Shown: piece after piece, positions 1 through 34,119 of the stretch
How positions within the stretch are numbered: the first letter of the stretch is position 1
Layout: each line of letters starts with the position of its first letter
Virus record (IMG/VR): IMGVR_UViG_3300027805_000045
Location: 1-34,119 of that record
Direction: 5' to 3' (one strand)
DNA from: a virus
Length of the DNA stretch: 34,119 bases
Translations under genes and position numbers: made by a program
Notes under the pieces: model-generated
Databases searched by the model: none
What the model was told of the DNA's origin: nothing
What the model saw: only the letters and a program-made list of their open reading frames with translations

Positions 1-232
1 CAACCTTCTAAATTTCCTGCGTCGCGATGAAAGGGTGCAGGTATGTTGAAGTTTGAGATAGAACTTGTAAATAATCTTCCAAAGCGCCATTTTGCTGGGA
101 TATTACTTTCTATAATATGTTTTTGCCTTTCAAATATTGATGGTGTTATTTCTCTTACAACTTCTTCGGCTTCTTTACAAGCCAATAGCATTGCTTTAAT
201 AAATGTTTGTGCGGTTTTAACCTGATGAACAC
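1..232. repeat. Terminal overlap, left copy
   Basis: These bases recur at 33888-34119 with one difference: C at 106 here, G at 33993 there. The dioxygenase reading frame runs unbroken across the join. This fits an assembly overlap of a circular or circularly permuted genome better than a functional end repeat. The mismatch changes one residue (Ser here, Thr in the right copy), so it is a strain variant or a consensus error. Confidence 0.95.
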
Positions 233-557
233 TCGACATACTTGGGTAAGGTCTGCGCATATGTGGTTTAGGCGGGCAAGAGCCAATGATTGTGCTATAT
301 TGTTTGACTTCGGCTGCACTATCACGCAACCCACTGGAACGTCGCATTTCACTCTTAGGAACTCTATCTGATAAAAGTTCTGCGTTTGCTATTTCAATAT
401 ACTGCCGCAATTTACCCTGTATTTGTTTTATGTAAAACCCAACAGGCTCGCCCTCAAACATAAAGATTGTATCTTCTGTGATGTTAGGTTCTATATGCCC
501 GCATATATCTCCTATTTGTACGTTGTGTTGTTGCTGGATTAGTTCTAATGTTTTCAT
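1..557 (-). CDS. TET/JBP-like 2OG-Fe(II) dioxygenase, N-terminal part (gene split by contig ends)
   Basis: Codons 1-185 and part of 186 of a predicted 257-residue protein whose 3' part is at 33671-34119. The start at 557 overlaps the stop of the upstream glycosyltransferase gene in an ATGA arrangement, which suggests coupled translation. Residues about 1-110 form an N-terminal region without a recognised motif. From about residue 90 the sequence looks like phage TET/JBP proteins. The iron-binding HxD is H177 and D179 in an HRDAGN context (bases 21-29). The distal His and the 2-oxoglutarate-binding Arg lie in the other part. TET/JBP enzymes oxidise the methyl group of 5-methylcytosine or thymine in DNA. 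The neighbouring TET-associated-type glycosyltransferase supports a DNA-modifying role. It could instead be another 2OG oxygenase acting on a sugar or protein, but the context makes that less likely. Confidence 0.72.
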   Translation of the reverse strand, partial: MKTLELIQQQHNVQIGDICGHIEPNITEDTIFMFEGEPVGFYIKQIQGKLRQYIEIANAELLSDRVPKSEMRRSSGLRDSAAEVKQYSTIIGSCPPKPHMRRPYPSMSSVHQVKTAQTFIKAMLLACKEAEEVVREITPSIFERQKHIIESNIPAKWRFGRLFTSSISNFNIPAPFHRDAGNLEG

Positions 558-1384
558 AGAAGTAATTTTTTTCTTGCTATTTCTATATTGTTGTCGCTGC
601 CAAAAATTTTTATATGCGTTCCATAATCCCAATTTTTTTTCTCTGCTATCCGAACAAGTGGATTGAATTTATATGCAAGATAAGTGCATTCCGCTTTACG
701 CAAAGACTTCCTTTCTTCTGTTGAACCAAAACCACCTTTTGTATATCTTCGAAATTCGGGCACAATCCAATTTAATACTAATACGTTATTGTGTCGTATT
801 AGGTTTTCTGCCGTCCATGCTACATCATCTATTAGCTGGGCTCTTATATCAAATTTATAGTTTGATTTTTTCACAAGCCAAAACCTACCATCAGCTAATC
901 CTCTTGTTGTAAATCTGTTCCTTAAGTTTAATGGATTATCGTGCAAACCGAAACCGATTAAGTGTATTTTATTTTTCTCTGCTAATTCTATTAATTTGGG
1001 GAAATATATAAACATTTTTTTCAAAGAAATTATATCTTTGTTTTTGAACCGATATATGTGTTGATTCCCAAAATTTATATCTATCTTTTTTTGGTTGCTT
1101 TGTAAAATTTGTTCGGGAACTGATTTAATTTGTTTAAAATCGTCACACATAAATACTGCCCATTCGCCTTCATCCATCATATCTAATGCGGTATTTCTTT
1201 GATAGGCTAAACCCTTTTCATTATTAGTAATGAACGGCTTGCCATATAAGGTTTTGCCTTTCACAAATTTGTCATAATCTTCGTTAGAATGTATCAAAAT
1301 GCTATGAGCTATATCATTTTCCCACAATGCTTTTGATGTAGTTGCAGTTTCGTACCTATTGTAAAAAAATGTAAATACTTTCAC
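554..1384 (-). CDS. TET-associated-type glycosyltransferase (GT-A-like), 276 aa
   Basis: This resembles the family of phage glycosyltransferases known to sit beside TET/JBP dioxygenases and thought to add sugar to hydroxymethylated bases. The N-terminus has a GT-A-like strand followed by NRY (residues 9-11). Next come a KGLAYQRN motif (57-64) and a hydrophobic strand ending in CDD (80-82), the likely metal and nucleotide-sugar site. IDDVAW (185-190) is followed by TKGGFG (215-220) and a basic helical C-terminus. It overlaps the ParB-like gene upstream by 4 bp and the dioxygenase downstream by 4 bp, so the three are probably translated together. The sugar donor cannot be told from sequence. 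The assignment rests on remembered family pattern plus neighbourhood; a general GT2-like enzyme is the alternative. Confidence 0.7.
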   Translation of the reverse strand: MKVFTFFYNRYETATTSKALWENDIAHSILIHSNEDYDKFVKGKTLYGKPFITNNEKGLAYQRNTALDMMDEGEWAVFMCDDFKQIKSVPEQILQSNQKKIDINFGNQHIYRFKNKDIISLKKMFIYFPKLIELAEKNKIHLIGFGLHDNPLNLRNRFTTRGLADGRFWLVKKSNYKFDIRAQLIDDVAWTAENLIRHNNVLVLNWIVPEFRRYTKGGFGSTEERKSLRKAECTYLAYKFNPLVRIAEKKNWDYGTHIKIFGSDNNIEIARKKLLL

Positions 1385-1968
1385 AACTTATTCTTTTCTT
1401 CTTTCAATTTTTCTATCAAAAACCCGCCGATATATAATTTTTGTTCTCGCCAAAATTTTACCAGTTCTTGCGCTTCTTCGTAATGTTCAGGTTCAAATTC
1501 TATTTGAATGGCTTTGCGAACCGAACTTGCCATCTCATTCATTTGGTCATCTATTTCAATTTCGTCAAGGATAGAATAATCTATTTCTTTTGTGATTGGT
1601 TGGAAATCTGGTATATTCAAACCCCATTCATCAAGGTCTGCAGCCGACCAATTATTCGCAAGGTCGTTCCAATCCCATTCTCCGAAGGATACATTGTCCT
1701 TAATTATGAATTCCTTTTGTTGTTCTTCGCTTAGGTTTGATGCTTTGATGATGGGTATTTCTTTTAATCCCGCTTCTTGGCAGGCTCGTAAGCGCATATT
1801 ACCCCCTAAAACAATCATTTCATCATTGACTACGATAGGTCTAATTTCAAGCATCTGCGGAAACTCTTGGATTGACTTTACCAACTTTTGGAACTTACCA
1901 TCCTTGATTATTCTCGGATTATTTGGGTTTAGTTTGATTTTTCCAATAGCAAATTTTTCTGTTTTCAT
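1381..1968 (-). CDS. ParB N-terminal-like domain protein, 195 aa
   Basis: Residues 8 to about 78 match the ParB/sulfiredoxin-like N-terminal fold. An early strand ends in NPNNPR. After it come an LVKSI helix, a strand (RPIVVNDE) and the signature GGNMRLRA (55-62), then an EIPIIKA strand. Residues 82-118 (IIKDN, then a W-rich stretch ending in DEWGL) look like the helical extension seen where this domain precedes phage or plasmid DNA methylases. No methylase domain follows and no ParB helix-turn-helix or ParA partner is present, so plasmid-style partition is unlikely. Stand-alone ParB-like domains can be CTPases or nucleases and occur in DNA-modification clusters. Its place between glycosyltransferase genes, with 4-bp overlaps on both sides, suggests a role in the modification step, perhaps DNA targeting or nucleotide chemistry. 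Confidence 0.75.
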   Translation of the reverse strand: MKTEKFAIGKIKLNPNNPRIIKDGKFQKLVKSIQEFPQMLEIRPIVVNDEMIVLGGNMRLRACQEAGLKEIPIIKASNLSEEQQKEFIIKDNVSFGEWDWNDLANNWSAADLDEWGLNIPDFQPITKEIDYSILDEIEIDDQMNEMASSVRKAIQIEFEPEHYEEAQELVKFWREQKLYIGGFLIEKLKEEKNKL

Positions 1969-2588
1969 ATTATTTTGTAATTGTTAGTTGATAGATAAAT
2001 TCCTGTTTGTTCTGCCCATAGTTTATCGCACTTCATTAATCCCTCATCTTTCATTCTTCTATAAGGTGTGTCTTGCCCTACATCGTGACCTATGTGTTCA
2101 GCCGTTAAGCCACCTAAGTAATAATTCAAATGCCCTGTTTGCTGAAGCCTAAATGAATAATCTCTATCCTGCATTCCATACGGGTCGTACACTTCGTTAA
2201 ACTTTCCTATGGTTTCAATCGCTTTCATCGGTATTAAAACATTTCCAAACACCGCATCGGCTTTATGAATTGGTATTCCATCTATATAAGTTCTTTCTTC
2301 TAATCCTTCTACACAATGAATACCGCACATACCAGTATTAGGAATTGTTAGTGCGGCTTCTACCATTCTTTGTAGCCAATTCTCGGGCATTAAGATATCA
2401 TTTGCCATCGTAACTATTGCATCGTATTGATAGCTTCTACTTATGCCGTAGTTTATTGCTTTTGATATGCCTTTCATTTCAACCTCTATAAAGTCAAAAT
2501 TGAACCCCGCATTGGAAAAGTTTACGTTCTTTACCCTTTTGGTGTGTTCCTTTCTTTCGTAGTTTAATAAGATTACATTAACGAGCAT
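1965..2588 (-). CDS. Family 2-like glycosyltransferase, 207 aa
   Basis: A compact GT-A enzyme. The N-terminus (VNVILLNYERKE) is the usual first strand. Residues 61-65 (MANDI) sit where the DxD metal motif normally lies, but with Asn-Asp in place of Asp-x-Asp. GNVLIP (115-120) is the usual acceptor-side strand. QDRDYSFRL (140-148) matches the ED-type catalytic region of GT2 proteins, and H165 and H168 follow as likely metal ligands. At 207 residues it is a bare catalytic domain with no membrane segment. It overlaps the acyltransferase gene upstream by 11 bp and the ParB-like gene downstream by 4 bp. It probably uses a nucleotide sugar; donor and acceptor are unknown. It could extend the sugar on DNA or modify virion or cell-surface glycans. 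Confidence 0.85.
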   Translation of the reverse strand: MLVNVILLNYERKEHTKRVKNVNFSNAGFNFDFIEVEMKGISKAINYGISRSYQYDAIVTMANDILMPENWLQRMVEAALTIPNTGMCGIHCVEGLEERTYIDGIPIHKADAVFGNVLIPMKAIETIGKFNEVYDPYGMQDRDYSFRLQQTGHLNYYLGGLTAEHIGHDVGQDTPYRRMKDEGLMKCDKLWAEQTGIYLSTNNYKII

Positions 2589-3054
2589 TGCTTCCGATTT
2601 CTTTTACAGGTACTCCAGCATATTTATAGTAAGGTCTTAAAATAGATTTCTTTCCTACAAATGCAGATGCGCCAATCATACAACCTTCGGGTATTCTTAT
2701 CTTTTGATGTAAGACCGCGTTCAATCCTATGTTACAATTCTTTTCTATTATCGTATGCCCTCCGACCTTTGCGCCACAACTTAATGTAACATTCTCAGTT
2801 AAGATAGCATCGTGACCTACGTGCGCGTGTTTCATAAGATAACAACCTCTCCCAATAATCGTTCTCTTATCCGTTCCGCTATCTACTGTAACCATTCCCG
2901 TTAATCTTGAACCCGACATTATCGTTACCAACCCTTCACAATGCTCATAGCCTTTCCACTCTGCAGGCGCACCAATAATACAATAAGGACCTATGTAAAC
3001 ATCGGGTTCGATAATTACATTTGGGTAGATTATTGCGGTAGGATGGATATACAT
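2578..3054 (-). CDS. LpxA-like left-handed beta-helix acyltransferase, 158 aa
   Basis: Hexapeptide-type repeats run through most of the protein (IHPTAII, VIIEPDVYIGP, TIIGRGC and similar), typical of the left-handed beta-helix. The segment HAHVGHD (76-82) with GGH at 98-100 aligns in pattern with the catalytic His region of LpxA (HxxHD, then GH), so the active-site histidine appears to be kept as H81. At 158 residues it is much shorter than cellular LpxA (about 260) and lacks the C-terminal helical domain, so it is unlikely to be a true lipid A enzyme. An O- or N-acyltransferase acting on a sugar is the natural reading, given glycosyltransferase genes on both sides. It overlaps its neighbours by 1 and 11 bp. 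Confidence 0.8.
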   Translation of the reverse strand: MYIHPTAIIYPNVIIEPDVYIGPYCIIGAPAEWKGYEHCEGLVTIMSGSRLTGMVTVDSGTDKRTIIGRGCYLMKHAHVGHDAILTENVTLSCGAKVGGHTIIEKNCNIGLNAVLHQKIRIPEGCMIGASAFVGKKSILRPYYKYAGVPVKEIGSNAR

Positions 3055-3218
3055 TAGTTCATTAGTTTTAGGTAGTCGATTTCCTCATCTGCCTTGTCCT
3101 CTATAATTTCTTTCCTTTCGATTGTGTTTATTATGCTTCTTATGAGCCTTTCCTTTTCTTCGCTTTCCAAATGATAACTTTCCAATAGTTCCAGATTTAG
3201 CCATAACTCAACGACCAT
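3054..3218 (-). CDS. Small acidic helical protein, 54 aa
   Basis: I do not recognise this protein. The start chosen (ATG at 3218) gives a compact acidic, helix-rich product. A longer reading to 3302 would add a basic stretch that only arises from the neighbouring 45-residue gene in another frame. It overlaps that gene by 11 bp and the acyltransferase by 1 bp. No motif is visible. Confidence 0.55.
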   Translation of the reverse strand: MVVELWLNLELLESYHLESEEKERLIRSIINTIERKEIIEDKADEEIDYLKLMN

Positions 3219-3345
3219 TTTTCTTTTTGAATTTACCTTGTGCGAGTATAGCCTTGTATGCTTTCTCGGCTTTCTCTTTTGTCTCAAACACACACGCACC
3301 ATTACCGATGCGCCACTTTCCGTTCGAACATTTAATTACTGGCAT
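3208..3345 (-). CDS. Small phage protein of the MPVIKCSNGKWRIG type, 45 aa
   Basis: The product begins MPVIKCSNGKWRIGNGAC, continues with an ETKEKAEKAYKAIL helix and ends in a basic tail. I recognise this layout from many phages of Bacteroidota: a Cys-containing N-terminal hairpin followed by a lysine-rich helix. Its function is not known to me. It overlaps the start of the upstream glycosyltransferase stop region by 14 bp and the next small gene by 11 bp. Confidence 0.7.
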   Translation of the reverse strand: MPVIKCSNGKWRIGNGACVFETKEKAEKAYKAILAQGKFKKKNGR

Positions 3346-4333
3346 ATAACTCTTTTCTTAATTTATTAACCTTATGGAGATTGAAGTTCTCGTTACACCA
3401 TTCGTAATTTGCTAACCCAATCTCTTGTCTATAAATAGCATCGGTGGCAAGTTTTTTAATTCCTTGGTACCAATCGGTTTGCTTATTTACCTTATAGACA
3501 TAAGGCGCAGTATCATAAGGTGGGGTGTTTGAACATATTACAGGTATCTTTTTGCAAGCCGCTTCTAAGATTTTTAGATTAGATTTCATTGCGTTAAACT
3601 TGGTCGCACGCAAAGGAACAACCGAGACATCGGAATCGTTGTAAAAGTTCATATATTCCGTTACAGGCAAGTATCTTCTCGTTCCCCCTAACTTTAACCC
3701 ACAAGTAAAATTTGATATCATCCTATGCCAGATAGCAGCGGAGCCAGCACCTTCATCATTGAATCCGCACAACTGAAAATGCACTTTGTTTTTTAATTGC
3801 ACATCCGAAGCGACTTTCTTAAAAGGGAACTGAATAATCTTAATATCTTCTTCGTGTGTAATGGAGCCTGTATAAATGAATCTTATCTTATCACTTTCGG
3901 TTCTAACATCAACAAATTGGTCCTCATTAAAAGGTAGGGCATTTGGTAAGATAGCTACGTTTGAATTAATAGGTCGTATCTCATTCCAAAGTAATTCATT
4001 GGTACAAGTAACTAAATCAGCTATCTTAATGTGGTCAATAATTACTTGGCTTGGATATACCGAGTATAAAATATGAGAAGTATCTAAATACCAATAATCA
4101 TCGATATCAACAATTAGCTTAAAGCCGTATTTACTTTTATATTCTAAGAGTTTATCGATGTGCGTATTCGGGATAAAACGATTGATTAAAAGAATATCGA
4201 ACTTTTCCTCTAATACTTCTTCGGTTAATACATCGGTAAAATACGCATACGTTTTTTCCAAATAGTAAACAGGTAGCATAAGCCTATGATAGCCGACACC
4301 AGAGTTCTGTTGTGTTATTACAAGTATTCTCAT
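3332..4333 (-). CDS. GT-B (family 4-like) glycosyltransferase, 333 aa
   Basis: Two Rossmann-like halves are visible. The N-terminal half begins MRILVITQQNSGVGYHR, a typical donor/acceptor-fold strand with glycine loop, and contains VDIDDYWYL (75-83), a motif seen in glycan glycosyltransferases. The C-terminal half starts near IRFIYTGSITH (150-160) and holds SNLKILEAA (251-259), where K254 and E257 fall at the usual nucleotide-sugar-binding site. IPVICS (263-268) follows as the next strand. No membrane segment is seen, so it is probably cytosolic. It overlaps the gene upstream by 4 bp. Like the GT2 protein, its acceptor may be modified DNA, a phage structural protein or a host surface glycan. 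Confidence 0.85.
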   Translation of the reverse strand: MRILVITQQNSGVGYHRLMLPVYYLEKTYAYFTDVLTEEVLEEKFDILLINRFIPNTHIDKLLEYKSKYGFKLIVDIDDYWYLDTSHILYSVYPSQVIIDHIKIADLVTCTNELLWNEIRPINSNVAILPNALPFNEDQFVDVRTESDKIRFIYTGSITHEEDIKIIQFPFKKVASDVQLKNKVHFQLCGFNDEGAGSAAIWHRMISNFTCGLKLGGTRRYLPVTEYMNFYNDSDVSVVPLRATKFNAMKSNLKILEAACKKIPVICSNTPPYDTAPYVYKVNKQTDWYQGIKKLATDAIYRQEIGLANYEWCNENFNLHKVNKLRKELYASN

Positions 4334-4617
4334 TTCTTTGGTCTGCCTCTCTTTTTAGGTACATCAGGTTGTACAGATTCTTGTACAGATTGTTGTGCCG
4401 CTAAATTAATTTCATAAAACGTAATCAATCTTTTGAGCATATCGAATACACACTCCCCACACCAATAGGTTAAAATAAATTGCGGGTCTAAGTATTCGCG
4501 ATACATTCTTTCATACTCTCCTAATACTTCAAAGGGAATGTTACGAGTGAATCCTAACTTAACGGATTCAAAATTAATAATGTGTTGTTGGCAAAATGCA
4601 ATGTCTTGAGGTTTCAT
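4330..4617 (-). CDS. Unknown protein with AT-hook-like C-terminus, 95 aa
   Basis: I do not recognise the main part, which has a YWCGEC pair of cysteines (about residues 51-56) in an aromatic helix context and a helical remainder. The last residues, KKRGRPKK, match the AT-hook pattern that inserts into the minor groove of A/T-rich DNA. Its operon place beside DNA-modification genes makes DNA binding plausible. The 4-bp overlaps with both neighbours support it being a real gene. Confidence 0.65.
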   Translation of the reverse strand: MKPQDIAFCQQHIINFESVKLGFTRNIPFEVLGEYERMYREYLDPQFILTYWCGECVFDMLKRLITFYEINLAAQQSVQESVQPDVPKKRGRPKK

Positions 4618-4859
4618 CGGTATAAATTATTTAAGAAGTTTCTAAAGAAAGGTGCTATCACTCCAGCACCGAACATACAAATTACCGCATCGGTTACTTG
4701 TATTGGCAATAAATACAAAGCTAACCCCACCCAAGCGGTTAAGCATAATGTACAATTAAACGGCTTAAAATTTATCTTCCATTTACGAGGGAACTCATTT
4801 TGTACGATAAAATAAAAGCTAAAGAAGTTAGCCGCTAATATAATTTCAATTAAGTTCAT
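4614..4859 (-). CDS. Small inner-membrane protein with CxxC, 81 aa
   Basis: Three hydrophobic stretches are visible: residues about 4-18, 37-52 and 56-70. A CTLC pair (about 36-39) followed by LTAW lies just before the second. This CxxC-then-aromatic arrangement resembles small membrane proteins I have seen in other phages of this phylum, but the function is unknown to me. A disulfide or metal site at the membrane face is possible. It overlaps the sigma-like gene by 14 bp and the next gene by 4 bp. Confidence 0.6.
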   Translation of the reverse strand: MNLIEIILAANFFSFYFIVQNEFPRKWKINFKPFNCTLCLTAWVGLALYLLPIQVTDAVICMFGAGVIAPFFRNFLNNLYR

Positions 4860-5349
4860 TATTTCGAATTTTATATTTCATTAGTATTTTAGCTTTACGA
4901 ATTGTCTTAATCAACGACCGATAAGGTATTTTGGTTTCACGACTTATGGCTAATAGATTCTTTCCATTACTCGCGTAGAGTTTTAGTAATTCTGCTTCAT
5001 ACCAATGAAGAACACCTAATCCCTTTTCAAGTTTGTTTATTAAATCTTCGTTGTATTCTTCTTTTTGAATCTCGTAATGTACTGGGATTTCTTGATATAC
5101 TTGCCGAAACTTTTTGTAAAAGTTGCTTCGGTCACTCTTAGCCATATTGAGAATGGTACGAACTATAAAATACTTGAGATATCCTTGTTCATACATTTCA
5201 AATAACTTGGCTTCATCCATTTCACAAAGTACTAAGAATACTTCTTGCCGTAAGTCATCTTGCAAATCAATAGGATTCATCTTACCGATAGCATCGTTGA
5301 TATCGGTAGATAGGTACATTTCCTGTATTATTGATTCACGTTTACTCAT
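4846..5349 (-). CDS. Sigma-70-like transcription factor, 167 aa
   Basis: The first part contains DLQDDLRQEVFLVL (28-41), which follows the sigma region 2 pattern that contacts core RNA polymerase. YLKYFIVRTILNMAKSDRS (57-75) continues like the rest of region 2. The C-terminal part (about 131-158) reads as a helix-turn-helix of the region 4 type. It is the first gene of the leftward unit, next to the divergent control region, so it may direct expression of the late and modification genes. It is short and diverged compared with a normal sigma factor, so a phage transcription regulator without true sigma activity is possible. Confidence 0.65.
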   Translation of the reverse strand: MSKRESIIQEMYLSTDINDAIGKMNPIDLQDDLRQEVFLVLCEMDEAKLFEMYEQGYLKYFIVRTILNMAKSDRSNFYKKFRQVYQEIPVHYEIQKEEYNEDLINKLEKGLGVLHWYEAELLKLYASNGKNLLAISRETKIPYRSLIKTIRKAKILMKYKIRNNELN

Positions 5350-5423
5350 AAAAACGTATTCTAAATTAACATATTATACCTCTTATTTTACTTATTCTTC
5401 TTCTTATTCTTATTATTATAGCC

Positions 5424-5472
5424 TACCCAATAGGGTATGCCATACCTATCAAATAGCTATCTTATAGGGTAT
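5424..5472. promoter_or_regulatory. Candidate operator: overlapping TACCC/GGGTA inverted repeats
   Basis: Half-sites alternate in direction. TACCC is at 5424-5428 and GGGTA at 5433-5437. A 13-base perfect palindrome GGTATGCCATACC lies at 5434-5446. Another GGGTAT is at 5467-5472. The spacing and overlap look like a repressor or activator binding cluster. No repressor gene is identifiable nearby, so the binding protein is unknown; the sigma-like protein or a host factor could use it. Confidence 0.4.
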
Positions 5473-5549
5473 AATTGACTGATTTACAATATACTATCTA
5501 TTTGGTTATCAATAAGTTAGGAATTTGGCAAAAAAAAATCAATAAATTA

Positions 5550-5574
5550 TTTGTTTATGTGGATAATAGGTTTG
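5550..5574 (+). promoter_or_regulatory. Candidate Bacteroidota-type promoter for rightward genes
   Basis: TAGGTTTG at 5567-5574 matches the TAnnTTTG -7 consensus of Bacteroidota. A TTTG at 5550-5553 could be the upstream element, but the gap of 13 bases is shorter than the usual 19 or so. A start near 5580 would give a leader of about 55 bases before the first gene. This is an inference from pattern only. Confidence 0.35.
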
Positions 5575-5634
5575 ATATTTGATATCGAAAGCGGCAACAA
5601 AACCGCAATTACTAAACACCAAAAACAAAAAACT

Positions 5635-5904
5635 ATGATTAACGTAACAAACCTGGAAACATCAAAAGGTAATGCAGCAGCAAATCAATTTTCGGTTAGA
5701 ACAGAAAAAGGATTGTATTTTCAAAGTTATTCATCAAACATTGTTTTCATTCCAAACGATGGAACTCCCATTCAACTTGATGAAAGAACTTGGGATTATT
5801 CAAAAACAACAGGAAAGTACAGGAATATGTTTTTGGGTGAAACCAAAAAAGAAACAGAAAAGAAAATAGCATCAGGCAAATACATATTAACAAATCTTAA
5901 CTAA
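5635..5904 (+). CDS. Unknown early protein, 89 aa
   Basis: I do not recognise this protein. The start at 5635 is preferred over an in-frame ATG at 5551. It follows the same AAAAACTATG-type leader seen at other genes here, and the longer form would add residues from sequence that looks like promoter DNA. The product is soluble and beta-rich, with a lysine-rich helix near its end. It is first in the rightward unit, so it is likely expressed early. Confidence 0.65.
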   Translation: MINVTNLETSKGNAAANQFSVRTEKGLYFQSYSSNIVFIPNDGTPIQLDERTWDYSKTTGKYRNMFLGETKKETEKKIASGKYILTNLN

Positions 5905-5909
5905 ACACT

Positions 5910-5993
5910 ATGAAACCACAAGTCAAACTCCTAATCGCCCTCTTTTTGGTAGCTTACCTCATCGGATTACTTCAAGATAAATTTTGCTTATGA
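5910..5993 (+). CDS. Single-pass membrane micropeptide, 27 aa
   Basis: The product is one hydrophobic helix (LLIALFLVAYLIGLL) with short charged ends. Its stop overlaps the next start in an ATGA arrangement, and the CTAAACACTATG leader matches other starts in this unit. Function unknown; short membrane peptides of phages can be holin-like or act in host takeover. Confidence 0.5.
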   Translation: MKPQVKLLIALFLVAYLIGLLQDKFCL

Positions 5994-6103
5994 AAGTATT
6001 AAAGTTTATATTCGAAGTAGCATACTTCATTTTTGTATGCATTCCGATATTCTTAGTTCTCTACACCACTATTTGTATATTCTATAAAAACACCGAAAAA
6101 TGA
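5990..6103 (+). CDS. Small membrane protein, 37 aa
   Basis: A hydrophobic helix covers about residues 5-32 and contains two Cys; the C-terminus is charged (KNTEK). It is linked by ATGA overlaps to the genes on both sides, which supports real translation. Function unknown. Confidence 0.5.
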   Translation: MKVLKFIFEVAYFIFVCIPIFLVLYTTICIFYKNTEK

Positions 6104-6330
6104 AAATCCAATTAAACTTCTCAGCCGAAACCGCCACTTACTTATTAGACAATCCGACCTCATTATTCAAAGTTCAGTTCGTAGATGCTAATGCAGTAAC
6201 GGGCGAAATCACACTTGAATTTGATGCTATCAAAGCCGAATGGTTAGCGATGGGATTATTCCTCGCAGGTCAATCTTACACTATGAAACAAGTTAAAACC
6301 TTATTCAATGAAAACCGTATACCCGCCTAA
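6100..6330 (+). CDS. Unknown early protein, 76 aa
   Basis: I do not recognise this soluble protein. It has an N-terminal beta-rich half (KIQLNFSAETATYLL) and a helical C-terminal half. It overlaps the upstream gene by 4 bp and the following 29-residue frame by 23 bp. No catalytic motif is visible. Confidence 0.65.
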   Translation: MKIQLNFSAETATYLLDNPTSLFKVQFVDANAVTGEITLEFDAIKAEWLAMGLFLAGQSYTMKQVKTLFNENRIPA

Positions 6331-6397
6331 TCCCCCAAAAGATTTTAACGAGTGGATGAAATACATTTACTCGCTACTGAATACTCCATGCCGTTAA
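6308..6397 (+). CDS. Possible small peptide, 29 aa
   Basis: A short open frame beginning MKTVYPPNPPKDFNEW, overlapping the end of the preceding gene. The proline- and aromatic-rich composition, and the otherwise empty space before the ERF gene, make it plausible. There is no independent support. Confidence 0.35.
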   Translation: MKTVYPPNPPKDFNEWMKYIYSLLNTPCR

Positions 6398-6407
6398 GGA
6401 GTTAAAT

Positions 6408-6482
6408 ATGCAACGGATTAGCAAAGGGGAGTGGTTCAATGGGTTATGGTCGCCACTCCCCAATTCTAAACACCACAAATAA
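6408..6482 (+). CDS. Possible small peptide, 24 aa
   Basis: An open frame begins after TAAGGAGTTAAAT, one of the few Shine-Dalgarno-like leaders in the window. A strong stem-loop (6426-6461) falls inside it, so this stretch may instead be a leader RNA for the ERF gene. Both readings remain open. Confidence 0.3.
   Translation: MQRISKGEWFNGLWSPLPNSKHHK
6426..6461 (+). other. Stem-loop before the ERF gene
   Basis: GGGGAGTGG (6426-6434) pairs perfectly with CCACTCCCC (6453-6461), with an 18-base loop. There is no T-run after it, so it is not a typical intrinsic terminator. It lies 26 bases before the ERF start and could affect its translation or mRNA stability. Confidence 0.5.
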
Positions 6483-6487
6483 AAACT

Positions 6488-7087
6488 ATGTTAGCAAAGA
6501 TTCAATCGCTTGTAAAAGCACCCAAAGGGCAACTAAACAAATTTGGTAACTATAAGTATCGTTCTTGTGAGGATATTGTAGAAGCCGTTAAACTCGTAAT
6601 CAATCCGCTTGGCTATTACCTTACCTTGATAGATGAAATCGTTTTAATCGGTACAAGGGTTTACGTTAAGGCAACCGCTACTCTATCGAATGGCGAGCAA
6701 ACGTATTCAGCTACCGCCTACGCAAGAGAAGAAGAAACCAAAAAAGGAATGGATGCGGCACAAGTAACGGGCGCAGCCAGTTCCTATGCTCGTAAGTATG
6801 CGCTTAACGGATTGTTCGCAATCGATGATACCAAGGATGCCGATGCTACTAATAACCACGATACACCAACGGAACAAGAGAAACAATTACTACGTAAATT
6901 AGTACATACATCAACACTTACTACATCGGGTGCAACTAATGCTTTTGCTTCGATAGATTCTTGTACTGACTATAAACAATATCAGCAATTACAACATCGG
7001 TTAGAATCTTTACAAGAACCAATCGACCAAATCGTTAATCCTTCGCAAAAGGATATTACTAACCACCTCAAAAAATCAGTAAAATGA
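6488..7087 (+). CDS. erf: ERF-family single-strand annealing protein, 199 aa
   Basis: The N-terminal 120 residues follow the ERF pattern. NKFGNYKYRSCEDI (about 17-30) is the conserved opening. A central beta-rich part precedes QVTGAASSYARKYALNG (about 92-108), and the acidic FAIDDTKDAD (about 110-119) closes the domain. ERF proteins bind single-stranded DNA and anneal complementary strands, which supports recombination-dependent replication and genome circularisation. The C-terminal 80 residues are a variable polar tail. The neighbours (SSB-like, NinG-like, nuclease) form a recombination group with it. The start follows an AAAAACTATG leader, and the gene overlaps the next by 4 bp. Confidence 0.88.
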   Translation: MLAKIQSLVKAPKGQLNKFGNYKYRSCEDIVEAVKLVINPLGYYLTLIDEIVLIGTRVYVKATATLSNGEQTYSATAYAREEETKKGMDAAQVTGAASSYARKYALNGLFAIDDTKDADATNNHDTPTEQEKQLLRKLVHTSTLTTSGATNAFASIDSCTDYKQYQQLQHRLESLQEPIDQIVNPSQKDITNHLKKSVK

Positions 7088-7557
7088 ACATTACTACCTA
7101 CACCGATTTAAGCCTATTTGAGACCTCAAAAGGCGAAAGGCAAGAGTTTGCTCAAGTTGTCGTAAATAACGCAAAGGAAGGCTTAATAAACCCCTTAAAA
7201 CTACATTTACAGGTTAAGTGCTTAGAAGATTTGATTAAGCAAATAACCAGCAATCCCGACTACAAAGAACTAACCTTAGACGAAGCCTATAAGTACGGCA
7301 AAACCTTTGAGCAATATAATGCCAAGTTTGAGATTAAAGAGATGGGTGTTAAATACGATTATGGTGCTTGTAATGACCCAATAATGAATGACCTATTAGG
7401 TCAGCAAGCCGAACTCGAAGAACGCATTAAAGAACGGCAAAAGTTCTTAAAAGCGATTCCCACTAAAGGATTAGAAACCTTAATCGAAGATGAGGTAGTT
7501 ACATTGTACCCACCAGCCAAATCATCTACCACCACAATAAGTGTTAACTTAAAATGA
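7084..7557 (+). CDS. Unknown protein beside the ERF gene, 157 aa
   Basis: I do not recognise a domain. The protein is soluble and mostly helical, with charged stretches (about 20-60 and 105-125) and possible coiled coil around AELEERIKERQKFLK. Its 4-bp overlap with the ERF gene suggests a partner in recombination or replication. The helical charged layout fits an accessory factor better than an enzyme. Confidence 0.7.
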   Translation: MNITTYTDLSLFETSKGERQEFAQVVVNNAKEGLINPLKLHLQVKCLEDLIKQITSNPDYKELTLDEAYKYGKTFEQYNAKFEIKEMGVKYDYGACNDPIMNDLLGQQAELEERIKERQKFLKAIPTKGLETLIEDEVVTLYPPAKSSTTTISVNLK

Positions 7558-7784
7558 AACAAGGTAAAAGCAATATCCCAATTTTAATCGAAGGCTATAC
7601 GATAATGGTTTTCCTTAAATGGTATTACTTTGCAGAGATTAAGCCGACACCCGAAAACCCTTATGGCGAGCCTTACGACTTTACTTATGAAATCATTTGG
7701 CACGATGCGCCCGAAGAAATAGCAGAAGAAGAAATCATGCTTGAGATTGATAAAATAAGTATATTTGATATAATGGATTGTTAA
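7554..7784 (+). CDS. Unknown acidic protein, 76 aa
   Basis: A small protein with a hydrophobic and aromatic patch (MVFLKWYYFAEI, about 18-29) and an acidic second half (EEIAEEEIMLEIDK). It overlaps the preceding gene by 4 bp, and no family is recognised. The acidic surface could mimic DNA or contact a basic protein, but that is speculation. Confidence 0.6.
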   Translation: MKQGKSNIPILIEGYTIMVFLKWYYFAEIKPTPENPYGEPYDFTYEIIWHDAPEEIAEEEIMLEIDKISIFDIMDC

Positions 7785-7800
7785 CCTCAAAATAAAAGCC

Positions 7801-7929
7801 ATGTTAGCGAACATTCAGAAAGTCGGCAATTCGTACAGAGTACGAGTTCAGAAAAACGGCAAACGTGTAAGCAAATCTTTCACGAGCCGAAAGAAAGCAT
7901 TGGAGTTCCGTAAGAAACTCGGTGTTTAG
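7801..7929 (+). CDS. Stand-alone arm-type DNA-binding peptide, 42 aa
   Basis: Residues 5-42 follow the three-strand-plus-helix pattern of the arm-binding (AP2-like) domain usually found at the N-terminus of tyrosine integrases. GNSYRVRVQKNGKRVSKSF gives the strands, and TSRKKALEFRKKL the helix. Here it stands alone, with no catalytic domain in or near it. Such a peptide could bind DNA as a small regulator, like excisionase-type proteins, or be a leftover of an integrase. The full small domain with a clear start and stop argues for a functional peptide. Confidence 0.65.
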   Translation: MLANIQKVGNSYRVRVQKNGKRVSKSFTSRKKALEFRKKLGV

Positions 7930-7937
7930 TAATGGCA

Positions 7938-8003
7938 ACTCGGTTGGTGTAATTGGTAGCACCTTTCTTTGAAAATGCACAGGTTCGAACCCTGTACCGA
8001 GTT
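7938..8003 (+). tRNA. tRNA-like gene, Gln(UUG)-like, with shortened anticodon arm
   Basis: A perfect 7-bp acceptor stem pairs 7938-7944 (ACTCGGT) with 7996-8002. The D-arm is canonical (GTG/CAC with A14, GG in the loop). The T-arm is perfect: ACAGG, loop TTCGAAC, CCTGT. The stretch between D- and T-arms is about 7 bases shorter than normal. The loop CTTTGAA (7967-7973) is a standard glutamine loop with anticodon TTG, but only two or three base pairs can form beneath it and the variable region is nearly missing. CCA is not encoded. It is either a degenerate tRNA, an unusual minimal tRNA or a tRNA mimic. It lies between coding genes of the early unit. Confidence 0.6.
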
Positions 8004-8030
8004 CTTTCTTTAACTTAAAACAAAAATCAA

Positions 8031-8285
8031 ATGGAAAAGAAAATCTTCTGCGGTAGCGGAAAAAAGCGAAGCGACAACTGGATTAGTGCCTCTATCAATC
8101 TCGACAAGATTAAAGAACACATCCAAGAGTACAATGGAAGCAAGTTTATCAAAGTGAACATCAACGTAAAGCCTGAGCCTGACCAATACGGAAAAGATGT
8201 CGCTATCACGATTGATACTTGGAAACCCGAACCAAAAAGCAATTTCACTCACGACAATACACCACCTAACGACCTTCCGTTCTAA
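8031..8285 (+). CDS. Small protein with SSB-like C-terminal tip, 84 aa
   Basis: The first 60 residues are beta-rich (KFIKVNINV and AITIDTW strands) but I see no full OB-fold signature. The last residues, PPNDLPF, look like the acidic-hydrophobic tip by which bacterial SSB recruits partner enzymes. It is followed by the NinG-like gene with a 1-bp overlap and lies in the replication group, so a ssDNA-binding or partner-recruiting role is reasonable. It is about half the usual SSB length. Confidence 0.5.
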   Translation: MEKKIFCGSGKKRSDNWISASINLDKIKEHIQEYNGSKFIKVNINVKPEPDQYGKDVAITIDTWKPEPKSNFTHDNTPPNDLPF

Positions 8286-8665
8286 TGGCAAAGAAACTAA
8301 CCCCACTCCCCAAACTACTAAAGAAAGCGCAAACCATATACAATACTCACATTCGGGAACGAGATAAAAAGTTAGGTTGTATTTCTTGTGGCGCACAGGT
8401 AGAGCAAGCAGGGCATTATTTTTCGCAAGGCAATCATTCTTCACTTAGATTCGGATTACCTCACACACTCGCGTATCACAATACGAATGGGCAATGCATT
8501 CGGTGCAATATGTACCTGCATGGTAATCTAATAAAATATCGCCAAGGCTTAGTCAATCGCTATGGCGAAGATTTTGTGAAAGAATTAGAAGCCGAAGCCG
8601 ATAATAACAGGCTCAAAAAATGGAGCAGGGATGAACTTGAAATCATAATCCAAACTTACAAATGA
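8285..8665 (+). CDS. ninG: NinG-like recombination endonuclease, 126 aa
   Basis: It resembles the NinG/Rap family, which cleaves branched DNA and aids phage recombination. CISCG (32-36) pairs with CIRC (71-74) to form a likely zinc knuckle. AGHYFSQGNHSSLRF (42-56) carries the conserved histidines, and N68/N75 with HGN (79-81) complete the HNH-like centre. The N-terminal basic helix (PKLLKKAQTIYNTHIRERD) is also family-typical. It overlaps the nuclease gene downstream by 4 bp. Together with ERF it would resolve recombination products. Confidence 0.82.
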   Translation: MAKKLTPLPKLLKKAQTIYNTHIRERDKKLGCISCGAQVEQAGHYFSQGNHSSLRFGLPHTLAYHNTNGQCIRCNMYLHGNLIKYRQGLVNRYGEDFVKELEAEADNNRLKKWSRDELEIIIQTYK

Positions 8666-9018
8666 AACATTCAAGTAGCTTTCATTACGACCTTGACTTT
8701 GGCGAACGAACCGAAGATTGGCTTAACGAATTATTTAAGGATGGTAAAAAGATAGAAGTTAAGACCGACCGAATGGCGCACATAACAGGCAACGTATATG
8801 TAGAGGTTTATTCACGAGGCAAGGCATCTGGCATCTCAACCACTAAAGCAAATTATTGGGTATTCAAAATCGAAGAAAAAGATTATGCTTTAATTGTAAA
8901 TGTGGAAAAGTTGAGGGATATTTGCAGAGTTATGCATCAAATAAACGGATTGACCAAAGGTGGGGATGAAGATACCTCGCAAGGAATTTTAATACCAATA
9001 AATTTAATTACACAATGA
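8662..9018 (+). CDS. PD-(D/E)XK-like nuclease, 118 aa
   Basis: The core pattern of a restriction-endonuclease-like fold is visible. An early Glu (about E15-E18) is followed by the IEVKTD motif (31-36, with E32 and K34). A beta strand with E48 precedes the RGKASGISTTKANYWVF segment (52-68), which resembles small phage nucleases and Holliday-junction resolvases. The size fits a bare catalytic domain. It sits directly after the NinG-like gene and before the DnaA-like gene, so branched or damaged replication DNA is the likely substrate. Strict specificity cannot be told from sequence. Confidence 0.65.
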   Translation: MKHSSSFHYDLDFGERTEDWLNELFKDGKKIEVKTDRMAHITGNVYVEVYSRGKASGISTTKANYWVFKIEEKDYALIVNVEKLRDICRVMHQINGLTKGGDEDTSQGILIPINLITQ

Positions 9019-9455
9019 ACACACCAAATCAAGCAAAAGAGTTAGTAGAAAAGTATTGTGACCTTTACGGAATCCAACCGAAGAACTTAAAACGAAAATC
9101 AGCCTACCCTTTTAAGGTTTTAATTAAGAACGGCAACTATATCAATATCGCTTCAATGCGAATGGCATTAGGATATTTTTTGTTTATGCATTTCCCTTTA
9201 CGTATTAAAGAAGTAGCTACCTTAGTCGGGTATGCCGACCACTCAACACTTAGTTCGCAACGGAAACAAATAACTTCGTATATTCAAAATAACGATAGTT
9301 ACTTTATGCCTTACTATTCGAGATTGTATAACTTGGCTACGGAACTTGGTGTATCAACGGAATATAAGCGAGCCTGCACGCAAGCCATTCCTTTTATGCG
9401 CTATGAATCAGAAACCTCTTTTTTAGAAAATATAAAATACTATGAAAATGCCTAA
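9015..9455 (+). CDS. DnaA domain IV-like DNA-binding protein, 146 aa
   Basis: Residues about 42-90 resemble the origin-binding domain IV of DnaA. The segment around IASMRMALGYFLFMH gives the first helices. LRIKEVATLVGYADHSTL (62-79) matches the DnaA signature, in which the DHST turn contacts the DnaA box. No AAA+ ATPase domain is present, so it cannot act as a full initiator. It may mark the phage origin or compete with host DnaA. It overlaps the initiator-like gene downstream by 14 bp. Confidence 0.75.
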   Translation: MNTPNQAKELVEKYCDLYGIQPKNLKRKSAYPFKVLIKNGNYINIASMRMALGYFLFMHFPLRIKEVATLVGYADHSTLSSQRKQITSYIQNNDSYFMPYYSRLYNLATELGVSTEYKRACTQAIPFMRYESETSFLENIKYYENA

Positions 9456-10062
9456 ACGATTTACTGACACCGATATCTGGGAGAAAGAATGGTTCATGAG
9501 TTTAACACCTACCGAGAAATGCCTTGTAAAATATGTACGCGATAAATGCGATTTAGCTGGTATCTGGAAGCCTAACTTTATCTTAGCCTCTTATGTGATT
9601 GGCGAAAAGGTAAGCGAAGAAATGCTTATTAATATAGATAACGGAAAGCAATTTCAATGTTTACCCGATGGTAAGATTCTTTGCATTGACTTTGTACGAT
9701 TCCAATACGGAAGCCAATTAAACCCTACAAGTCCTATTCATAAGAAGGTTATAGAATTACTATCTCGCTATGAAATAGAACACGATACCAAAGAAGTACA
9801 AGCCAAAGGATTTAACAAACCCACTATCGAAGATATCAAACTTGAAATGATGAATAAGTGGGATGAGAAGAATGCCACCTACCAAGCCAATAGATTTTAT
9901 GATTATTATGAAAGCAACGGATGGTTCGTTGGTAAAAACAGAATGAAATCTTGGCGGCACGCAGTATCGGGATGGATGGCACGAACAAAAATAGAGCCAC
10001 CAAAAGAAAGCATTGCCGAAAAATTAGCTATATTAGGAAATAAAAAATTTAGTGAACTATGA
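9442..10062 (+). CDS. Phage replication initiator-like protein, 206 aa
   Basis: The N-terminus reads MPKRFTDTDIWEKEWF and continues with helices containing KCDLAGIW (about 36-43), the pattern of the winged-helix domain found in phage replisome organisers. The middle is charged and less conserved. The C-terminal third has W-rich helices (FYDYYESNGWFVGKNRMKSW) like the DnaD-type or replication-organiser C-terminal region. Together with the DnaA-like protein it probably loads the host helicase at the phage origin. No helicase or polymerase gene is seen in the window, so host replication enzymes are needed. Confidence 0.75.
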   Translation: MKMPKRFTDTDIWEKEWFMSLTPTEKCLVKYVRDKCDLAGIWKPNFILASYVIGEKVSEEMLINIDNGKQFQCLPDGKILCIDFVRFQYGSQLNPTSPIHKKVIELLSRYEIEHDTKEVQAKGFNKPTIEDIKLEMMNKWDEKNATYQANRFYDYYESNGWFVGKNRMKSWRHAVSGWMARTKIEPPKESIAEKLAILGNKKFSEL

Positions 10063-10595
10063 ATAACCCAGCCTTTGAATACCTAAGACAATTCAAAAAG
10101 ATTAGCGATGATACCGAGCAACTCGTAACCAAGTTTATTAAAAAGAAATATCCCGAAATTGGTTTGAACGAACTCGTGCAGATATTTGAAAACGGCATCG
10201 CGGGAGAATATGGTAAAGTATATTCTGCCGACCCCGAAACAATATTAGATTGGATAAGGAAACACATCACAAAAAAAGGAACAGAAAGAAGCTACTACGA
10301 ATCGCCCTTGCTAACGGCTGATGTTTCAATCTATGATAATCGATATCCCGAAAAGCACGAAGATTGGAACAAAGAAGTTAACAAAGCCTATACTGCTTTT
10401 TTGAATGGAGTAAGCACAAACCAAATGCACCCTCATATTTACGATAGGCTAATGGTAGATAATAAGATTACACTTAACGCATATATGAACCACTACACCT
10501 CAGATATTACTATCGCCAAACAAAAAGTATTACAGGAATACTTTACAGGTTGCAAAGCAAAAGGATTTACTTACATTTATTTTATTAAGCAATGA
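10059..10595 (+). CDS. Unknown replication-linked protein, 178 aa
   Basis: Residues 38-64 (GLNELVQIFENGIAG, then a Tyr- and Asp-rich stretch to ILDWI) form a segment I associate with proteins next to the replication initiator in phages of this phylum, without a defined function. The rest is helical, with aromatic residues near the end. It overlaps both neighbours by 4 bp. A helicase-loader-type role is possible but no Walker motif is visible, so it is not an ATPase of known type. Confidence 0.7.
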   Translation: MNNPAFEYLRQFKKISDDTEQLVTKFIKKKYPEIGLNELVQIFENGIAGEYGKVYSADPETILDWIRKHITKKGTERSYYESPLLTADVSIYDNRYPEKHEDWNKEVNKAYTAFLNGVSTNQMHPHIYDRLMVDNKITLNAYMNHYTSDITIAKQKVLQEYFTGCKAKGFTYIYFIKQ

Positions 10596-10903
10596 ACGCA
10601 GGTCAACGATACGAAGTATTCAAAGAGATTACTAACAACTCTTTTGTGGAATTAAGTTTGACTTATGCAAGAGCCTATGAACGTAACCCCAAGGCATTTA
10701 TTAGCACCTATAAAAAGAATTTATCTATTAGGTTGGTTTGTAACTGGATTGTCTTTACTTACAAATACATCGGTGCGTTTGATGAATGTAAAACTCTTGG
10801 AAAGGATTTTACCGAGTGGGCAAATAGGCAACAAGTAGATGAAAAGTTCAAGAAGAATTTAGCTGAGTTTATGCTAATCATTTATTCAATACTTAGGAAA
10901 TGA
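10592..10903 (+). CDS. Unknown helical protein, 103 aa
   Basis: A basic and aromatic, probably all-helical protein with no recognised motif. Strong 4-bp overlaps on both sides mark it as a true gene of the early unit. Confidence 0.65.
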   Translation: MNAGQRYEVFKEITNNSFVELSLTYARAYERNPKAFISTYKKNLSIRLVCNWIVFTYKYIGAFDECKTLGKDFTEWANRQQVDEKFKKNLAEFMLIIYSILRK

Positions 10904-11103
10904 AATGTAAAAAATGCAAGCAAGTTAAAGCCATTGGGGAATATGCCGTATTCAAAGGCTATCGCAATAAAGAATGTAGAGCCTGTGCCAAAGGTTCAAG
11001 TACGTTTTTTTTACACCCAGAAAGTTTCTATAACCTATTCGTAGGTAAGGAAGAATGGCGGCATATGTACTTTGAAAAAACAATTACAAGTAGAAATAAA
11101 TAA
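10900..11103 (+). CDS. Small zinc-ribbon protein, 67 aa
   Basis: Two Cys pairs (C3/C6 and C26/C29) form a likely zinc ribbon around a short hairpin, followed by a helical, aromatic C-terminal half. The pattern resembles zinc-finger-like proteins often found in phage replication regions. DNA or protein binding is plausible; the partner is unknown. It overlaps the preceding gene by 4 bp. Confidence 0.65.
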   Translation: MKCKKCKQVKAIGEYAVFKGYRNKECRACAKGSSTFFLHPESFYNLFVGKEEWRHMYFEKTITSRNK

Positions 11104-11105
11104 TT

Positions 11106-11462
11106 ATGGAACAACTATTAAAAAAATCAATTAAATACCTGCTTCTGCTATCGTTGATAGCTTGCCGACCAGAAGCGATTGAACCACCAAATAAGCTAAC
11201 CTACGTTAGGTGGTATTCAGTAAGCAACCCTAACTATTACTTTAGCTTGATGGATTACGACCCTTGTAACCCCTTGTATGGTAGTTGTAAAGATTTGTAC
11301 TGGCTTGATGTAAACGACAATAAGTTTGTAGCAAAGATTAATAAGGATACTATTTACCGCTACTCAAACCCTTTAATACCAGACACGTTACTAATTGTAA
11401 AGCACACCTACGATACATTGGTATTACGAATGAATGGATTAAATAATAAATATAAAAGATAA
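11106..11462 (+). CDS. Predicted lipoprotein, 118 aa
   Basis: A basic start (LLKKSIK) and a hydrophobic stretch (YLLLLSLI) end in LIAC, with the lipidated Cys at 20. The mature part is about 99 residues, with aromatic residues and two further Cys (PCNPLYGSC). Lipidation would place it in the cell envelope, probably the outer membrane of a Gram-negative host. Early-expressed phage lipoproteins can block further infection by masking the receptor, and that is a reasonable but untested role. It lies outside the lysis genes, so it is not an obvious spanin part. Confidence 0.7.
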   Translation: MEQLLKKSIKYLLLLSLIACRPEAIEPPNKLTYVRWYSVSNPNYYFSLMDYDPCNPLYGSCKDLYWLDVNDNKFVAKINKDTIYRYSNPLIPDTLLIVKHTYDTLVLRMNGLNNKYKR

Positions 11463-11463
11463 T

Positions 11464-11556
11464 ATGCACACAGAAGATTTGGGAATCATATTACTAATGG
11501 TAATTTGGTTTCAGTTAATACATATAACAAGTATCATAAAAAATAAAAACAAATAA
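11464..11556 (+). CDS. Small membrane peptide, 30 aa
   Basis: One hydrophobic helix (LGIILLMVIWFQLIHI) with a short basic tail. It sits between the lipoprotein and the 72-residue gene with one-base gaps. No function is recognised. Confidence 0.45.
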   Translation: MHTEDLGIILLMVIWFQLIHITSIIKNKNK

Positions 11557-11557
11557 T

Positions 11558-11776
11558 ATGGCACAACAAACAGCAGTAGAATGGTTCTATCAAAGAATAT
11601 TAGCAAAAGATATAAACCAAGTATTTGAACAAGCCAACCAAATGCACAAGGAGCAGATAGTAGATGCTTATGAACAAGGAAGCAGTGATGAAATAATTGC
11701 TTATGATGGCACAAGGGATTTTAAACATGGCCTTAATTACTACAACGAAACATACAATAAATATAAAAAACAATAA
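11558..11776 (+). CDS. Conserved small phage protein of the QQTAVEW type, 72 aa
   Basis: It starts MAQQTAVEWFYQRI, has a central helix (FEQANQMHKEQIVDAYEQG) and a charged, aromatic end. I recognise the helix pattern from many phages of Bacteroidota, where it is of unknown function. The start is clear and follows the preceding stop closely. Confidence 0.7.
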   Translation: MAQQTAVEWFYQRILAKDINQVFEQANQMHKEQIVDAYEQGSSDEIIAYDGTRDFKHGLNYYNETYNKYKKQ

Positions 11777-11786
11777 CAACAAGAAA

Positions 11787-11864
11787 ATGAAAAAGATTTA
11801 TCAATCCTTATTATGGCTCGAATTGTATCGCATTAAACTAATGGAAAAGGCTGGCAGACCTTAA
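11787..11864 (+). CDS. Small basic peptide, 25 aa
   Basis: A short frame (MKKIYQSLLWLELYRIKLM, then a basic end) after an AAGAAAATG start. It is the last rightward gene; its stop abuts the stop of the leftward zincin gene with no bases between. Function unknown. Confidence 0.4.
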   Translation: MKKIYQSLLWLELYRIKLMEKAGRP

Positions 11865-12116
11865 TTACTTCAACTCAACAAACCTAAACCCCATCTGCCA
11901 CATAAATCTTGCGGTCTTAGAAGATTCTTTACTGACCTTAGTTTCCGACCAATCGGGATGCTTCAAATGAAAATGCTCGTGCAAAAGATAAAGCATATAA
12001 CGGTAACCATGCAAGCGGCTATCAATCTCTAATTTATTATCTTCAGTATAGGCGATGCCGTAGGCACGTTCTTTGCCTAACTTACGATGAACTACTTGGT
12101 GTATCTTCTTCGCCAT
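11865..12116 (-). CDS. Small zincin-like metallopeptidase, 83 aa
   Basis: HEHFH (46-50) is a full HExxH zinc-binding motif, preceded by a helix (RYMLYLL) and followed by LKHPDWSE, where D55 or E58 may be the third ligand. The size is very small for a protease, so it is a minimal domain similar to SprT- or ImmA-type zincins. It is the last gene of the leftward unit, overlapping its neighbour by 35 bp. It could process a phage protein or degrade a host regulator. Catalysis is inferred from the motif only. Confidence 0.6.
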   Translation of the reverse strand: MAKKIHQVVHRKLGKERAYGIAYTEDNKLEIDSRLHGYRYMLYLLHEHFHLKHPDWSETKVSKESSKTARFMWQMGFRFVELK

Positions 12117-12312
12117 AAAAGTTTGAAGTATAAATTTCTTGGATTCCTATGTGAATAATGTAAAGAGCCATCTTGCGTATCATCATCACTAACTCCTTTT
12201 CTTCCTCATCCAACATCGCATAATCGTACTCGCCAATAGCATTGAGAGCATTCGTACACGCAGCGATATCTTCGTGCGGTGTTATATTCAACGGCTCAAT
12301 AACTTCTTCCAT
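12082..12312 (-). CDS. Unknown acidic helical protein, 76 aa
   Basis: A central helix pair (ALNAIGEYDYAMLDEEE, then IRKMALYIIHIGI) is the only visible structure, with a Ser-rich end. Similar small proteins occur in phages of this phylum without known function. It is flanked by a 35-bp overlap downstream and a 1-bp overlap upstream. Confidence 0.6.
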   Translation of the reverse strand: MEEVIEPLNITPHEDIAACTNALNAIGEYDYAMLDEEEKELVMMIRKMALYIIHIGIQEIYTSNFYGEEDTPSSSS

Positions 12313-12506
12313 TAGTAATCAGTTTTTATTCGTGGTATGCCCTTCCTTCTTGAAAATTCAATTACATCTTTCTCCACCTCGGCTCTCGATTGCTTCCGAT
12401 ATTTATCACAAAGAGGCTCGAGGATAGTCAACTTCTCTATCGGTGTTAACACTTTCATCATTTCTTGAATCTGCTTTTTGATAATCGGAAGGTCTTTGTG
12501 CGTCAT
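12312..12506 (-). CDS. Unknown basic helical protein, 64 aa
   Basis: The ATG at 12506 is preferred; a longer form to 12542 is possible. The product is helical and basic at the end (FSRRKGIPRIK). It overlaps the tail of the MazG-like gene by about 100 bp in another frame, which is a lot for this genome, so one of the two may be shorter than drawn. No motif is recognised. Confidence 0.5.
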   Translation of the reverse strand: MTHKDLPIIKKQIQEMMKVLTPIEKLTILEPLCDKYRKQSRAEVEKDVIEFSRRKGIPRIKTDY

Positions 12507-12681
12507 AAATAGTTTGTATTTTTTCGAGATATAAAATTGCATCTAATAATTCTTCTTTCAAATGCTGAATCCACTCATCCAAAGATAGGTCTTTCCTATC
12601 CATAGTTGTTCCGTATTTCTTAACACCACGTTCCTCGCGTTCAATGAACTCTGCAAACACTTTAGCTAATATCTTACTCAT
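12406..12681 (-). CDS. MazG-like nucleotide pyrophosphohydrolase, 91 aa
   Basis: Residues about 13-55 follow the MazG/all-alpha NTP pyrophosphatase pattern. EREERGVKKYGTTMD (14-28) gives the first helix and turn. WIQHLKEELLDAILYLEKI (37-55) carries the metal-binding acidic residues E43, E44 and D47. Such enzymes hydrolyse dNTPs or related alarmones. In a phage with modified DNA this could also clear an unmodified nucleotide pool, although the modification here seems to act on the polymer. The C-terminal 35 residues are disordered-looking and overlap the next gene. Confidence 0.7.
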   Translation of the reverse strand: MSKILAKVFAEFIEREERGVKKYGTTMDRKDLSLDEWIQHLKEELLDAILYLEKIQTIYDAQRPSDYQKADSRNDESVNTDREVDYPRASL

Positions 12682-13394
12682 CGTGAATGGTATTTACCGC
12701 AATCGTTACACTTATATTGTATCTGCTTCGTTCCACCAGCGGTTATTCTTGTTTTACTTATGACTACGTTATTTGAAGCACACTCGGGGCAAAGCCGCTT
12801 ATCGTTGCTTAAAACAACCCCATAATGCGTTTTAGGAGTATCGTGCAACCTTAGTTCTTTGTGTACCTGTTCTAATAGCTTAACATCTTGCTTACAATAG
12901 TCAATCATCTTAGCCATTGACTTCTCGCACTTATTTAGTACGATATCTTTCCAAAGGTTAAAATCGGTCTTAATCTTCTTTCCTATTCCCAAGAAAGAAG
13001 CAATATAATCCAACCTATTAGAGTTGAAACGAAACTGCCTACGCGATAGCTTTAATGTGTCTATCGTTACGTATTTAGGGAATAATTCTATTCTATGATA
13101 CAGGCACCGAGTGCGCACCCAAGGAAGGTCGAATTTGTCTCCGTTATGACCTACGAGTTCATCGGCTTGGTTAGCCACTTTGATAAACTCCTGTAAAAGT
13201 TTTTTGTCGGATTGGTTTTTATCCCAACTTAAAGAATGTACTTGCTTTTCATCTTCCCACTTATAGCAAATACAAATGATGGAACGTTCTTTAATGATGT
13301 TCGAGTAATCAATCTTTTGTTTGTAGCCAGCCGACCAGAATAGACCGATATTGGGGGATGTCTCAATATCAAAGTAGAGCCGCTTTCGTTTCAT
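12678..13394 (-). CDS. DEDDy 3'-5' exonuclease with zinc ribbon, 238 aa
   Basis: All three exonuclease motifs are visible: FDIET (8-12, D9 and E11), HNGDKFD (83-89) and DYCKQD (165-170, with Y166 and D170, hence the DEDDy type). The C-terminal 40 residues add a zinc ribbon with CPEC (202-205) and CNDC (229-232), which may bind DNA or a partner. The family removes nucleotides from 3' ends. No DNA polymerase gene is seen, so it would act as a separate nuclease in recombination or host DNA breakdown. It lies after the lysis genes, an unusual place for a DNA enzyme, and overlaps the MazG-like gene by 4 bp. Confidence 0.85.
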   Translation of the reverse strand: MKRKRLYFDIETSPNIGLFWSAGYKQKIDYSNIIKERSIICICYKWEDEKQVHSLSWDKNQSDKKLLQEFIKVANQADELVGHNGDKFDLPWVRTRCLYHRIELFPKYVTIDTLKLSRRQFRFNSNRLDYIASFLGIGKKIKTDFNLWKDIVLNKCEKSMAKMIDYCKQDVKLLEQVHKELRLHDTPKTHYGVVLSNDKRLCPECASNNVVISKTRITAGGTKQIQYKCNDCGKYHSR

Positions 13395-13416
13395 ATATGT
13401 AAGTAGGTATTGTTGA

Positions 13417-13887
13417 CTATTTTGCTAACTCAAAGTGCATCCAGTCGTAATCTTTTTCTACTCCATAGGAAATAAAATCATTCGCGTAAAAAATATCAAT
13501 CATCGCTTTGTACTCAGGCTTGCTAAATTGAGCAATAGGCTTTTTAACCTTTAACCCGTTACGTGCTGGGTCTAAATCAATAGCTATACCAAAAGCGTGC
13601 CTACTCCATTTTGTTTTAGAGCCTCGCATTGTTCTTACGTTCACACACCCCCCAAATAAGTCAATACCTAATCGTTGCAGTTCGGTTAACCCATACTGAG
13701 CCAAAAGTTGATTAAATACATTCGTGAAGTTATCGGCAGCCAGTTCGTGGCATTGCATCTTTTGTACCTTAACCTTGGTATCCCAAGCTATCCGCATCGG
13801 GTAGGGTAAACCGATTATCGTAAAGTTATCGGGATTGCCAGCCGTTCCGTATTTGCTAACGATTTGAGCATCGGTTAAGAGTGCCAT
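13417..13887 (-). CDS. Endolysin, M15-family peptidase, 156 aa
   Basis: The metal site of M15 D-Ala-D-Ala or L-Ala-D-Glu peptidases is clear. SRHAFGIAIDLDP (95-107) supplies H97 and D104, and DWMHFE (148-153) supplies H151. It cuts peptide cross-bridges of the cell wall at the end of infection. No signal peptide is visible, so it needs a holin for export. Its start overlaps the spanin gene end by 13 bp and it follows the two holin candidates, a normal lysis cassette order. The first 30 residues may be a short substrate-binding lead. Confidence 0.88.
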   Translation of the reverse strand: MALLTDAQIVSKYGTAGNPDNFTIIGLPYPMRIAWDTKVKVQKMQCHELAADNFTNVFNQLLAQYGLTELQRLGIDLFGGCVNVRTMRGSKTKWSRHAFGIAIDLDPARNGLKVKKPIAQFSKPEYKAMIDIFYANDFISYGVEKDYDWMHFELAK

Positions 13888-14342
13888 GCTATTATTTTTA
13901 GTATAGGTTTATAGAGTAGCCGAATAGAAATAACGAGTAAAAGCAAAATAAGCCAATTTAAGCGGCTTTTAGCTTTAGCCTTATATTCCTCTGTCTTTTC
14001 GGTTTGAACGGCTAATTTCGCCTCTAATAGCTTTATACGGGCATTATCAACCACTACTTGATTGATAGTATCTCTTATCCTAATGGTTTTTACTATCTTT
14101 TTTGTAAGTGGGAGCCTAAGTGTATCGGTATGGAAAACATCGCGGATAATATCCGCACCCCTTTGGTAAAAGGTATCGTAAGTGATTAAGGTATCGCTTT
14201 TGGTTTGGATGATGGTATCGTTTGCGCAATACCCCGAAGAAACAACAATCTCGGCAACGGCATCCAATTTTTGCTTATCGCGTAAAACCTGTTTTACAGG
14301 GTTACAAGACAAAAATAATAAACTAAGCAGTAGTATCCGCAT
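13875..14342 (-). CDS. Unimolecular spanin-like protein, 155 aa
   Basis: Starting at the ATG at 14342, the N-terminus is a lipoprotein signal (MRILLLSLLFLSC, lipidated Cys 13). A charged, probably coiled-coil middle follows, and a C-terminal membrane helix (WLILLLLVISIRLLY) ends the protein. This is the layout of a one-piece spanin: anchored in the outer membrane at one end and the inner membrane at the other, fusing them in the last step of lysis. An in-frame ATG at 14381 would bury the signal, so the inner start is chosen. It overlaps the holin candidate by 20 bp and the endolysin by 13 bp. Confidence 0.75.
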   Translation of the reverse strand: MRILLLSLLFLSCNPVKQVLRDKQKLDAVAEIVVSSGYCANDTIIQTKSDTLITYDTFYQRGADIIRDVFHTDTLRLPLTKKIVKTIRIRDTINQVVVDNARIKLLEAKLAVQTEKTEEYKAKAKSRLNWLILLLLVISIRLLYKPILKIIAWHS

Positions 14343-14526
14343 CGCTGAAAAAGTTTGAGATAAACTTACCCACGACCGCAATAACCATAATAATCGTACC
14401 CGCTAACGGATGACCATTCAAAATAACAATAGAAGCACCGAAGGTGCCCGAAGCCGCTAAACTATCCCCGAAGATTCTTATTCTTTTGGGAGTAGGCTTA
14501 AAATATTCTTTTAATCCTATTTTCAT
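14323..14526 (-). CDS. Holin candidate, two membrane segments, 67 aa
   Basis: Two hydrophobic segments (about residues 23-37 and 41-58) are joined by a short turn (NGHPL), with a basic N-terminus and an acidic C-terminal tail. The size and place between a membrane/coiled-coil gene and the spanin and endolysin genes fit a class II holin. No sequence family is recognised, so the call is by layout. Confidence 0.65.
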   Translation of the reverse strand: MKIGLKEYFKPTPKRIRIFGDSLAASGTFGASIVILNGHPLAGTIIMVIAVVGKFISNFFSDADTTA

Positions 14527-14741
14527 TCTCTGTCTTGTTTGTTTTGTAATTGAATAGAAAGCTGGTTTAATTGTTGTGTAATTAAATCCAACTTCCTTGA
14601 GATTTGGTCATCTTGCTTTTCAACTACGTTCACTCTAATTTCTAATTCTTTAAGTTTCAAAGAAACCTTAACATAAATGCCAATCAAGCCACCAATAATG
14701 ATGATGGCTTGACCAGCGATAAATAACATTACTTGCGTCAT
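14523..14741 (-). CDS. Membrane-anchored coiled-coil protein, lysis-linked, 72 aa
   Basis: One N-terminal membrane helix (MLFIAGQAIIIIGGLIGIYV) is followed by a coiled coil to the end (VEKQDDQISRKLDLITQQL). The layout resembles XhlA-type proteins that accompany holins. It overlaps both neighbours by 4 bp. It may be a holin partner or a second holin. Confidence 0.6.
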   Translation of the reverse strand: MTQVMLFIAGQAIIIIGGLIGIYVKVSLKLKELEIRVNVVEKQDDQISRKLDLITQQLNQLSIQLQNKQDRE

Positions 14742-15148
14742 TTCGAATCTATCAAACTGAATAATGCAGGGTAATATTCGTCGGTTTCTACACTCTCAAG
14801 GTGTTCCAATTTGAGGTCTGCACCCCAAAGTTCGCTTACGTTGATTTCTTTTTCAGCCGTTAGCAAATCAAAATGTTCTTTGTTAAAGTCGGCAACCTTT
14901 TCGGAAGCAATTTCAATCATGCCTTCCTTTTCCTCGCCATGCTTCTTGAAAAGTTCACTCTTGGCTTCTTCGTAAAGTTTCAGTTCTTCACTTACTACTT
15001 TGTTCAGTCGTTGCAAGTAAACCTTCGTTTTCAAAGACATTTTCTGTTTTAACATACCTTGAGAAAGAACCTCGGTGCTTTCCCCTTGTCTTGTTACTCC
15101 GTTAAGTTCGTAATAGAGTGCGATTACTTCGTGTAGTTTCAGATTCAT
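14738..15148 (-). CDS. Unknown helical protein before the lysis genes, 136 aa
   Basis: The product is highly charged and helical, with coiled-coil-like stretches from about 35 to 95, and an acidic end. I do not recognise a domain. It lies between the tail-fibre group and the lysis group and overlaps the next gene by 4 bp. It could be a fibre chaperone or an early lysis factor; neither is shown by sequence. Confidence 0.6.
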   Translation of the reverse strand: MNLKLHEVIALYYELNGVTRQGESTEVLSQGMLKQKMSLKTKVYLQRLNKVVSEELKLYEEAKSELFKKHGEEKEGMIEIASEKVADFNKEHFDLLTAEKEINVSELWGADLKLEHLESVETDEYYPALFSLIDSK

Positions 15149-15168
15149 AGGTTTTTATTTTATATAGA

Positions 15169-15507
15169 TTATTCTTGATTATTTACCCAAGGCAAGCCAA
15201 GATTCACAATCGGTGGGTTCTTTTGGTTTTCAATTTGCGAATCGATGTTTGCTTTTAACGAAGTTACATCTAAGCCATCTTCGAGCCAAGAAATAACTTG
15301 TTCCTCGGTCAAATCTGGGTAGGCGGTAAAGTCGGTTCCAGAAGGGGTTCCACAAGCCATAGAAGAATACACATCGGCAAAGTAGGTCTTATCTCCTACC
15401 ACCTCGGTTCCCTGATACCTCCAATGGATTGTTTTAATAACATCGTGCAATTCCCCATCTTGAGGGGCGGTGTCTAATTGGGCGATAACCCAGTTGTAAT
15501 TTGTCAT
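15169..15507 (-). CDS. Tail-fibre-linked accessory protein, 112 aa
   Basis: An N-terminal beta-rich half with W-rich strands (WVIAQLDTAP, IHWRYQG) leads to a PDLTEEQVISWLED helix, and a C-terminal segment ends NLGLPWVNNQ. I recognise this order from small proteins downstream of phage tail-fibre genes, likely fibre chaperones or fibre-bound caps. It directly follows the long fibre gene. Confidence 0.65.
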   Translation of the reverse strand: MTNYNWVIAQLDTAPQDGELHDVIKTIHWRYQGTEVVGDKTYFADVYSSMACGTPSGTDFTAYPDLTEEQVISWLEDGLDVTSLKANIDSQIENQKNPPIVNLGLPWVNNQE

Positions 15508-15519
15508 TTTATTTTATTT

Positions 15520-18500
15520 TTAATTTGCGGTTACTAATCCAACATAATATGCTACTCCATCAATTTCAACTTGTGCATATCCATAATGTGAAACAGAGGT
15601 TACTGTTGCTGCACCAAGTTTCCAAGGCTTCTTTGTTCCCCCACTTGGGTCTCCTGTCTGTATTGAGCCTGTTGCTATTTGTACATCCCCCCCACTTGTT
15701 ATTCTCATTCGCTCGGTGTCGCTTCCCGGATTAGTATAAAATACCATTGGAGTATTACCTCTTGCTAATAAAGACATTTCAGTTGAAGATGCCTGTATTC
15801 TTGCATAAGAAGTACCGCCTGCCTGCATTTCAATTAATGATGAATTTGTTCCATTAATTGTTAATGTTGTAAAGTTTGTTATTGCTAATGGAGAACTGCT
15901 ACCAATCCCTACATTCCCCCCACTTGTTATTCTCATCTTTTCGCCATTACTACCACCCGTAGCAAATGTCATAGCATTTGTTCCATGATTGTATGCTATT
16001 GAACCATTTGGTGTTCCGCTATCTGCTTCATCAAAATCAATATAACTTAATGCACTTGCCCCTGCTTTTATTCTCATTCCTACATCAGCAGAACCTGATA
16101 AAGAAAGTGGTGCGTTGGGGTTAGTCGTACCTATACCTACATTTCCCCCACTTGTTATTATCATTCGCTCGGTATTTGAAGTCCCAAGTACTAAGGCACT
16201 TGCTCCCCCATTCCACACATAAGCATTATTTTGCAAAGGAGTATTAGCTACGGCACTTCCCCCAACACCTACATACATAGTTGCAGTAGAATTTGCGTTT
16301 GTAATGTTTACTGTTGAATAAGATGTTGTTCCATCGTTGTTAACTCTTACTTTATCTACTCCCGAATTGCTTGTTGTACCAATGAGTACATTCCCCCCAC
16401 TTGTTATTCTCATTCGCTCGGTAGGGGCTGTATTTGTAGTCACATCTCTGGTTGCAAAATATAAAATACCTTTAGTGCTTGCAGTCGCATCGGTTGTTTG
16501 ATAACCTATAACTGCTGGTTGTGTTGTTGCACCAACATATCCGAAACCTATTTCAGTTCTTTCATTTACCCCACCTCTTAAATCATTTAATATTAATCTT
16601 CTTGATTCTCCAAGTGTAGATAAATTTTGATTAAATGCAAGCTCTAAAATTGATTGACTGTTAGGGGAAGTCGTACCAATACCTACGTTGCCACTTCCTA
16701 AAATGGTCATTCTTGGAGTAGTAGGATTTCCCGTAGCAGTTGTACTACTTAAAAACTCCAAAGTTCCTGCTGCCGAATAGTTATTATGAATCATCCAAGA
16801 CCTTGAATTTGTTGGGTCACTTGGTGAACTTCTTACTTTTAAGGATATACCTGACGCATCGTTATCTGAAGAAGTTATGCTTACATTTCCAATGTTTGCA
16901 TTTACTGCACTTACAATGTTTAATGCTGTTGTTGGGTTAGTTGTACCTATACCTACGTTGCCACCACTTGTTATTCTCATTCGCTCCCCTGTTCCTGTTG
17001 CATTATCTCTTGTTAAAAAAGCTAAATATCCAGCAGCATTTCCAGCGGTTGAGTTTTCTTTTTTACCAGTAATATTTGCAAAAGGTATGTATAATGATGT
17101 CCCATTGTAATAGCCACCTAAACCAAGACTTCCCCCAACATCAACAGCAGCAGTTTCGGTAGTATATACATTTATGTTTCCTTGTGAGCTTGTTAAGGAA
17201 TTATTTGAACCCCAAACTGTAAGTTTATTGTCTGGGTTAGTTGTACCTACACCAAGATTTCCCGAAGCATCCAAGGTCATAGCTTGTGTAAACGTGATAG
17301 AGTTTCCTGCGGTGCCTGAGGGGGCATTGTACCAACGATGTTCGCCACCTTGTTGTGCATATATTAATGAAAAATCACTATTAATATACTTGTTATTAGT
17401 GCCATCATCATAATAGTTTGTTCCAAAGAAGGCATCATTTCCTACATTTGTAGAAACCGATGTTACACCTATTTGAGCGGCTGTACGACCCGCACCTGCT
17501 ACCCACGCACTTGGTGTTACTCCTAAACCTAAGTTGCCAGAGGCATCAAGGGTCATTTTTTGTGCATTGCTAATATTCCAATTGTGAGCCGTTGGAGTAG
17601 CTTGGTACATTGTGTTCTGCGAATTATCTAATAATATAAAACCACTCGCAGCAGATACCATATATAATGAAGCATCTGAACTTCTATTTAATAAACCAAC
17701 AGTTGGGAAACCGCTTGAAGCACTTAATGTAAAACTTCCACCTATTGTAACAGTTGCACCATTATCTTGAACAATACTATTCCCTATTGCACTTGAACTT
17801 GTAAACTTAGGTATATAGTTGGTAGTGCCTGAGATAGAGGTAGAAGCAGCCGCACCAATGTCGGATAAAACCTCTGCTCCCGTTCTGTATTTAATTACTC
17901 CACTATCAGAAACTAAAAACTTATCGGTATCAGTAGTGGCATTTGCTATTACAGAAATTGTTACGTTACCAGAAGTGTCTATACTTAACCTCGAAAGCGA
18001 TTCCGTTCCAAATGATAATGGCGCACTATTCAATGAAAATATCTGCGCATTTGAACTCGTAGCGGAAAGTTCTAAAAACCTACCCGTAATGCTATTTGAT
18101 GTATTACCAAGCGCAATAATCGAACCTACCGTACCCCTTAAATCAAGAGCAGTATAGTTACTCGAACCACCAAAAGGAGTAATAGTTCCAATACCAATAG
18201 CAAATGTACCTTCATACATTATGGAATTTCCTATTGCACTTGTTCCAGTAAATTTTGGTATATAATTCGTAGTACCTGTTCCCGTTACTGGGTTTGTTAA
18301 AACCGCTTGGTATTGCGGAATATTTAACGTATTCCCGACCAAAGTTGCAGCACCGCTTGTGCCTGTCGTAGTAAGAGTTAAAGCACCCTGACCACCAATA
18401 TCACTCAATACTTCGCTTCCTGTTCTAAAGTTTACAACATTGCTTCCGTTGAGAACAAGGAATTTATCGGTATCTACACCCGCATTTGAAACACTCGTTA

Positions 18501-18711
18501 AGGTAAGATTATTCGAAAAGGTTTTTGCACCGCTAATGGTTTGTGCAGTAGATAAAGTTACGTACCCATCCGCGATGTCGGTTTCAATGATAGTCGCTAA
18601 CGAAGTAATAGTACACTTATAGGAATAACCCGATGAAGGGTCTCCCACTAACATTAAATCACTTAAACTTGGGGTTCGCGTTGAAAGTTCGGATATCTTT
18701 TTATTAGCCAT
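15520..18711 (-). CDS. Long repeat-rich tail fibre, 1063 aa
   Basis: The N-terminus (MANKKISELSTRTPSLSDLMLVGDP) is a typical virion-attachment lead. The rest is built of repeated beta units: MRITSGGNVGIGTTNP recurs several times, MTLDASGNLGLG and its variant appear twice, and a TDKFLV...EVLSDIG unit is duplicated near the N-terminus. Such Gly/Asn/Thr repeats form elongated trimeric fibres. The C-terminal 50 residues (KKPWKLGAATVTSVS and on) are distinct and may be the receptor-contacting or trimer-capping end. No intramolecular chaperone peptidase is visible. It probably binds the host surface. Near-identical DNA repeats inside the gene could let its length change by recombination. Confidence 0.82.
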   Translation of the reverse strand: MANKKISELSTRTPSLSDLMLVGDPSSGYSYKCTITSLATIIETDIADGYVTLSTAQTISGAKTFSNNLTLTSVSNAGVDTDKFLVLNGSNVVNFRTGSEVLSDIGGQGALTLTTTGTSGAATLVGNTLNIPQYQAVLTNPVTGTGTTNYIPKFTGTSAIGNSIMYEGTFAIGIGTITPFGGSSNYTALDLRGTVGSIIALGNTSNSITGRFLELSATSSNAQIFSLNSAPLSFGTESLSRLSIDTSGNVTISVIANATTDTDKFLVSDSGVIKYRTGAEVLSDIGAAASTSISGTTNYIPKFTSSSAIGNSIVQDNGATVTIGGSFTLSASSGFPTVGLLNRSSDASLYMVSAASGFILLDNSQNTMYQATPTAHNWNISNAQKMTLDASGNLGLGVTPSAWVAGAGRTAAQIGVTSVSTNVGNDAFFGTNYYDDGTNNKYINSDFSLIYAQQGGEHRWYNAPSGTAGNSITFTQAMTLDASGNLGVGTTNPDNKLTVWGSNNSLTSSQGNINVYTTETAAVDVGGSLGLGGYYNGTSLYIPFANITGKKENSTAGNAAGYLAFLTRDNATGTGERMRITSGGNVGIGTTNPTTALNIVSAVNANIGNVSITSSDNDASGISLKVRSSPSDPTNSRSWMIHNNYSAAGTLEFLSSTTATGNPTTPRMTILGSGNVGIGTTSPNSQSILELAFNQNLSTLGESRRLILNDLRGGVNERTEIGFGYVGATTQPAVIGYQTTDATASTKGILYFATRDVTTNTAPTERMRITSGGNVLIGTTSNSGVDKVRVNNDGTTSYSTVNITNANSTATMYVGVGGSAVANTPLQNNAYVWNGGASALVLGTSNTERMIITSGGNVGIGTTNPNAPLSLSGSADVGMRIKAGASALSYIDFDEADSGTPNGSIAYNHGTNAMTFATGGSNGEKMRITSGGNVGIGSSSPLAITNFTTLTINGTNSSLIEMQAGGTSYARIQASSTEMSLLARGNTPMVFYTNPGSDTERMRITSGGDVQIATGSIQTGDPSGGTKKPWKLGAATVTSVSHYGYAQVEIDGVAYYVGLVTAN
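15687..16986 (-). repeat. Five near-identical DNA repeats inside the tail fibre gene
   Basis: On the plus strand the unit CCACTTGTTATTCTCAT, usually extended by TCGCTC, occurs at 15692, 15920, 16148, 16397 and 16964, mostly after a C-run. Each encodes the MRITSGGNV motif. Spacing between copies is about 228, 228, 249 and 567 bases. The identity is at DNA level as well as protein level, which suggests recent duplication or recombination. Confidence 0.8.
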
Positions 18712-18733
18712 TGTAACTTTTTAATATATAGAA

Positions 18734-19180
18734 TTAAGCGGGATATTGGAATGTTGTCGGCACAACACATCTATTTGCCGTATAGGGTAAATCTATTGTA
18801 ATATCGGCTCGAACACCAGCCAATAAATCGGGAGTATCTTCGGTAAAGAAATTCAAGGTAGCACTCAAGCCTTCATCGAACTCAAAATTGTTATACCTTA
18901 ACTGCGCAATAATGTCTTGGCAGATTTCTAATTGGTCGCTCAATACCTCGGTCTCGTTAGTATCTTCGGGTAACATCCTATCAAAGAAATACAAAGAAAA
19001 ATTTAAGACAACACTTTTCTCTTGTATGTTTCCACCTGTTAAATCAAAAAACAACGAAGGATAGATATTTTCCGTACCTCTCGATAGGTAATCACTTAGG
19101 TCTCCGAAGTACACACTTTTTATCTGCTCGTGTGCGTTCGCCACATTTGTTATCGTGGTTACTACTTGGTTTAAGGTCAT
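18734..19180 (-). CDS. Tail-completion or head-tail connector protein candidate, 148 aa
   Basis: Alpha-beta protein with an N-terminal helix (LNQVVTTITNVANAHEQI) followed by strands and a central helix (SDQLEICQDIIAQLRY). The order helix-strands-helix-strands resembles tail-terminator or connector proteins of siphophages. It lies between the connector-like gene at 19237 and the fibre, close to the portal, which supports that group. No specific family motif is visible. Confidence 0.55.
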   Translation of the reverse strand: MTLNQVVTTITNVANAHEQIKSVYFGDLSDYLSRGTENIYPSLFFDLTGGNIQEKSVVLNFSLYFFDRMLPEDTNETEVLSDQLEICQDIIAQLRYNNFEFDEGLSATLNFFTEDTPDLLAGVRADITIDLPYTANRCVVPTTFQYPA

Positions 19181-19236
19181 TCTCTTGTTTTTGTAAGAAG
19201 ATTTTTAACTTCTTTTGATTTTTTAATGAATAGGTC

Positions 19237-19827
19237 TTATTCGCCACAGCAACGATTTATGTTACCTTGATATTTTTCTTCAAAAGACATTCCCTTGCAA
19301 TTATCATCATCGCCTAACCAAATTGAAGTAGTGTAGGCTTGTCTTTCGGGAACGATTGTATCGTACGTAGAGCCGGGATTATTGTATTCTGGGAACGTAT
19401 TAAACCCACTTCTATCTAAAAGATATTTTACTAATCTTTGTTTGTAGAACTCGGCTCTTGTCTTATATCTATCGGCTACATCAATCAATTCCGCAGCACT
19501 TGGATTTTCTTGCCCTTCGCCCGTTTTTCTAATCAATCCCTTGTTGTAAAACTGATAACTCAACCCCATAGGAAGTTCGCTCATCACATAATACACTAAC
19601 GTAGGGGTAATGTATGTATCTAATAGGTTGCTTTCTACTTGCGTTAAGTTATTGTTTTGAATCCCATCTTGCAACCTTTCATATAAAGCCGTTCCCAAAG
19701 CGGGAAGGATATACATATCTTGGGCCGTTAAAATCTCTGGATTCACTAACTTTTCATCGGTGTTAAAGTGCAATCCTGTTCTATCTTTTATTGTATCAAC
19801 CGAGATAAATAATATATTTCTACTCAT
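19237..19827 (-). CDS. Head-completion/connector-like protein, 196 aa
   Basis: The N-terminal half (LVNPEILTAQDMYILPALGTALYERLQDG) follows a pattern I associate with the DUF6712-type proteins of Bacteroidota phages, which sit beside the portal and are thought to be head-tail connector parts. The second half is helical with TRAEFYKQRLVKYLLD, ending in a Cys-containing tail (NINRCCGE). It lies 3 bp after the portal stop, consistent with a connector role. Confidence 0.65.
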   Translation of the reverse strand: MSRNILFISVDTIKDRTGLHFNTDEKLVNPEILTAQDMYILPALGTALYERLQDGIQNNNLTQVESNLLDTYITPTLVYYVMSELPMGLSYQFYNKGLIRKTGEGQENPSAAELIDVADRYKTRAEFYKQRLVKYLLDRSGFNTFPEYNNPGSTYDTIVPERQAYTTSIWLGDDDNCKGMSFEEKYQGNINRCCGE

Positions 19828-19830
19828 CGT

Positions 19831-21813
19831 TTATTTTTTAATAACTACTACTGCGTTCCAAGTGTGTCTGCATTTAGGGGAGTGTATTCCAGTATCGGGG
19901 ATTGTCCACCAACCGCCAGCACGAGCAAAAACATCATATCCTAATCTTGCAGAGATTTGCTCAATCTCGCCACGAGTATATACTTTTTGCATAGCCATTA
20001 ACTTTTGGCAAAAAGGTCTTGATGTCTTAATGTTTCTATCTTCAGCATCGGTTCTCAAATAATCCCACGAATATTCATACCGAACTAAAAAGGTTGTCTT
20101 TACAGGCTCATCAATAACCTTATTCAAAGGCTTCAATAACTTGCTGACCTTTGTTTCCGCATCGTAACTCAAAATATCAAGCGCAACCAATTTATTTATT
20201 CTATTCAAAACATCGGTTTCTTCAACCTCTAAAGCCTTGGCAATATCCTCGGGTGGAATACGTTTGTTTTTAGCGATTGTATCAAGGATTTTCTTATCCA
20301 AGGTATCATCTACCACTTCATCTCTGAAAGCCAATTCTTGCGCCTCTAAATCGCCTACAAACACCTTTCTGCGCGACACCACCTTATAGCTATCGGAATC
20401 TTCCCCAAATTGAGCGAACACATTCAACGTACTATCTATATCATCGAATCTTTGCTCATAAGAATCATCGCCAAGCCAAGTATTAACGGCATCATCATCT
20501 AATCCATACCCTTGCTTTAACATCGATATAGCTTGCTCGCGGCTTATCTTACCCTTATTGTACTCGCGAATAATCCTTTGAAAGTTCTGCCATTCCCTAC
20601 CCTTCATACCTTTCAAATGCTCGTTTACCATCGCTTGCGTAGGCTCTGGTGTAGTAACATTTGTATATTGCGTAGGGTCAATGCCAATCTTTTCAAGAAT
20701 CCATTCCTTCGGTGCGTTAGCAGCAATCACCGCCTCGCTAAACTCAAACCCTATCGGTTCAACGGGTTTGATATACAAATCCGAACTAACACCATTAATC
20801 TTAGCTAACTTATTAAACAAACTTTCTAAGAATTGTTGCTTGTCGTTTACATAAGTATTCTTAAACACTTCGTAGCCATCACGAATCTCACTACGAGTAC
20901 CCAAAGAACCTTCAACCAAAATACCAAACAAAGAAGGAGTGGTAATCTGATGACCTGCAAAAATGTTTTGCTGAATCATACCATCTACTTGATTGAAATC
21001 TTCTTTAGTCAAATCTGAAGCACCCAAATCCTCAACGGCTGGCTTTTTAGCTATATCGCTAACAAAAGAAAGTATAAATTTCTTTCCATCACTACCCGAA
21101 AACCTATCGGTAAATCTTCTTTCGATATTTCTTTTCTCATCAGGCGAAGGCTCGCCATTTGGAAGGGTAATAAGTTTACTTGCAGAAAACCCTGTTTGCG
21201 CATTACCCAAAACGTGGCGAGAAACCTCTACATCACTTTCAATATAATTCAACGCACCAATGTAAGAAGGCAAAGCATACGTATCTAATCCGGGGCGATA
21301 TTCCTTAACATAAAGAATCTGCTTGCCTACTTTATTTCCCGTATTATATGCAGGGATAACTTCTATTTCCTCTTTTCTATCTTGCCAATTACTTTTATAG
21401 AAGAATTGCGTATTGTCTTTTGTAGAACGCAGTTTGGTATAATCTATATGAGAAATACTTGCAATCTTACCGCCAATTTGTGACCAGATAATCTCTAAGT
21501 ACGCACCACCGAAAACCTCAATATCAATAGATACCTTACGAGTTAAATCGTTTAGATTCTCATACGGATTCGGTCTATTAATAAAGGTTTCAGCCGTAGC
21601 ATCATCTTCTTTAGATGCCCAACCATTTCCTGTAATGTAGTTTACCTTACCGCGTACAATAGCATTGTGCTTTGCACTTTTATTGTATAAATCCAAAAGG
21701 TAATTAGGGTAATCGTTCTTTTCGCCAAATTCGATATACCCTTGCCCTTTCTTTTCTCTATACTCAGGCTGCTTTGCCTCTGCAAAGTTCAATATGATAA
21801 TATTATCCATCAT
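19831..21813 (-). CDS. Portal protein fused to a MuF-like C-terminal domain, 660 aa
   Basis: Residues 1 to about 400 look like a portal: helix-rich, with KNDYPNYLLDLYNKSAKHNAI near the start, a beta-hairpin region, and the FAGHQITTPSLFG and EGSLGTRSEI segments typical of portals. Residues about 505-560 read as a winged-helix segment (IPPEDIAKALEVEETDVLNR). The last 70 residues hold RPFCQKLM and end in SPKCRHTW (645-652), a Cys/His pattern like that of head-morphogenesis (MuF/gp7) proteins. At 660 residues it is longer than most portals, in line with a fusion. Portals form the ring through which DNA enters the head. Confidence 0.8.
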   Translation of the reverse strand: MMDNIIILNFAEAKQPEYREKKGQGYIEFGEKNDYPNYLLDLYNKSAKHNAIVRGKVNYITGNGWASKEDDATAETFINRPNPYENLNDLTRKVSIDIEVFGGAYLEIIWSQIGGKIASISHIDYTKLRSTKDNTQFFYKSNWQDRKEEIEVIPAYNTGNKVGKQILYVKEYRPGLDTYALPSYIGALNYIESDVEVSRHVLGNAQTGFSASKLITLPNGEPSPDEKRNIERRFTDRFSGSDGKKFILSFVSDIAKKPAVEDLGASDLTKEDFNQVDGMIQQNIFAGHQITTPSLFGILVEGSLGTRSEIRDGYEVFKNTYVNDKQQFLESLFNKLAKINGVSSDLYIKPVEPIGFEFSEAVIAANAPKEWILEKIGIDPTQYTNVTTPEPTQAMVNEHLKGMKGREWQNFQRIIREYNKGKISREQAISMLKQGYGLDDDAVNTWLGDDSYEQRFDDIDSTLNVFAQFGEDSDSYKVVSRRKVFVGDLEAQELAFRDEVVDDTLDKKILDTIAKNKRIPPEDIAKALEVEETDVLNRINKLVALDILSYDAETKVSKLLKPLNKVIDEPVKTTFLVRYEYSWDYLRTDAEDRNIKTSRPFCQKLMAMQKVYTRGEIEQISARLGYDVFARAGGWWTIPDTGIHSPKCRHTWNAVVVIKK

Positions 21814-22187
21814 CGTACTATAAATGTATTATTTGGTTGATACGTAGTGTAGTTAAAGGAAGTAGCTTCATTTAATCTCATTATGCCTGTCTCCAATAAC
21901 GTAGTCGCATTGGCTGGGTTTGTATTCGTTGTAGAGGTTTGCTCATAAATAGCATACTCCCATTCCCCAGAATCATAGCCTTGGAAATAAGTATTCGTAG
22001 TTACGGAAAATTCATCGTATCGCTCTTTGTGAGCCGAGATATTAGCCGCTTGTAATAAAACAAAACTACGCACGATATTGCTACCCCTATGCGTAAATAC
22101 AAATAAATAATTAGGAGAAGCTAATGTTTGCTTTTCCTTGAGTGTGAATATAATAGTATTCGTTTGCCCTTTATTAAGATATATCAT
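21810..22187 (-). CDS. Structural-region protein, unknown role, 125 aa
   Basis: A beta-rich protein opening MIYLNKGQTNTIIFTL and containing YDSGEWEYAIYEQ. This layout occurs next to portal genes in phages of this phylum. A neck, head-decoration or tail role is possible. Its stop overlaps the portal start by 4 bp. Confidence 0.6.
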   Translation of the reverse strand: MIYLNKGQTNTIIFTLKEKQTLASPNYLFVFTHRGSNIVRSFVLLQAANISAHKERYDEFSVTTNTYFQGYDSGEWEYAIYEQTSTTNTNPANATTLLETGIMRLNEATSFNYTTYQPNNTFIVR

Positions 22188-22218
22188 ACAACTAAATAGA
22201 AATTCACTCGCATTTTAC

Positions 22219-22250
22219 CAAAAGAAAAAGCCACCCCTAAAGGGATGGCT
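22219..22250 (-). terminator. Intrinsic terminator after the tail tube gene
   Basis: In the leftward transcript AGCCATCCC (22250-22242) pairs with GGGGTGGCT (22237-22229) across a four-base loop, with one U-G pair, and is followed by TTTTTCTTT. This is a complete stem plus T-run 35 bases after the tail tube stop. It would limit transcription from the highly expressed capsid and tail-tube genes into the portal group. Confidence 0.8.
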
Positions 22251-22284
22251 CTAATCTACCTACCTATAACGAACTACGAAAGCC

Positions 22285-22797
22285 TTATGAGGTTAAACCT
22301 GCAATAATCCCGCTATTTACTTCGGGTGCAAGTTCTTTTTCTCCACCTGAGAAAGTAAGAGTGTAACCGCTTCTATCGCCTTGAGCCGTTCCAGTAGCGG
22401 CAGTACCGCCTGTTACATCTAAGCCAGTAAAGCGACCTAACAACCAATATTTGTCGTTAGCATCTTGCACTACTGCCATCAATGTATTTTTTGCCAACAA
22501 CAAGATTTCGTTTCTTGTGTTAGCTTGCAGTTTGTTAAGAACGATTGAAAGTTCTTGAGCATAAAACACAGTACCATTCTCAACAGAGGAAGTAATGGTT
22601 TCAGTCAAAGCACCTGTATTCTTAACCAACTCATATTTGTAGAATACCTTACCCGCTGACTTCGTGATAGCAGAAACGATACCAGAAGCCTCGGTTACTG
22701 AACTCACGTTTGCGTGAGCAATCAACCATACCGCTTTGATACCGCCTAAACTTTCGCGACAATCGAGTGTGTATCCTTGTGTTAAAGCACAAGCCAT
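22285..22797 (-). CDS. Major tail tube protein candidate, 170 aa
   Basis: Beta-rich with one central helix, a length typical of siphophage tube proteins. ESLGGIKAVWLI near the start and GYTLTFSGGEKELAPEV near the end resemble tail tube proteins of Bacteroidota phages. It is followed by a strong terminator and preceded by the capsid gene, consistent with high expression of a major virion part. A capsid decoration role is the alternative. Confidence 0.7.
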   Translation of the reverse strand: MACALTQGYTLDCRESLGGIKAVWLIAHANVSSVTEASGIVSAITKSAGKVFYKYELVKNTGALTETITSSVENGTVFYAQELSIVLNKLQANTRNEILLLAKNTLMAVVQDANDKYWLLGRFTGLDVTGGTAATGTAQGDRSGYTLTFSGGEKELAPEVNSGIIAGLTS

Positions 22798-22825
22798 TTT
22801 AATTATTTTTAAGAGTTATTAAAGA

Positions 22826-22851
22826 GTGGGTAACCCCGAAAGATTACCCAC
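22826..22851 (-). other. Stem-loop between capsid and tail tube genes
   Basis: GTGGGTAA and TTACCCAC form a perfect 8-bp stem with a 10-base loop, directly after the capsid stop. The T-run after it in the leftward direction is weak (TCTTTAAT), so it may be a partial terminator or an RNA-stabilising hairpin that sets the ratio of the two major proteins. Confidence 0.55.
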
Positions 22852-22858
22852 CTTTGAA

Positions 22859-23800
22859 TTAGATAATGAAAGAAGCAATCTCATCCAAGAAGGCTACGTT
22901 AACACCCATCTTGAACTCGCTTACGAAACGAACTTGGTCAGCCTCTTTGGCATAGAAAAGTTCGAATCTTTCTTCTTCGTTGAGCAGGTCGGTTCCGAGG
23001 AACATATTGCTCAAACGGATAGCATAAATCTTGTTTACACCATTCAATCCGGGAGTAGCTACAACCTTGATAGGTGTTCCGGGCAAGAAGAACTCGCTAT
23101 CGGCTTTACCATCGAAGGCATAGTTAAACATGTTAGCATTCTTCAGAGCAATAGTGTAAGTACGGAACACATCCTGACCGCACCAGATAGTCATATCATC
23201 TTTGCTTACTACTTGAGCAGGGATAGCCTTGTAAAGAGCATCGAAGATAGCAACTACGTTGGCAGTAGTGATAGAAGTGGCAGTACCACCATAATAGGTA
23301 GCATTGTTTGCTTCTACGGCAGAAGTACCAATCAGGGTAACCAAACCTTGGAATTTGTTAAGGTTTACGTTAGCTGAACCAGTAGCACCTTGCCACAGAG
23401 CAGTTTCCAATTGAGAAGCGATACGAGCAGCCTTCTTGTCGGTATAATCGGCAGCGAAAGCGATTGTGTCGTAACGACTTCCTTCGGGCAGAGCCTTCTG
23501 AAGATATTTAGCTTCAAGGTCTTTAGGGCAAAGAGATTCGTTAACTTTAATCTTACCAACAGTTACAGTGCGCTGAGTGAAAGTAGTAGAACCTGAGGCA
23601 TTGAAACCGCAAGTACCACCGCTTTGGAAAATCGCGTCAGTATCCATAATGTTGATGGTCTCGGCAGATTTTACACCTACCATTACGTTTCCTTGAGATT
23701 TAATCAAAGAAGCGGTTTTGCTTCCGAGAACGGAAGAAGTTACCAATAGAGCTTCGTTCTCTTTGGTATAATTTGCTAATGCTGAAACATCAAAAGCCAT
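22859..23800 (-). CDS. Major capsid protein, 313 aa
   Basis: Length and order of elements fit an HK97-fold capsid protein: an N-terminal arm with a helix (ALANYTKENEALLV), a beta-rich E-loop region (about 35-85), a long helix region with KKAARIASQLETALW (about 120-135), and a C-terminal domain ending in FKMGVNVAFLDEIAS. It follows the scaffold-like gene and a terminator/leader, and precedes a hairpin. No cleaved delta domain is obvious at the N-terminus, in line with a separate scaffold. Confidence 0.8.
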   Translation of the reverse strand: MAFDVSALANYTKENEALLVTSSVLGSKTASLIKSQGNVMVGVKSAETINIMDTDAIFQSGGTCGFNASGSTTFTQRTVTVGKIKVNESLCPKDLEAKYLQKALPEGSRYDTIAFAADYTDKKAARIASQLETALWQGATGSANVNLNKFQGLVTLIGTSAVEANNATYYGGTATSITTANVVAIFDALYKAIPAQVVSKDDMTIWCGQDVFRTYTIALKNANMFNYAFDGKADSEFFLPGTPIKVVATPGLNGVNKIYAIRLSNMFLGTDLLNEEERFELFYAKEADQVRFVSEFKMGVNVAFLDEIASFII

Positions 23801-23828
23801 TGTTATTAAATTTTAATTGTTTGAAAAA

Positions 23829-24380
23829 TTATTTCTTAGTGTACAAATTGAGAAAACGTGAAATCTTGTCGTTCTTGCTTTCAAAGTGCTTGTTAAAAAC
23901 CTCTTTAGGTTCGGTGGGTTGTACAGATGGAGTTTTAGTAAGTTCGATAACGACATCAGTTAGTTCTTGAATTGCTTTAGAGAACTTGTCTGCTTGTTCA
24001 GCCATCTTTACTTGTGCTTCATCTTTTTTCTTTCCGTAATCGGCAAGTTGTGCTTCCATTTCAGAAACTTTCTTCTTCAGGAGTTCAACTTCACTTACGG
24101 GTTCTTCAACAGGAACTTCGGGAGTTTCAATCTCTACGATAGTGGCATTTTCATCAAGAGTGATAACGATGCCATCAGCCAACGTATGCTCTCCAGCAGG
24201 TGCGGGAACTTCATTGCCAGCCTCATCTACGATAGAAACCTTACCGCCAAGTTCGAGTTTGTCAATCATTACTTTGGCTCCGCTTGCGAGAACATACTCG
24301 GCAAAGGAAGCGGCAACTACCTCGGGTTGAGCCTCGGCAAACATTGCTTTGATTTTCAAAAGTGCTTCTTGTGCAGTCAT
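23829..24380 (-). CDS. Scaffold-like protein, 183 aa
   Basis: The start at 24380 (MTAQEALLKIKAMFAE) is preferred over an upstream ATG that would add a hydrophobic stretch overlapping a terminator. The middle is acidic (TPEVPVEEPVSEVELL). A coiled coil follows (LLKKKVSEMEAQLADYGKKK and beyond), and the end is basic (KNDKISRFLNLYTKK), like many phage scaffolds whose basic tail binds the capsid shell. Its place between protease and capsid supports this. Confidence 0.7.
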   Translation of the reverse strand: MTAQEALLKIKAMFAEAQPEVVAASFAEYVLASGAKVMIDKLELGGKVSIVDEAGNEVPAPAGEHTLADGIVITLDENATIVEIETPEVPVEEPVSEVELLKKKVSEMEAQLADYGKKKDEAQVKMAEQADKFSKAIQELTDVVIELTKTPSVQPTEPKEVFNKHFESKNDKISRFLNLYTKK

Positions 24381-24428
24381 AAAAAATTTAACCATAAATA
24401 GTATAAAAGATTGTAAGTTACCACATAG

Positions 24429-24455
24429 AAAAAGGGGAGTGTAGAAACACCCCCC
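24429..24455 (-). terminator. Intrinsic terminator after the prohead protease gene
   Basis: In the leftward transcript GGGGGGTGT (24455-24447) pairs with ACACTCCCC (24442-24434) across a TTCT loop, with one G-U pair, followed by TTTTT. It lies between the protease stop and the scaffold start, so scaffold and capsid may have their own promoter or rely on read-through. Confidence 0.78.
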
Positions 24456-24482
24456 TTCAAACCTAAACAAACTATGAAAAAC

Positions 24483-25370
24483 CTAATCTATTTGATTTAA
24501 GATTTCTATAATATCGCTCATCATCTTTTCCTCTATTGATTGTGGCTTGGAGTAATTAAAGATACCTTCGACCGAAAAGCCTTTAACCTTGCCGTCTTTA
24601 ATCATGTTCCAAACTTCTTCATTCTCAACCTTAAAAGAACCAAACCAAGAACCTTCTTTAACATCTTCAAAGCCTTTCATTGGCTTGATTCCCCTTTTCT
24701 CATCTACTATCCAACTCTCAAACATCGTAACACCATCCATCACTTGACCGCTATCGTGCATCAAATTTACGTTGTTTTGGTAGCCTTTCTTAAAATACTT
24801 TTGAGCAATCTTTTTGATAGTGTCTTTAGTAAATACCACATAGTATTCTCCGTTTCCATCGTTTCTGTAAATAGGAGTGTCGGCTAACATCAAAGCACCC
24901 GTAATGATTCTTTCTTCTTCATCTTGAATAGCAAAACTTTGTCTTTCTATTTGATTTAACTTAGATTCTGCCCAACTCAAAGCACTTGCACCACCCCAAG
25001 CATCGTACATCAGTTGCCCGCAACCATCGCCATAGCCTTTAGAACTTTCGGCATTCTCTTTGTGTCTTGAAAGGAACGAATACATTCTTTTAATTGTTTC
25101 TACACTTATAGGCTCTCCGTTAGCTAATTGATTTGCCCTTTGCTTGCCTACGGGTGTGCCGCACGAACCCCACCCGTTTTCTTCTGCCCAATCTAAGGCA
25201 TTTTGTGCGTTATTCTTTACTGCATCAGGATAATCCGAGTATGAATCTTGAAAAGCTAAGAAGGCTTTATCAATAGCGGGTCTATCTACTAAGGCAACGA
25301 AATCTACTTCTACGTTGCTTTCTAAGTCTTCGACAATATCCAAACGATATATTGGTAATTCTTTTTCCAT
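24483..25370 (-). CDS. Prohead protease with helical insert, 295 aa
   Basis: The N-terminal strand region (VEVDFVALVDRPAID) and the C-terminal core match XkdF/U35-type capsid maturation proteases. H205 in NLMHDSG and S266 in KGFSVEGI are the likely catalytic pair. Residues about 44-138 are an insert rich in Trp and Gly (ALDWAEENGWGSCG, RMYSFLSRHKEN, YDAWGGASALSWAE), a domain I have seen in other phage protease-region proteins. It lies before the scaffold and capsid genes, as expected. The insert function is unknown. Confidence 0.75.
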   Translation of the reverse strand: MEKELPIYRLDIVEDLESNVEVDFVALVDRPAIDKAFLAFQDSYSDYPDAVKNNAQNALDWAEENGWGSCGTPVGKQRANQLANGEPISVETIKRMYSFLSRHKENAESSKGYGDGCGQLMYDAWGGASALSWAESKLNQIERQSFAIQDEEERIITGALMLADTPIYRNDGNGEYYVVFTKDTIKKIAQKYFKKGYQNNVNLMHDSGQVMDGVTMFESWIVDEKRGIKPMKGFEDVKEGSWFGSFKVENEEVWNMIKDGKVKGFSVEGIFNYSKPQSIEEKMMSDIIEILNQID

Positions 25371-25386
25371 AATACTAAATAGCTTT

Positions 25387-27333
25387 TTATCCTAATCTTG
25401 CCGCCCTATTAATTCTGCGGATTCTTTCTTGTGAATTAGTAACATCACTTTCAATTACATAGGCTCTATTTGTTGCGTTACCCATTTCTTGAATAGTGGT
25501 TGAATCTAATTGTGTTCTTGTATTTACTAATGGCGCAGAAGGTGCGATAGGCGCAGCGGCTTGTTGCCCGATAGCTTGTGTAGCACCCCCACCTCCAGGC
25601 ACTTTAACCGAAGCAATTTGCTTTACCCTCGCAATACCCGATAAGACCGCAGGTGCAGCCATCAAATAAGGATATGCAGGGTTAGCAATCGTTATGGGAC
25701 TCTTTGCGGCTTGCCTAAAGATAGTAGAAGCCGAAGTGAAGGTATCGATGGTTGCTTGTGCAATAGCCAAAGCCTTACCAGCGGCAGTATCTCTACCGAC
25801 TAAATCAGTCAATCCAGAAACAACACCGCTTACACTTTGAGCAAGTGCAATTTTATTTTGATACACTTCTTCATCTAATGCCATTTCAGCATTATCCAAT
25901 TCCTTCTTTCTTGCGAGGTATTGATTTCTATCGCTAATGCCTTTGTTGTAGTTTTCTTCGTTTATTCTTTGTTGTTCACTAATGGCTAATCTTCTAATCT
26001 CTAATTCTTGCGTTACATCGTTTTGTAGGTTTTGTAAATTGATTACCCTTAATTCATCAACCTTCTTTTGGAATGATGTTAATTGGTCGGTAGCAAGTTT
26101 GTCTTTTTCTTTAAGAAAGGTTTTATCAATCTCTTTATCAATCTCGTTTCTTTTCTTAATCCTTTCACGATTTGCTTCATCCGTAATTTGATTAAGTTCT
26201 CTTAGCCTTTCTTTGCGTTTCTTTTCTTCTTCTAATTCTTTTTCGGCTTCTTTTCTTCTATCCTCGGATGCTTTATCGGCTGCTTGCTTGTCTATGTTTT
26301 GGATGCTTAATTGAAAGCCTGCCCTTTGATTCTTGAGGTCTCCTAATTGCTTATCTAACTCTTGTAAAGTTTTCTCTCCTTCCTGTTCAACTTCTTCGGG
26401 GTCAAAAACTAAACTAGCAATACCACCAAAGAACTTTTCTTCTAATCCATAATCTTTGCCTAATGCTTTTCCTAATAAATCAACCCCCTTTAATACGGCA
26501 GTTATAGGAACAGAGATAAATTTAAGTATCCCCTCTAAGATTTCTTTATTGCGCTTAGATGCATCAATCTGCGCTTTTAGGGTTATTTTTTGTTGCTTAA
26601 TGTTTTCTTCGGTAGCCTTAATTACTTGGTCGGTCTGCTTTATCTTAATGTTTAATATCTCTTTCTCACTTTTACCTTGTAACTTTAAGATATTCTCCTG
26701 ACCGCCTATTGCAGATAATTTCTCCTTTTCTGCCTTTAGATTATCCTCTGTTTTCTTATTGAGTTCTTCTTGCTCGGCACTAACACCACTTACCGCACCT
26801 TTGATTTCATCCCAATAGGCAACGATAGTACCCAATGCCACAACAAGCAACCCAATACCCGTAGAACCAATAGCCGCCTTAATGCCCTTGAAAGCATCAA
26901 TGGCTACGGCTTTCATTTGCTTGAAAGAATCTATACCTTCTCCGATGGCTTGCAATCCTTGCGATAGAGCCATAGCGGATTGAACCTTTAATAAGGTTTT
27001 TTGTACGTTCTCGCTTTCAACACCTACCAATCCTAAAGCACCCTGTACGGCAGAGAAGCCACCAGCAACGGCAGACAATGAAGAACTAAATGCTCGGAAC
27101 TTAGCATCGGGATTAAAGGCATCGGTTAATGACTTAGCATCCCCAATGGCATCTTTCAATTCTGCGGCTCTCTTTGCTGCCGATACGGCTTGTTCTGATG
27201 TCGCACCAAACTTCTCTGATAACGCAGTTACCTCTGTTTGTGCTTCTCTTAATTGTTGTTTAAGTGAGCCTACCGATTTTGCGGCATCTCCACCATCTAC
27301 TTGTATTTTTAAGCCTACTATTTCTTGTGCCAT
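25387..27333 (-). CDS. Tail tape measure protein, 648 aa
   Basis: Long helical protein with coiled-coil stretches (about 15-70 and 340-450), hydrophobic segments (around GLLVVALGTIVAY and the ANPAYPYLMAAPAVLSGIA region) and an Ala/Gln-rich end. This is the usual layout of tape measure proteins, which set tail length and pass DNA and proteins into the cell. At about 1.5 angstrom per residue the tail would be near 100 nm. Its start overlaps the next tail gene's stop by 1 bp. Confidence 0.85.
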   Translation of the reverse strand: MAQEIVGLKIQVDGGDAAKSVGSLKQQLREAQTEVTALSEKFGATSEQAVSAAKRAAELKDAIGDAKSLTDAFNPDAKFRAFSSSLSAVAGGFSAVQGALGLVGVESENVQKTLLKVQSAMALSQGLQAIGEGIDSFKQMKAVAIDAFKGIKAAIGSTGIGLLVVALGTIVAYWDEIKGAVSGVSAEQEELNKKTEDNLKAEKEKLSAIGGQENILKLQGKSEKEILNIKIKQTDQVIKATEENIKQQKITLKAQIDASKRNKEILEGILKFISVPITAVLKGVDLLGKALGKDYGLEEKFFGGIASLVFDPEEVEQEGEKTLQELDKQLGDLKNQRAGFQLSIQNIDKQAADKASEDRRKEAEKELEEEKKRKERLRELNQITDEANRERIKKRNEIDKEIDKTFLKEKDKLATDQLTSFQKKVDELRVINLQNLQNDVTQELEIRRLAISEQQRINEENYNKGISDRNQYLARKKELDNAEMALDEEVYQNKIALAQSVSGVVSGLTDLVGRDTAAGKALAIAQATIDTFTSASTIFRQAAKSPITIANPAYPYLMAAPAVLSGIARVKQIASVKVPGGGGATQAIGQQAAAPIAPSAPLVNTRTQLDSTTIQEMGNATNRAYVIESDVTNSQERIRRINRAARLG

Positions 27334-29474
27334 TATGCGTATGTTAATTCAATTACTTTAAGAAATTCACACTTCGTAGAATCGGGAACCATAGGGTTAA
27401 AATCAATTACTTTATTCAATCTCCAAAGAGAACCATCAATGTAAATCAATCTTGAAAAATCTAATGAGAAGATGTCAGACAATTTCAAGTAAACATAACA
27501 GGTCAACAACTTACTATCCTTGTCGGTAATCTCTGCAACATAGGAACTCCAAAATGCGTTATACATATTTGCACTTGGATATTGATTGGGCAACGTAAAG
27601 TAAATCTCTTTTGGCACACCGAAATTCAAATCCGAGGTAGGTAAATCTGGATTATCTAAATGCCCACCCCATCCGTAGGTAGTTAAGGCAGCACCGACAT
27701 TACCGCCACCATTTCTGATATGCCAAGAAGAAACACCAGATATCTTACGAACTTGTAAGATTCGGATATTGCTTTCAACCTTATCTTCCGATTGCGTATT
27801 CTGCGTATTCGATAACTTGAAAATAGTAGAGAAGTGTTTATCCTCTCCTTGATATCCTACGACAACAGTGGGGCTAAAAATAACTTCAGCCACTTGCTTA
27901 TCGGTAGAAAATTCGAAGCCAGTATCTTCGATATAATCGCCATAGGTTTGGTTGTATCGCTTAGCATAATCTTCGTTATAGAAATCGTTATCGGATTTGT
28001 ACTTGTATTCAAAGTACCTTCCGTTCAATTCGCCCATCGGTGTTAGCTTGATGGCTTTTGCTCTATCAACTTTGTACGACCAATCTACGTTCTCAGCTAA
28101 GATATCATCCAATAATAATAAATCCGTATTGTCCACTAATAAGTTTTCTTCAAGGTCATTAACCTGCAAGAAGTTAGTGGTTGTTTGATAAAAGTCAACA
28201 TACGGCTCAATTATCAAATGCTTACCTCGCGTTGTATCTTCAACAATATAAAGGTTCATCATCTTCACAATAGAAGCAACAAAATCCTTTTGAAAGATAC
28301 CTTTTGGCAACGTATCGTTAATTGCTATCGTATCGCCATAACCGAGAGGCACTAATTGTGGGGTATTTGAAATAATAGACAACGAACCTTTTATTATGCT
28401 AACACCTAAACCACGTATATCCGTATTCATGTAAACGGATAAAGTATCGTTTTGTGTAAAGGTTTGGTTTGTTAGCTGAATGGTAAAAGAAAATAAATCC
28501 CCAGCATTCGGGCTGGCTGTATAGGTCGCTATCGGGTTTCCGTTCTTTCGTAAATCAAATATCAAAATAGTGCCTGTTTCTAAAACCTCGCCAGTAAGTT
28601 CCCAATTTATCGTTCCTGTAAATGGTGTTGCCGAAGCATAGGTAAACGTATCTTGTAGTGGGTTTATAGTAAAATTACCCAATGAAATTGGAGTCCAAGC
28701 TATCTCCCCAACATTTGTATAGGTTCTTACAGTTGCGGCTGCATCTAATCCCGTTGTGGTGCTTTTCTTAACATCCTTTTGGTTATTAGGAATGACTAAC
28801 CTTTTGAAGAAGTTAGTATTAAAGAAGTTGCTTTCATAAGTGTAGCCAGCATTCGTGATAATCTTATCTAAATATTCCCTAACAAACATGGCAGGTCTAA
28901 AAGCCGAGAAATGCCAATTCTTTTTATTTGAGTGAGATACTTGCCCGTAATCAATTAAAGGATAGAAGTAGCCCATGCCAGAGGCAGTCGTACCGCTTGC
29001 TTGTTCCCACGAAGTAACGATATTCGTATAGTTCCACGCATGGTTGTATTGTGAGAAATCTAAATCTTCGAGTTTCTTTGTTCCGACTGCATTAACAAAA
29101 CCACCGAGTTCGCCAAATACGACACATTCGTATTCTATCGTTCCCTTATCTATTGTGATTTCTATTAGGCGAAGTACACCTTTGAAGATTTGTATTTTGT
29201 CTATATAAATAACACAACTTGCTGCTTTGCTTGCGTTGAAGTTGTAACCCACGTTTGTTTCGGTGTCGTTATAGAAGTTAGCACTACCGAACTCGAATAT
29301 GTGACCGAATAGTTTGTTGTTAACCGCATTGCCAGGAAGGATTATGGTTTTAGAAAAGTTAGTATTGCGAGCAGCAAAATCTTGTATATCATCAATAGCA
29401 TAAGTAAACTCTGATGATAAATCTTGGCTTAAATCTAATCTATTATTCTCTAAATATATTTCGCTTGATATCAT
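27333..29474 (-). CDS. Tail tip/baseplate-like structural protein, 713 aa
   Basis: A large beta-rich protein with no enzymatic motif. The N-terminal part (ISSEIYLENNRLDLSQD, then FSKTIILPGNAVNN) is typical of proteins that follow the tape measure in Bacteroidota phages, where tail-tip parts are expected. Middle regions are Thr- and Tyr-rich; the C-terminus has YPSANMYNAFWSSYVAEI. It overlaps the next tail gene by 4 bp and probably forms part of the distal tail. Confidence 0.65.
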   Translation of the reverse strand: MISSEIYLENNRLDLSQDLSSEFTYAIDDIQDFAARNTNFSKTIILPGNAVNNKLFGHIFEFGSANFYNDTETNVGYNFNASKAASCVIYIDKIQIFKGVLRLIEITIDKGTIEYECVVFGELGGFVNAVGTKKLEDLDFSQYNHAWNYTNIVTSWEQASGTTASGMGYFYPLIDYGQVSHSNKKNWHFSAFRPAMFVREYLDKIITNAGYTYESNFFNTNFFKRLVIPNNQKDVKKSTTTGLDAAATVRTYTNVGEIAWTPISLGNFTINPLQDTFTYASATPFTGTINWELTGEVLETGTILIFDLRKNGNPIATYTASPNAGDLFSFTIQLTNQTFTQNDTLSVYMNTDIRGLGVSIIKGSLSIISNTPQLVPLGYGDTIAINDTLPKGIFQKDFVASIVKMMNLYIVEDTTRGKHLIIEPYVDFYQTTTNFLQVNDLEENLLVDNTDLLLLDDILAENVDWSYKVDRAKAIKLTPMGELNGRYFEYKYKSDNDFYNEDYAKRYNQTYGDYIEDTGFEFSTDKQVAEVIFSPTVVVGYQGEDKHFSTIFKLSNTQNTQSEDKVESNIRILQVRKISGVSSWHIRNGGGNVGAALTTYGWGGHLDNPDLPTSDLNFGVPKEIYFTLPNQYPSANMYNAFWSSYVAEITDKDSKLLTCYVYLKLSDIFSLDFSRLIYIDGSLWRLNKVIDFNPMVPDSTKCEFLKVIELTYA

Positions 29475-30679
29475 CGGTATTGTGAGTTAAGCTGGAATGC
29501 TAAATCAATATCCAATTCTAAGTTAAAGGTCTTGTCGGCAAATCGTTTCTTCTCTGTCCAATTCGCAGTAGAAATGTTGATAGGGATAAACTGCCCGTTT
29601 CTTTCCATATACACTTCGGGAGAAGCAATCAACTCTTTAAGCCAGTTGTAATCGGTTACGTTTATCCAATCACTGGTTAACTTATAGGTTAACTTTTGTT
29701 GCGTAGTAAAAGGTATTGTACCACCATATAAGCGACCATAAGAATCAACCATATCCATTGCGGTTGTCGCGGATTCGTATTCATATTGCAATCGCTGAAA
29801 GGATTTGCGCTCCACATTTCTTGTCTGTCTATTTACTAAAGTAAAATGAAATGTCTCATATCCACCGACTGCGTTTAAGAAGTGCAATGGGATGGTATCG
29901 TATTGCGTGCAAGATATGTTAACACGCATCGTATCGGTTTGAACACCATTTATCTTAATGCGAGCATCGTAATACTTGGTAGTTGAATTGATTATCGTTG
30001 TGCCTATGTAATTGTTCAAAGCGCGAGGCGAGATATCTACTAAGGCAAAATCCTTCCATGAGGTAGATGAGCCAGTAGATACGGTTGTTGTTGAGCCGTT
30101 GAATACCGCTACATCTATTGATAAGTTTTTAGTTGTATTCTCGGCATCGCTAAGAAACGAAGTATAAAGAGTACCCGTAGTTAATAAACTTTGCGGGAAC
30201 TGAACTTGCGTTTTATCTCTATTAGTTAAGTAGAAACCTGTATAAGAACTATCGTATCGTGATGGGGATAAATAGGCATCTGAGGTAGGATTGTATAAAT
30301 AATCCAATACATAGTTGTACCCAAACGAACTTTGTTCTTCTAAGTTGGTATATGTAACACCCCCGTATTCTTCTCCAAACTTTAATTCGTATTCAACATA
30401 CACATCCGTTCCTGTATAGGGAAACGCACTATAAGAAGAAATGTTAGGCTTGAAATAAGATGCCCAATAGTTTCTTACTATTGGTGCTACGTTGAATACT
30501 CCCTTTGATGATACGGGTTGAGGAAAGGATTTGAGCCTTGCCACGAGGTTGTTGTTTACATACACATCACACACATATTTGAAGTTTGTTTGTGCGGTGT
30601 TTGTTGAACCTACTACAAACCATAACCCAGCATGAAGGGAACTATAATTTGCTGGTGTGCTATTTATTGTTATTGCCAT
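29471..30679 (-). CDS. Tail structural protein, 402 aa
   Basis: Beta-rich, with a start (MAITINSTPANYSSLHAGLWFV) and a C-terminal tail-fibre-attachment-like segment (FNLELDIDLAFQLNSQ). No enzymatic motif is seen. Its place between the HK97-gp10-like gene and the 713-residue protein points to a distal tail or tail-tube-end role. It overlaps both neighbours. Confidence 0.6.
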   Translation of the reverse strand: MAITINSTPANYSSLHAGLWFVVGSTNTAQTNFKYVCDVYVNNNLVARLKSFPQPVSSKGVFNVAPIVRNYWASYFKPNISSYSAFPYTGTDVYVEYELKFGEEYGGVTYTNLEEQSSFGYNYVLDYLYNPTSDAYLSPSRYDSSYTGFYLTNRDKTQVQFPQSLLTTGTLYTSFLSDAENTTKNLSIDVAVFNGSTTTVSTGSSTSWKDFALVDISPRALNNYIGTTIINSTTKYYDARIKINGVQTDTMRVNISCTQYDTIPLHFLNAVGGYETFHFTLVNRQTRNVERKSFQRLQYEYESATTAMDMVDSYGRLYGGTIPFTTQQKLTYKLTSDWINVTDYNWLKELIASPEVYMERNGQFIPINISTANWTEKKRFADKTFNLELDIDLAFQLNSQYR

Positions 30680-31346
30680 CTTGTCTTATGTTTACTTGTA
30701 TTTCTTTTCCTACAACCTTTGCTATCAACTTATTAAAGTTGCTGCCGAAGTATTTTTGTACTGCGTTATCGAAGTAACCTGTCTTTTTCAATCCTCTACG
30801 TTTAATATTTATTGAGGTTGCGTATGCTAATGATTTAAGCCTATCAGCCTCGTTGGTTACTTTAAGTAGCTTTTTCCTCTTTCGTTGTAATGCGGATAGA
30901 TTCTTTTTTTGTGTTTCCCTTCTTCCGAAGCCTGCGTTTCTTCTATACCATTTAGCAATAGCAAGTTGCATTGCAAAACTCGGTCTATCGTTTTGAAACC
31001 TATAAGGGGAATCTCTATTTATTGATTTGCTTTCATCATACCCCTTTACACCCTTATTCACGAAGTCGTAATATTTAGCGGCTGCACTTTCCGCTGGGTA
31101 ACCAATACTTATGCTTGAGCCATCCCATTCGGATTGTGTGATATCAGTAGCTAACGCACCTGTATCAATCTTACCCGCTTTCTCAAGATTCTCTTGTACT
31201 TGCTTAATGAACTCGCCTACAACTTCCCCTATTGCCTTTTCTAATCCCTTTAGGTCTTGTACTCGTGTAAATAATTCTTTGCTTTCCCCTAATGTATCAA
31301 GGAAAGCTAATATCTCATTTTGTAATTGGCTAATGCTTTTTGCCAT
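30660..31346 (-). CDS. HK97 gp10-like tail component candidate, 228 aa
   Basis: The middle has a GKIDTGALATDITQSEWDG segment that resembles the conserved turn of HK97 gp10-type proteins, with helices before it and a basic C-terminal half (RKRKKLLKVTNEADRLK). Such proteins sit at the head-tail joint or tail end. It overlaps the frameshifted chaperone end by 17 bp and the next tail gene by 20 bp. It is longer than typical gp10 (about 130), so the extra basic part is unexplained. Confidence 0.55.
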   Translation of the reverse strand: MAKSISQLQNEILAFLDTLGESKELFTRVQDLKGLEKAIGEVVGEFIKQVQENLEKAGKIDTGALATDITQSEWDGSSISIGYPAESAAAKYYDFVNKGVKGYDESKSINRDSPYRFQNDRPSFAMQLAIAKWYRRNAGFGRRETQKKNLSALQRKRKKLLKVTNEADRLKSLAYATSINIKRRGLKKTGYFDNAVQKYFGSNFNKLIAKVVGKEIQVNIRQDGNNNK

Positions 31347-31611
31347 AGGCTCTTTTTAGTTGCTCGGCTTCGTATTCCCCTTTCGCCTTGAGATAAGCAA
31401 GGTCGTTAAGGTATTGTAATAAAGGGATTTCATATGCCTGTTCCAAAGTGATTTTTTCGAAGGTAGCGACAAGCTCGGTCTGGAAAATCCATCCATAGTA
31501 TCGCATAAAGTTTGATACACCACTTCGGCTTGATACCTGCTCATCTTCTTCATCATCTCGTGAATCAAATAATCCTTCGAACTCTTTATCCAATTTTTGT
31601 ATACTTGATAA
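31330..31611 (-). CDS. -1 frame extension of the tail-assembly chaperone, 93 aa
   Basis: Open in the -1 frame from the T-run to the stop at 31330. It contains helices such as QTELVATFEKITLEQAYEI and LLQYLNDLAYLKAKGEYEAE, which look more protein-like than the frame-0 reading of the same DNA. An ATG start is lacking; a TTG at 31593 is the only near start, so production by slippage at 31610-31618 is favoured. Joined to the first 160 residues of the frame-0 gene it gives a 253-residue protein, like the G-T fusion of other siphophages. Confidence 0.6.
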   Translation of the reverse strand, partial: LSSIQKLDKEFEGLFDSRDDEEDEQVSSRSGVSNFMRYYGWIFQTELVATFEKITLEQAYEIPLLQYLNDLAYLKAKGEYEAEQLKRAYGKKH

Positions 31612-32090
31612 AAAAAAACCACACTTCCAAGAACTGCCGTAATCGGTGCTTCAAGCATATCTTGCGAATACTCCTCGTGGCGGCTTGCATCGTATTTATC
31701 CACCTTCCACCCGAATAATGTTTTCTTCATCGGCATTACCATACAAGCGGCAATCCTATGTAGGTTCGCGTTTACATCTTGCCCGAAGTGTTTTGTTTCA
31801 ATATACCTCGCGGCTGGTATCTTTCTCACATCGTAGATACACTTATACCTTTTGCCGTTAACCTTAATGTACTTTTCTGGGTTCGGCTTTAGTTCTTCGT
31901 GTATAAAGCTAATCGACTTTAACAAAGGATTCAACTCCCCGATAGGTAGGGAATCAATCTCGTTCTCGGTCATTTTACTGCAAATAGCAGCCGACTGAAT
32001 CGCTAAATCTAATTCGTTCAATTCCTTAGATTTTAGGAACAGGTCATTGAGTTGCTGCCATTGGAATACGGATATGTCTTTCCAGTTCAT
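31356..32090 (-). CDS. Tail-assembly chaperone, frame-0 product, 244 aa
   Basis: Residues 1-160 are a helical-beta domain with MTENEIDSLPIGELNPLLKSI and FGWKVDKYDASRHEE; it lies before the tail genes, where siphophages carry chaperones that load the tape measure. After residue 160 (VVFF at the T-run) the frame-0 tail is basic and low in pattern, whereas the -1 frame gives a better helical sequence. The frame-0 tail may therefore be a real short form or simply the unshifted read-out. It follows the large terminase after a gap of 49 bases. Confidence 0.65.
   Translation of the reverse strand: MNWKDISVFQWQQLNDLFLKSKELNELDLAIQSAAICSKMTENEIDSLPIGELNPLLKSISFIHEELKPNPEKYIKVNGKRYKCIYDVRKIPAARYIETKHFGQDVNANLHRIAACMVMPMKKTLFGWKVDKYDASRHEEYSQDMLEAPITAVLGSVVFFYQVYKNWIKSSKDYLIHEMMKKMSRYQAEVVYQTLCDTMDGFSRPSLSLPSKKSLWNRHMKSLYYNTLTTLLISRRKGNTKPSN
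31610..31618 (-). promoter_or_regulatory. Candidate -1 ribosomal frameshift site (nine T on the coding strand)
   Basis: Frame-0 codons are GTT TTT TTT TAT, so T TTT TTT fits the X XXY YYZ slippery pattern exactly. Slipping back one base opens the 93-residue extension. A downstream pseudoknot or hairpin was not demonstrated. A missing T in the assembly would also join the frames. Confidence 0.55.
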
Positions 32091-32139
32091 ATCCTTAAAT
32101 AGAGAAAAGCCTATCAGTTGTAAAGGATTGCTTGACTAC

Positions 32140-33291
32140 TCAGGCGAAGGAATATTTTCCTTGCCCTGTGTTTCGGGTGTAGTGATGCCAAGCCAAAGCC
32201 AAAGCCATTACGCAGTCATCGTGGAAGCCTTGTGGTGCTGAATACTTAACCCCAGTAGCGGTATATTGATATTCGAATATCTCAAGTTCTTGTGTGATAT
32301 GCCCTTCGGGAAAGGTTATCTTTCTTTGTTGGATAGCCGAGGCAAGACCTTCCATAAGTTGCTGCTTAGAGGTAGAGGTAAACTTAAACCCACTTACGGG
32401 CAAGCCTTCTCTTTGTAAATCTTCGAATATAGGGTCTCCCGCACCCGTTGAATCTATTAACGTAGGCACTTTGGGTAGGTTGCTAATTACTTGTTTTGTC
32501 TGCCGCCAATCCTTTTGAAAGCGGTCAAAATAGCTAACTGAGCCGTTCTTATCCAAGCCTACGATAACAGTATAGTCAATCGACTTCGCTAAATCGATAC
32601 CAAACGCAATAGGAGGCTCGTGGCTGGCTTCAAATGTACATTGCTTGATGTAGGCACTTCCGAACGGATTAGAGGCATTTTCGGCAGGATTAGCCATATA
32701 CTCTTGCTCGAATACAACTTCGGGTAGCTGAAGCCTTGCATCATCAATCTCGGTCTTGTCTATGTGGGGGTTGTCGTAGGTTGTAAACTTAAAGGATTGC
32801 CAATCTTGTTCGCCACCCTTTAGAAATAAGGAATAAAAGAAGTTCTTGCCTTTAGGGGTTGAGATAAACAAGGCTCGCCCTTTGTAATCGGTTAGGGTTG
32901 GTCGGATTGAATTAAGCCAGCCGTTTTCTAAATCAGGGATAAACGAGGCTTCATCTATAACCCCAAAGTGAAACTTCCTACCTCGTAGGTTGTCTAATCG
33001 TTCGCCTGTAAAGAAATAAACCGCACCGCCATTCGGGAACTTGATTGATAGTTCCGACTTGTTAGCCTCAAAAGGTACGGCTTTGCTTAATTGGTCAAAA
33101 AAGACACGAGCCAAATTATAGGTAGGGGTAACGTAGAAAACTTGCTTGCCTTCTAAGGCATTGACTATTATTTCTATTTGAGAAAGTTCCGACTTGCCAA
33201 ACCTGCGCCCAGCCATTACTACGCGAAACCTTGCTGAACTATCAAGGATTGCTTGTTGGTTGGTATGTGGTGTTGGCAGTTCAATCCTCAT
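32140..33291 (-). CDS. terL: Terminase large subunit, 383 aa
   Basis: ATPase motifs: Walker A AGRRFGKS (27-34), Walker B VIDEAS (111-116) and a coupling motif near ISTPKGKNF (143-151). Nuclease motifs: GIDLAKSIDY (231-240, D233), LIDSTGAGDP (278-287, D280) and HDDCVMA (about 359-365, D360). It cuts and pumps phage DNA into the head. At 383 residues it is compact. Its start overlaps the small-subunit candidate by 4 bp. Confidence 0.92.
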   Translation of the reverse strand: MRIELPTPHTNQQAILDSSARFRVVMAGRRFGKSELSQIEIIVNALEGKQVFYVTPTYNLARVFFDQLSKAVPFEANKSELSIKFPNGGAVYFFTGERLDNLRGRKFHFGVIDEASFIPDLENGWLNSIRPTLTDYKGRALFISTPKGKNFFYSLFLKGGEQDWQSFKFTTYDNPHIDKTEIDDARLQLPEVVFEQEYMANPAENASNPFGSAYIKQCTFEASHEPPIAFGIDLAKSIDYTVIVGLDKNGSVSYFDRFQKDWRQTKQVISNLPKVPTLIDSTGAGDPIFEDLQREGLPVSGFKFTSTSKQQLMEGLASAIQQRKITFPEGHITQELEIFEYQYTATGVKYSAPQGFHDDCVMALALAWHHYTRNTGQGKYSFA

Positions 33292-33650
33292 AGAATTGTT
33301 TTGCCATTAACAAATACGACTTCGATTCTGCTATCGCTGCTAACCTGTTGCGTTTCTTTTGGCTTGCCGTAAACCCTTGTTAATAAAGTTTCTACAGAAT
33401 ATAAGCTACCTTTCTCTAAACTCTTTCTCATTGCATTGGCGATTGTTTTTTCCAAGATTGTCGCTTTTGGATTATCCCAAACCTTTTTAAGTTCATCTAA
33501 ATCCATTTGCAGCATTACTTGAATAGTGTCGTTAATCTCGCTGAGTTTGTAGCCTTGCTCCCTAAGTAACGTTACATACTTTTTAGGTCTGCCATTCGGG
33601 TTTCTTACCTCGCCTTTCTTTGCTGGTATTAAATTATGTTCGTTTGCCAT
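33288..33650 (-). CDS. Terminase small subunit candidate, 120 aa
   Basis: The N-terminus has an AT-hook-like NPNGRPKK (18-25), followed by LLREQGYKLSEINDTI and helices, and GKPKETQQ near the end. This pattern is common just before the large terminase in phages of Bacteroidota, where it is taken as the small subunit that recognises the packaging start. There is no direct sequence proof of that role. It begins 20 bp after the dioxygenase stop. Confidence 0.7.
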   Translation of the reverse strand: MANEHNLIPAKKGEVRNPNGRPKKYVTLLREQGYKLSEINDTIQVMLQMDLDELKKVWDNPKATILEKTIANAMRKSLEKGSLYSVETLLTRVYGKPKETQQVSSDSRIEVVFVNGKTIL

Positions 33651-33670
33651 TTCTCTAATTTCCTTCTAAT

Positions 33671-34119
33671 TTATTCAAGCCCTTTGAATGCTTTCAAAGG
33701 ATAGAATACAAGGCTATTCCTATATCCACCTTCTTTTGTTGGTACGATAGGAGTAACCCCGTGAACGTTTCGCCAAGCGGGATAGACTAGCATTGAATTG
33801 TCGCTGCTATCCATTGTTGCAGCATAATCGGGTACGGTAGTATTACCGCCTGTTGCATTTTCCTTTTTCGCAATGATTACATTTACACAACCTTCTAAAT
33901 TTCCTGCGTCGCGATGAAAGGGTGCAGGTATGTTGAAGTTTGAGATAGAACTTGTAAATAATCTTCCAAAGCGCCATTTTGCTGGGATATTAGTTTCTAT
34001 AATATGTTTTTGCCTTTCAAATATTGATGGTGTTATTTCTCTTACAACTTCTTCGGCTTCTTTACAAGCCAATAGCATTGCTTTAATAAATGTTTGTGCG
34101 GTTTTAACCTGATGAACAC
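33671..34119 (-). CDS. TET/JBP-like 2OG-Fe(II) dioxygenase, C-terminal part (gene split by contig ends)
   Basis: This is the 3' part of the 257-residue protein that starts at 557; within this copy the frame is open back to 34119, and position 34078 corresponds to M123. H177, D179 and N182 lie in the overlap copy (iron site, HRDAGN). The rest supplies H228 in VHGVTP, the second-sphere GGYRNSLVFY with R242 (the likely 2-oxoglutarate contact) and the usual C-terminal strand. PAPFHRD, GGNTTVPDY and HGVTPI follow the order of phage TET/JBP enzymes. The gene ends 20 bp before the terminase small-subunit candidate. Confidence 0.72.
   Translation of the reverse strand, partial: VHQVKTAQTFIKAMLLACKEAEEVVREITPSIFERQKHIIETNIPAKWRFGRLFTSSISNFNIPAPFHRDAGNLEGCVNVIIAKKENATGGNTTVPDYAATMDSSDNSMLVYPAWRNVHGVTPIVPTKEGGYRNSLVFYPLKAFKGLE
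33888..34119. repeat. Terminal overlap, right copy
   Basis: Same 232 bases as 1-232, except G at 33993 where the left copy has C at 106. Removing one copy gives a circle of 33,887 bp with an intact dioxygenase gene. Confidence 0.95.

Follow-up and report, generated by a model that had tools for sequence, protein, structure and literature searches.

A TET/JBP-like dioxygenase gene lying beside a putative glycosyltransferase gene, in a viral genome that appears to lack a DNA methyltransferase, raises the question of which base these enzymes modify and what they attach to it. T-directed TET/JBP chemistry has so far been shown in kinetoplastids. Phage TETs are reported, in the work of Burke et al. 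in 2021, to act on 5-methylcytosine (5mC) and to pair with TAGT-type glycosyltransferases. The window analyzed here, a virus record of 34,119 bases taken at its full length, carries such a pair of genes, for which the original prediction had left the substrate open between host 5mC, thymine and a new base; comparative evidence now favors thymine. We consider it probable, judging from gene content and homology, that the genes belong to a post-replicative DNA-base hypermodification cassette, in which TET/JBP hydroxylation, most likely of thymine, would be combined with an interchangeable cap.

Identity of the dioxygenase and the adjoining glycosyltransferase

The ends of the record overlap by 232 bp and close into a circle of 33,887 bp (Table 1). 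The only mismatch in the overlap makes dioxygenase residue 151 either Ser or Thr and reflects strain variation or assembly noise. When the ends are joined, a single stop-free frame of 257 codons opens on the minus strand. Relatives whose dioxygenase gene sits away from a contig end carry, over residues 1-257, an uninterrupted, indel-free gene of the same length (L003, 92% identical; L005, 88%), so the junction is genuine and the gene does run across the contig ends, as had been proposed.

Table 1. Features of the window, with the evidence for each assignment
Feature	Coordinates	Strand	Evidence or remarks
TET/JBP-family Fe(II)/2OG dioxygenase, N-terminal part	1..557	-	start codon at 557; crosses circular junction
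GT-A-fold glycosyltransferase, cap slot, remote TAGT (PF20691) relative	554..1384	-	AlphaFold, Foldseek, intermediates
ParB N-terminal-domain protein	1381..1968	-	PF02195 E=1e-7; most constant neighbor of the dioxygenase
GT2-like glycosyltransferase, optional member	1965..2588	-	PF00535 E=7e-5, just below cut-off
Hexapeptide acyltransferase, optional member	2578..3054	-	PF00132 E=4e-19
GT-B-type glycosyltransferase, optional member of same gene string	3332..4333	-	PF13692 E=2.9e-6; phrog_7162 E=2e-62
Terminase large subunit (TerL)	32140..33291	-	tblastn to annotated TerL genes
Probable terminase small subunit (TerS)	33288..33650	-	DUF5681 sub-threshold; position before TerL; directly downstream of dioxygenase
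TET/JBP dioxygenase, C-terminal part	33671..33887	-	33888-34119 duplicates 1-232
Terminal overlap	1-232 = 33888-34119	.	1 mismatch, position 106

Searched with profiles, the joined 257-residue protein matched Tet_JBP (PF12851) with E=1.4e-7 and 31.4 bits, which is 3.5 bits under the curated cut-off of 34.9 bits; it was not placed in a non-DNA family. The L003 dioxygenase scores above the cut-off (35.5 bits), and all 28 relatives in the family alignment match the profile, the best with E=7e-15. The double-stranded beta-helix HxD...H metal site and the distal Arg for 2-oxoglutarate are present, the key residues being H177, D179, N182, H228, R242, Y248 and L250; H177, D179, H228 and R242, the four named in the original prediction, are invariant in 33 aligned family members. 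Fold comparison made use of an AlphaFold model of the L003 dioxygenase, 92% identical to that of the window, with a pLDDT of 82 and residues ~71-113 poorly modeled. Its 22 best PDB fold matches consist only of TET2, CMD1 and CcTet, with NgTet1 just behind and FTO and AlkB ranking lower. A PDB sequence search with dioxygenase and glycosyltransferase profiles returned no meaningful match, and fold comparison alone worked. Profile, fold and residues agree that the window dioxygenase is a TET/JBP enzyme, as anticipated. It is under strong purifying selection, with a dN/dS of 0.07-0.08 against L003 and L005; the corresponding values are 0.08 for the glycosyltransferase and 0.10 for ParB.

PHROG and RefSeq label this dioxygenase family "queuine tRNA-ribosyltransferase", a label that is wrong; the present assignment corrects a misleading annotation. 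In L108 (NC_020847.1, 15790-17914), we identify CPAG_00033, a "DNA methylase" in RefSeq, as a ParB_N-type protein and CPAG_00035, the "queuine tRNA-ribosyltransferase", as a TET/JBP enzyme; PHROG 6059 seems to be mislabeled as a family.

The dioxygenase and glycosyltransferase genes overlap by 4 bp (554/557), just as had been claimed, and the glycosyltransferase gene overlaps that of ParB, which lies upstream, by another 4 bp (1381/1384). The glycosyltransferase could be modeled with a pLDDT of 92, and the nearest structures found by Foldseek are TarP, GalNAc-T2 and WrtF, all of the GT-A fold. An acidic metal/nucleotide-sugar motif (D81, D82, D187) accompanies this fold, and R10, R63, N64, D81, D82, G144, D187 and G218 are nearly invariant in 63 members. 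The layout of TET-associated glycosyltransferases that had been attributed to this gene is weak when judged directly (17.5 bits against PF20691, cut-off 27.5 bits) and holds by way of intermediates in the same slot. TAGT is matched at E<=0.01 by 7 of 26 close relatives, which match no other family; several same-slot TAGT members score above the cut-off (L249, 56.1 bits; L196, 53.6; L246, 45.1; L209, 34.1); and BLAST links the window protein to the TAGT-type slot set (L250, E=1e-32; L209, E=2e-6). Because the sub-threshold profile match is bridged by above-cut-off intermediates in the same operon slot, the protein is a remote TAGT relative and not a formal member of the Pfam family. A tblastn search with it against phage records gave no match.

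A larger unit with an exchangeable cap slot

The original prediction had described a pair of genes. Both genes do adjoin, but the unit is larger and extends to ParB, the terminase genes and a cap slot whose occupant is interchangeable: in 265 loci from IMG/VR and cultured phages, the gene order is ParB - cap - TET/JBP - TerS - TerL, with ParB present in 239 of them and the TerL cluster in 206. ParB lies within five genes of the dioxygenase for 176 of 196 distinct dioxygenases. Residues 1-145 of the window ParB match positions 33-182 of the 633 in phrog_498 (E=4e-28), and since this related family is labeled DNA methyltransferase, the match suggests that ParB proteins of this type partner with base-modifying enzymes.

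We took a census of the slot between ParB and TET/JBP in the 196 distinct dioxygenase loci. An FkbM methyltransferase is the commonest occupant (82 loci), followed by a glycosyltransferase in the order ParB-GT-TET (56) and by kinase/amidotransferase/ADDT modules (20, of which three contain an additional GNAT-like gene); one locus has a kinase alone, three have other genes and 14 have an empty slot, the remaining 20 being truncated or without ParB within five genes. ADDT (PF18724) and a P-loop kinase occur in the cap slot of relatives and also in cultured actinophages, and neither PF18724 nor a kinase was found among the scanned genes of the window. On a tree of 99 dioxygenases, a quick tree with moderate support, the cap changes at least 18 times, which is far from random and far from once. 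L004, the sister of the window and its nearest relative on the dioxygenase (93%), carries an FkbM cap, and the dioxygenases from ADDT loci fall on the tree among those from glycosyltransferase loci (L010 with L011). A profile of the window-type glycosyltransferase had 0 matches in 32 searched records with FkbM, ADDT or other caps; this profile covers the window subfamily only and also missed six TAGT-type records. The cap slot is interchangeable among related phages, hundreds of which keep the same hydroxylase, and all cap types (sugar, methyl, amino acid) suit a hydroxymethyl group.

The FkbM-domain profile is of the O-methyltransferase type. FkbM was also considered as a supplier of 5mC and rejected, as it matches the FkbM-domain profile and not that of C5-methyltransferases, and as it alternates with glycosyltransferase and ADDT genes, which are unable to supply a methyl group. 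In L255 and L259, only a P-loop kinase lies between ParB and the dioxygenase, with no ADDT in the slot, and the product is perhaps a phosphorylated hydroxymethyl base. Two loci with an empty cap slot, L080 (6048-6689) and L251, encode a small C5-methyltransferase-like protein (~213-244 aa) upstream of ParB.

Whether the glycan genes upstream of ParB in the window (1965-4333) are linked to the cassette is uncertain, because two of them, one being the GT2-like glycosyltransferase, also accompany the FkbM cap in L004. The hexapeptide acyltransferase could acylate a cap sugar. Glycosyltransferases in 140 records of large phages of Escherichia and Klebsiella, including Phapecoctavirus and Justusliebigvirus, are ~30% identical to the GT-B-type protein.

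Thymine or cytosine as substrate

Thymine appears to be the likely substrate of the dioxygenase, favored because C5-methyltransferases are rare, because ADDT occurs in the same slot and because the His or Arg at the position termed R+8 below has been lost. The competing view, which we regard as unlikely, is that the enzyme oxidizes 5mC, as the characterized phage TETs do, so that 5mC from the host, or occasionally from the phage, is converted to 5hmC and then glycosylated. It agrees with the 5mC substrate and TAGT-type partners of characterized phage TETs, which are also cited in PMC12730594, and it can draw on C5-methyltransferases encoded by some relatives and on an Asn that matches TET2 Asn1387.

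A six-frame search of the window found no C5-cytosine methyltransferase, in keeping with the original statement that no DNA methyltransferase is encoded. Among 126 records, PF00145 was detected in 14, a lower bound since many of these records are fragments; the argument is carried by the records of 30 kb or more, in which it was found in 8 of 43 and absent from 35. Controls of the search were positive in 10 of 14 genomes. No C5-methyltransferase was found in any of the seven cultured phages checked (MED4-184, Tonitrus, LilMcDreamy, Cinna, Lilmac1015, S-CBWM1 and Cr30). The records that have the gene differ in cap type, with no evident pattern. The cassette system does not include a phage-encoded C5-cytosine methyltransferase, which counts against 5mC as the substrate.

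To compare base pockets, we used offsets from the metal Asp (D) and the distal Arg (R), which follow from residue numbers in PMC11040006 and from the numbering of TET2 and NgTet1. The residue at D+3 reads N4 of 5mC (TET2 Asn1387, NgTet1 Asp234, CMD1 Asp350), an aromatic side chain at R+6 (TET2 Tyr1902) forms a stack with the base, and a further base contact comes from R+8 (His1904 in TET2, His297 in NgTet1, Arg393 in CcTet) (PMC11040006). The phage family retains Asn182 (D+3) and Tyr248, whereas R+8 is Leu in 99 of 104 phage-family sequences, including the window (Leu250), and the base-reading His or Arg of the characterized eukaryotic 5mC enzymes is absent. Because Leu250 replaces His/Arg, the R+8 side of the base would be read differently from these enzymes. 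Leu at this position would fit a different base without proving one; Asn182 by itself agrees with either base, and its side chain could serve both.

A further point against the 5mC reading is that ADDT swaps into the same cap slot. ADDT reportedly comes from hydroxymethyluridine-based hypermodification, described by Lee et al. in 2021, and to our knowledge it is known only from 5-hydroxymethyluridine chemistry. Because the dioxygenases of ADDT and glycosyltransferase loci interleave, assigning each cap its own base would require the pocket to have switched repeatedly. For the window, which contains no thymidine-specific enzyme, the case for thymine is carried over from ADDT-bearing relatives. 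A thymidylate-synthase-type hydroxymethylase (PF00303), the mark of nucleotide-level hydroxymethylation as in T4 and SPO1, is absent from the window and was matched in 1 of 22 records (Cr30 only); the hydroxyl must therefore come from elsewhere, and the dioxygenase is its natural source.

A target other than DNA, be it RNA, a surface glycan or a phage protein, is very improbable. The extra glycosyltransferases and the acyltransferase in the gene string are typical of surface-glycan chemistry, and FTO and AlkB do appear lower in the fold list; however, all 22 top matches are TET-family DNA dioxygenases, the partners are ParB, an amino acid:DNA transferase and terminase, and cassettes with an FkbM cap have no glycosyltransferase in the slot. 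That the pair is a remnant or a chance neighborhood without joint function is hardly credible, as the variable slot and its emptiness in 14 of 196 loci are set against dN/dS values of 0.07-0.10, the 4-bp overlaps and a ParB-GT-TET order shared by more than 50 distinct dioxygenases.

Predicted pathway and relation to known systems

In the pathway that we propose for thymine, the dioxygenase would hydroxylate the 5-methyl group of a pyrimidine in replicated phage DNA, most likely of thymine, giving 5-hydroxymethyluracil in place. The reaction would be analogous to that of JBP in base J synthesis, with activity and base predicted from the observed family and fold. The adjacent GT-A enzyme would then put a sugar on the hydroxyl, an assignment of donor and acceptor suggested by its fold and slot. 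Less firmly, extension or acylation of this sugar may fall to the remaining two glycosyltransferases and the acyltransferase. ParB, a DNA-binding protein consistently linked to the dioxygenase, probably recruits it to DNA or to particular sites. Because the cassette genes lie just upstream of terminase, modification may take place shortly before packaging and would shield the DNA from host nucleases. Relatives with an FkbM cap are predicted to make a 5-methoxymethyl base, and in others a kinase and an amino acid:DNA transferase would replace the sugar enzyme.

A broader generalization can be offered only tentatively, namely that widespread phage cassettes free of C5-methyltransferases use ParB to direct a thymine dioxygenase while the final base depends on which capping gene is plugged in. 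If so, the commonest version, with FkbM alone, would produce 5-(methoxymethyl)uracil, which we do not know as a natural DNA base, and the version in the window would produce a bacterial-virus counterpart of base J. If the cassette reading proposed above is right, T-directed TET/JBP chemistry would be common in freshwater and marine phages, DNA armor would diversify through a fixed hydroxylase whose caps (sugar, methyl, amino acid) are exchanged by recombination, and new enzymes for writing modified bases would be at hand. Sequenced isolates carry the cassette, which makes the proposal testable in Prochlorococcus phages MED4-184 and P-HS2 and in Arthrobacter phage Lilmac1015.

A ParB/TET/terminase layout has been predicted before, in print, for actinobacteriophages, in which ParB - TET/JBP - aGPT-PPlase/ADDT - kinase operons occur (Rhodococcus phage Tonitrus, Gordonia phage CaiB, Mycobacterium phage LilMcDreamy). 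ParB, TET/JBP and an ADDT/kinase set in Tonitrus form a predicted thymidine hypermodification system (PMC11955845), and in CaiB a series of ParB, TET/JBP, pyrophosphorylase and kinase before terminase was read as nucleotide modification (PMC9302106). The window shares with these operons the closeness of the ParB-like and TET/JBP genes, gene overlaps and the position before terminase, and, with Tonitrus and LilMcDreamy, the lack of a C5-methyltransferase. It differs in that its glycosyltransferase stands where they have the transferase and kinase, in a dioxygenase that is only ~25% identical and in its host, probably of another phylum. The window portal is closest to that of Nonlabens phage P12024S, on which basis the host is probably a member of the Bacteroidota; a scan of bacterial and archaeal genomes found no relatives, so prophages gave no host assignment. 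Scanning IMG/VR with the Tonitrus dioxygenase likewise found no relatives. In LilMcDreamy (L117, 2656-3759), an aspartyl/asparaginyl-hydroxylase-like protein (PF05118) comes right after ParB, TET/JBP and ADDT, possibly for a second oxidation of the added group.

As in the phage 5mC TET/TAGT systems reported by Burke et al. in 2021, a TET/JBP enzyme adjoins a TAGT-related glycosyltransferase, but the window lacks a C5-methyltransferase and has ParB in the unit. With the kinetoplastid base J pathway (JBP1/2 and a glucosyltransferase) it would share the proposed logic of thymine dioxygenation followed by glycosylation, whereas its dioxygenase is a separate short phage protein. Closer at hand, Prochlorococcus phages MED4-184, MED4-117 and P-HS2 have dioxygenases 54% identical to that of the window, annotated as "queuine tRNA-ribosyltransferase" or hypothetical; MED4-184 and P-HS2 share the ParB - cap - TET - TerS - TerL order, but the Prochlorococcus phages have an FkbM methyltransferase in the cap slot. 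As far as we have checked, the interchangeable cap slot with FkbM as its commonest occupant is new, as is the wide C5-methyltransferase-free distribution in freshwater and marine phages, Prochlorococcus isolates included; priority for parts of the cassette findings may lie with Iyer 2013, Burke 2021 and Lee 2021.

Arthrobacter phage Lilmac1015 resembles the window in that a single string holds its genes for ParB, TET/JBP and a glycosyltransferase related to TAGT, but the string is not beside terminase and continues differently: a PIG-L GlcNAc deacetylase directly follows the TAGT-related gene (L119, 7403-7993), which suggests a GlcNAc-derived (GlcNAc-to-GlcN) cap. Synechococcus phage S-CBWM1 (L120, 3729-7139) encodes a TET-like protein beside a clear TAGT (40.6 bits), together with a capsule-biosynthesis phosphatase and a glucose-1-phosphate thymidylyltransferase, and has no C5-methyltransferase in its 139 kb; it is possibly another methyltransferase-free TET/TAGT system, which may make its own dTDP-sugar.
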